Positions 1 through 64,000 of a stretch of DNA of 64,000 nt are shown piece by piece. The notes under the pieces are model-generated. The model was not told the DNA's origin and did not search any database. It saw nothing but the letters and a program-made list of their open reading frames with translations. The stretch comes from Dermatophagoides farinae (taxonomy: Eukaryota; Arthropoda; Arachnida; Sarcoptiformes; Pyroglyphidae). Where the stretch lies: the NCBI RefSeq assembly GCF_024713945.1, contig NC_134677.1:6761001-6825000 (forward strand), written 5' to 3'. How positions within the stretch are numbered: position 1 is the first letter of the stretch; every line of letters begins with the position of its first letter. The translations under genes and the position numbers were made by a program.

Positions 1-849
1 TTGTGTTCTATTTCCAAATATTATCGCTGGATCAAGTTGTTTTTGTGGATCACGTTCGGGAAGTTTGCCAAATAAAACCTCTTCGGGTGGCAACGATTGA
101 AGAGTTAAATCACTGAATATATTTTGAATTAAACTTTCAATAACATCGTTAGAACTTCGATATGGGGCTGATGCAAATGGATTAGATATGGGATGTGAAT
201 CATTGCCACTTGTACGACTTTCTTCGGTTAACAAAGAGAAATTACGATTCGAATTTAACTCTGTACCGGTAAAATTTTGCGATAAACTATTGTCCAAAGT
301 TTCTAATTGATAGTTATGAGCTATTTTATCAGATACTATTTGTGGTGCGGCTGATTGATCACCGCCGGTTACACTTCGTCCTGTAATCTGCTCGTTTGGA
401 ATCAAAAAATAGTAAGATTTTTTTCTTTCAATCGGTTGACCGATCCCCTCGAATAGAATATTATCATTTGAAGCTGATAATGGCACATTCGAGTCGTTTG
501 TCGTATTATTTGCAGGAGCTATTAAAAATATTTTCGTTTGTTCACGATTTAGATTTAACGGAATAGCCTTTTGAAATAATGATTGAAAATATTCAATGGC
601 ATTCGATTTTGACAATGGTTGTGATTCTGATATTGGTAATGTTGTTGGTAATTGAAACTGTGGTGAAGATGTTCGGTTGGAATTAAATGATGATGTGAAT
701 GTTGGCGATGATAAAAGCGGTAAAGTTCGATTTGCATCAAATGCTGTAAATGATTGTGACAGTCCATTTTTGCATGATGACAATAATAACAAACAAAATA
801 TCATTACGAATTTGTCATTATAATAAAATGGATGGTGAATGTTGGACAT
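1..849 (-). CDS. Unknown secreted or membrane protein, 5' part only (runs off left edge)
   Basis: An uninterrupted frame of 283 codons reads leftwards from ATG at 849-847 to base 1 with no stop, so only the N-terminal part of the gene is in the window. The N-terminus has about 14 polar residues, then a hydrophobic stretch (VMIFCLLLLSSC, about residues 15-26), which fits a signal peptide with a long n-region. The rest is Ser/Asn/Thr/Pro-rich with several N-x-S/T sequons (NRT, NTT, NFT), as expected for an extracellular low-complexity region. No domain is recognisable and I assign no function. The length of the open frame in AT-rich DNA, where stops are common, is the main support for its being coding. 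A donor site could lie anywhere near the edge, so the last codons are not certain. Confidence 0.75.
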   Translation of the reverse strand, partial: MSNIHHPFYYNDKFVMIFCLLLLSSCKNGLSQSFTAFDANRTLPLLSSPTFTSSFNSNRTSSPQFQLPTTLPISESQPLSKSNAIEYFQSLFQKAIPLNLNREQTKIFLIAPANNTTNDSNVPLSASNDNILFEGIGQPIERKKSYYFLIPNEQITGRSVTGGDQSAAPQIVSDKIAHNYQLETLDNSLSQNFTGTELNSNRNFSLLTEESRTSGNDSHPISNPFASAPYRSSNDVIESLIQNIFSDLTLQSLPPEEVLFGKLPERDPQKQLDPAIIFGNRTQ

Positions 850-1307
850 TTTGTTGGCAAATGATCAAAAAATATTTCATAGAAAAATAACAAATTGTAA
901 TAATAAATAATCGATTCACTTTAGACTAGTCGATTAATTATTGAAATAATAGCAAAGTATGGCTGATAATTGTGCAGAAACAATCACAATCAATATAAAT
1001 TACATTGACATTGAACATTGATTGTTCACAAAGAATCGTTAATGTGAATATGAAAAAAAAATTATTTCATTAAATTTGATTCAATTTTGTCACAGAAAAA
1101 AAAACATTTCTTCATTGATCATAAACAAAAAAAAACGAATAATCCACTACACACGATGTAATTTGAATCGATTCAAGAGCAAGGTATTCGGTATGAAAAA
1201 TCACAAAATTTTTCTTCGTAAATTTTTCTTTCTTCCTTTCCCTCTCACTCTCACTCTCTCTCTCCTTGTTCTATGATCAATGGAAAGAGAGGATTATTTC
1301 ATCAATG

Positions 1308-1314
<7 letters not shown>

Positions 1315-1345
<31 letters not shown>
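1315..1345. repeat. (CA)n microsatellite
   Basis: About 15 CA units in a row, just upstream of the gene reading left from 849. Likely polymorphic in length. Confidence 0.9.
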
Positions 1346-1347
<2 letters not shown>

Positions 1348-2874
1348 TTTATGATTGTCGAATAAATTATTGAAAAACGATCGAACTGTTATTTTAAAAG
1401 ATCACCATCGTGAGAGGAAATGGATGAAAACAAAAATTCATAATAATTTATAATTTAATATAAACAGGACGAAAAAAAAATAAAATAAAATGATAGTGAT
1501 GTTTTTTCCTTTTTTGTTCATTACGATGACAAAAACGAAATAATTTTCATCTTGTTTGTTGTCTTGTTTCAAGATTATCTCTTTTCATTTATATTCAAGA
1601 TCTTTTTTTTCCCTCTGAATGATGGTCTTTAGCAACGAATAAAACGAACAAATCTTCACAAGTATGAATAATGATCACATTGAACACACACACACATAGA
1701 TCCAATAGAATGGCTACGAATTGTCGAATATAAAAGTTAGTTTCGAAATCGGAGAAAAAAAAATGAGAGCAAAACAAAATTTTTTTTTAATTTTGATTGA
1801 TTTTTCATTTGATGATAAAACAATATGGAATTCAGTGGTGTTGTGGGTGGGGGGAGAAGAAAATAAAAATTCGAAAAAAAAACAAAACTAAATCAATGTG
1901 AATATCATAACCACCATCACCATCACCATCGTTTAACAAACAAAACAAAACAAAAAAGACAGATGAATATTATGAGAGAGAGAAAAAAAAGTCCAAAAAA
2001 GATGTAATGGAATCAAATGAAAAATGTAGATTAACTTATTTTTTATTTTTTTTTTTTTTTGCTAATTTATTATTGTGCGAATGGCGAAACTTTTGTAAAT
2101 TTATTTCATATTATCAACTTCATATAAGTATCCATCCATTCATTCATTTCTTTTTTTCTCTTGTAAGAGAAAATAAATCAGTCTGCATGTTTCAAAATAC
2201 AAAAAAAAAAAAAAAAATTTCCAAGTCTCTTCAAGCTGCCAATTCATTCATTCATTCATCCATCTTTCATTATCATCATCATCATCATCATCATGCCCAA
2301 ACAGACATTTGTGCAAAATGGTAACGTTTTTTTTACCTTTTCGATCATCACTGATTTGATTCGATTCAGTACAAAAATTTTCTCATTGAAAAAAAAAATT
2401 TTATAAAAAAAAGAGAATTAAAAAAAAATGGTGAGAACAACAACAACAACAACAAATACCGATGTAAATGTGTATAGAATATTATTAGCAACAATGGCTA
2501 GTCAAAAGAAAAAAAAAGATGTATGCCATCCTCTTAATTCATTTTTGAACATAATTATAATTAATAGCTTCACACACACACACAGAAAACGAGAAACTTA
2601 ACGAACATTATTTATAATAATGGTAACAACATGACAATAACTATGATATACAAAGATTGATATCGATTGATGTCTTGATAAATTTATTTACTTCGACATT
2701 TGTTACTCCGTGATCCATCAATTTTTTTTTCGTTGTTGTCGTTGTTTTTTTTTCTCTTTTGTGAAAAATTCAAATGTAAAAAAAACGATACATCGATAGC
2801 TCATCATTATGTTTTGATCCCATTATTTTTTTTTGTTTGTTTGTTTCTGATCTGATTTATTTTGGTTGACCATG

Positions 2875-2896
2875 GATGATGATGATGATGATGATG
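2875..2896. repeat. (GAT)n trinucleotide repeat
   Basis: Seven GAT units in non-coding spacer. Confidence 0.85.
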
Positions 2897-4080
2897 AATT
2901 CAATTGCAAGGATTGTCGAATGTCGTTATTGTTAATTATATGAATTTTTGTTTTCCATTTTTGGTTAAATTGTAATTATTGTTTGCGAAATCATTGTGAT
3001 TACACAATGATCATCATCATAATTAATGAACATTAACTGATATTTTGTTTTCTCCAAAAATTAAAATTATCATGAAGAATATATCTATTCGTGATAACAT
3101 TGACTATCTATCTGATAATTTTCATGATCAATTAATTTGTTCAATACCAATTTATTTTGTCGAAAATCAACACCTTGTAGCAAAAAAAAAAAATTAATTG
3201 GCTTAAATGTGCGAAACAAAATAAATGAATTACAATTTATTATAAGCGCGTGATTATTGAATCACAAACAAATCCAAAAAAAATACAAAATTTAAAAAAT
3301 AAAATGCCAACAAAAACATCATCATGAAAAACAAATTCTTTTTATTATGAATGAATGAATAAATCCTGATCCAACACAACACAACAGCGAGAAATAAAAA
3401 TAAAAAAAAACAAAACAAAAAAAATCCTACTCTAGTTTAATTTTTTTTTGTTTTTGTTTTTGGATCATCTGACCTAGTTCATCATCATGGCGATTTTTTT
3501 TTCGTTTTTTTTTTGATGGACAGGATTCGGATCATCAGTCTTGTATTGGATTTTTCTCTTCTTCTCTTGGTGTATGTCATACAACAACAAGACAACCATG
3601 CTTCTATATTGTCCATCAAAAAAAAAAAAATCAAAAATCAAAAACAATCCAAACTTATACGATACGATCGAGCTTTGGAAAATACACGTTTTCCACAGCA
3701 ACAGTTTTGACTATAACTAAACAACAATGATAATTAACCTTAGCAATATGACGACGATGATAATGATGATGATGTTAATGTTGATCATTATCAATATATC
3801 AATATAGAATAAATGGTGATAAATGAATCAATCAAACAAAAAATTATAATGAAATGAAATGTTTTTACATACGAAAAAAAAATTACTTTGACAATCTGCA
3901 ATGTCGACGAACAAAAATTATAATTTTTTTCTAATAAAAAAAAAAATACTTTTGTACACACAGTTATGACATTTCCTCTCATGACCAAGATAACAACAGC
4001 CACAACAAAAAAGATAAATCAACAATTTCATTTTAATTGAAATTGTCATAAATTTATTGACCTTTCTATCCTTGTTGTTA

Positions 4081-4101
4081 TTGTTGTTGTTGTTGTTGTT
4101 G
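4081..4101. repeat. (TTG)n trinucleotide repeat
   Basis: Seven TTG units in non-coding spacer. Confidence 0.85.
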
Positions 4102-5715
4102 CTATTTCTATTGAAAAGCAGTAAAATAAAAAAAAATTTGAATAATGTAACTATTTTTCGAAATTTTCATATTTCAAACAGAAAACAACAAATTTTTTAT
4201 TTGTTGTTTTTTGTTTTCAATTTGATTTTGTAAGAAAATTTATAAAAGATCCCTATATGTCCTCATCTGTTTCGTTTCATTCCCCCCCTCCAAAAAAAAC
4301 TGATAATCAAAAATCAAGAAAAATTACACAAAGTTGTTATTATTGCTCTGTTTTAACGTTTTATTATTGATACAATTGATTATATATGATCATACAAGTA
4401 TATTGAATAAATTGATTTTCCTTTTTTTTCAATTAAATTGTTTTTTTTTATCTTGAAAATAAAAGTTTTGTTTTTTTATTGCATTCATTTTATCTGCACG
4501 ACCTGATTAAACTAGATCAATATTGGATCACTTGTAAGGATAACGAAATGTTTTTTTTTTCTTGATGTTGAAATCTAATTTAAATCAATCAATAAACAAT
4601 CATGAAAGGCTGATTGAATTTTTGTCGGTTGTTTGTGCAAAAATGACCGATGAACTTTGAAGAAAAAAAAATACATTGAAAATGAATGATGGTGGGAAAA
4701 AATCTGTTATCATATCATATTTTAATAATTAATTAATCTTTTTTGTTGAAAACTAAAAAATCAATGCAATCAATTGAAAAGAAATATGAAAAAACCCATC
4801 CGAAATCCTTGATTTATAAGCTTCAAAAACAATATATTTTTCAATTTTAACAACGAAATTAACAAGTAAAAAAAAAGAACAACAATGTATAAAATTGAAA
4901 ATAGATTCTCATCAGAAAAGGATTAATATCTTTACTTAATATTTTGAATAATTCCAATGCCGTTCCATTATGTCCAAGACGGACTAGATTGTTTTCTTGT
5001 ATTCAAAAAAAAAAAAATTTCTTTTTCATTTATCATTACTGGAACAGCATTAGCAGGGTTAACACACAAAAAAAAATCCAAAAGTAAAATGATTAAAAAA
5101 AAGTTAATTAACATTAAATCAATCCGAAAGCCAAAGGCAATGTGAATGATCAATAATCAAATCGATCGATGATGATTAGCGATTGAACAAAATCCGATTC
5201 GAATGTCTTTTGTGTATTGATGTTTTCCTATATATATATTAAATTAAATGTAAAAAGAAACGAAAAAAAAAAATTCCAATATCATTCATAATTTTCATGA
5301 AAAATTAAACATACATGTCAACAAGTAAAATAAAATTGTTTTTTTTATATTTTATTTCTCCTCCCCATTTAAACATTTCAGATGAATAACAGGAAATATT
5401 TTCCAAACGTCAGCATCTTCAACATTTGAAATTTTCAAAAAAAAAAAAAAAAAAATATCAAGTTCCTTAATTGTCAATTTCATTTGATGATGATTTTCCC
5501 ATAAATTGCCCAGAAGTGTTAATAATTATATTGTGGTGATGTAAAACATATCCGGAAATAAATAACCAAATTTGCATCTTAATTCCAGATCAAAATTTTC
5601 AAATATTTTTGCACTTCTATTCTCAGGAAAAAAAACCTGAATGAATAACAAATCATTTATGATGGATAAATGACAAAAAATGCTTGTCATTGATTAATAG
5701 ATCAAAGATCGAATC

Positions 5716-5749
5716 ATCAATCAATCAATCAATTGATTGATTGATTGAT
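5716..5749. repeat. Perfect inverted repeat built from (ATCA)n / (TGAT)n
   Basis: The left arm is ATCA-type units and the right arm is the exact reverse complement. They meet at the centre (5732/5733) with no spacer and give 17 base pairs per arm. The sequence could form a cruciform in DNA or a hairpin in RNA. It lies about 450 bases upstream of the CoA-transferase start. A tetranucleotide repeat that has flipped orientation is the simplest origin. Confidence 0.85.
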
Positions 5750-6198
5750 TGATCTGTGGACAAAACATTTATCCATGGAGACGACAAGTTGATTTTCTGA
5801 TGAAAAAATATACTTGTATGATATGAAAAGACGATAATAGCGATGATATCGGCATATTTTCTTTACTTGTATTATCTTCAAAGTTCGATGTATAAGTATA
5901 AATTTTTTTTTTTTGGTTTTTTAATTTAATTCGGTAACGTTATTTATGTGAAAAACATGTCTGCGCAGGCTTAATTGATAATATTTTGATTGTATCGTTG
6001 ATTTGCTGCTCTTAATTCTCTGAACATTTTCGTTTAATGTTACGTACAACTAACAACGTATGTTAGTAAACGACGCCTGAAATAGAAAACAAAAAATTCA
6101 AGTACAAACATCCAATAGGCAACAACAGAACGACCGCTGTCCTCTAATTGAAAATTTTCAAATTTTCTTCAATGCTTTAGTGTAGTCAAATTATTAAA

Positions 6199-8739
6199 AT
6201 GACATTTTTGAGACATTTTATTCGTCTACAACAACAACATCAAAAATCACAATGGATGCCATTGATGATGAACCGATGTCAATTTCATAGCTATACAAAT
6301 GAACCTACACATCCGATACCTGGACGGCATCCGAAAATGATGACCGCCGATGAAGCTGTATCCGTTGTTAAATCTGGTACGTATAAACATCCATTAATGC
6401 AATCATAGTTTCAATTCGTATTTAAATGTCCATAAAATATGTTTAGGGTTTTTAATTAATTTTATTATGTTCTTGTCTTCTGTATTTCATTCATACGTAT
6501 TTAGCATCATTTTTGTGATGATATGAATGATGATGATGATCAAGGCCATTTATATGAATGGAACATGAACAACAAAAATGATCAATCATTCTCAAACATT
6601 TGGTTCTTATTTAGTTTTTTTTTATTTCGAATACAATTTTATGCCAAATTCCATTGCTCTAATTTACTCATAAAATAATGTTCGTGACTTTCAAAAAAAA
6701 GAACGTTTATTTTTTATATGCCATGAATATATTGCCATGTAATCGATCCTTAACGGTAAACTTAGCAGCAGGTTGAATCAACGTTTCGACCTTCGAACAC
6801 ATTGAGAATACGAAATAATTCGAATGAAACTCTTCCTGCTAATGATGATCATTTTACTCTGTTTGTATAAGGAAAATAGTTCACCTAGCATCATCATCAA
6901 CTATATTTATTTCTTAGATGGAAAAAAATAAAAATGTTTTTCATATTGCGAATGACCTAATGCACATTAACCCCTACCTACGAATTTTCGTTTTTTTCCT
7001 TTTTTAATATAAATTTTGATTGAAAAAATTGAGGCAAAACTTGTTACATTCTGCACACGATTAACCATGTTTTAAATTGCCACACAATCATTATATGACC
7101 ACATATTGTTGGCTTGAGAAATAAATCTAACTTGAAAGCCCTTGAATTGTCGTTATAATAATAATCATCAATGAGAGTATTATAATAGTAATAAAAATAA
7201 AAATGGTGATAAATGACATGAATAATGAAATGATATGAAATTGTGAAAACTTAATTTTCATTCAAATTTTTTTTTGTTGTTTTTAATTTTGAAACAATCA
7301 TCAATATTCATCATAAAAATTATATAGGTGATCATGTATTTATCCATGGTGCTGCTGCAACACCAAGAGCACTTGTACCTGCATTGGCTGAACATGGTAA
7401 AAAGAATAAATTGAAAGATGTTCGTGTCCATCATATACATACAGAAGGTGCTGGCGAATACAATGCTCCTGAATTTGAAGGAATATTCCGTTCCAATTCA
7501 TTATTCACTGGTGCTAATTCACGTGAGGCGATCAATTCTGGCCGTGCTGATTTCACTCCAATTTTTCTGGGTGAAATTCCAAAACTTTTTTATCGAGGTA
7601 TAATCCAACCTGATGTTGCTATGGTATCTATTTCACCGGCTGATGAACATGGCTATCATTCATTGGGAACTTCATGCGATGTTGCACGTGCTGCATTGAT
7701 GCATTCAAAACATATTATCGGTCAGGTGAACAAACATATGCCACGAACATTTGGCCATTCAATCGTACATACATCACATTTCGATTCTTTGGTTGATGGA
7801 CCGATTCCATTGCCGGATCATGCACCGAAAAACTTGACAGATACAGAGAAAAAAATTGGACAATTAATTGCCGCTAATCTTGTGGAAGATGGTGCTACTA
7901 TGCAGATGGGTATCGGTGCCATTCCGGACGCTGTACTAGCCGATTTGGTCAATCACAAAAATCTTGGCATCCATTCAGAAATGTTTTCTGATGGCGTTGT
8001 CGATCTATGTAACAAAGGTATAATTGAAACTCAATTGTATAAACTCAATAACACTTGTTGCTCAATCCTTTATTTGAACATAATAATAGGCGTAATTACT
8101 AATTCTGAAAAGAAATTACAAACTGGACGAATAACGGCATCGTTTCTGATTGGATCGAAAAAATTATACCAATTTGTGGATAACAATCCTTTCGTTGTGA
8201 TGATGGGAATCGATTATGTTAATGATGAATTCAACATTGCCCAAAATCCCAAAGTGACTGCCATCAATTCGTGTATTGAAGTCGATATCCTTGGTCAGGT
8301 TTGTGCTGATTCCATCGGCACACGTGTATATTCAGGTATCAAAATTAATCAGAAGTGATAATGATAAATTATTGAATAATTTTCGCCATCAATGTATGTG
8401 TTTTTATATCGCATTCATTTAGGTTTTGGAGGTCAAGTTGACTTTTTACGTGGTGCTGCCAAAGGTTTAGATGGTAAAGGAAAAGCTATTCTTGCTATGT
8501 CTTCGGTTACTAGAAAAAATGAATCAAAAATCTGCATTAACCTAAAACCTGGTGCTAGTATTGTAACCACTCGTGCTCATATGCATTATTTGGTCACGGA
8601 ATATGGCATAGCTCATCTCTTTGGTAAGAATTATCGACAACGTGCCCATGCCCTCATACAGATTGCACATCCGGATCATCGTGAAGCCCTAGAACGTGGT
8701 GCATTCGAACGACTCAAATGTATGCCATCGCCAGATTAA
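6199..8739 (+). CDS. 4-hydroxybutyrate / acetyl-CoA family CoA-transferase, mitochondrial
   Basis: Class I CoA-transferase of the 4-hydroxybutyrate CoA-transferase/acetyl-CoA hydrolase family, which moves CoA between short-chain acids and acetyl-CoA; the animal forms are mitochondrial. Exons: 6199-6376, 7328-8017, 8090-8335, 8423-8739, giving 476 residues, close to the family's usual length. The first 40 or so residues are rich in Arg, Gln and His and poor in acids (MTFLRHFIRLQQQHQ), as in a mitochondrial targeting peptide. Family landmarks are HGAAATPRALVPAL near the start, MGIGAIPDAV, HSEMFSDG with the expected catalytic Glu, and GFGGQVDFLRGA near the C-terminus, whose last strand reads ATEYGIA-like (VTEYGIAHLFGK). 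The first intron is long (951 nt). The second is 72 nt, a multiple of three with no stop, so unspliced RNA would still read through. The true acid substrate in animals cannot be told from sequence. Confidence 0.93.
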
Positions 8740-9254
8740 ACAAAAAAAAATTTCAAGGAATTGAGCAGGTCAACGTTGGAAAAATTACATTTGAAAACAG
8801 ATCCGTTACATTTATTATAATGTTTAGTACATTTTTGAATTCTCACGTTAACTAACTATATGTGTACAGTATTTTAGTAATTTTAACATGTCAAAACAAC
8901 TAACGAAAAAGAAAAACAAAAATGAATTGTGCAATTTGTCTGCCTCTGTTTTCATCCCGTTAAAAAAAAAATAAAAATCTGATCTGATTTTGATATTTAT
9001 CTTAATTAAAAATGTAAAATTTATAAACAAGAGAAAATAATCTATCTATATAATATATTATATTAATTCTATGATTATTAAATTGAAAACAAAATCCATC
9101 GATTATTGAATTGATTAAAAATTTTCACAAGAAAAAATTCAATGTACATGTTTATGCATTGTTCGCGAACTATAGCGCCACGTCCTTCTGTTGTCATATA
9201 TAATCAGCTGATCACAGAATGATCTGTAAATAAATTTCAAATTCTTTAATCATA
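8740..9254. other. Spacer: CoA-transferase 3' UTR and SCAPER promoter
   Basis: About 500 bases of AT-rich spacer. The part nearest 9160-9200 is relatively GC-rich, contains TTCGCGAA and lies about 90 bases upstream of the SCAPER ATG, so it is a reasonable place for the core promoter. No other gene is seen. Confidence 0.4.
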
Positions 9255-12200
9255 ATGGTAAAATTGGAATCGATCAATCGTACACGTTCGGCATCATTAG
9301 GACGAACAAGAAATTTTGAACGTCGTTCACGTTATTGGACATTTTTATTTGATCATCTAAATCGTATTATTGATGAAATATATCAGAATTGTGAAGAGGA
9401 TGAATCCATTGATGAATGTCGTGAAGTGATTCTCAATCTACAGAATCATATTCGTGATTTTGAATCATTGATTGAATGGTTAAAATTGAACAAAGATCTT
9501 GAATCTACACCACAGCGACCAAGTTCAGTTTCATGGGAAGTACGTAAACGGTTACCCGAAAAATCGCTCTTTTCATGTTATCTGAATGACGAAAAAAGTA
9601 AGTTGAAAATTGTGACAAAATCTTTTTCTAACAAAAAAAACAAAACTATTCAAATCAGCTAAAGGATTTAACCAGAATAATGAAGAGCTTAAGGAAAAAA
9701 TTGATGCTGTTAAAAATAATAATGATGAGGATACGATATCACATTCCCAGATTGATGAGAGTTTGCTCACCAAATCCGATACTTTTGAAACGTTACTTTC
9801 TAATTATGACAATGGGTATTATTCTTTGTTTATTATAAAAAGCCTTGTTTTTAAAAATGTCTTTTTTAGCAATGGCCTTATGTCCAGTGTTCATTCGGAC
9901 AATCAAAGTGATATGAAACACGTGATTAAAAAAGATACAGTTTCCAATACTGGCCAAAATCATCGCTATAGTATGCCCAATATTAGTTCATCAAAACTCG
10001 ATGATGATGGCTTTCAAGTTGTCCGTTATCGACAACGAAACAAGGTCACTGAATTGAAAATAATTGATCATAATGATAACTCAACAAGTAAACATAATGC
10101 TAATTTGTTCGTTCATCATAACGATCGAATGGACAGTGGTAATATGATCGGCGATAATCGCGCACCATGTCGTGTTCTTAAGCTTCATGAAAAATTCTCA
10201 TCACCATCACGGCGTCGACCTGTTGGTGATACGTTGAAAAAGCAAGAAGAAAAGCAAGCAAAAGCACAAGAAGCAAGGGAAAAGTTATTGGAAAAAAGAG
10301 CCGAAAAATTCAAAGATATATTCAAAAAAGTGGAAGAAATTAAAGCACAAAAAGAAGAACAACAAATGCAGCTGAGATTATCCATGGAGATGAGATTACA
10401 AAGAGCGGGTAAAAAACGACAAGAACAGATAAATAAAATTGTTCGAAAAGCTCATGATGAAGATGAAAAAGTTAGTGAGATATTGTTCATAAATTCATTG
10501 GAAGCGGATACGAAAAAGCACGAAATTTTTAGCAAAGAAAAAGTCTATGAATCCAGATTACAAGATTTACAAGAAGAACGACAAAGGAAATTGGAAGAAA
10601 AAGCATCGAAAGAAAAAGCATTCGAAGAAAGACGAAAAGCAATTGAAGCCGAAAAACAGGCCAGAATTGAAAAGCTTAAAGAACAAAGGAAACTTAAAGT
10701 AATGAAAATCCAACGTCAATTTCAGGAAAAGGAGAAAGAACGTCTTGAATTAGCGTTTCAAAAAGAGTTGGATCGGAAATCCAAGATATCAGCGTTAAAT
10801 GCATTGCATGCTGCCGAAAAAGAAGAACTACAGAAAAAGATTCTGGCCAAACAAGAGGAAAGCAAACGTAGACATGAAGAAAATATGGAACAGATTCGTC
10901 AGAAAGCATTAGAACTATCGGTAAAAAAATCTTCAAGTACCAGTGATGAGGCATTAGTCTGTGTGCCTTATGATACGGTTAAAATGTGTGCCCTCTGCAA
11001 GATAATTATCAAATCGGAAGTTTATCTGTTTGGACATTTGAGGGGTAAACGACACAATGATGCTATTATCGAACAAAATGAGGGAAAAATTCCCAGTCCA
11101 GAGGAATTGGAAAATTTCAATTTAAAATTTATAATTGATGCTCAAACTCTTGGTGATGGCAATGATGATTTTCTGAAATCATTCCAAGATTGTGATAGCG
11201 AAAAATTGAAACAAGCGAAGAAAAAATCAAAAAAACTCAAACAAAAATTGGCAAATAGAGCTATGGACTTTGAGAAGACATTTGATCTTGAAAAGGATGT
11301 TCGCATTTCTGAAGTTGAAAATATTTCGAAAGATTCAAAACAAAAATTAGCCAAAATAATCAAAGATCTTGGTGCATTGAATTCGAATGACAGGATCAGT
11401 GGTCAATGGCCCATAGATATGATTCGTAGTTTTGAGCGATTCTTATTCGAATTAGATAAATTATTCAAGAAGGATTCATCACATATTCTTTATTTTTATA
11501 GAAGTGGTGGACTTTTGTTATTCACCAAAATTCTTTCACGGATATTGAACAGTTCTGCTGAACGACCAACATCATTGACTGACAATGCCAATAACAAATT
11601 GATCGCTTTATATAGACGACTATGTCAATCAGATTTTAGAATCTGCAGGTATTTTTTCCGATCACAAAATATTATCACCGTTCAAGAGATTTTTTATCAT
11701 CGTATCAATGTAAGCAATTATCTTATCTTATACAATAAACGATTTTATCATGCCTAAATTTTTTCTAGCTATGCGTTAACAGCAACAATAATAATTCCAA
11801 TGTGATGTCGTTTCCTTATGATTCTGTGGTCGGTTCATTATGCGAACTATTCTCTACATCCTTTGATCAGATTTTTGCCTATTATTCATGCAACTATGAT
11901 AATGATGATGAAACAACACGATTTATTCGAACACATCTCAAAGAAATAATTAAGTAAATTTGATTCATTACATGATAATCGTAATTTGTTATTTTTCCAT
12001 TTTATATAAATGCATAGTTATCTGGTGCTCATAGGAGTCGTGGACAAACTTTCCATGATTTTAACATCATTTCGTGGTTCGATCAATGAATTGCCACAAC
12101 AATCATTGTTTATTAAACAGATAATCACATTTTCTAGTTCTTTGGCCAAATTGCTCAACTTATCATCATCAGACGATTTCCATGCGATTGCGTATGGCGT

Positions 12201-13126
12201 CAATTTGCAACACGATGGAACACAATTCATGTTAACGCTTAAAGTCACTCAACTTTGTGGTACCGTATCGTTACTGTATGGATTTCTATTACATTCTGGT
12301 GCCCCTGTTCGTGATGAAAATGTGCCTCCAATTGTTCCAGATCATACGTTGAATGTTACGTTGGAAATAATTCGTTTTTTCAACTACTTAATATTACTTG
12401 ATATTAATTTGATTCAGGTATAGATCAGAAAATCTTATTCCACTAATCTAAAATGTTGATATTATCTCAGTCGATTTTAGGAAGTGAAGGACTATCGCTG
12501 CAAATACGACACATTTGTAGCTATTTGATATGGTACTGTTCACATCATCTAAGCAATTCAGATTTGCTCAATGAAGTCATTTTGTTGATTGGAAATTTTG
12601 TCGTTCTTAATAATGATAATCAAGTGAGTGTATCTCATGTGCATTATGCATGATCATTTAGCGATGACGACATTTTATTTTATTTATTTATCAATCAATC
12701 ATTTATTTCATTAAATATATTAGACATTGCTGCAATCGGGACAAAGGCCTACGGTAGTACAACAATTATGTTCACTGCCATTCGACTATTTTAGCGATAA
12801 TCGTTTGAAACAGATTCTTTTTCCCACGTTGATCGTGTGCTGTTATAACAATAATGATAATCTGAACATTTTGAAACAGGAAATGTCTACGACAATGTTG
12901 TCGAAATTTATCGATCAGGAAATTGTGAACAATCAATTGGATCAATTGGATAGTGATCGGCGAGAGAATAATATAAGTAAGCATGGCATTTAATATTTTT
13001 TCCTCATCTAATAATGCTACATATTGGATGTTTTAAAATCTAGTCAGCAAAAAATGGTCATTAACGATACGATTTCCTAAACACAAATGGATCGAAGCAA
13101 AATCATATTTCGAACGTTTTAGATAA
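9255..13126 (+). CDS. SCAPER: SCAPER (S-phase cyclin A-associated protein in the ER)
   Basis: Ortholog of the ER-associated cyclin A-binding protein SCAPER, linked in animals to cell-cycle and ciliary functions. Exons: 9255-9597, 9659-9815, 9870-11709, 11769-11953, 12018-12417, 12471-12623, 12724-12976, 13044-13126; all junctions keep frame and give 1137 residues. The SCAPER_N domain is at residues about 24-110 (RSRYWTFLFDHLNRIIDEIY ... WEVRKR). A long charged coiled coil (about 286-518) is followed by a C2H2 matrin-type finger starting at Cys540 (MCALCK ... HLRGKRH). The C-terminal helical region contains family-typical GSEGLSLQIRHICSYLIWYC and LFPTLIVCCYNN. The gene ends FERFR-stop. Human SCAPER is about 1400 residues; the difference lies in the low-complexity middle. 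Its 3' end faces the ADP/ATP carrier 184 bases away. Confidence 0.95.
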
Positions 13127-13310
13127 TTTTTATTTGTATATTTTTTTCGGAATTTATTAAAATTTAAAATAATTTAAATGAGGAAATTATAGAGATGGTG
13201 TTCCTAAATGAATCTTTCTTTAAAAAAAAACTAAACAGGTTGTTCACTATTTTCGCACAAAATTAAACATTTGCCCACGATTCCATACAGACCAATCCAT
13301 CCAGTTGATT

Positions 13311-14340
13311 TTAGACAATAAGAGCTTTGATTTCATCATAAAGCACAAGGACGAATGCACCACCCGTACCACGGAAAACGTTTGACAAAGCGCCTTTGAA
13401 GAAAGCTTTTGAGCCTTCAGTTTTGGCAATTGTCACCCAACAGTGAGCAGTATTTTTGTACATTCTTTCTTTAGCCGAAAGACCTGATTGCATCATCATA
13501 CGTCGTCGTACAGTATCGAATGGATAGGAAATAATACCAGAAACGGTTGTTACAGCCTGAGCAATCATCCAGGAAATAACGATTGGTGTGTTCTTCGGAT
13601 CTGGCAACATTCCTTTAGCAGTATCGAAGAAACCGAAGTATGCAGCTCGGTAGATAATGATACCTAAAAATTGAAAAAAATGAGTACATTGGCTACAATA
13701 ATTAAGCCTATTTATAGCCGAAAATCACCTTGAACAGAGACGCCGAATCCTCGATATAAACCAATCAAACCATCACTTTTGAAGACTTTGATGAGACAAT
13801 CGCCAAGACCTTTGAATTGTCGTTCGTTTGGTCCCTTGCCGATATCGGCAGCAAGACGAGTACGAGCAAAGTCAAGTGGATATACAAAGCAAAGTGAAGA
13901 AGCGCCAGCTGCACCACCAGAAGCTAAATTGCCGGCAAAATATCGCCAGAATTGTTTTTTCTTATCGACACCATCCAAGAACATTTGCTTGAATTTATCC
14001 TTGAACGCAAAGTTCAAAGCTTGTGTGGGGAAATATCGAATGACGTTGGCCAAGTTGCCTCTCCACAGTGAAAGGAATCCTTGTTCTTTTGGGATTCGAA
14101 CGAAAGCATCAATGATACCTGATTTTTAAAGGGTTAAAATATTTTATTAACAAAAGAAATCAAAAGTTTCATCATTATCATACCTTTATAACGTTGCTCT
14201 TCAGTGATTTGCTTGGATGCATGTTGAACTTGAAGCAAAAGCTTAACACGTTCGATTGGGGCTACTGCAGTTTTTGAGATAGCGGCCGAAACACCACCGG
14301 CAATAAAATCCTTGGCAAATGATGTAGCGTCGAATGGCAT
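13311..14340 (-). CDS. ANT: ADP/ATP carrier (adenine nucleotide translocase)
   Basis: Inner-membrane mitochondrial carrier exchanging ADP for ATP. Exons on the minus strand: 14340-14184, 14118-13729, 13663-13311; 299 residues, the standard length. The three tandem carrier repeats each show the Px[D/E]xx[K/R] signature (PIERVK, PLDFAR, PFDTVR). The nucleotide-translocase signature RRRMMM follows the third, which separates this family from other SLC25 carriers. The N-terminus ([20 protein letters not shown]) starts directly with repeat one and has no presequence, as usual. Codon use is more GC-rich than in neighbouring genes, fitting high expression. Both introns are about 65 nt. Confidence 0.98.
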
Positions 14341-15623
14341 TTTGAATTATTCAATCGGTATATTTTAAACTATAAATCAAGAAGAAAAATTTGGAACGAA
14401 ATATGAGCGGAAATTTTTTAAATTTAACAATCACTGATAGTGCTAATGTGTTTTGTATGGCTACAAAATGAATGGGAAAATGTGAATGTTAGTGGCGGTG
14501 TGTGTGTGTGTGTATATCTGAATGAGTTTAGGGTATGGATGTGAATGTCGATATGACTCGTATAATTTAAGGCAATTGAATGATGTTTATTAAAAAAGAG
14601 TTTGTCTTTATTTTACCTTCAAATAAAAAAAAAACACAATATATACACACACAGACACACACACAAATAAAAGACCAACCGGCGACGGAAAGGACAGAAG
14701 GCGATACTGAATGAACACTAACTGATTTGTAAAGAAATTTTTTTTTTCTGGTGAGTTGCATTTAAAAAAAAAGTACGTTGAAGGGCATTCAGTGTCATTC
14801 ACAATGTGATGCATGCTTTCATCTCATAGCCATACCATACACACACACACACATGCGAACGGATAGCTCGTGAAACAAACCAAACCAAACCAACCACCAC
14901 CACCACCTTCAATACCACCACAAGACCATTGAATCAATGTCGATCATGCGCCATCAGAAATATCGTATCAATCGGGCATGGAAATGAAAATTTTACCAAT
15001 TTCAACACTAAAATAAAAAATTAAAGTCTTCTAATACTGATTTGATTCATTGGCATTTATCATAATGCATCTTAGTTATGCAAAGTTAATGAGTAAAAAA
15101 AAATTGATGAAATTAAAGTCATCATGGTTTTAATTTTTGAATTTATTTTGTCATATCAGAAAAAATGTAATTCTTTTAAACATTTTTCATTTGAATTTTT
15201 TTTTCTTTTAATTGATAAAATGATCATGACCTAATTGTTTTTTTTGTCTTGATAGTATATAATGTATTGTGTATGAAGCTTTCTGGCCACTATCCAATTG
15301 GGAAGTCTTGAAAAATGATTTGTTGAGGAAATCAAAAGGAAAAAGATTTTAAAAATAAACTTAGCCCTTATTCCGTTTTGAATGTCAGAACTTGCGTATA
15401 AAAATGTGTGGCATGACATTTACCAACCGACTAGAAAGTAATCGGATATTTAACAATTGAATAGTAATTGTAAAGAATTCATATGGATGGATAGAATGTG
15501 TGTAATTCATGATGTAAAGATGATGATTATATCGTATAATATCTGTCTGTGTGTGTTAGTGACAAAGCAAACAACCCGATCAAACAAGTCAATCATGTTA
15601 AAAAAGAGCATGATCATTTTTTT
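14341..15623. other. Spacer with CA/TG repeats; ADP/ATP carrier upstream region
   Basis: AT-rich spacer holding a (GT)n tract near 14498-14514 and (CA)n tracts near 14645-14665 and 14838-14853. The carrier promoter must lie in its left part. Short open frames in the repeat area are not credible genes. Confidence 0.5.
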
Positions 15624-16333
15624 TTATCCCACCGAATGGAATAATTGCTGACGAATTTTGTCCATTTCATTACAGATACTCGTCATTTGTTCTCGATTCA
15701 TAACAAAAGACAGTTGTCCATTTGATTCAGAATTACCATCATCATTAGGATTGTATGTATGGAAATTAATTCGGAATGGATTATCTTGCGTTTCTAGACG
15801 TTCACATTCAACATGTTTGACTGTAGTGATCAGTTCTGTTGATGATAAAAAAATAAGAAAGAGATAGAATTGTGGCAGTGAACTAGTAGCAAAATTAATT
15901 ACCTTGTGACTTTTGTAGGTGTTTTTTATCTAATTTCATGGCCAATAAATTCTTTACAATTGCCTGTTTGAAATTATCATCCAGATTAAAAGATGACAGT
16001 CTTTGTGATATTTCATTTTCATCAGTTTCCGCATCGATATCAATATGGGAATAATAATTCATTTGACGAATAAACTAATGAGAAATAATGAGATAAAATA
16101 ACAGAAAAGGATGACACTTACCGGTTCAATCACATCTAAGTCTGTCATATGGAAATTACGTTCACAGAAACAAACCAATTCTTTTTGAGGACAAATATAT
16201 GATGAATGATCATTTTGGCGAAGAATAGAGATAAATTTTTGGATAATATAATCAAAATTTGATTCCTTGAAAAAAAACAAACTAGAATAATAGAAAATCA
16301 ATTCATTGTTATAAATACCTGTTGTGATTCCAT
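15624..16333 (-). CDS. Probable COMM domain-containing protein
   Basis: Exons on the minus strand: 16333-16319 (only five codons, MESQQ), 16265-16122, 16074-15903, 15835-15624; all junctions keep frame and give 180 residues. The N-terminal part is helical (NFDYIIQKFISILRQ). The C-terminal 70 residues have the COMM-domain pattern of two beta strands, then a helix reading FVMNREQMTSICNEMDKIRQQL before the end. COMMD proteins form the Commander complex with CCDC22/CCDC93 and act in endosomal recycling. Total size matches COMMD1-type proteins (about 190). I cannot say which of the ten COMMD paralogs this is, and the domain call itself is made by eye. The alternative is an unrelated small helical protein. 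The structure with a tiny first coding exon is supported by clean GTATTT and TTCAAG splice ends. Confidence 0.55.
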
Positions 16334-16837
16334 TGGATAAATATGTTAATTTTTTTTATTACACTTTAAATAATTTCAGAAAGAAAACAATTAATTATTT
16401 TTTAAAAAAATTTAATTCTAAAATTCGAATAAAATATTCATCCAGACACGTCATTTTTGTATAGACGAAAAAAATTCTATTGCCAAAAGCTACAACACTT
16501 TTTTGCCAGAGCAATGTTTGTGATTTTTTTTTGAGCAGTTTTCACGCGAACCTTTCCACACCAAAATTTTTCGGAAACATCTCAGAAGTTTAATTGAATT
16601 TTTTCAAATAGCGGGAATTCGATTCTGGTCAAGTTTCTTATTCACCATACAATCGTTACAATTAAAACTACGAAAATAAATTATTGTCATTTTATTTTGT
16701 TACTAGCAATGAATTAAAATTTTCATCAGATAACGTTAACATGGATAAAAATATTACGGTAATGATAAGATATATATTGAGGTTTCTAATGCAATAGATT
16801 TTTTTTCAGATAAAAGTCGAAGAATTTAGCAACCAAA
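16334..16837. promoter_or_regulatory. Divergent promoter region, COMMD-like / BED genes
   Basis: About 500 bases separate the two start codons, with the genes transcribed away from each other. It includes a short ATG-led segment (16741-16758, MDKNIT) followed by GTAATG, and an acceptor TTTTTTTTCAG ending at 16809. So the 5' leader of the BED gene is probably spliced. Confidence 0.4.
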
Positions 16838-18662
16838 ATGAAGATGGTATTGAAGAAAACATTGTCATCAGTGGAAAACAATGATGAAATCATAGCCATT
16901 GATGATAATTCGAATATACAGTTAGGATATTACAATCGCATAGTACAAGATGATGATGAATTTTTAAAAGATTCACATAATCTGATCGCTGAAAATGAAA
17001 ATCTCAAAAAAGAATTGACTGCAACTCAGGAAAAATTTTCCATTTTACAATCGCAAGTACAACATCAGGCTAAATTGATTGAATTAATATTACGACTTGA
17101 TATGGTAAAATCCGTTGATGAACCAGACAAACGAGAGATGGATGATTTGCAACGAAAAATACAACTATGTTACAATCTTGTCGACGAATGTAATATAAAA
17201 TTTAACGAACTGTCCAATAAACGACGAAGAGTGTTGATTGTCACTGACGATCCTGGTAATACAAAAGCGAAAACATTTTAAACTCAAAATTCATTCTTTT
17301 TTTTCCAAAAAAGTTCCTTCAAAAGTCGAAAAACGAGCTGCCATTTGGAACCATTTTACCATATTGGTAGATACTGATGGAGAAAAGAATATTGAATGTA
17401 ATTTTTGCGGAAAATGTTTCGTTTATGAATGCATGAATGCACACAAATGTCGGGAACATATTAATGAAAAATGTGACAAGGCACCCGATGAAATCAAAAC
17501 CACAAAGGCTCGACGTTACAATTCTCCGCCAAGTGGTTCAAAATATACTGTTTGGAATTATTTCGTTAATTCTGAAAAAGATGGTAAAACCACAATCAAT
17601 TGCATCTTTTGTGGTAAGTATTATTTATGCAATTCAATTCGTTATAATTTCATTAAAATCTGATATTGAACATCAGGTATTGAATATTCGTCACGAAATG
17701 CAACCAAATGTCGAGAACATTTAGCATTCAAATGTCGTAAGATAGATGAGGACGTACGAATCAAAATGCGATCGACATTCAGTCAAGAATATATTGAATC
17801 TTACAACAAACAAAAACGTTCTACGATCTGGGAACATTTTTGCATCATTAACGACGATGGTAAATAATTTTTGGTTATATATGTAAAATAAAAATTTAAC
17901 ATAATTATTATTCGTTCAAGACAAAACTGTCATACAATGTATCTATTGTTGTATGAATTATGCCAACAAAAATGCCACCAAATGCCGAGAACATCTTCTT
18001 GAAAGATGTGATAAAATACCGTTAAATATAAGGCACAAAATTAACAATTCGTTTTATGAATCCCCATTAAAAACTTGGACACAAATCAAAATACCAATTT
18101 GGAAGCATTTCTCAATGATCACATTTCAAGGTGAGTATTATCTAATATTGCTAATCATTTTCATAATTATTTTCGAAAAATAGGGCGTCAACAATACGAA
18201 TGCAATTATTGCAAAAAACTTTATTCTTCCAAAAATGTCACTAAATTTCGATTACATCTTCTATATAAATGCGAAGATATACCTGATGATGTTAAATCCC
18301 GTATAAATATCGAGATGACGCGATCAACACAAAAATCGTCTACCAATAATGAGGATGGCGATTATTATGAAGATGAATCTCAACATTTGAAAGAAGATGA
18401 TGATGATGACGATGACGATGAAGAGGATGTGGATGAAGGAGATTATCCAGCAGAATTATCTACCGTCAAACATGCTACCACAGATGAATCCGAGAATAAT
18501 ATTAACGATACTAATATCAATGAACATGTCAATTCCAATCACTGTGAACATGATGATGATAATGAAAAAAACTATGATGATGATGATAATAATGATGATG
18601 TAAAAGAAGGAATAGCAAATCATACTAGATCTTCTCGGTTCAAACGAAGGAAAATGAATTGA
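16838..18662 (+). CDS. Four-finger BED-type zinc-finger protein with acidic tail
   Basis: Exons: 16838-17255, 17314-17613, 17677-17859, 17921-18130, 18184-18662; 529 residues. An N-terminal coiled coil (about residues 45-125) is followed by four modules, each starting with an aromatic IWxHF/VWNYF motif and having CxxC plus a distal H...C: IECNFCGKCF ... CREHINEKC, NCIFCG ... CREHLAFKC, QCIYCCMN ... CREHLLERC, ECNYCKKLY ... FRLHLLYKC. This is the BED finger pattern, a DNA-binding domain found in chromatin proteins and domesticated hAT transposases. All four introns are phase 1 and fingers 2-4 are each split or bounded by one. The C-terminus is a long Asp/Glu-rich run. No transposase catalytic domain is seen, so it is a host regulator candidate rather than a transposon. 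The ATG at 16838 is the first one in frame after an upstream stop at 16811; see findings for the 5' end. Confidence 0.8.
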
Positions 18663-18836
18663 TTTGCTAAATGAATTTTTTTTATCGAAACATTTATCTG
18701 AATCATTCTTTCCTCCTCTTTGGCGTTTTTATTTTTTTTCTTGTAAAATAAGATTATTATTATATAATAAATCAAAAATACACACATTTTAATATGCCAT
18801 TATATACCATTTTCAAGCCATTAAATTGATAATTAA

Positions 18837-19748
18837 CTAAGATAGATAAATTTTTACCAATAATGAAAAAAATGTCTTTGGTCTAGCTTCATTTATGACA
18901 TTATCGTCGTTGATCATGCCATTATTCTGACATTTGTTTGAATTTCGATATTCACGACAAACATAGTTTAACGTTTCACCAGAATAATTTTGTATCAATT
19001 TCAATAAATTATTGATCAAGTTATGAGCGCATGATTTTAGCTGATTTCGTAGACAGGTCAAAAATTCATGATAGTTGCTAATGATAAAATTATTAAGAGA
19101 TTATTTTAAAAATTTTGATTCTTATCCTTTCGAAATTCTTACCAACAAATGATTGGAATCTTTTCCTCTTGACTATATTGATGAATACCATGAATTCGTT
19201 GAACAAAGCCATTGTAACAAAAATTTGGTCGCTGTAAACGTTGTTGATTTAAACAATGATTGGCACGAATCTGTACATTTCGTCGTTGTTTACTTGAACA
19301 AATTATCCTATTCTTGTTCGATATGGTTCGAATTAATTCCATGATTGCTTGATTAGCCGAATGAGAAAGGCATTTGTTAGAATGGTCACGAAGGCATCTT
19401 TCTTTTTCTTTGTAGATTCTATTTTTAATTACAATATAGAAAAAAATGTCAATAAGATTTAGAACCAAGAAAACATTATTGATAACAACCGGCAAAATGT
19501 ATCCATTTCAGCTTCTGTTGATGCCATTGTTTCATTTGTATAAATGAGAAAATCTCGGCCACATATTTCGACCATTTCCTCTTCATTTTCACATTCTTCT
19601 TCATAGCTTTTCTTCTCTCTATGGCCATGAACTTAAACCAATGACATAAGAATGAAAGATATTTCAAGGAAAAAAAGATCAACAATTTACCATGCAAAAT
19701 CAATGCCAAGATTATGACCAATGAAATGGTCCAATAAAATTTCGTCAT
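18837..19748 (-). CDS. Secreted cysteine-rich protein, unknown family
   Basis: Exons on the minus strand: 19748-19691, 19631-19490, 19418-19143, 19077-18837; 238 residues, all junctions in frame. Residues 1-20 (MTKFYWTISLVIILALILHG) are a clear signal peptide. The mature part has about 16 cysteines spread through predicted helices (EEECENEEEMVEICGRDF, FCRIYKEKERCLRDHSNKC, FCYNGF, TCLRNQLKSCAHN, YVCREYRNSNKC). The spacing recalls helical Cys-rich secreted families such as the insect 27 kDa hemolymph glycoprotein, but I cannot claim membership. N-glycosylation sequons NET and NYS are present. The second donor is CCG|GTTGTT, weaker than the others, but no other choice keeps the frame open. Function unknown. 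Confidence 0.72.
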
Positions 19749-20354
19749 ATTCGTTGAGAAAATCAAAGGTAAGACAACACAGCGTTGAAACAAAAAAAAA
19801 TTAATCACAAAGCAAACTTTAAATAGTGAATTGTTGTCTTTGTCGTTTTTATTCCACTTTTGACAACTTATTGATATTTAATCGTATTATAATTAATCGA
19901 TTTCCTTGAGAATCGACATTGAAAAAGGTGATAATAATAATAGATTTTAATTTGAAATTTGTTGGAAAAAAACAATCATCGAAATCATCATTTCTAACTA
20001 ACTCTTTTTCAATCTTGTTGTTGGTCGAATCAAATGAGTTGAATTTTTTTTTTGTTACAACAAATATTTGTTTTTGTTTCATTCATTCGTAACTGGAAAC
20101 CATGTTGATAATAAACTTGAATTGGTATTTAAAAGAATATTGACATTTAAGTATTTCATATATACAAGCATATGTAGAAAGAAAAGTATACATTATAGGG
20201 TGTTTGCCATGATTTCATTTTCTTTTAAACAGGTTTATTTTAAGGAAACGCAACTGAAAACTGGCCGCCGCCATCAACATCACACATACCGTCGTCATAT
20301 CATCAGCATGAGTCCATCATCCATCAATTTATTTCATTCGTTAATTTATTTTTC
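19749..20354. other. Spacer, no gene seen
   Basis: Holds the promoter of the secreted Cys-rich gene and the 3' region of the sulfotransferase gene. A 77-codon leftward open frame at 19849-20082 has no homology I recognise and no signal or domain, so I leave it out. Confidence 0.4.
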
Positions 20355-21564
20355 TTATTGCAGTGAATAAATTTTCAATGGAAAATCAAATTTAACTACC
20401 TCGAAAATGGTTTGGAATTTCGATTTGATTGAACGATAATTGGTTAGTCGATAGCCTAAATCATTCATTACATCTGAACAATCGTATTGTATGTCAATTA
20501 TATCTTCATATGAAAGATTTTCTCTCCATCCAATTTTCTGCTGTGATTTGATATTTCTATAAGTTGAATGTGGATTTAGTAGTACATCATCAGTTGATGT
20601 ATGTTTTTTTATCCATTGATCAAGTGAATAGGTAGGAACGATTTCTAAGAATTTGAGTAATTTACCTGTTGCTTGCCAAATATCACCAATTAAATCTTCA
20701 TAACGTACTAATACGATTGATATGTTATTCATTAAATTTTTCATCATTTTCAAAGACTCTATATTAGCCTGAATACGATCACATAATACACGAGAATCGG
20801 TACAATTTTCACTATGATGACACCATGATAATTTATATCTAGAACTCATTACAGCTCTAGGATCTCTTACGAGAAAGATTACCTTTATATTAGTCACTAT
20901 GAAAAAATTGATATAAAAAAAATTATTAAATAATTAGTAATACGAAATAAATTATCATACTTGATTTAGAGAGCATTAAAGAAGACAAATGTTTCATTGT
21001 AAAACGTATGGTTTTGATAATTATTGCCGAACTGTATTGACATGTTATTTGATGAATGGTCTTGTTGAACAAATGAATATTATTTTCATGTTGATCTGTA
21101 CCAATTGCTTTTAGTAGCAAATGATTCCATTTCATATATTGAATCTTCCAGTACAGCGGTTTTAGATATGAACGTAGATCAAATCGACAGCTGAAAATAT
21201 CTTCAATGATTTGTTCATAGTTGTATGGATTGCGTTGGACGCCAACAAGTGGTTCAAAACTATAGTAACTGGATTCAATTGCATGGTGTAATAAATCACC
21301 TAAAAAAGTTGAACCGCTTCGTGCCTCAGAAATTAATAATAATTTCATATGATTAGTTTTGAGTCCATCCATTGCCAATTTACTATGGTTAAAATCAATG
21401 TCGACTGGATTATTTGAATGTTCAAAACATTTTTTGATTGGATTATCATCATGTTTTTCAATCATAAGAAATCTGTACATCAAATAAAGACAAATAGGAA
21501 TAGCGAAAATTAATTTGAAACATTTTCGACCAGAAAGTATAAAGTTATCTCTAAAACATAACAT
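20355..21564 (-). CDS. Golgi carbohydrate (6-O) sulfotransferase
   Basis: Type II Golgi enzyme that moves sulfate from PAPS to sugar hydroxyls of glycans, most like the galactose/GalNAc/GlcNAc 6-O-sulfotransferase (CHST1-7) group. Exons on the minus strand: 21564-20961 and 20896-20355; 381 residues. The N-terminal anchor lies at about residues 15-34 (KCFKLIFAIPICLYLMYRFL). The 5'-phosphosulfate-binding loop is EARSGSTFLGDLL (about 80-92). FEPL follows, and the 3'-phosphate-binding motif is FLVRDPRAVMSSR (about 209-221). A further family landmark is VRYEDLI. The last 13 codons follow a possible GTAGTT donor, so an alternative C-terminus is possible, but the direct stop at 20355 gives a normal length. 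Sugar specificity cannot be read from sequence. Confidence 0.9.
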
Positions 21565-22143
21565 TTTTGATCAATAACTAGATCGAAAATGGTTTTGAAA
21601 TTTTCAAGGTCGCAAATTATAATTGCTCGTTGTTTGAACAACTGTATCCAATTTTTTTTTTTGAATATTTGATCAGCATACCTTGGATATTCGACCAGAA
21701 TTTCATATGAATTAATTGATTGCACAATAAAAAAAAATTGACGACGTATTATTTGATAATAAAAATTGTAACATTTTTTTTAATAAACCAATTATTTTTT
21801 TCAATGCTTGATTACGTTAATTACTATTTTATTACATGTATAAATTAATATAATTTTTGAAAATTTTAAATCAGATCCAGAAAAAAAATTCTTGAATCTT
21901 AATTTTGATTATTTTATGACCATTTAATTGATCAAATCTAATTGAATTAAATTGTATCGCATTTTATTTTAAGCACTGTGATGAAATATAAATCATTTTT
22001 TTTTATTTTGATAACTATTTATGATAATATTAATTATTTAATTGCTATCATTTTCATCAAATATTTACATATATAAATTCATAGGTAATCTTCGGTGATT
22101 TTAAATCATTTTTTTACGTAATTTAATCATTATTAACAAATTA
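21565..22143. promoter_or_regulatory. Divergent promoter region, sulfotransferase / alkaline phosphatase
   Basis: About 580 bases of very AT-rich DNA between two start codons that point away from each other. No conserved element is recognisable. Each gene's 5' UTR must lie here. Confidence 0.4.
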
Positions 22144-23940
22144 ATGATGAATTTTTCATTATTTTTTTATCTATGTTTTTTTCTAGTCAATTGGATTTCT
22201 TGTTCAAATCACAAGGACCCTGTATATTGGCGAGAATTGAGTAGAAATGCATTGTACCATTCGAAAACGTTTCTTTCGGATGACAACATCAAACAAGCTA
22301 AAAATGTTATTATCTTCCTTGGTGATGGAATGGGTATGCCATCCATATCTGCAGCTCGATTACTAAAACGACAAATTACCAATAAAAATGATGACCATCT
22401 AGTTTTTGAACAATTCGATCATACGGCATTGATTCAGGTGAGTTTGTCAATTAATTTATTAATGTAACCAAAGCCTAAACTTTTGAATCAAAGACATACA
22501 ACATAGATTATGCAGTTCCGGATTCGGCAGGAACAGGAACGGCTTTTTGTACTGGAGTGAAAACAAATCGTGGTACGATCGGTGTGAATGGAAACGTTAA
22601 TTATAAAGATACAAATTGCGAATTGTTACAAGAAAACATTGTTGAAACGGTTTTTGAAAAAGCTGCCAAATCAGGTAATTATTCAAAGCGATTTATAATC
22701 ATCTAACATTCGAAATAATAATCAACAGGTAAAAGTGTTGGATTTGTTACGACGGCCAGTATTACCGATGCTACACCGGCGGCAACCTATGCACATGTCT
22801 CAAGTCGTTATGATGAATCTTCATCTTCTTTAAATGATGATAAATGCAAAGATATTGCTCTACAATTGATTGAAGATCATACAGAATATCGAGTAATGCT
22901 TGGTGGTGGAAGAAAAAACTTTCTTCCAAAAGGAAAAGAAGTTGGCAAAAGAGAAGATAATCGTGATTTGTTCGAAGAATGGCAATATAAATTGGGAAAT
23001 CAAACGAATCATCATCATTATGAATTTGTTTCGACAAAACAAGAATTGTCAGAGATCGATTATGACAAAGTTGACTATTTGCTTGGATCATTTTGTGAAA
23101 ATCATATGAAATTCGATAAAGAATTAAAAAACGATACCAGCGAAACTGAACCGACAATAGAAGAGATGACTGTAGCAGCATTGCAAATTCTAAAAAAGAA
23201 CAAAAATGGATTCTTTTTAATGGTCGAAGGTGCCAAAATCGATAAAGCTCATCATACAAATCAAGCATTTTATTCATTACATGATCTATTGGCATTTGAA
23301 AAGGCAATTATCAAAGCGCAATCAATGGTCAATCTTAAAGAAACGTTAATCATTGTCACAGCAGATCATTCACATAGTTTTACTCATAGTGGCAGCTCGT
23401 TAATGACAAATGATCTTTTTGGATTTAGTGATTATACAGATAGAGATGGAAAAAATTTTACCTCATTGATTTATTCAACTGGACCTGGATATAAAGAATC
23501 GAGAAATTATGCGGAAGAAGAAATCAGTATGATTAAGAATTCAATATGAAATTATTTTTTAATTTATTATTTATATAACATTCATAGAACAAATTGACTT
23601 TGCTCAAATATCGGCCGTACCATTGGACAGTGCTACTCATGGAGGCGATGATGTTGGTAAATGAAAATTTTCCAATGATACATTTTTATATATACAAAAA
23701 TAATGAATATGTAAATTATTTTATGAAATTTGTATAATAGCCGCTTATGCAACAGGACCAGGATCTAATTTACTGAGAGGAAGTCAAGAACAAACATACA
23801 TAGCTCATTTGATGGAATTTGCGTCTTGTATTGGTGATTATGAACATGAACCACATTGTTCAGGATGTAAAATGTTGATATGTTCGACACTAATTATTAT
23901 GATCGTATTCATTTCACATTTGATTCGTTTTTCTTTCTGA
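22144..23940 (+). CDS. Alkaline phosphatase, secreted and probably GPI-anchored
   Basis: Metal-dependent phosphomonoesterase. Exons: 22144-22437, 22494-22674, 22729-23526, 23588-23656, 23741-23940; 513 residues. A signal peptide (MMNFSLFFYLCFFLVNWISC) leads into IIFLGDGMG (metal ligand Asp61). The nucleophile is Ser109 in VPDSAGTGTAFCTGVKTN. DATPAATYAH has Asp172 and Thr174, then VEGAKIDKAHH (Asp330, Lys331, His334), TADHSH and THGGDDV follow. The last 22 residues are hydrophobic (LICSTLIIMIVFISHLIRFS), fitting a GPI signal. At the two positions that are both His in mammalian enzymes this one has Asp and Lys, as in E. coli. Its last 32 coding bases overlap the convergent DXO coding region. 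Confidence 0.94.
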
Positions 23941-25157
23941 CATCATTTACACATTTGAAAGCATTGACATACCAATCAGGAATGATGAGAAGATTGCCAG
24001 AATAAAGCACTTTTTTACATGTAATCGTTGATGAATTTCGTTCTTTGCTAAACAGATAAACCTTAGAAGGGTCATTTTCATTTTTCAATAAATTCTGTAC
24101 GTATGTTAGGAAATGGTCTAGAAAATTCCAACAATCTCTATAATCCCAAATTCGAAAGGCCCGTCTTGCAATGTCATCGACATACAATGTTTCGATTGAT
24201 GTAACTGTGGTAAGATTGTTTTCTTTGTATCCACAAATTATTCGATCGATTGCTACCAATTTACTTTGAGCCCACCATTTGCATGATTTATAACGATGGA
24301 AATTTTCGTCTTGTATGTGACTATTAATTTTGGATGTCGTTTTTATTTCAACAAAATTTTCCATACGCGTGGAATCTTGTTCTTTGTCTTCCAGACAGTC
24401 TATTTCGGCCACATATAATAATGAATGATATCCGTTCCGATTGGCCATAGAATGGATTTTTGATTTGAGCAAAGCAGAATATTCATGTAATGTAGGAGAA
24501 AAATTATTGTCATACATTCTTGTATCTTGATGTTTGGATTTGGTTATATAATGCTCAAATCGATAACCACCATAAGAAGCCATATTTAAACGCTCAAAAT
24601 TGCTTTCATTTTCATCATGATCATTGAAAAATGGACATATATAAATTGTTCCTTTAAATTTAGAAAATCCAATATGCCATTCATCACTCACAATCGGCGT
24701 ACACATGATCCTTGTAAATACTCCTCTTTGAGTGATGAAATCAAAATCCAGCGGTTTAGCTTGATTACCGCTTTCGATTAAATGACGATTTTTTAAAATC
24801 CATTTAAGCATTTCATCCAATTTATCAATACTAGGGTTCGCCCAGTTGATATGTTTAAAACGATCATATCCTTCGGTCAAATCTAATTGAAGGTAGTCTA
24901 GTGACTGAGGAAGATCCAGATATGACAAATTTGATTCATCGAATCGCATTTCTCTAGTTCGATTTTTTTTATACAAATCAGAGGAAAAATGGCCAATTTT
25001 TTCTGGTTTTCGAAACGAAGCGCTATTCACACGGTAATCAATAAAATTTGGCTCAAGATTTGGTAAATCTTCATAATTTGTATCTTGTAATTCTGGAATC
25101 ATTGTAAGTATTGATAATTGAAATAAGAATAAATTTATTACCTTTAAGTGGTGACAT
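23909..25157 (-). CDS. DXO: DXO/RAI1-family decapping exonuclease
   Basis: Removes incomplete or non-canonical (including NAD) caps from RNA and degrades the body 5' to 3'. A single long exon reads from 25102 (MIPELQDTNY) to the stop at 23909, 397 residues. A spliced alternative uses ATG 25157-25155 (MSPLK), donor GGTAATA at 25141, and acceptor TTCCAG before 25092, giving 399 residues with the same body. Catalytic landmarks by the 397-residue numbering: GYRFE (Glu183), VAEIDC (Glu233, Asp235), VEIKT (Glu252, Lys254). These match in order and nearly in number the human DXO residues, so the enzyme should be active. RGVFTRIMCTPI and GTIYICPF are also typical. It converges with alkaline phosphatase, overlapping it by 32 coding bases. 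Confidence 0.94.
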
Positions 25158-26097
25158 TTTTTTTTATTGTTATATCTTTACGTTCTTATTCTTATAAATT
25201 ATTATTATCGAATTTTAATCAACACCGAAAAAAGATATTATTTTTTCCAAGAGAGTCTTTATTGTCCACGATTTTGATTATTGTGGCGAAAAAAAAATGA
25301 AATCAAAATTTGAAAAAAAAGAAGAAGCATATTTGTATAAACCAGCATGTGGAATCATCATTTAATGTCCATTAAGGATATCTCTGTATATAGAGAGACA
25401 GTATTGGTATACAATACGAAAATTTTTCCACTTAGCAGCTATTCAAATGGCTGAAGAAATGAGTGAAAAATATTAAAGAGTCGGTGTCTAGTTTGTATAT
25501 ATATTCAATTACATTGCTCATTTTTTCTGGCATTCTCGCTCATTTCATCACACGCATTATATACAACAAAAAAAAATCTATATTCCCCCCTTTCTCTCTC
25601 AATATATATATATATAAACAGTGTGTGTGCTAGCAGAAAAAAATAAATATACCAATATTTTGGTGATATATATAGTGTGTGTGTGTGTGTGTAAGAAAAG
25701 ACAAAAAATTAATTGTTTACAAGTCATCATGTAATTCATATATCACATCTAAACAAAAATATATTTAATAAACAAAAATTCGAATACAAAGCTATGTCAT
25801 GTTTATTGTATTGGTGGTGGGTGTATATTATTTGATATACTTGAATTATAATTGATATATTCTTGGCTTGCAATTCTATTGTTTTTGTTATGAAAAAATT
25901 GATTTAATCATTCAAATGTATACGGTATGACTCGAATGATTCTGAATTTTCATTAACCATATAATATATATAGTTATTATAAGGTCTTTATGATTTTTTT
26001 ATTCAATTTAGATTTACCAATGAATGAATACCTGTTCATGTGGAATATATCGACAACAATAAAGTCGTCGATCAATTTTTTTTAATTAAATTATACT
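25158..26097. promoter_or_regulatory. Divergent spacer, DXO / Gln-rich gene
   Basis: AT-rich spacer with (TA)n near 25601-25617, a (GT)n tract near 25674-25692, and long A/T runs. It should hold both promoters. No gene seen. Confidence 0.45.
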
Positions 26098-27403
26098 ATG
26101 CCCAATAATCGTTATATTGGCCATCATCATCATCATCATTATCATCGTCATCACCAAAATCATAATCAACAACAACGACATCACATTCATCAACGACAAC
26201 AAAACAACGATATTCATACAACAGCGACAATTGCTGATCCTTATGGAATCACTTTGATTGCCGCTAATCCTGTGAATCATAGCCAAGAGAATCATTTGGA
26301 TGTTGGATTTCACAATAATCATCAACAACGAGATCAACTAAATAATACAATGTCGCAGACTGCACAAATTGTTTTATTACCGACACAAAATTTACAAGTA
26401 TCAAATGGTTTCATTAATGAACATCATACATCAACCCTTGTACAAAAAACGACAGTTGCCGAACCTGTACAAATGATTTTGCCCACAAACAACGATCTTG
26501 TTGGCTCTTATCAGGTAGCTGCCGCAACTTTTCCAAATGTCAGCGTATTAGTACCGTCGACAATATTGATAGCCAATCAAAATGAATGCATATTAATACC
26601 ACAACAACAAAATTCACAGAATATTTGTCAACCTAATCTAAGCTTACAGGTTGCATCTTCAAATAATCATCAACTATTCTATACCTCTCCAATTGACTCT
26701 TCATATGAAGGTAAGCTAAAAAAAATTAAAATAACTGAAATAAATTGTATAATAAAATTCTTATATTAATTATTACATAGCTACTAATGTTGAATATGAA
26801 GAAGTTCCACAACAACAACCTCAGGAAGAGCAAGAATGCGAAATCATTGCCTTGGACAATAACATCAGTGCACAGACCGTACTTACAGGAATAGCGATGA
26901 CTGATCAAAACGAAACCATTCTAAATCATCAGCCTACTCATTTGATTAATAATAATTGTCAGATAATTGGTATTGTTCATAATGGTACTAATCAGGTTAG
27001 TATCCTGCAACAGCAACAACAACCACAATCTAGTTTGGTGCATTCGACATCGGTTGATCAAACCATCCAACAACAAGTACTATTGTCAAAATGTGTGGAT
27101 TCTAATGATAGCAATAATAACAAGCAAAATCAACAATCAATGGAAATTCATACGAATGGCTATCAATATGATATGAATGAATTCTTAACTACAATTGCTG
27201 AACCATCATCATCAGCTCTAACAACAACAGTAACGAAAGAAAAATCCGATCCGGATCAAGCAAAAGAATGGCTTAAAGATTGTTTCATTGTAAATAGGGC
27301 CTTAAAAGCTTTGAAAAAAGCCAACAACAACAATTCAAATATTCAACAATCTAATGATCAGAACAGAACCGTCCAGATTATCAAAAGAAACAGTTATCAG
27401 TAA
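26098..27403 (+). CDS. Gln/Asn/His-rich protein of unknown function, possible transcription regulator
   Basis: Exons: 26098-26710 and 26781-27403, joined in frame, 411 residues. The first 40 residues are a His/Gln/Arg run (HHHHHHYHRHHQNHNQQQ). The middle is rich in Gln, Asn, Ser, Thr and Val with short hydrophobic patches such as QIVLLPTQ, QMILPT, SVLVPSTILIANQ and ECILIPQQQ. The tail has a helical basic segment (EWLKDCFIVNRALKALKKA) before the stop. This composition is typical of activation domains in nuclear regulators, but I see no DNA-binding domain and do not recognise the family. An intact frame across both exons and a good GTAAGC/ACATAG splice pair support it as a real gene. Confidence 0.75.
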
Positions 27404-27643
27404 AAATTAGCATAAATTTCTTATGTTGTTGGTATTGAAGAATAGCCAAAACATTTTATTTCAAAGCTGGCCAAACTTCAATTCTTTTCTTCTTGAAAAT
27501 CACCACTGTGATACATGACTTTATTCAAAGATTGTTTCTTTTTTTTCTCTCCATGAATGGATATAATAAAAATTGTATATCTTTGGAAAATTTATATATT
27601 TTATTTTATTATTATTATTTAGATAAAATTTTCTGTGTCATTT

Positions 27644-28864
27644 TCATATATTGATGACACGGCTAAGTTTTTGAATACGATTTAATAGAATATCGCCATG
27701 TTTGATACATGCCTGATACTGATGATTTTTGGCATCCGGCCGATTGGTCTCGACAATACCGTTCACCTTATCGATCTTACAGAAAAGTCTTCCAGCAGCA
27801 ATAAAACGAGCCAATTCCTGATCGATGAAATTGACAGTGACACCAAAAGCATCGGCCATATATTTTAGTTCCAAACTTCGATACGATTCCAATAATTGAT
27901 TATAGGCAAGAATACGCATTTCACGAATATAAAAACGATAATGTGGCTGAAACAATCGATCTTTTTTCATAAAGTATTCGATCCAGCAAAGTTTCTCAAA
28001 AAATTTACTGTAATTGCATTCGTATAGCGAAAATAGAAATTCGCGAAGTTCGGGATTTCCGTGAAGTACTTCCAAAATTTCAGCACCTTTTATGACATTT
28101 TTTCGGAGTTGAACTCTAGGCAAAGAAATCATGGCCGTAATAACAGTATAGGCTACAAACGTTTTGTAATCACAAAGTTCATAGCAAGTGAACGTTGAAA
28201 TTGTGTCCAAAAAAAGTGATGCAGCTTGTTGAAAATCACGAATGGTGATGCAATAGAAACCTTGATAGACACGTAATCGATTTCGACGATCCCAATCACC
28301 ACCTTCTTCAATGAGTTCTTTTGCTTTTTCAATGTTGATAGAAATCAATTTATGATCCAAATAAAAAAGACCAATACGGATAATGTGAAACAATAAATCT
28401 AAACGATGGCCCAACGACACTGTTTTATCGTAGGTTTTTCGAAAAGCAGACATTGTATTTTCTTTATCGCCAATCATACTATAGTATTCGGCTTTGGCCA
28501 GATTAGCTTCACGAACTTCCATTTCACCCAGATTTTTTTCCGCATCTTCAATAGCAAAATCAAATTCTTTAATTTTTTCATCATTCTTCTTTTTCATTTT
28601 TTCGTAAAGTTCTTCGTTAATTGGCCATTTTAAAGTTTCACAAACCTTTTAATAAAAAAGTAATCAGATAAAATTATGTAAGATAAAACTGGTTAAAAAA
28701 CTGACCATTTTATAGAAAGGTGCCATGTCATTTTGAGTGATAGCATCCATAAGATTTTGTCGAATTGATGCATTATCTTCAATGGTTAATAAGAAAAGCC
28801 ATTGTGATAGTTCCAAATTTGGATTTTTAGCTAAGCTTTCATCTTCTAGATTTTCGGCTGGCAT
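27644..28864 (-). CDS. PSMD6: 26S proteasome regulatory subunit PSMD6 (Rpn7)
   Basis: Lid subunit of the 26S proteasome that supports the deubiquitinating subunit. Exons on the minus strand: 28864-28706 and 28645-27644; 386 residues against 389 in human. The N-terminus ([26 protein letters not shown]) and the helical repeat region follow the Rpn7 pattern. The C-terminal PCI domain is present ([22 protein letters not shown] ... [21 protein letters not shown]). It ends [10 protein letters not shown]-like ([13 protein letters not shown]). It shares a 390-base divergent promoter region with the RANBP9/10 gene. Confidence 0.98.
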
Positions 28865-29254
28865 TTTTGTTTATACTTATGGATCGCTTTTGAACAAGAA
28901 TTTATAAAAAAATAAATCAAAAAAAAAAAAAAAAAAATAAAATTAAAAGACTCAATCGAAAATGATTCAGCGAAGTTTGATAAATGGAAGCTGTTCATAA
29001 AATCTATATGCACATATTCACCAAAAATCACCAGCAACGACATCATTATTGCAATAAAGTAGCAGTCAACAAAAGAAAAATACTCGGAACAATAGACAGC
29101 TACGCTTCTTGTTGTTTGTGATCTCGTTATAATAAGTGTATTTTATATTTATTATAATTTGGAATTTTAAAACAATAAATAATAGTTACATCATCAGCGT
29201 TTCGGTTGTTTAATTTTAAAAAAAAAATCTTTGAATAATAATCTAATAGATTTA
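28865..29254. promoter_or_regulatory. Divergent promoter region, PSMD6 / RANBP9-10
   Basis: 390 bases between oppositely directed start codons of two ubiquitin-proteasome genes. It has an A-run near 28919-28937 and no clear TATA box at a fixed distance. Shared regulation is possible but inferred only from arrangement. Confidence 0.4.
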
Positions 29255-30787
29255 ATGTCGAATAATCCTTTAGTGCGAGAGTTGGTCATGGATTCATCAT
29301 CATCTAGATCATCATCGCCCGTCAATCTGCCCAATCATCTTAATGCTGAACAGATTGGTCGGCTGAAAAAACTTTATCCATATACTGATCTAGATCAGAT
29401 ACCGAAACAATGGTCTTCCAAAGATAAAGCCAATTATATAACATTGTCGGAAGATGGTCTCAAAGTTCTTTATAAGGGTGTGGGCAAAACTCATAAAGAT
29501 GCGGCTGCTATTCGAGCTTCAAATCCTGTACCTCTATCATGTCTACTTTATTATTATGAAGTCAAAATCATTTCAAAGGGTCGTGATGGATACATGGGTA
29601 TTGGTCTGGCAGCTCAAGGTGTTAATATGCATCGTTTACCTGGTTGGGACAAACAGTCATATGGTTATCATGGTGATGATGGACATTCGTTCAATAGCTC
29701 CGGTACTGGTCAACCTTATGGACCCACATTCACCACAGGTGATACAATCGGTTGTGGCTATAATCTAATCGAAAATCTTTGTTTCTACACTAAAAATGGC
29801 CAAAATCTTGGAGTTGCTTTTGTGGATTTGCCTCAAGTATCATTGTTTCCAACAGTTGGCCTTCAAACGCCTGGTGAAGAATTGGAAGCAAATTTCGGTA
29901 TCAAGCCATTTTGTTATGATATCGAACAAGACATATTCAAGTTAAGAAATAAAGTAACATCTTGTATAAATCTTTTCCCAGTAAATCACACTGAATGGCA
30001 ACCGATGATCCATCATTTGGTACAATCATGGCTCATACATAATGGTTATTGTTCTACAGCACAAGTCTTTTCGGAATATACCAAAATACCGTTTAATGAA
30101 AACATTCAGAACGTAAAACAAAGGCTCAAAATACAACAATTAGTATTGAGTGGTAAGATCGGCGAGGCTATTCAAACAACAAATCGACTTTATCCAACAG
30201 TGTTGCAAGATAATCATAATCTTTTATTCGCCTTGAAATGTCGACAATTTATCGAATTTGTATGTGGAAACGATGATCTTCCCTTTTCAGCCAATGGCAA
30301 TGATTGTAATGGAAACTCGGAAATGAAAATGGAATTAGACATGAATTCTGATGATAATGAAGATCTACCAGTTAATAATTTCAACAATCAATCAGAGGAT
30401 AATTTGGTGCATAATAATGATGTAAATCACACATCGAATAATATTCACTCGTCCAATGATAATATTGATCGTTTCAAAATGATTCTAATGTTTGGTAAAG
30501 AATTGAATTCTTTGGCACAAAAATTGGATGCCGATTCAGCATCGAAAGAGATCAATAAGAAAATGTTAGAAGAGGCATGGTTTTTTATTGCATTCTCTGA
30601 TCCCAATGAAGCTACTAAATACTTGAATCATTTAGATCGTGAAACCGTCTGTCAAAGATTAAACAATGCCATAGTCAATCTTAATTCGGGTACGCAAAAA
30701 GTAGCAATCGAAACAGTGATAAAGCATACAAAAGCATTAATAGGTTTGAATAATTATTGTGGTGCTTGGATTATGGATAATATTTGA
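29255..30787 (+). CDS. RANBP9: RanBP9/RanBP10 (RanBPM), CTLH/GID E3 ligase scaffold subunit
   Basis: Scaffold subunit of the CTLH E3 ubiquitin ligase complex. One uninterrupted exon, 510 residues from the first ATG ([17 protein letters not shown]); the frame is open a little further up to a TTG but has no ATG there. Order of domains: SPRY (about residues 65-220, with [20 protein letters not shown] and [16 protein letters not shown]), LisH ([20 protein letters not shown]), CTLH (about 290-345, [22 protein letters not shown]), an Asn/Asp-rich linker, and a C-terminal CRA domain ([19 protein letters not shown]). Lack of introns over 1.5 kb is unusual beside its multi-exon neighbours and could mean old retroposition or intron loss. 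RANBP9 and RANBP10 cannot be told apart in an arthropod. Confidence 0.96.
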
Positions 30788-31033
30788 TCAGCTTTGTAAT
30801 CATCATCATCATCATCATAATCATCGTCGATAGTCTTTTGTAATCATTTGCAAAAAATTTTTTTCTTTTTTTTTGACATTTTGCTTTTAATTACTCTCAG
30901 TGTAAACAAACTGGGATTCTTTTTTGTAATTAAAAAAAATCATCTCAATATTTCTATTGATAAAATTAATATTACACAATATGTAATAATTATACAGAAG
31001 TTTGAATATTAAATGAAAAAAAATCAAAGTTAC

Positions 31034-31923
31034 TTAAATATCTTTCTTTTTATGATAAAAAATTTGATTAAATCGCGAAATTCGATTTTGAAGAGTATAT
31101 TCATCGTTATTATCTTTTATATGCTTAATATCGATATCGGGAAATCGTTCCTGTAGATGATCCAGATCAATATTTGGAAATCGTTTCAGTAATTGTCGAC
31201 AATAGAATTGTTGTTTCAATAACTGTGACATTCGACGATTTAGTTGAATCTCATTGAAACGTCGATTAAAATTGATAACATCGGCACCGAAACCAGGAGC
31301 ATTGAATTTTCTCCATTCACTGTTCATCCAATATGGTATTAAATGTTCCGAACAGGCAATCATTCTCCAACGACCAAATATATCGCGACGAAAAACTCGA
31401 CGCCTTTCAACCGGGCTACTGTCACCAACTTCAAGCTGCCAGTAAGCTCGATTTCTTTCTTTTATGACTTCTTCAATATTCTTCATACTATCTTCAACTT
31501 TAACCAATCTTTCTGGACTAACCATGTTTTCCACTTCATCTTTAGCAGCCTGTTCCATTGTCATTAACATGTTTCGTTCTTTATATAATATGTACCATAA
31601 TTTATGTAAATCACTATTACTTTTGATACGAAGTTCTTCGATTCGCCAACCTCGACCTATTCAAATGAATAATTAATTATTTAAATCGATTGATAACGAT
31701 TCATTTGATTACCAGATTTAACCTCTTCTTTAATCCAATTGTCGGGAAGATCAAAAAAAGTCATTAATCGTTTATTTATTTCTTCCGAACTTAATTCCAT
31801 CAAATCGGCAGATTCTTGTCCGGATGTACTTGCAACAGCAGAAGATTTACTGCTCAGAAATTTTGCGGTTGAATTCAAAAATTTTCTTTGAATCAAAAAT
31901 CGTATTTTTAATAAGGATGCCAT
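31034..31923 (-). CDS. MRPL47: Mitochondrial ribosomal protein L47 (uL29m)
   Basis: Large-subunit mitoribosomal protein of the L29 family. Exons on the minus strand: 31923-31713 and 31656-31034; 277 residues. The basic, Ser-rich N-terminus (MASLLKIRFLIQRKFLNSTA) is a mitochondrial targeting peptide. The MRP-L47 domain follows: FFDLPDNWIKEEVKSG, then GRGWRIEELRIKSNSDLHKL and WYILYKERNMLMTMEQ, the family's hallmark. The C-terminal extension is charged and helical. Its start codon is only 191 bases from that of prohibitin 2, which points the other way. Confidence 0.96.
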
Positions 31924-32114
31924 TTTTTTGTAAATTAGCAAAAATTGTTATTTTGGTTCAAAAGAAAGGCATGTCCCCCTTCGGGATACGTTCTATTTGA
32001 ACATTATTTGATGAACACATGTTCCCAATTTCATCACATCTTGAAGCATTTCACATTCTGTCCTTTGACAATTTTTTTGCTCGTTTTCTTTTTAATTATT
32101 GATCTTCACTAATT
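31924..32114. promoter_or_regulatory. Compact divergent promoter, MRPL47 / PHB2
   Basis: 191 bases between the start codons of two nuclear genes for mitochondrial proteins, so both promoters and both 5' UTRs must fit here. It includes a locally GC-richer patch (CCCCCTTCGGGATACG, about 31975-31990). Confidence 0.55.
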
Positions 32115-33541
32115 ATGGCTGAAAAACTTGGTGATTTCATGGGAAAATTTGGCGGTAAAACCCCATCCGGTCTTGGCCTTGGTGCCAAATTATTGTTAGC
32201 CGCTGGTGGCCTTGGTTATGCTGCAACTCAATCCGTTTATACAGGTTTGGCTAATTCAATTTTTTTGTTTCGTTGATTTAATTTAAAATTTTATCATTCT
32301 GATTAGTTGATGGTGGTCATCGAGCGATAATTTTCAGCCGTCTAGGTGGTGTTCAACAGGGTGTTTACTCTGAAGGATTGCATTTTCGGTAAATTTTAAA
32401 ATATTAAAAAATTTTATACACAAGCTAAAATAATTTTTTTTAACCAATAGCATTCCTTGGTTTCAATGGCCTATCATTTATGATATTCGATCAAAGCCAC
32501 AACAATATTCTTCACCGACTGGTAGTAAAGATTTGCAGATGGTTAATATTTCATTGCGTGTTCTGGCTCGTCCGGATGCTTTAAAACTTCCACATATATA
32601 TCGGGTTTTGGGCACTGATTTTGATGAACGTGTTTTGCCTTCGATTTGTAATGAAGTTTTGAAAAGTGTTGTGGCCAAATTCAATGCCTCACAATTGATC
32701 ACTCAACGTCAACAAGTATCCCTTCTGGTTCGAAAACAATTAATTGATCGTGCAAAAGATTTCCATATTATTCTGGATGATGTTTCTCTTACCGAATTGA
32801 GTTTTGGAAAAGAATATTCACATGCTGTCGAAGCTAAACAAGTTGCCCAACAAGAAGCTCAACGTGCCCAATTTTTAGTAGAAAAAGCGATACAGGAAAA
32901 ACAACAAAAGATTGTACAAGCTGAGGGTGAAGCCGAAGCCGCTCGAATGATATCCTTTTCACAATTATTACGATTTTTAATGATTTTATTTACTATAATG
33001 GTCTTTAATGATGAACTTTAATGGCATTTTTTCATAGCTCATCTTTCTGATTTGAGGTCTGATATCTTGGCGTCAAAACCGTAGGATTTAATCAATTTTG
33101 ATGCTGTAAAGGGCAGACTACAATTTATCATCAATCTGAACCAAATGGTTCTGTTAGAATGAGTACATATAGTTATTTATGAAGCATTCTAGCTATGGTT
33201 CAATAAGATTGATAAACATTTAGATAGGAAAAAAATTAATCAAAAATGATTCTTTAATTCTTTAGTAATCTGATGACCATGTTTGCAATAGAATCAATCA
33301 AATCATTCCAATTTTTCTTTTTATTTTCCTGAGCTCTATTTTTTTCCGATTTTACTTAGGTGAAGCAATTTCCAAGAATCCTGGTTATCTCAAATTGAGA
33401 AAAATTCGTGCCGCCCAACACATTGCCGAGACGATTTCACAATCACAGAACCGAGTTTATCTGGATGCTCAATCATTGTTATTGAACATTGCAAGCAAAG
33501 ATTTCGATATTAAACCGTCAGAAATTCAGGGCAAAAAATAA
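32115..33541 (+). CDS. PHB2: Prohibitin 2
   Basis: Inner-membrane ring scaffold with PHB1; acts in mitochondrial protein quality control and as a mitophagy receptor. Exons: 32115-32244, 32307-32388, 32451-32949, 33356-33541; 298 residues (human 299). The N-terminal membrane anchor is around [20 protein letters not shown]. The PHB core contains [16 protein letters not shown] and [18 protein letters not shown], followed by the long coiled coil with [20 protein letters not shown] and [11 protein letters not shown], then [20 protein letters not shown] and the C-terminal GKK. The first two introns are 62 nt GT-AG. The third runs from ATATCCTTTT to TTTTAC and is a U12-type AT-AC intron. Only this splice restores the invariant EAARM-LGEA junction and the expected length. 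Confidence 0.97.
32950..33355 (+). other. U12-type AT-AC intron in PHB2
   Basis: The intron starts ATATCCTTTT, an exact match to the minor-spliceosome AT-AC donor consensus, and ends TTTTAC. A possible branch site, TTTTCCTGAGC with A at about 33332, lies about 24 bases before the end; it matches the TTCCTTRAC consensus only in part. At 406 nt it is several times longer than most other introns here. No GT donor near 32950 gives an in-frame PHB2. Confidence 0.85.
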
Positions 33542-33755
33542 ACAAATCAAATTAGTCAGAATTCAATTAAATATTTTTTGCAAAATAATGAAATGAAAAA
33601 ATATCAGTTCTATTCATTGTCTGAATCATTAGCTACAAAAATAATGTGTTAGATTTTTTTTTCTACAACAAAAATATTAATAAAAAATCTAATTTTGATT
33701 TTTTTACTTCGTAATTTGTGCATTTCTCATCATTTTATCTAACTAATGGTTGTCA

Positions 33756-35803
33756 TTAAATTGGTTTATTATCATCACTGTTACTAACATTACTTTCTTT
33801 GAAATTAAGATCCAAAGATTTTGTCGAAATGAGGGAAGAATATGGCGAAGACTTTTCCAGATTTGATGAATCGGTTAATGAATTTCGTAGATCACAACAT
33901 TCAAGTTTAACAGCTCCTAGGCCACTTCGTCGTAAAATCATTGAATTATTCATTGACCATTTGTTATCTTCGGGTGTGTAGAATTCAACTGTATTCAAAC
34001 TATTGCTGCCATCATTTCCGCCTAGAGCATAAAGTAATCCATTGATTTCGACTAATTCATGAGTGCTTCGTCGATTTTGCATTGATGATATATTCTCCCA
34101 AGCATTTCGCACTGGATCATATCGTTGGGCACTGGACATGCACAATGTTCCATCATTGCCACCGGCAACATAAATCTTGTTATCCATGACAGTTGCACCA
34201 CAACTACTTCGTCGGCTTAACATCGGTGCAACTGCTATCCATTTTCCTTCCTATAGAAACAATAAAGGAAGGATGGATTTTAGCATCAATCTAAATTTAT
34301 AATTCAATAATGTAATACCCTGGGATCATAACGTTCTACTGAAGCCAAATGATTAGCTCCATCAAATCCTCCAACCACGTATAAACTGCCATTCAATGCC
34401 AATAATCTGGTATAACGACGTTTGATTTCCAATGAATTGACCGAAAACCAAGCTGATATTAAAGGATCAAATCGTTCTGCACTGCTCAAACAATTGATTC
34501 CTAGATTTAAAGAAAAAAATTCATTTTTTTATAAAATAATTGTGTATTTGGAAATTACAGCTACCATCATATCCACCGACTGCATAAATAATGTTGTTGA
34601 GTTCGGCAACTCCATGACAACTACGTTTGGTTCCCATTGCAGTAGTATCGGTCCAAACATTTGTTAAAGGGTCAAAAAACTCTGCAGAAGACAATGTCTT
34701 TGATCCATTATTATATCCTCCAATGACATAAATATATCTATGCAAACAAGTAACACCAGCTCGAGATCTTCGTTGATTAGTGGGCGTGAATTCGAGCCAA
34801 GTATTATCCCTAGGATCAAAAAATTCACATTCATTATGAGTGGTAAAAAGTGAACCACCTCCAATCGCAAAAATAAATTCAGTCAAACCATCCGGTTTTC
34901 GATGTTGAGTTCGAGGAGAATTGCCTGAACGATTTTCAAAACTAAGATGATATTTCATGGCTTCAATGACTAAATCTTTAGCTTGATTATTTTCACGAAC
35001 AAATGGTTCTGCTAGTATTTGGTTGATCAAAAAATTTCGTTCAATCAATGGCAATCTAACATGACTTAGAAGGGTGGGAAAATGTATTTCTCTTGATTTA
35101 GAATCATGTTTAATCCATCGAATGGTCGCATCGTAAACAGTTTCTTCGTCGGCCACATTTAAATGATTATCGGAAATTAGACTAATTATGCCTTCATATG
35201 AAAGCGATAAAAATTCTTCAGTCAATGAGACTTCTTGGAAGTTATCGAGAGCATATTTAAGCGAGCAAACTTGAAGTTCCTGACAACTGTGAGTATCAGC
35301 AAATTTTCTTATACCTAAACAATTAGACGGATGCAATTGGTTGAGTAGGAATCGGCAGCATGTTTCACGAATAATCATTAATTGTAATAAACTTGAAGCC
35401 GGTAGTAAGTTCAAAACATTCGCTTCGGTTATGGTCAATTGACCCGTATAGATGAATTCGATCAATAATTTCAATGCGTTCGGATCAATTTCACGGATTT
35501 CAATATGAGACATACTTTTCTCTATCATTTCCGCTAAATATAACTAAATTTAGGATAAGTAAATTTTTTCATTCATTACTTACAGTTAAACATTGCATTG
35601 AAATATGCGCTGTTAGCAGCCAGAACCACTTTATGAGCCAGGATTTTCGTTCCAGCAACTTCCAAAGTGATATCACACAGTTGACCAATCTTTCGCATTT
35701 CGTTCATTGCAGTGAAAATCGTGAATATGTGACTAGTATCTTCAAAGTTCATCTGAGTATTATGGCAAATATTGTCCCTACTTCCGGTCAAGTTTTCCAT
35801 CAT
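33756..35803 (-). CDS. Kelch-like BTB-BACK-Kelch protein, KLHL17/KLHL20 type
   Basis: Probable substrate adaptor of a Cullin-3 ubiquitin ligase. Exons on the minus strand: 35803-35584, 35533-34565, 34500-34319, 34250-33756; 621 residues. The BTB domain lies at about residues 25-140 (CDITLEVAGTKILAHKVVLA, YFNAMFN). BACK follows (CLGIRKFADTHSC ... FLSLSYEGIISLI), then six Kelch repeats with GG doublets (IFAIGGG, YVIGGYN, YAVGGYDG, YVVGGFDG, YVAGGNDG, YALGGNDG). The phrases MLSRRSSCG, CMSSAQR, NRRSTHELVEINGLLYALGG and LRRSGLGAVKLEC are most like KLHL17 (actinfilin) and close to KLHL20/diablo. I cannot decide between those. A Ser-rich tail of about 50 residues follows the last repeat. Introns are 50-70 nt. 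Confidence 0.92.
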
Positions 35804-36802
35804 TTAAATCGATTATTATCGATGATTATCATTGGTGTTGGCAGTATTTTATTTGGACTTAAAATTTTTTAGTCAATGTTGAAATAGAAATGAGAAAACG
35901 TGCTACTTTAAATATCACGAAGTTAAATGAATTCGAATGTCGTGGTTCGATGATTCAAGACTGGCTGCATGATTTTATTTTCTCCATGGTAACGTAAAAC
36001 ATCTTTTTCTATAGGACAACAATTCTCTACAACATGCTTGTTATATAAAGAGTCTCTCCAACTATCTCATATTATTCTCGACATTTATTCTTGCATTCAT
36101 TATATTACAACCAGGCCTTTATATCCATAGAACCAGAATGATTCCCATCATAAAGTGAGTGAGTACCAACAAAGAAACCGTGGCTAGGCGGTGTCTAGAT
36201 TTTATAGCTATAGGGAATTCAATTTTAGTTTCAAATATCCAACACAACAACCAAATGAATCAACAAATACAGTATACACTTTTACATTAGAATTCAAGGT
36301 GAATGCCCCCAGTAGCACCCAAATTGGGTAAATCTTTGTGTGTATGCAATATCGAAACATTGTATCACAACTTATTCAATGATATATAGCCTGTCGTTTT
36401 TTTTCAATGCCATTTTGATTCCGAGACAAATTATTAAAATATATAGCATCATCTATTACAAGTTATGGATCATGTGACTAATATATCATCATAAAATTTC
36501 CAGACAATCTAAAAATGGAACTCATTAATTCTCTACTCTTAAATAGTAGATATTTGGTTCATTTTTTTCCCAACAACGAACAAGGAATTATTTCCGTTAT
36601 CATTATCTACAAATGTTAGCTCAAACAACCTTGATATGAATAGATAAATGGCCTTGTCAAACTTTATTGCCATATAAGTTTTAAGCGCCAAAAAAGCTCA
36701 TGTGCAATGAAATTTCTGTAATAACTCGATCGGATTCATTGGGTTCCAATAGTGTTTTATTTTGCATGCAGAATATCCAATATTTATCAACAAATCATCA
36801 AC
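35804..36802. promoter_or_regulatory. Divergent promoter region, kelch-like / SMG8
   Basis: About 1 kb between start codons of divergently transcribed genes. The sequence is less repetitive than other spacers in the window (few long A/T runs, few microsatellites), but no frame longer than about 60 codons looks coding. It may hold 5' UTR exons; GCATGCAG at 36765-36772 could be an acceptor for the SMG8 leader. Confidence 0.4.
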
Positions 36803-39800
36803 ATGAAGTCCGAATCGGAAATTAAGTTTTTAGATTCTTTGATGAATTCGCAACTTAATTTAGATGATGATGATTCGAAGCAAAAATACGTTGCTTCTAC
36901 TAGAAATTTTTCTCTCTTCTCCGTTGAAGATTCCAGTTTAAAGTAAGTGTGAGATGAATAATAAATTCAAGTTTTTAATTTATTTAAATTTTATTAGAAA
37001 TGTTATGAAATTTATTGAAGATCAATCGACTTCTGATAAATCAGATCGTGTTTCTATCGTTTCAATCATTGGAAAATCTGCTCTACATTCTTGCAATGCC
37101 AAAGCCGCCTGTATTCCCGAATGGATTGAACAAAATTTATTCAATTCTAAACTTCTTGATAAAAGCTTATTATTGAAAGATGATGTAAGTTATTTCTAAC
37201 ATTATCTATCATTTTTAATTGATAATTACCTTTTCAATAGTTCGTACAAATTGATGGATACTATGATGTAAACAACCGAATGATTCTTCTTCATTTGACT
37301 TCAGTTTTTGATACATGTGCCGTACTTGATATTTTTGAAGACCTGGAAAAACAATTCATCGAAAAGGTAAATGAAAATGAATTCGTATTTTCAACATTCT
37401 TACCAATAGAATAAATTGCCTTATTCAGGGTTTTCTTACTATGTGGCCTAATCTGCTGACCGATTTGTTCAAATCAATACTTATGATTTTCTACGTCAGT
37501 AATATCGTCATGATAACGAACCCTTCCCCTCGATTTGACATTGGTTGCATTAACATGTTGAGAATAATTGATTCGACTAGAATCAAATTACAGCCATTTG
37601 TTTCAGAGATGTTAAGCTCTTTCAATAAGGTTTCAAGCAATATGATGAAAAACATGTTTATGCCACAACTCTTGTTCATTTTTGAAGCGTATAATGGATA
37701 TGATTACATAAATGATTCAAATATCAAATTCTATGTCAAACAACTTGAAGAACAGATTGTCAAACTATTTCGTAAAACTCGGTTGATCAATTCGTTGTTT
37801 ACGATTCCATCATTGAATTCGTTTGTCTTTATCGTAACCAAAACATCAACAATAATCAATCATGATGAATATTTCTTTGAAAAAATTTTTAATCGTTGTT
37901 CGAATGATAATTTTGGTATTGATGAAAACTGTTCAACTCAATATCGGCAAATGGCACAGGAAAATTTGTCATTTTCAAATTTTATTTTGCCTCACATTAA
38001 TTTACTTATGAAAAATTCAAAAGATTCTGTGAAATCTAATGAATTGGTCATCAAAGTGAAGATATTTTTCAAATTATTCATAGCATTCAAAGAGCTTTTA
38101 TTCAAGCAAACATATCCAGGCATTAGTAGCGAGAAAACAAAGAATCTGCAAAAGATTTTAGATTCTCTCCACTCAACATTGGACATCGATAATCGTTTTT
38201 CTGAGGGTAGATGTTCCAAAATGGTTGCGAATGCTGTCATTTATTACAAAGACAATTTGCCGTCACATTATACTCGTGAAACTCATGAACGAAAACTATT
38301 ATTAACTCTACAACATTTTACAATGCAATCAAGAGGTCCTGCCATTTACAAGTACATCAAAATGATTCAAAATGAATGTACATCATATTGGACCAACGGC
38401 CATAAAATGTGTGAAGAAATGAGCCTTACCGGAAATTATTGTACCAATAAAATTCATCGATTACCACATGATGACTATTGCACTGACCAGCCTTCATCAG
38501 AAACAGAAGGATCGGTAGCCGAATCCAGCCAAAACAGCAGTAATGCTCCTGTGATGCCGCATAACAGTATGATAAAAATGATTTCTGCTTGCGATTGTGG
38601 TCGCCGTCAGGGAAATCGCGAAGATCCATTTACAATCAAAGCGGCAAATTATGATTTTTATCTTAAAATGCGATACAAATGTCACACATGTCGTAATATA
38701 GCAAGATATAAATTTCATGTCTACGACTCAAATGTCGAGATAGAGAATTTAAGTTCCAGTCAGAACATGACTGGAACTAAAAGTGAAAATTTACGTGATA
38801 GTCCACTTATGAAAACGTTCAACGATGCCGTACTATCTCAAGTAGAATATGAGGATATTGATGAAAAGAACGATGCAGATGTGGAAGATTCTGGCGAAAC
38901 TCAACAGAATGATATCCTACTGAGTATAGATAATCTTTCAAATAATGGTGATTCTATTTCATTCAATAACGATGAAAATGACTTTAGTGCCATCGATGAT
39001 GTTAAGAATTCAAGATCCAATGAAAATGATGAATCAAATGAAAAATCGACCGATAATAAAAATGATAGTTCACAATATGGTGAATCTGAAGAATCGTCTG
39101 ATGATATAGCAGAAGACGAAGAATTTTCCAATGAAAAAGAATTCCTCAGTGACGACGACGACGAAGATGATGATGATGAAGAATTCCTAAACGAAGAGCA
39201 ACATTCTCCGACAACTTCATCTTCAACTAAAGAGATACTTGACTTGAAAACATTGCCAACAATGATCCATACATTGTTGGGTGTAGATAATAATTTACCA
39301 TCTCGTTATGCCTCTTGGTCATTGGTTTGTTTCGGTTCGTCCAGTATTTATTCACATAATCTTGGTATACAAGATCAACAAGGATTCGTCAAGGGTTCTC
39401 ATTATTTGTTACCATGGAATGTCACAGTTATTTTGCAACATTGGAAAAATATGCCACCTCTTTGGGAAGGTAAACGTCCACCCGGCATCAAACATAAGAA
39501 AACCGTTAGAGGTATTTAATCCAACTCAATTGTTAAATTAAAAAATAATTACATTTTTATGTTTATAGATGGAACACAATTCACCGTGAAAATTTTCATC
39601 GGTGTTGAGTACGAATGTTTTAATGGTCATCGATTTATTGCATCGAAACCGGATCAAATCCTTAAGACTAATACATACAAATTTAAAGAAACGGCCGAAT
39701 CAATTGCAAAGAATGATATGCCATTATATATGCATTGTGTTTGCAGGTTTGTCTCTAATCTAATCCATTTGAAAAATGAAACCTAAGATAATCTGTTTCT

Positions 39801-40139
39801 TATATTTCTAGTCGTTCAACGAAACCATGTGTTGCACAGTTGATGCGAATCCATATTGTCACACCAAAAGCTCCAATTAATGTGACATTAAATCCTATGA
39901 TTCAAGTGACACCTAATGCAAGTCTTTTGTTTTATCCGGGAAACAAAGAACCAATTCGATTGACTCAATCAACATATTGGGTATTACGTTTACCAATGAT
40001 TTATGGTACCGATATTGATGGACCATTCAGTTTTCCTAAAGAACCATTACCATATTGTCGCCTTTTGAAAGGTTGTTATAGTATTGCTGATCAAATTGTT
40101 GGCCATCATAATCATCATCATCATCGTTATCATAAATAA
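36803..40139 (+). CDS. SMG8: SMG8, nonsense-mediated mRNA decay factor
   Basis: Regulatory partner of the SMG1 kinase with SMG9. Exons: 36803-36942, 36998-37184, 37241-37366, 37429-39511, 39569-39746, 39812-40139; 1013 residues, all in frame. Landmarks: VSIVSIIGKSALHSCNAK (the G-domain-like start), YYDVNNRMILLHLTSVFDT, a Cys/His-rich stretch (ISACDCGRRQGNREDPF, CHTCRNIA), and the conserved C-terminus VEYECFNGHRFIASKPDQ, LYMHCVCSRS, AQLMRIHIVTP, QSTYWVLRLPMIY. Between the Cys-rich part and the C-terminal domain is an insert rich in Asp, Glu, Asn and Ser (about 39000-39210). The ATG at 36803 was chosen because MKSESEIKF follows directly; an in-frame ATG at 36752 would add 17 residues. Confidence 0.93.
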
Positions 40140-40827
40140 TCATATATGAATCGCTTTAGAAATGTTTGAACTTTGTCATTTGATTTGTTTTTTGGACTTG
40201 TGATTTGCGCGCAAAATTTTTCTATATATATATGATTATGACATCGATATCAAAATCAATATATAGATGGGCCTATGTGAAATCGAGAACATCGTATATG
40301 TTGCCATATATTCATGTGACGACGTTTTTTTTAAGAGGCAATCCCGCGTTTGGAAAAAATCTCTCAAAGTACATGTGTGCGTGATGTATGTAATTGCGTT
40401 GGTGTGAATCATATGATTTTGCCTTGAACAAAATATTGTTGTCAGCACGAGAGTATTGTATGTGTGGAACTTGCTTTTTACTCTTGCTCTGTTTTTTTTT
40501 TGTTTATGATGTTGATTATCAAGAATTAGAAATGCGCACTATCACTAAATGATAATGACAAAATATCATGAAACAATAAACAAAAAAATTAAAAGACATT
40601 GTCAACAACAAGATCAAAACATTTGCCATAATTTTTATGCTGAATGAACAAATAATAAATAAAAATATTTTTTTTTTGTTGCTGCCAAATGAAATTTTTG
40701 TTGTTTGTTGTTGTTGTTTTTTTTTGATCGTCATCATTATCAAGTTCATTCAATGTAATTCGTCTGGATTAGCAATGTGAATTTTTAAGTCCATCTAGTC
40801 CCATCAAGATATTATTAAATTTCAACC
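40140..40827. other. Spacer between SMG8 and the RETREG gene
   Basis: SMG8 3' UTR and the upstream region of the next gene. No gene or structured RNA seen. A relatively GC-rich patch around 40316-40400 has no open frame of note. Confidence 0.4.
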
Positions 40828-42082
40828 ATGGATGTAAAGAATTTTATTAATGAAAAAATTGAAAATCTTATTCATAGAATCGATGTTAATCGTGTACAAT
40901 CATTTTTTAATGTTAATTCATTTCGCAATCGTATTCCATCATTGCATAATGGTGATGAAAATCAAAATTCACAATCTTCATCATTCAGTTTGATCTCGAA
41001 TTTCGAATCTCAATTAATCGCATTGCAAGGTATTTTAATATGGGAGAAGCCACGCGATTCAATTCTAGCATTGATCACCTTTACCTGTTTTTATTGGTAA
41101 AAATATTGAATAATTTTTTTGTTGTTGTTGTTGTCAATCATTTAATCAATCATATTTCATCTGAAAGGATCGTTGTATTATGGCAACCACGTTTATTATC
41201 GGTATTGGCAACTTTAGCATTCTGTTATCATTTTTATGAAATGTGGATCCGTTATGTTTGGCCAGAAATTCGTGGTAAGTTTTGTGTTATATACACATTT
41301 TTTTTGCTTTGGTTATTTCTAATTTATCAAATTTTTTTTTCATTTACAAATACAAAAAGCTCCTACGGTTCCAATTAAAGAAAGGTGTGTGTAGATATTT
41401 ATTTAAAAAATGTTTATCGAATAATCACATTGATAATTATCATTATCAGCTGGACGACGGTCAATCCTAATGTAATGAGTGCTCCGGAAATTAAATCATG
41501 TTTTGCAAGAATAAAACAATATATGACAAATGTCATTGATCGAATCATTGAGTTTAGGAGAAAATCTCATGGAGTTTTTTGTTGTTATTCAGTGTTCTTT
41601 TTTCTTTGTTTCTATTATATTGGCCATTTTATTCCCGGCGTTTTGATTACATATTTAACAGGTAAGATTTAATTTTTTTTTTAAATAAATTATGTTATAT
41701 TTACATCTTTATTGTTTGTCAATTGTCAAATACATATATGTAAACAGCTATAATACTATTTTTAACACCCGGATTTTTGGCACACATTGTACCTAAAAAT
41801 ACATTGGCAATAATTGTATTCAATATTGGCGACGACGAACATCAACAAACAACACAAGGACAACAGCCATTAAATGTTTCTTCCACCGAATATTCTAATA
41901 GTTTGGACGATAATAACCTTGAATTATCAAGTTCAACGGCATCGAAAAAGAATTTATTATCAGGTTTTATGATTAATGACGATGAAACCAATGAGAATCA
42001 TTTTGATGAATCATCCGAATCAACGGATTCAGATTTTGTAATGCTTTCTGATTCCGAATTGAATGATGTGTCACCATATTGA
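40828..42082 (+). CDS. RETREG: RETREG/FAM134-type reticulophagy receptor
   Basis: ER-membrane receptor that bends ER tubules or sheets and links them to autophagosomes. Exons: 40828-41096, 41168-41274, 41360-41384 (25 nt micro-exon), 41450-41661, 41748-42082; 315 residues. The reticulon-homology region has two hairpin-like hydrophobic pairs: around LIWEKPRDSILALITFTCFYW, LLSVLATLAFCYHFYEMW, and then GVFCCYSVFFFLCFYYIGHF with IPGVLITYLTAIILFLTPGF. WPEIR and NVMSAPEIKSC are also family phrases. The acidic tail ends with DSDFVMLSDSELNDV; FVML at 301-304 fits the LC3-interacting motif (F-x-x-L, flanked by acids) at the place where FAM134 proteins have DDFELLDQSEL. ARL6IP1, another related ER-shaping protein, lacks such a tail, so RETREG is preferred. 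Confidence 0.88.
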
Positions 42083-44279
42083 CTATTATATAATATTGAA
42101 GTTTTTTTTTCTTTGGTTAAGAGTTAGATTTTATTTTGTTTGTTTGTTATTGATTGAAGCAAAAAAAAAAAATTTGTAAACGATAGTTTCATAAGAGAAA
42201 AAAATTTCTAGTGTCAAATGTGAATTGTATCCAGTATTTTTTTTTCATCAATAATATCAAAATGGATGTACTTTCATAATGAATAAAATTATTATTGTTG
42301 TTTAAATTCTTTTTTTTTTTTTTTTTGATCATAAAAGAAAAAATAAAAAACGAAAATCATTTTAAATGTCACATATGCATGTTGAATAAAAACCTGATAT
42401 GAATAATACAAATCCATTATATATATAAAAAACAAATAAAATCTCTTCCATTTGAAATCTGGTTTTTCATTTTTTATTTTGGCCACTGACATTTTGCATT
42501 TTTGACATACACACAAACAAGGAAACGAATAAATTTCCACCTACAATAATGAAACATTTAAAAATGCCATTGTATATTGCTATTGTGTGTGTGTGTGTGT
42601 GTTAGTGGGATAGAGAGAGAGAGAGAAACTATTAAACCAACCAAAAAAAAAACCAGAAAAGAAAAAATATATAAAACGAAGATCACGATAACCCGAAATG
42701 TGCATGTTCAAGCTTGATCATCATCATATTGTTATATGTCTGTTAAATGTATAGAGATTCCAGTTCTCATGGAAATCGATTTCTTTGGACTTTATTTTTT
42801 TTTTCTATACTGTGGTTGTTTGTTGAGCGTCGTCGTAAAAGTTTCAGCATAATATAAACAGCATTTAGTGTGATTTTATGTCCATCATGGTGGTTGGTTG
42901 AATTTTCCTCGTGGATCATGTGTGTGTGTGTGTGTGTTTGTTTGTGTTTATGTGTGAGGAAATAATATTTGAATAGTGAAGAAAAAAAATATATTTCGGG
43001 TCACCTTTATATATGATGATGATTTTGTCCATAACGAATCAATCATTGGATGTTTTTTTTCATTGTTTGTTTGAACATCTTGGCATAACATCTATTTATG
43101 TTAAAATACACGGTGTTGATAATATCATTATCATTTTAATCATGAATGTTATTGTGATCATGTTTCATTAACTCTCTTCCGAATCTTTTTTTTTTTGTTC
43201 ATCAGTTTGTCATCATTATCAACATCATGATCATATATAGTTATGGAATCAAATGTGCCTGTGCATGTGATGATGTCTTTCTAAATGAACAACTGTGAAT
43301 AGTAGCCATTGGAGATGATAATAATGTTTTCATGCACTTGAAATAATAATCGTCATCAATGTTTGTGTGATATGATATCCAAAATCATTGAGAGATAACT
43401 ATAAATCTATGATAATGGTTCAATTATGGTGATGTGATTGTGATGATGTTGGTAACATTAAAAAAAAAAGAAAAAATCCAACATAATAAAAATAACGGTA
43501 AAGCATATCCTAATCCAACCTGAAAGAAAATTTTTGCCATTCATTTCATTCATTATATTGTTTGAAGACTCTTCGATAAAATCATTAAACAATACATATA
43601 AAAAAAATATATAGGTGTACTCGTATCCATTTTTTTTCTGTTCATTATTATTTCGTCGTTGTTGCACTTGTTGTTGTTGTTGTTGTATGCTTTGTTCGTT
43701 TTCGTGGATGTATGTGTATATTTGTTTTCCGTCCTCAAATGAGTTTTTTTTTTATTTGGGGATTCAATATTGAACGCGAAACTATTTTGTTATATCTTTC
43801 TGAATGAATGAATGAATGAATGATTAGCTGCAATAACCATCAATTGACTGTTCAAATTTATGTGCTTATGAATGTGGATGATTTATTTATAAATTTACGA
43901 TGATGTTGATGATGATCATTCATGTATCCAATCAACGACTATCACGGCGACAATCATCACGTTTTTTTCTTTTCAATCGATTCAACGATCAATTTAGTTC
44001 ATTTGTTAAACTATTAAATTTCTGTGTACTTATATATTTTGCCAAATGTTTCAATAAATATATTAGCTGCTGAATCATCATGTTCATTACGAATTGGTTT
44101 TCGTTGTATTCGAAAATTCGAACAATCAAATAAAAATAGAAAATCAATATATTTTGTGTGACACGATAAAATCCCGTTATCGATTGATATAGATGCCAAT
44201 GAACAGCTAAATTTATTTTACCGTTCATTTTCTTTGTCAATGATTACCGTTATAATCGATTTTGATATATATCGAAAAA
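42083..44279. other. 2.2 kb spacer, no gene seen
   Basis: AT-rich spacer with (TG)n at about 42584-42602 and 42919-42938, (GA)n near 42612-42625, an A-run near 43459-43468, and (GAAT)n near 43801-43820. Short frames on both strands are low complexity. It must contain the 3' UTR of the RETREG gene and the promoter of alpha-mannosidase II. Confidence 0.5.
42584..42602. repeat. (TG)n microsatellite
   Basis: About nine TG units in spacer DNA, followed by a short GA run. Confidence 0.85.
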
Positions 44280-47200
44280 ATGGCTCGAAGCAATCCAAGA
44301 ATAATATTCTTATATCTACTATTCCCGGCCATATTTATCATATTCATATATTCGTTTATATTTGCTAAATTTTCAACAATCAATCAACCATATAGCAGGT
44401 ATGGTCAAAATTATTCACCAACTATTGTAACAGATAATAATAAAAATAACAACAACAATGATAATCATACATTTGTGATAAAAAATGATATTTCTCAAAA
44501 TGATGATAATTATAATAAATATAGCCCGAATGTTTTGAATCGAAATTTTTCGCAAGATGTACTCAAAACAAATAAAGAATTTGCCATACTTTTAAATCAA
44601 TTATCCAATGATGATAATGAAACCTGGAGCGAAACATTGGAGCAACGTTTCAATAGTCAACATCCTCGATTCCCATTGAAGGTATGTTTAATTTTTGTGT
44701 GTGTTTGCAATTCTTTTCTTTTACAATATTATTTAGTTTTTTCATTTTTTTTGTGACCTTGATTCGCTCAAGGTCATAATGATATGAAAAATATGATGAT
44801 GATGATGATGATGATGATTAGCATGGAGATGGAAATTATTTCCAGAAATAAATAATGAATACATCACTACACTAGTCTGTAGTTAATAGTCTTAGTTGGC
44901 TTTATAATGATGCTCCATTTCCTTATTATCATACAATTTGATTGTAAAGTACAAGTGTATTCGATGTATAAATGAGATGTTTTCTGTTTCGAATCTCATG
45001 AATGTTTATTTTTTTGTATTGTGAAGAAACAAATTATCTGCATATACAATATATATACGAATATTTTAATTTTGTTGGCTTTCTAAGCTATTTATAATAA
45101 AGGCTCAATTTATATTCATATCTATTTAGAAAAAAAAACTATGATGAAATAAAAATGCATAATCATAATGTCGTGATAATAATGATGATGATGATAAAAT
45201 CTCGACCGAAACAAAAAAAAAACAATGTTTCGGCCTAGAAATGGACACAATAATTTTTTTTTCATAATTTCTATTAATAAACATGCACATAAAAACGTAG
45301 GCCATATATCTAAATATAAATTTATGAATAGAATTTAATATATATCTTATTTTATTGTTTATAATCATTATGGACGACATATATTATATTATTGATTTAT
45401 GATGCATCCTAGATGATTATGAATATTATGAATAATAAATCATGTTGAAATTTTTTTTTTTTTTTTTTTGTTTCGAACAACAGGTGATCATTGTACCACA
45501 TTCACATAATGATCCAGGATGGTTAAATACCTATGATCAATATTTTTATCATTATACATACTATGTATTAGACAATCTGGTTAAAAATCTAAACAAATAT
45601 CCAAACATGACATTTGTGTGGGCAGAAATGTCTTTCTTTTCCCGTTGGTGGGATAGGTAATCAAAATTTTTCTTTTTTTTTCTTTCGCATGAATGTTTTT
45701 TTTTTTTTTTTTTTGATTTGATTGATGATTTTTATTTATATTGAAGTCTTGATATTTTTTCCCTTATTCAACGAACTTATTTATCTCTCTTTTTGGTTTT
45801 TTAGATTATCATCAAACAAAATGAAAGAAAGTTTACGAAAATTATTGAATGAAAGTCGATTGGAGATAGTCACTGGTGGTTGGGTAATGAACGACGAAGC
45901 TACCACACATTATTTCGACATGATAGATCAATTGATTGAAGGTCATCAATTTATTCGCACTGAATTGAAAATTGACACTCCATTACGTAACTCTTTTTCT
46001 GTCGATCCTTTCGGTCATTCGACAACATTTTCTTATTTATTACAAAAATCTGGCATCTCAAACATCTACATTCAACGAACACATCATGCATGGAAAAAAT
46101 ATCTATCAGAGCAACAATATTTGAATTTTTTCTGGAAACAACCATTTCAAAATAAAAACGATCGTCTCCCATTATGTCATATGTCACCATTACATTTATA
46201 TAGCTTCAAATATGCATGCGGTCCAGATTATAAAGTATGTTTAGAATTTGATTTTCGTAAAATTTATGGCGAAAATTCTGAATCTACAGCAACACCATTA
46301 AATGCTACCAATTTAGAAACAAAAGCTAAAAAAATAATCAAACAGTATTCTAAACTAGGATCGTTATTTTCACATAATGTAGCTCTGGTATTACTTGGTG
46401 ATGATTTTCGCTACAATTTCGACATTGAATGGCAGCAACAATATAAAAATTATATGCTACTTATGGACTACATCAATTCGAATGGAAAAAAATTCAATGA
46501 TACGGAAATTACTTTTGGTACGATTGAAGATTATTTTACCACTGTCAACGACCGATTACCCATCAACCAAAACAATTATCCGATAGTGGAAGGTGATTTT
46601 ATGCCCTATGCCGATGTTTATGTGGATTCTATATCCAGTTATTGGACGGGTTATTTTACTACACGTCCGTATTTTAAATCATTGAGTCGCGAACTACAAC
46701 ATTTGTTACGGTCGACAGAGATTTTCTATAGTCTTACGAGAAACTTTCTACGTCAACGTTGGAAAACCAATTATTTAAATGTTTTGCTTGATCGAGAATA
46801 TAATATTATTTCTAATGCTAGACAAAATTTGGCTCTCTTTCAACATCATGATGGCATTACAGGAACTTCAAAAGACTATGTTATGGAAGACTATGGTAGA
46901 CGTTTGAGTCATTCTATCAACAGTACGATGATTACTTTGGCCAAAATAGTGCAGTATTTAAATTTAGATATCGATTCATTTAACGATGTCAATAATACTG
47001 AACAGTTCATTTTCACTACATCTTATCGATCAAATTGGCGTACAATAACCAAGCAACTGGTGCTTAAAGTTCCCTCCGATCAGGATGGACTACGATTGTT
47101 GGTATTGAATTCACATACACAATTAGTAACGGAATCAATCAAAATATTTGCTGATGATCCATTCATACAGATTATAGACATTGAAAATAAAAGAAAAATT

Positions 47201-48787
47201 CCATTTCAAATTAATCCAGTATTCATAAATGGTTCGAAATTTTCATCAAAAATTTTTGAAATTGAATTTTACGATCAATTATATCCATTGTCAGTGAAAA
47301 ATTATAAAATATTGACAAATGAAGATAGCCTTGATCCAAAAGTTACCATTTTCAAACATCATTCAGGACGAATCAATCATTCAAATGATCAAGCATTTTT
47401 ATTCGAAACAACTAAAAATTTTCATTTGGAAAATGACTATCTGTTGGTCACATTAAATGCCAGAGGGTATATTGAAAAGATACATTTTAAACAAAAGAAT
47501 TTGACAGAATATTTTGACATGTCATTCATTGCTTACAATTCAGTGCCAAAAAGAAGTGGTGCTTATTTGTTGAAATTTGTTCATCAAAATCCATATCCAG
47601 ATTTATTTTTTTCACAAACACCAATCATTAATCTATTTAAAGGACATCTAAGCTCGACCATAATTGTGAATTATACTGATATTGCATATTCGATTAAATT
47701 GTACAACATTAAATCCGACATTGGTGCCGCCATTGAAATGAAACTGTTGATTGATTTGGAAGATAAAGCTAATTATGAAAATCAAGAAATAGTCATTCGT
47801 CTTGGTACGCATATTAATAATAATAATAACAACGATAATTATGACAATAGATTTGATGAAAAAAGGAAAACAATAAACAAAACCTTGTACAATCGTACAT
47901 TTTATGTTGATTCGAATGGTTTTCAGATGCTTGAAAGACATTTCATTGATTCAATCGGCATCGAGGGCAATTATTATCCAATGACTTCGGCCGTATTTAT
48001 TGAAGATGAAATACGTCGATTTTCCATACTATCATCGCATTCACATGGCGTAACTTCTCCACAAAATGGAATAATTGAAATAATGCTTGATCGTCGTATT
48101 TTATATGATGATAAACGAGGACTTAGTGAAGGCGTAATGGACAATATTCCTGCACAATCAAATTTTTGGCTAGTATTTGAACATGTTCACCATAACAATG
48201 GTCCATCATCATCATCAAACGGAAAAATATCACCACCAGTTTTATCTCGATTAGCTGATTCATTATTGTTATATCTAAATTATCCATCCATCACAATGTA
48301 TTCATATCGTAGTGAACAAGAGGTGACTAAACGTTCGACAAAAAAATATTATCGAAATCGCTATTTAATCGCACCGAATAGTTTATGTCGATATTTCCTT
48401 CTAAATTTACGTACATTACCAATCAATGATAATTTTAATCATCCATCACAATCAAGTTTAATGATACTACACAATAGAGTTTCGTTACAATCATCAATTG
48501 AGCCATCATTAGATGATTATATTCCCAATAATATTTGTGGTGATTATCACAACAATAACAATTATGATGATCACGATTCACCATTGATTATATCATCATC
48601 TGGCACTATCAACAACCTGTTGCCAACAAAATCATCATCAATAACACATCTATTCAATGATGTACGTATAACATCAATGCATAAAACATTATTATCTGGT
48701 ATGAAATGTTCAAATAAAATGATAAGCTCAATTTCGGAAATGAATATTCTACCATTTCAATTGGAATCATATAATGTAACATTTTAG
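44280..48787 (+). CDS. Golgi alpha-mannosidase II (GH38)
   Basis: Type II Golgi membrane enzyme that trims mannoses during N-glycan maturation. Exons: 44280-44681, 45484-45656, 45805-48787; 1185 residues (Drosophila enzyme about 1100). The membrane anchor is at residues about 8-30 (IIFLYLLFPAIFIIFIYSFIF), then an Asn/Asp-rich stem. The catalytic domain begins VIIVPHSHNDPGW (zinc ligands His142, Asp144). TGGWVMNDEA and SVDPFGHS (nucleophile/zinc ligand Asp259) follow, then LGDDFRY and QHHDGITGT (His540, Asp541). The C-terminal beta domains contain FYVDSNGFQMLERHF and DRRILYDDKRGLSEGV, with Asn-rich inserts. The open frame extends leftwards into the second intron to 45722, but the acceptor TTTTTTAG at 45804 and the family's WWD-R-L junction set the exon start. 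The first intron is 802 nt. Confidence 0.96.
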
Positions 48788-50215
48788 TAATGAAGCATAA
48801 AAAGAATATAAATATCTACTACATAATAACCATAATATTACATTAACTAACACAGTAACTGCCTTATTTGACTTCAATAATGTGATAATAATTATATAAC
48901 AAGAAAAAAAATGTACCATAAGATTATTCTCATTATTAATCAATTATGTTGATTTTTTTTAAAATATTGACCAATTATAACCATAAATATTTATATATAT
49001 TTTGATTCAATACACCAATGATCTCATATATTAATTGATTTGTCATCAACACATGTTTTCTACTTTTCTCTTTCTCTCTCTCTCTGTTTTTTTTATTGTC
49101 GTTGTAATGTAATGATTTTAAATATATCTATATTTTTTCTTCTTCTTTTAATAATAATATAATAAAACAAAGTTTGAAAAAAAATTCAATTTGAAAAAAA
49201 ACAATTTTTTTCCTGATGGTATTGTTGTTGTTTCACCAACTCGTTAATGCATTATTCGTTATTCGTTGTTTGACACATTTTTTTTTCTCTTCATTTACCT
49301 ACCAAAGAATTCACAAAAACACACTTGTCCATGCATATATACAAACACAAACACAGAATTGATTGAACACCTGCGCAAAAATTTTCTTCTTGACTAACGA
49401 CATGTATTACACAAACACACACCGAATGGTCATTGAAAAAAAAAATTTGGTCATTCGGTTTGTGTGTTAATGTGTCATGTTTCTAAAAAGAAAAATAAAA
49501 AAAGGAAAAAAAAGTTGCGCGTAATCACAGCCTTAAACTATCAGGTAGGTTAATGAGTTGTAATTACATACAATCACACACAGGTGTGTGTGTGTGTGAA
49601 TGATGTATCGGACAAAGGTGACAATCACCAATGCTGTTGTTGCTGCCAAAAAGTAATGCACATTAGAACATTTTGACCGGAAAGACGAACGGAAAAAAAA
49701 TTTGATGGTCAACGTTTTTTTTGTTTGAATTTTTTTTTATTAAATAAATTTTTTTTCCTGAATCTGACCACATACTTCTCCCGTTGTTTGTTGATCTACT
49801 TTTCCATTTTTCTTTTTTTTTTGAATTTGAAAGGAAAAATTTAAAAAATCGGAACCCCTTTTTTATATTTGCAAAAAAACTTCTTTTTTTTTGAATTACT
49901 TGTGTCAACATTCTAATCGTTACCGCAAGTTTTTTTTCTTCTTCACTTGTGATCTTTTCGTTTGTTTTGCTTGCTCTAAGCAAATAATTTTATGAGACCG
50001 TCATCAGAATTCTTTGAATAAAAAGAGGGTAAGAGAGAGAGAGAGAGAGAGAAACCATTGTTTCCGTCATCCGGTACCGCGAATAAAATGATTTCGGTAA
50101 ATAAATATTAAACACAAAATAAATGTATAGAGTGATTGAGTCGCCTATATTGAAATGACGATTGATCTTAATGTTCATCGTTAGTTTTGTGGGCAATAAT
50201 CTTTTTTTCTGCTTT

Positions 50216-50255
<40 letters not shown>

Positions 50256-51267
50256 GTGGTTGAAACTACCAACTTGTGGGCCAATAATAATATCATTTGG
50301 ACCATCCAAAAATTTACCATTTGTTTGGTTCTTCGTTTGGTCCATCCGCGCTTTTCATACGAAGCTGGATATTATTGGTAAATAATATTGTACAATATAT
50401 ATGGTGTTTTACCATTCATATTTAAAGATTAAATCGTTATAACATTACAGAAAACACTATAGCTATAATTCTGTATATATGTGTGTCATATGTACATAAG
50501 TGTGTGTATAAATGTGTGTGTGTGTGTGTGTGTACAACAATGATTCAACCCAAGAAAATTATCGTCAACGTAAGTAAGCAATGACTAACATTTCTGATAC
50601 CTGTTGAATATTTTCGGTTCAGTTTTGTTGTTGTTCATTTCATTTTTTCAGTTTACTTGTGGCATTCATTGATTACACTTGGTTTCGTTTATATTACATT
50701 TTATTTGGAATAGATCTGATTTTTTGAATCTAGTTTGAACCGCGTAAATAATCATCATTTTTTTTTTGTTCATTCAATTGTCATCTGGAATAGATTTTCA
50801 TCAGTTTTTCTTGTTTTCTTTTTTTTTTTTTTTTTTGTTCGTACAACGACAATACGATAATTTGAAACAAAACACAAGACCTTTTTAATTTAGAACCTTG
50901 TGTGTGTGTGTGTGCTACTGTTTTTTTTCTGACAAATGTAATCGGCCAATATGTTAACAAAATACTACTGTTTTTTTTATGGATCATTCGTTTTGAATAT
51001 ATCATGTATAAACACCACCACCACATGGTCAGTGTACTAATTTATATGATGACTAAAGTGTTATTGATAATGGTCAACAGTTATACAAGTATTGCCACAT
51101 TCAATTTTGGATTTTTTCTTGTACTAAAAAAAACAAATTCTCAATCCATGAGAAAATTTCAATTCTTGCTTCAGAATTAAAAGTGTAATTTTTCGAAAAA
51201 AAAATCAATCCATTCATCATTCAAGAACTTGATTACTGAATTCGTAAAAATTTTAATCCAGACAAAC
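48788..51267. other. 2.5 kb spacer, no gene seen
   Basis: Microsatellite-rich spacer: (TC)n near 49068-49085, (TG)n near 49583-49597, (AG)n at about 50032-50052, a T-run of 37 at 50218-50254, and (TG)n near 50513-50532. It should hold the mannosidase 3' UTR and the promoter of the sog-like gene. Open frames are composition-driven. Confidence 0.5.
50218..50254. repeat. Poly-T tract, 37 bases
   Basis: Longest homopolymer in the window. No tail-side features (target-site duplication or element body) are visible beside it, so I do not call it the end of a retroposed copy. Its exact length is unreliable in any assembly. Confidence 0.85.
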
Positions 51268-51464
51268 ATGGCATTTTTATTCATAAATTTGTTATTAAAA
51301 ATTTATCTGTTAACTATCTTATGGTCAAATCAATATATAGAATATGTTGCTGCTAAATTACCGTTAATGGAAGATTATGTGGTAGCACCAAAAGTTTCAC
51401 AACAAACTCGTAAGTAATAAATGTTTTTTTTTTAACCTGTTGCATCTGTGACAACCAAACACAA

Positions 51465-51495
<31 letters not shown>

Positions 51496-53453
51496 GACAC
51501 TTGTTGTTAGGTCAATGTACCTATGTTTCATGCAATAAAAAAAACTAACAAAAAATATAAGAAACTAATTCCTAGTTAATCTATGTTTTTGTTTGTTATG
51601 TGATCATGATCATGAACACATTTATAGAATGTGTATTCGATAAAGACGTTTATGAGATTGGAGAAAAATGGAAACCAACCATCGAACCATTCGGCGTATA
51701 TTATTGTATTCTTTGTGAATGTATAGCTGTGCAAAGAAAAAATAATGAAGGTGACAATCGTGTGGTTGCCAAAGTACATTGTAGAAATTTCAAAAATGAT
51801 TGCCCAAAGCCTACTTGTAACAATCCAGTATTATTGCCTGAACGTTGCTGTAAATCATGTCCTGGAGGTTTGTATTAATTTCGATTGTTTATTGTCAATA
51901 ATAATAATGAGTCCAACTGACAAATAATTCCATTTTTTTCGCTTAATCAGATGTTAACAATATTGAAGATTTAATTGCTAGTCAAAAAATGGAAGAAGCA
52001 TTGCTTATGAAAAATTTTCGTAAAAAATTCTATGCACTTCTTTCATCAAAATCATCAACAGCGCCGACAAATATGACTGCAACAACGAGAGCATTTTTCC
52101 ATTTGAATAAACAACGGCTAGCGTTCATTATTAAAACTACAAGGTTAGTATACTATGAAACCATTGTATTGATTGATTTTTTTTGTCTAATTGAAATTCC
52201 CTAATGACAATTTTAGCCATCATAAACCGACTTATATACGATTTCAAGATCTCGATGATACAATCATTGAAGAATATATTGTTCTCGGTAACAAAAGCAA
52301 TGGATCAAATAATCAATATGTTGTTTTTGGTTCTTGGAAAAAAGTTCCAAAACCATATCGTGCCATGATTCGTAATAGACATCTGAAAATTTCAATTTCA
52401 TTTAACAAAGATTTTAATATGAAATCCTCATTGGTCGGTGTGATACGAAAACATAATACAGCCAATTCTGCTATACAGGAAATGTGGAACGATCAAAATC
52501 TCTATTATGAACTATTAGAATCAGGAGAATTTGGAAAGAATAAAATATTCCAAAACATGTTGAATGCAACTTCATTTGTTTCATATGAAGATCGTAATTC
52601 ATTAGATCGTAAAGCAATGATGGATCAATCAGCATATCCATCGATGAATTCAATTAATTCCAATTACAAATGTTATTATGAAGCTCAGATCTACGATGAA
52701 GGTGCTCAATGGAAAAATCACAATGATGATTGTGAAATGTGTTTCTGTCAACGTGGTCGTGTTAAATGTGAGAGCGAAATCTGTCTAAAACTCAGATGTA
52801 AAGAACAAATTCGTGTTCCTGGACAATGTTGTCCCATTTGTAAAAACAAATTAGCTCATTATTCGTCGAAAAGGAATCAATCATGTTATTTTGAAGGTGA
52901 AAAACGATCTCATCTTATTGGATCAAGATGGCATCCATACATACCTCCATTTGGTTTTGATCGATGTACAGTATGTATGTGCACTAAATTAGCACAAATC
53001 GAATGCAAACGTAATGAATGTCCACCATTACCATGTGCAGAACGTGATGCTTATCGAGAAAATCCAATGGACTGTTGTAAAAAATGTCGTGCATCGACTA
53101 GATCAATGGAATCAATGAGTGACCAAGCATCGAATGATGATAATATTGAACAAGCTCTTGCAACAGGAAGTTGTCGTTTCAGGGGAAAAATTTATGCAAA
53201 TGGTGACGAATGGAATCCAGCAGTTGATCCATATGGTGAAATTAGTTGCATAAAATGTCGTTGCAAAGATGGACTACATAAATGTCAACGATTAAAATGT
53301 AAACCATCACCACCAGGATGTCAAAAAATTCTTATCAGAGGTGAATGTTGTCCAGTTTGTGCCGATGAACAGCCAAAATTATTAGCATCGGATAATACAT
53401 TTATTACCGGACGAAGACGGCTATCGGCTAAAACATCAAGAATACGATATTAA
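51268..53453 (+). CDS. sog: Short gastrulation/chordin-like BMP antagonist, reduced form
   Basis: Secreted VWC (chordin-type cysteine-rich) protein; the family binds BMPs and sets dorsal-ventral patterning. Exons: 51268-51409, 51628-51867, 51951-52143, 52217-53453; 603 residues. A hydrophobic signal segment (MAFLFINLLLKIYLLTILWS) comes first. CR1 is at about residues 48-128 (CVFDKDVYEIGEKWKP ... LLPERCCKSC). A single CHRD-like segment follows (LNKQRLAFIIKT, PTYIRFQDLDDTIIEEYIV, GSWKKVPKPYRAMIR, about 170-260). Three more CR modules come at the C-terminus (CYYEAQIYDEGAQWKNH ... GQCCPIC; CYFEGEKRSHLIGSRW ... CCKKC; CRFRGKIYANGDEWNP ... GECCPVC). The 1 + CHRD + 3 order is that of chordin/sog, which are about 950-1040 residues with four CHRD units, so this one has lost most of the CHRD part. 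The alternative is another VWC protein, but the CHRD-type segment argues for sog. Confidence 0.82.
51466..51491. repeat. (CA)n microsatellite in intron 1 of the sog-like gene
   Basis: Thirteen CA units inside the first intron. Confidence 0.85.
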
Positions 53454-54787
53454 TGCGGCTAAAAATGGCACAGAAACTAAATCTCTCAAATCTTTTGTAA
53501 ATGTTTTTTCGGTTTTTTTAAAATCAAATTTTTCTATATATTTTTTTATGAACAGAAATTTTAACAAAATGAATTGAATTAAAAAATGAAAATTTTTTTT
53601 TTTTAATTTAAACAATTCGATTATCTATCACTAGATGACGTTGCATATTCATTAATATTTTCATGATAGTCAAAAAAGAATCGTGGATCCATCCTTGTGT
53701 CTGTTGGAATGATGAGTGATGCGCGTGAGTCACACAAACACTGTCTTTGTTTTTTTTTGTGTGTTTATTTGCTAGGAGCATTTGATGTATACAAATTCAA
53801 GAAATCAATGGAAATCAATGGACGCCATACTGCTATATATATTATTTATATATGCTTCTTGTTGGATATAATAATGATAATACATTGATGATAGTGGATT
53901 ACTCAACATGAAGATGTATGCCATAATATCACATCGAACATAAACATCACAACAAACAAACAAACAAACAGTAAATAATAAATAAACATCCGAAAAGAAA
54001 ATTGGTAATTTTGTATGTGTACGTTTTTTGATTCAAGAATTATCTTTTTGTTTTCATATATATTCTATATGTGTTTTGTTTCCATCTTGGGATTCATTTT
54101 GGTTTTTTGTTTAAAAAAATTTCTCCCATCAAAACATTTTAAGGCAACCAAATTTTCTTGGCAATAAAATAATTGAATAAATTAATTAAAATGTTTTTTT
54201 GTTGGCTTTTTCATCTTTCATTTTATAATTGATTAAATGAATAAAATTCAGTGGTAAGTTTGATTATATAAATTTTTTTTTTTTTTTTTTTTTGATTAAA
54301 ATTCAAAATGTCATCCACAAATTCTATCTATTATCATTTGTTCTAATGAAAGCAATGTGTCAAAATATATATAGAATCTAAGATTTAAAATGAAAAAAAT
54401 CTACATATCAATGATTATAGCTATGATAGATGGCAGCATTCATTTCAATATAAATATCAGAAAAAAAATCAAAATTATTAAATTTAAAAAAGTGAAAAAA
54501 ATTTTATGGCGCCAAAATGAAAATGGTTTTGTTTTCGTATTGCGAAGGACATTGCCACACACACACACACACATGCATACATAGATAGATACACAAACAT
54601 AGACATAGGAAATACAAGTTGTCGACGAATATGATAAACAACAAGTGTATGCGCTACAATATAGCATCGTATTTTACGATTTTATAATAATTTATTTATG
54701 TATTAATTAATTGTTTTAATTTATTTGTAAATTCTAATTTTTTTTCTCTCTTTCCTATTTTTTTCGACATGATCATACTATCTAAAG
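53454..54787. other. 1.3 kb spacer, no gene seen
   Basis: 3' UTR of the sog-like gene and promoter of PCIF1. Contains a T-run near 54271-54292, (CA)n near 54557-54573 and (AAAC)n near 53955-53970. No credible frame. Confidence 0.5.
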
Positions 54788-57700
54788 ATGGCTAAAAGGG
54801 GTCGAAAAACTGAAACAAGTCCAAAACCTAGAAAGACTACGACGAACAATAAAAAAATCAATGTTACCAAATCAAAAGGCCGTGGAAGAGGTCGTCCATC
54901 AACGACGGCAACAAAAGCGACAAAAATAATTGAAAAAACATTGACGAAATCATCGAATGAATCTGCTAATATATTAACATCACCCATAATAAACACGACC
55001 AAAGCCAACAAATCAAATGTCAAAACTAACAAAACATCCAAAACAGTAACGGAATCAAAATCTAAAAAAACATCGATTAATAATAAAAATGAAGAAAAAC
55101 TTGTTAAAAATGAAATTACCGCTACGAATAATAGAAAAACCTCGATAGCCAATAAATCAAAGCCAAAAAAAGCACAAAAAGTTTCGAAACCATCATCTGC
55201 CACCACTAAACGTGGCAGAAAACCCAAATTGAAAGATGTAGAAAAGGATAAAGATAAGGAATCCAATTCAAAGAAGAAAACAATCCGACCAAAAGCAAAA
55301 CAAGTGTTTGAAGATGATGAAACGGAGGAAGAGGATAATTTGGCTGATGAAAATTATGATGAACCTAAAGATGATGAAATGTTAAACACCATTATCCAAG
55401 TACCTGTAAAAAAAACAAGTATCGAAGCCACCAGTGATATTTCCTTAACATATGGATTTGATAAAATTAGTGGTGAAACATTAAATAAGCTTGAAGAGAA
55501 TCCAATTACACTTGCCAAATCATCATCCTATGATCATCATCATCATCATCATTCTGCTCCTTATCATTTTGATCATTCTAATGAACAAAATTATCTCGGT
55601 TCATTGTACAATAACAATATGAATCTAATTTCATCATCATCCACATCAGCATTTTCATCGGTATCGACAGCTATACAACACAATCAATTCGGTACAAATC
55701 ATTTGACAACATCGTTGCCCAGTTACAATACGACTTCATCTCATTTGCAACATCATGGCCATGCAATGGCTAATGAGATAAACAGTGGGCCAACATCATT
55801 AGCCAATATACCCGTTTCTCCGACGACACCAACAGGCCCTGTTCCACCAACGCCACAACTTCATCATCATGGCCACCAATCATTGCTTTCACCACCACAA
55901 AATCAAAACAATGCGTCAGCAGCAGCAACCCTAGCTAACGATCCTTCTCATGATTTACCAAATGAATTACTACATCAAGGTTGGCGAAAAGTGTGGAGTA
56001 AACGTGAAGGACGATTTTATTTCTATAACAAAAACACAAATCAATCAATCTGGGAAATGCCTAAATTGTCTAACATTTATGATCCAATGACCGATCCATT
56101 GGGAATACAATCAGCTAATAATCCACCAATCAGTCAATTTCAGCCACCAATTCATTCCGATCATTTAGCACCACCCATCTATCAAACGCTTAACCCTGCA
56201 TTCACTCCATTTGCTCAATATAAAAATGATGTGATGAGCAATGACAAGAAGACTATGATCGGACCATTTGATTTCGAAATTGAGCCCAATTGTTACATTT
56301 GGGAGGGATCGTTTTTCTACTATTTTCATCCTCATCCGGACATTGAATTAGCCAGGTATAATTGCGTTCACAAACTACGACAACAATATTGGGAGCTGTG
56401 TCGAACTCGGCAGACAATTGATCCTCCAAAAGATTCTTTTACGAAATGGATTCTCGAACGCAAAATTATCGACAAAGGATGTGATCCTATATTACCATCA
56501 GATTGTATAAATGAGTTATCTAATTCACTATATCGAGAAATCATGAGCGATATTCCAATCAAATTGGTTCGACCTAAATTCAGTGGTGAAGCTCGTAAAC
56601 AATTATCTAAATATGCCGAAGCTGCAAAAAAAATAATCGAAGCACATCCAGTTTCGGGTCAAAGTCGAAAAATTGTCAAATGGAATGTAGAAGATGCATT
56701 CGATTGGATAAGGAAAACATTAAATGCAACATTTGAAGATTATATCGAACGATTGGAACATCTAAAGAGGCAATGTCAACCCCATATCGTCGGTGCGGCT
56801 AAATCATCTGTTGAAGCGATTTGTTTGAAAATATATCATGTTTCGGCTGAATATGCTCGCCGAATAAGAGAAATGAATCTTGAATTGGCTAAAAAAGAAG
56901 ATCTTAGAGGTATATTATTACACTATTATGAATTTGTTTTAATTCTATTTCTATTTCTTATTCACAGAATTTTCCATGAGAATGAACAATAAAAAGATTG
57001 CATGCTATTCAGCTTATCTTATGTATCCTTGTCCAAAACTACCTCCTACACTAATGATCACCGAAAAAGAAAGTGTTATTCTTCGTTGTGGTAAGAATGC
57101 TGAAATTTTACGACTGAACACCAATTATCTGCAAAAATTAGAAATGTTATATTATTTCAATTGTCGCGATGACCGAAAATTTAACTATTTCTTAACACGT
57201 GTTTGGTGTCTTTTAAAACGATATCAGGTGATAAACGATTAAATTCAATTTATTCATAATTTGATTGATTATAAATTGTTACCATTATAGAGTTTTTACG
57301 ACAAGAATGAAGGCCTTCCCTCACAGAATTCTCTTGCATTATCCGTTTTTGGGGCTTTAAACAAACATTTTGGTGTAACTTTTGAATGTTTTGCATCACC
57401 CTTGAATTGTTATTTTCGACAATATTGTTCAATTTTTCCCGATACTGATGGTTATTTTGGTTCAAGAGGGTAAGTTGTTTATAATGTTATTATTGTTAAT
57501 TGATTGATTGATTGTGTTCCGATTTCCTGTTTTTTATTGAATTTTTTTTTGTTATATTGCAGATCGATACTCAACTTTTATCCAATTTCTGGTTCATTCC
57601 AAGCAAATCCTCCTGATTCGGAAGATTTGATCAATGCTACTATAACTCATTTTGAAAAATTATTGGAAAATTCAATGGAACCACTATCTTTTATCATATT

Positions 57701-58180
57701 CATTCAGGAAAAACCGGAAATATCGGAGAAAATAATCTCCAGGCTAGAGAGCAATAAATTTAAACGAATGCATTTGACTGTACAAGCATCGGAACACGAA
57801 TATAGGCATGGTTTTCAGCATGTCAGCAATCAAAACGAAATTCATGTAAAATCACTTTATAATACCATCGTTTATTTTCTACAAAACGATGCGGGATTCC
57901 TAAAATGGGGCCCAACACCCGAACGCGTTGAAGAGCTTGTCGAATCGTTTAAACTTGACCGTGACAAAGAGGTAATAATTTTCAATAATTTCATTTCTAT
58001 AATTATTGACAACATTTACAATTACAGCTGTCAATCGTATCACCATCATTTACATCGACCAATATTAATCCTACACAGCAGCAGCAGCAGCAACAACAAA
58101 ATCCACAACAAACACAGCAACAGCCACCAATGGCATTACAGCCAAAATCAGAAACGGAAATTCGTCCAAATGGTATTTGA
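54788..58180 (+). CDS. PCIF1: PCIF1, cap-proximal m6Am methyltransferase homolog with altered NPPF motif
   Basis: Homolog of the nuclear enzyme that N6-methylates cap-adjacent 2'-O-methyladenosine and binds the phosphorylated RNA polymerase II tail. Exons: 54788-56909, 56968-57227, 57291-57469, 57563-57971, 58028-58180; 1040 residues (human 704). The extra length is an N-terminal Lys/Arg/Thr-rich region with AT-hook-like motifs ([23 protein letters not shown]) and a Ser/His/Gln-rich linker. The WW domain is at about residues 398-430 ([20 protein letters not shown] ... QSIWEMP). The helical and Rossmann core follows: [46 protein letters not shown], then [14 protein letters not shown]. The catalytic NPPF of human PCIF1 reads NPPD here (residues 869-872). 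The tail is Gln-rich. Confidence 0.94.
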
Positions 58181-61177
58181 ATTCGTTTTGTTGTTTTTTT
58201 TTCTATTGTTATTTTGCTGTTTTCAATATTATTCATCGATGATAATAAGTGAATATAATATCAAAACGGCAATTGTTTATTGGATTTTTTTTCCATCATC
58301 ATCATCATCATCCCAAACATGTTGGCACAATTTTAACTGATATATATTTTTTTTATAGATTAGTTTTCATTATGTAAAATATGCCTTATGTATTTTTTTT
58401 CCATCACGCAATTATAATTATCATATATTCTGGAATTCAAAAGATTTTTTTTTCATATCTAAATTCAAAGCTATTTTCATTTGGTTGCAACTATATATTA
58501 TAAATATGGCCATTTTCATTGAATTTTTTTTTTGTTTTGCATTCATTCATTTCATTTCATTTCTTATTGTATTTATTATTATTGAAATCACAATTGTAAT
58601 TTCGTGAAAAAAAAAGAAATCTCTTCTTTAATAATGAAACTTCTGTAAACATTGTTTTTTTTCCATTGAAATGCTCCACTAATGTAATTTTTTTTGTTCA
58701 TTTTGTACATTTATAATAATAACAATATAATAAAAAAAAATGGAGAATTTTTCATATCATTGTAATTGATCGTCATGCCGATAAAAGGAGAAAAAAAAAT
58801 TGATTGAACTAGAATCTTAATGATCGATATTGAATATGATTCATATTATTCACGCTATAAATCATAAATTTTTTCCATTATTTTTGATCATGTTTGATCA
58901 TTCAGTTGTTGTTCGGGAGGGAGTGAAATTTCCAAACACAATTATACATTTGGTATGCACAATTATTGTAGTAATTTTTTTATTTTCGATTTCAAAAATT
59001 TAAATGCTCAAAAGTTATCCATTTAATTTTTTTTTCGGGCCATTTTCCATTAATAATAATAATAATAATTTCACCGGAATAAATCTCTCTGTGATTCTGT
59101 GATTCCATTTTCTTTGACATAATGACAAACAAACAAAAAAAAAATTTCAAATTTCACTTGTTTGTTATACAATCATATACAATGCAAATATGTATATTGT
59201 ATCAAGAAAAGAAATGAACAAAACATGAATAAGATATATATACAAGTTTTGCACAAAAGTTGTGCTTTATATTTTTTCATTTAAGCTTATATACACAAAC
59301 GATGACTGACTTTTTTAGGTTTTTTGTTTCAATTGTAATTTTGGGCCAAAAATTGTTTATGTATGTTTGTCTGTATTAAGATTGGAAAATCAAATAAAGT
59401 TTTCCAAAGTTTTTGGATAGAATTCAATGAATGCAGTAGTAGTAGTAGTAAAAGTAGTAGTTAATGTTGTCGCCCGTCGTTGAGAATATAAAATTAAAAT
59501 AAAATGTGGAACGCGGGAGTTTGTTTCATTAAAATCATCAAAAATCTATAGAAAAAATAAAAGATTCAACTATGAAAGTCGTCGCAAACATTTAACGATT
59601 GATTATGATGATGATGATGACGACGACGACGACGACGAATGGCCTATATGATTCTATCCGGATCGTTTATGAATTTGTTTGTGTTTTGCACATGGGTGTA
59701 TGGGTGTATTAATAATATGATGCGCGCGCGTCCAATAGAATTTGAATCCCATCATTTGATTCTCTATATCCATCCTCTTTTTCATTTATTTCTCTTTATC
59801 ATACAAAACAATCGACAATCGCATTTGATACCACCGACCGTTATGTACGGTGGTAGTATATGCCATCGGCCTACCACTAACTAACCAACCAACCATCATC
59901 TTCATCATTAAAAAGGACCTAGAATATATTCGAATGTCAGAAACAAGAATTGCATGTGTGTGTGTGTGTATATGTGTTTGTGTTTGTTTCGGGTTTTTAT
60001 TTCTAATATCTAGTTACATTCTCTGATTCTCTCCGTTTGTGTGTGTGTAATAGAAAATGAAAAAAGACAATGAAAAGATTAAGACGTAATGGACAACAAC
60101 AAAAAGAAAACATCTGAAGAATTATGGCATCGAGAATTGAGTACAATCAAACTGCCATCATATACAATCACGAAAAAAACCGACAAACATCTTAATCACC
60201 AATATAAAAAAAATCGCCATGATTGAAATTACCGTCATACAATAATTGATTGATTGATCATACATTTTTCATTACATTTTCATCCGTGATTCATTCTTTT
60301 GTTTGTTTGTTTGTTCATCCTTAAAAATTGCCTCGCTATCATTTCTATTGTAGAAATGAAAACAAAAAAAAAGGAAATCAACATTAATCAATAAAATAGA
60401 CACCTACACTATACTACAATCAAATCAATTTCAAATCAATCACGTTTATTATACTATTACAATTATTTAAGATAATCATAGATTATTATTATTATTATTA
60501 TTGTTAAGAATCTTTAAGTAATTTTTCATCATGTTTCAATTATAGCCATATATAAGAATAATGATGATGATCATTTATAGTCTGTAGAGCACGCACGAAC
60601 AATATATATATATGATTATGATTATAATCATCAATTTTTGATGATTTTCATTCTCATTGTTCGAATGTGCCGATGTGTCAAGCCAATTATTCTAAATTAT
60701 TTTCACTCTCTCTCTTTCTCATTATTTTTTTGTCAGTTCTATTATACTGTGAATGAATATTTTGTGTATATGTTTGTTTATGGTGTTAAATGTGGCCAAG
60801 TATGAATATTTGATGATTATCAAATACATTTTATGATATGAAATGTCCTTGTTTTTTTTCCTGGACCTATTATTGTTTTGTTTATCATATATGAGAAAAG
60901 AATTTTTTTTTCTTTTTGTCCCAGTGACAAACAATTCAATTTTTGAAAAGATATTAATGGATTTCCAACTATATAATAATAATTATTATAATCATCATAA
61001 TCTGAAGAAAAGATTTAATCTGAAATTATAATGAATGAATTCACCGTTATGTTTGGTTATTGTCATTATCAGGTGATGTCACCATCAACGATAATATTAT
61101 CATCATCATCATCATCATGGATATCATCATTATTAGGCAGTTTAACATTGACGCGTTCATCGATCATAACGATCATT
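58181..61177. other. 3 kb spacer, no gene seen
   Basis: AT-rich, with many T/A runs, (AAT)n near 59053-59070, a GAT/GAC-type tract at 59604-59638, (TG)n near 59955-59968, and (TTA)n near 60484-60502. Includes the PCIF1 3' UTR and probably 5' leader and promoter of the FNDC5-like gene. I see no coding frame worth listing. Confidence 0.5.
59604..59638. repeat. (GAT)n-(GAC)n compound repeat
   Basis: Trinucleotide run shifting from GAT to GAC units in spacer DNA. Confidence 0.8.
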
Positions 61178-63012
61178 ATGTTGTTCAAAATACAATTATT
61201 ATTCATAATTGTTTCAATATTGGCAACATTTGATCTGGCACAATCACAAGGTTTGATTTCGGACAATTTGCATGAAAAAAAAAAATTTTTTTTTTGTTCA
61301 TTTTTTATTCAATGAATAATTTATTTTGGTTTTTCATTAGTATGGTGTTTGAATGCTGCGAAAAAAAATATATATAATTTTTAAAATTGTTTCATTCACT
61401 AATATAGATGGCCACACATGGATGCAATTCATTTCAATGTTATAAATTAATCATTAAGAATATTAAAAAAAAATGAACCAAATTGAATAAAGTAGTTTGC
61501 ATAATAGTTTTACATAAATGAAATTCTTCTAAACATTCTATTTACCCATTGAATTGCCATTCGAGGACATAATTCTTCATATGTTTCATTGTTATTAATT
61601 AATGTGATCATCGTTTGTTCATGTGTGAAAATGACCATTTATAGAGAATTCTAAAAAAGTGATTCCGATTGCGATTGTCTGGAAATAATTATCGTTTAAA
61701 CTAACTCTAATTTTTTTTTATTTTCGTTTGAAATTTTTTTTTTACCCATTTGATTTATGATGGAAATTTTTTTTTTCACTTTCTTTGATACAGTTCCAAT
61801 AGCAACGACAATGATGACGACATCAACGACCAATTTGAGCTATGATTTGGGAGAATTTTCAAATTGGTATGATCATTATAATTATCATTCATCGAGAAGA
61901 TTGAATATGAATCATACATCCACACAAATACTGCCTTCAAAGAATATAACCGATGATGATGATAATGTTGATAAAAAAATCATAGTATTACCACGACCTG
62001 TTAACATGTCTGTTGTATTGATTCAATGGTATCCACCTGAAGTTCGAATACATTGGAGTTATGATAGACGAGCATTGAAAAATTGCCACTTACAATCATT
62101 TCAGATTATTTATCATCCATCTAGATCAAGGTACATTCAATATGAATTGAACATTTATTTATCTGCCATTTTTAACAGATATCGAGTGATTCAAGAAGTG
62201 CCGCCATTTTTTTCCAATCTAACATTGGATCGTCTACAACCGGGCACAGAATATTCATTGAGAATAAACGCAGTATCCGAAACAGGCCAAACAAATCAAA
62301 GTAGATTAGTACAATTTGTTTCTCCCGATAATGGTATGTTATGTAAATGGGAATCTTTTATTGCTTTTTTAAGCACCTTATGAATTCATATCTTATCAAT
62401 TGATGATGTTTTTTGATTTAATTTTCCAAATAAATTTCAATAGAAACACGTAGATCACATCGTAAGTTCATAAATCGTCCGATACACACATATCCGGATG
62501 AAATGACCGATGGTATGATGGTACGTGAAGATGAAGTGGTCATTGTTGTCATCGTTATTGCCGCATGGATTGGTTGTATATTTATTTTTTTTAATAAATG
62601 GGGCAAGATACGAATGCTTGAACCATATCAACCACAATATAAAGAATCATTTCCCAATTCTATACATTCATTACATCCAAAAACATCACGAATGAATACA
62701 TGTACATCGGTTCCACCGAATATGATTTCATTAGAAAGCCGTGGTAGTCTAATACCTGAACGTGATATAATGTTTCATCATAATCGTATGATTGAAAGTG
62801 GTCAATTATATCAATGTGCATCTGGAACAACCTATCATCATCCAGCATATAGGCCAAGATTGAATTCAGTATTTGTTGGTAATCCATATCATCGTAATTC
62901 ATTATATCCAGAGCCAAATATGCCAAGAAAAGTTAAAAGTGCAGAAGATTTAAAATCATTGGTTGTCCAGGTGAACAACAATGTCCCGTCCACATCAACT
63001 TCAGTTCTATAA
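61178..63012 (+). CDS. FNDC5-like (irisin-precursor family) fibronectin III membrane protein
   Basis: Single-pass type I membrane protein. Exons: 61178-61250, 61794-62130, 62179-62333, 62444-63012; 377 residues. A signal peptide starts at the ATG 61178 (MLFKIQLLFIIVSILATF); in-frame ATGs at 61076 or 61031 would hide it behind a Ser-rich leader. After a linker rich in N-glycosylation sequons comes one FN3 domain (about residues 80-185), with PVNMSVVLIQW, YRVIQEVPPFFSNLTLDRLQ and PGTEYSLRINAVSETGQ. Membrane helix at 219-238, preceded by acids (REDEVVIVVIVIAAWIGCIF), then a basic stop and a Ser/Tyr/His-rich cytoplasmic tail of about 135 residues. FNDC4/5 have the same FN3-acid-helix order (RFIQEV, DTEYIVHVQAIS, GEVLIIVVVLFMW). 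Intron 2 is only 48 nt. Confidence 0.78.
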
Positions 63013-64000
63013 ATGACCAAAAAAAAAAAAATTTTTCTTTCCATTTTTGTCCACAATTCATTTCTGCTGTTTGAAAAAAAAATGAGAAAAAAGGGAGGAA
63101 GCAAAAAAAAATTTTTTTTTTTCATCATATTAAATAGCTATAATCTAATATTAAAATTCGTCATTATAAATCTATAAATTATATTGTCAAGAAATTATAG
63201 CTTGAAAATTTTTTTTCTTCTTTCTCTCCTCTCCACTATTTTTTTTTCACAGCATAATTCATAATCTGTAGTCAATCAATCAAATCAATTTTTTTCAATT
63301 GTCCAATCATAAACTCAAAAATAATGATAAAACACTTAGGCAATCAAATTATTTTATCCACATCATATATACACACACACACACATTATACATTAACTCA
63401 TTCATTCACAAAAGGTAATTAATATCAACAGAAAATAATGACAGAAAATGTTTTTTTTTCTCTTCTCTGTCAATTCAATCATCATCATCATCATCATATT
63501 ATATAATACACATTTTTTTTCCTACTCTGAAAAGGGTTGGTTCAACCCTATCATCATCATTATTATTATTGTTGTTGTTATTATTGTATATTTAGAAAAA
63601 TGATCAAATAACAATTCAAAAAAAAATGTATGTAAATGGACATTACACATTTTATTATTGTTTTTACATGTTGAATTTTTTTTTTGGCTATTTCTATTTT
63701 TTTTTTTGTTTATTACACTACATTCAATTCAATGACAACTCTATATATATGACATCTTTGACAATAATAATAATAATAATCTTTGTTTTTAGTGGCACGT
63801 TAAAAACGTTTATTATTATCGTTGTCATTATCATCATTTTCAGAGTTCACTATACTCTCGATATATACTTATTTATTCTATAACAAAAGAAGAAAAAAAA
63901 AGTTTTCTAGATCTGTTTCCATTCTCATCTGAATAATATTATATATTATATATTCATTATAATTCAGTTGATAATGTTGATCTTAATCAAATATAATTCT
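63013..64000. other. Right-edge spacer, no gene seen
   Basis: 3' UTR of the FNDC5-like gene followed by AT-rich spacer with (CA)n near 63370-63385, (ATC)n near 63478-63495 and (AAT)n near 63763-63780. Nothing coding is supported up to the edge. Confidence 0.5.

Follow-up and report, generated by a model that had tools for sequence, protein, structure and literature searches.

The PHB2 Gene and Its Neighbors

The window analyzed here is a 64,000-nucleotide stretch of contig NC_134677.1 of the mite Dermatophagoides farinae. It carries a prohibitin 2 gene (PHB2) on the forward strand, for which we rebuilt from the sequence a model of four coding exons and three introns (62, 62, and 406 nt) encoding a protein of 298 aa. 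Alignment to human PHB2 places the coding part of exon 1 at 32115–32244, exon 2 at 32307–32388, and exon 3, which ends in GCTCGAATG (A R M), at 32451–32949. Exon 4, stop codon included, occupies 33356–33541 and begins with TTAGGTGAAGCA (L G E A). Introns 1 (32245–32306, phase 1) and 2 (32389–32450, phase 2) are of the GT-AG type. The third intron (32950–33355) is in phase 0 after residue 237, and we read it as an AT-AC intron of the U12 type. Residues 1–298 of the spliced product align with residues 1–299 of human PHB2 (PDB 8rrh chain B; E 3.6e-129) with 69% identity, the M|LGEA junction at the third intron being ungapped, and Pfam recognizes a Band 7 domain (PF01145) in this product. An earlier note, prepared from the same DNA, had given these coordinates for the third intron, its ATATCCTTTT donor, its AC end, and its length of 406 nt, as well as a 298-residue protein compared with 299 residues in human. 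The rebuilt model reproduces all the intron data, and the protein aligns with its human counterpart from end to end. The range of 48–90 nt put forward for other introns holds for the four that we checked, namely the 62- and 62-nt introns of PHB2 and two introns of 64 and 68 nt in a neighboring kelch gene.

Upstream of PHB2, on the opposite strand, lies a gene for mitochondrial ribosomal protein L47 (31034–31660, − strand; PF06984, E 2.4e-27), so that two genes for mitochondrial proteins stand head to head. A BTB-BACK-kelch gene (33756–35543, − strand) is convergent with PHB2. Its introns are GT-AG, of 64 nt (34501–34564) and 68 nt (34251–34318); a length of 58 nt for the first one was rejected, as it brings in an in-frame stop, and 64 nt leaves the frame open. 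Animal PHB2 genes were also sought elsewhere: tblastn found no relative among viral contigs, and the 64 loci retrieved from genome contigs were all bacterial, with best-segment identities of 28–51%, and useless for the position of introns.

Boundaries of the Third Intron

We listed all joins that keep the reading frame and leave it open, with a donor at 32870–33029, an acceptor up to 33449, and an intron of at least 30 nt. They comprise 62 joins with AT-AC (36), GT-AG (11), or GC-AG (15) termini and 9071 other-ended ones. Alignment to human PHB2 covered the whole set of 62 and, of the other-ended joins, those whose donor falls at 32940–32962 and whose acceptor falls at 33340–33366. Among all the joins aligned, the AT-AC pair 32950/33355 obtains the top score (1023). 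Three of its other-ended neighbors score 1021, and the protein alone may leave room for a slide of the intron ends by 1–3 bases. Compared with these sliding neighbors, 32950/33355 is the only pair near the junction with recognized termini.

The best GT-AG join, 33001/33376, scores 969 and replaces seven residues by seventeen (net +10). It is followed by 32927/33359 (score 965), which keeps the frame and deletes nine residues. The latter uses the TTAG acceptor. The earlier statement that no GT donor fits is nearly true, considering what these two joins do to the protein; taken strictly it is nevertheless too strong, because 11 of the joins listed are GT-AG and in frame. Near both ends of the intron, at 32926–32933 and 33359–33366, stands a short direct repeat, GGTGAAGC. 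This repeat is what enables the in-frame GT-AG splice from 32927 to 33359, which might represent a cryptic pair of major-class sites.

Assignment to the U12 Type

The donor ATATCCTTTT (32950–32959, + strand) matches /ATATCCTTT, the consensus of the U12-type AT-AC 5′ splice site. By itself, such a donor motif is nothing unusual: the window contains ATATCCTT four times for 3.25 occurrences expected from shuffled sequences, and GTATCCTT, the donor motif of U12 introns of the GT-AG type, once for 1.20 expected. At one given position, the estimated probability is about 2.6e-5 for ATATCCTT and 4.6e-6 for ATATCCTTTT, and the protein pins the position of the donor to within a few bases. The consensus of the branch site is TTCCTTRAY, located about 10–20 nt from the 3′ end. 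The best match in the last 70 nt of the intron is the weak candidate TTCCTGAGC (33326–33334, + strand), which agrees with this consensus at 7/9 positions and has a G at the usual position of the branch A; the nearest A (33332) precedes the end of the intron by 23 nt. The exact motif TCCTTRAY does not occur in the interval that extends 30–2500 nt beyond the PHB2 donor. It is likewise absent from the same interval downstream of the other U12-like donors of the window (8285, 24866, and 57023 on the + strand; 25381 on the − strand), which were set aside. The one at 57023 is an isolated GTATCCTT immediately after a long ORF, about one such occurrence being expected by chance.

The strongest support for the U12-type assignment is provided by published PHB2 genes. 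An AT-AC intron of the U12 type is reported in PHB2 of fly (CG15081) and human, and a table lists this gene with a 3 for fly and a 5 for human, which we read as intron numbers (Lin et al. 2010, PMC2831892). In a fly U6atac mutant, PHB2 is the most severely down-regulated of the genes with a U12 intron (PMC2952598). Inhibition of U4atac or U6atac is also reported to alter splicing around the PHB2 minor intron (PMC8034651). An AT-AC U12-type intron in PHB2, as proposed in the earlier note, is thus the best reading and matches the published fly and human case. The mite intron lies in the same gene and belongs to the same AT-AC subtype; it is the third intron of the gene, as apparently in fly. Based on the gene and the subtype, we take it as orthologous, and thus as an addition to a set already known and not as something new in kind.

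Because such a PHB2 intron was already published, finding one here was more to be expected than surprising. Its survival in a mite is mildly notable because the Acari are reported to be poor in minor introns. They are described as extremely reduced in this respect, two named mites having apparently lost all such introns (PMC10639083); a single U12 intron is described in Aculops, and three are cited for Tetranychus (PMC7738191). PHB2 would therefore be one of the few minor-intron survivors in mites. The U12 intron of a calcium channel gene in Tetranychus and Aculops, of the AT-AC subtype in the single Aculops case, is likewise a mite survivor, but it resides in a different gene, and no guide RNA is mentioned where it is described (PMC7738191). 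For the genome from which the window was taken, we infer a working minor spliceosome.

A Candidate Guide RNA within the Third Intron

The third intron also contains a predicted composite C/D and H/ACA scaRNA resembling U85/U89, with a 283-nt core extending from terminal stem to terminal stem (32998–33280) on the + strand, like all its elements. In the C/D part, the 5′ arm of the terminal stem, AUGGUC (32998–33003), pairs with the 3′ arm, GACCAU (33275–33280). Box C (AUGAUGA, 33008–33014) is located four bases inside this stem and box D (CUGA, 33270–33273) one base inside, and the antisense element UUCUUUAGUAAU (33258–33269) directly precedes box D. The 3′ arm ends 75 nt before the end of the intron, and a distance of about 75 nt to the 3′ splice site is usual for intronic C/D RNAs. 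Two box-C sites of the window combine with a box D and a 6-bp terminal stem, namely the one at 33008 and an ATG repeat.

Between the two boxes lies the H/ACA part. Its 5′ hairpin has an upper part (33069–33105) in which GGCGUCAAAA (33069–33078) pairs with UUUUGAUGCU (33096–33105). This upper stem is directly flanked by the two sides of a candidate pseudouridylation pocket, the left guide AUCUU (33064–33068) and the right guide GUAAAGGGC (33106–33114). A degenerate H box, ACAAUU (33120–33125), one position off ANANNA, begins 14 nt downstream of the first base of the right guide. The 3′ hairpin carries near its top a possible CAB box, UGAG (33160–33163), partly paired in the minimum-energy fold, and is followed by an ACA box (33216–33218). 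The terminal stem and both hairpins appear upon unconstrained folding of 32996–33284; the whole intron folds no better than its shuffles (z −0.39).

A search of the 501 bases at 32900–33400 against Rfam with permissive filters returned snoU85 (RF01296) at 33041–33200, with 18.7 bits and an E value of 0.0056. This score is far below the gathering threshold of 41, indicating an RNA much diverged from U85; since this threshold belongs to the model, we describe the RNA as U85-like without assigning it to RF01296. When the whole window was scanned, snoU85 was matched nowhere but in the third intron at E values up to 2 (E 0.72 for this hit). This hit comes fifth of five in that list, three of the four chance-looking others having lower E values. 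These four (sau-13, mir-297, sR2, and EBv-sisRNA-1) were taken as chance or simple-repeat matches, as were SAM-II, IscS1_thermometer, and a second snoU85 row (8.8 bits, 33239–33278), all from 32900–33400. The weak mir-297 match corresponds to a TG-rich simple repeat at 50475–50540 (+ strand). At the gathering thresholds, Rfam identified no family over the whole window, and ARAGORN no tRNA.

Predicted Pairing with U5 snRNA

We compared both guides with 25 nt of a generic U5 sequence, not one specific to this species, namely the core that surrounds loop I, and allowed any position in this target. The bases before box D form 10 Watson-Crick pairs with this core and place the G at D+5 opposite C45. 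The H/ACA pocket forms 5 + 9 pairs around U46, 13 of them Watson-Crick and one, within the nine pairs of the right guide with loop I, a G-U. The matches of the two guides fall on the adjacent positions C45 and U46, the U5 pair for which U85 is known.

Among 2000 dinucleotide shuffles of the third intron, none reaches the C/D antisense, 29 reach the pocket score, and none reaches both. When the window was cut into 628 tiles of 406 nt, the C/D antisense was reached by two, both overlapping the third intron, and the two guides together by a single one (1/628), over this intron. The pocket score was reached by 8/628 tiles: that of the third intron, one over the end of exon 3 and the 5′ part of the intron, which obtains a score of 15 through a different match, and six elsewhere scoring 13 or 14. 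Because of these eight tiles, the pocket alone is unconvincing, and most of the weight is carried by the C/D antisense.

Comparison with Known Guide RNAs

U85 (RF01296), represented in human by SCARNA10, has the same composite C/D and H/ACA layout and likewise combines guides for C45 and U46 of U5 in one RNA. SCARNA12 corresponds to U89. The fly U85 is named snoRNA:MeU5-C46 (PMC4053861), and a chicken U85/U89 guide targets C45 of U5. The latter sits in intron 3 of NCAPD2, whereas the host of the mite RNA is PHB2 (PMC2653536). Human SCARNA12, also made of C/D and H/ACA parts, derives from a PHB2 intron and guides modification of U46 of U5 (PMC10618143); it resembles the mite candidate in its layout, its target, as predicted for the latter, and its host gene. 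In the literature searched, as far as its accessible parts go, we found no statement of a guide RNA in the PHB2 minor intron, which is no proof of absence. The new part of the present analysis is the putative U85-like RNA inside this intron, which suggests why the intron may persist.

Weighing the Alternatives

We consider it very probable that intron 3 is a minor intron of ancient origin, AT-AC and U12-type, which also hosts a putative scaRNA of the U85/U89 type. Read from the sequence itself are the ends of the intron, the protein junction, the C/D frame, the H/ACA pocket, and the pairing to loop I of the generic U5. One could accept the U12-type intron and regard the RNA-like stretch as a chance match or as a decayed pseudogene without product. 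The weak Rfam score, the ordinary folding energy, the H box defective at one position, and the frequency of the pocket score among the tiles are all in line with such an origin. However, two separate guides address the neighboring residues C45 and U46, each correctly placed with respect to box D or to the hairpin; their co-occurrence in none of the 2000 shuffles speaks against chance, and decay is not expected to spare both. An accidental or degenerate origin of the stretch thus appears improbable.

Removal of the intron by the major spliceosome, either as an AT-AC intron of the U2 type or through a GT-AG pair such as 32927–33359 with its nine-residue in-frame deletion, would account for the lack of a good U12 branch site and could draw on the 11 in-frame GT-AG joins. 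The donor ATATCCTTTT, however, has a C at position +5, where sodium channel genes are described as having a G in their U2-type AT-AC introns (PMC2831892), and the GT-AG joins cost or change residues that mite and human share. We regard processing by the major spliceosome as quite unlikely. A wrong gene model, through an assembly error or a PHB2 pseudogene, is hardly credible in view of the 298 open codons, the three coherent introns, and the 69% identity to the human protein from end to end.

A Probable Minor Intron with a Putative U5 Guide

Under the favored reading, a U12-type intron hosting a U85/U89-like scaRNA, the intron would be spliced out by the U11/U12/U4atac/U6atac.U5 machinery. After debranching of its lariat, trimming as far as the C/D terminal stem would give an RNP of about 283 nt that would go to Cajal bodies. 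Its C/D half would direct 2′-O-methylation of C45 of U5, and its H/ACA half pseudouridylation of U46. Because U5 is common to both spliceosomes, removal of a single minor intron would provide a guide for a component at the core of each. The RNA inside would also explain the length of the intron, which is large beside the four introns checked; the earlier note had this length of 406 nt right and missed the U85-like content.

We tentatively raise a further possibility, which we hold to be less likely than its opposite: the guide RNA may anchor the intron, so that the PHB2 minor intron was kept in a lineage in which nearly all others were lost. A precise loss of the intron would remove the U5 guide too, and the minor intron, along with a pressure for the minor spliceosome, would consequently be retained. 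If so, minor splicing would feed the maturation of U5 for both spliceosomes. Why minor introns are mostly lost in only some lineages is described, in the part of the review available, as an outstanding question (PMC10639083). A minor intron carrying a U5 guide would offer a concrete and testable reason for one survivor and would link minor splicing with U5 modification. If the same minor intron of PHB2 also houses human SCARNA12, the association of guide and intron would go back to early bilaterians. For automated annotation, both the AT-AC junction of this intron and the RNA inside it may be easy to overlook.
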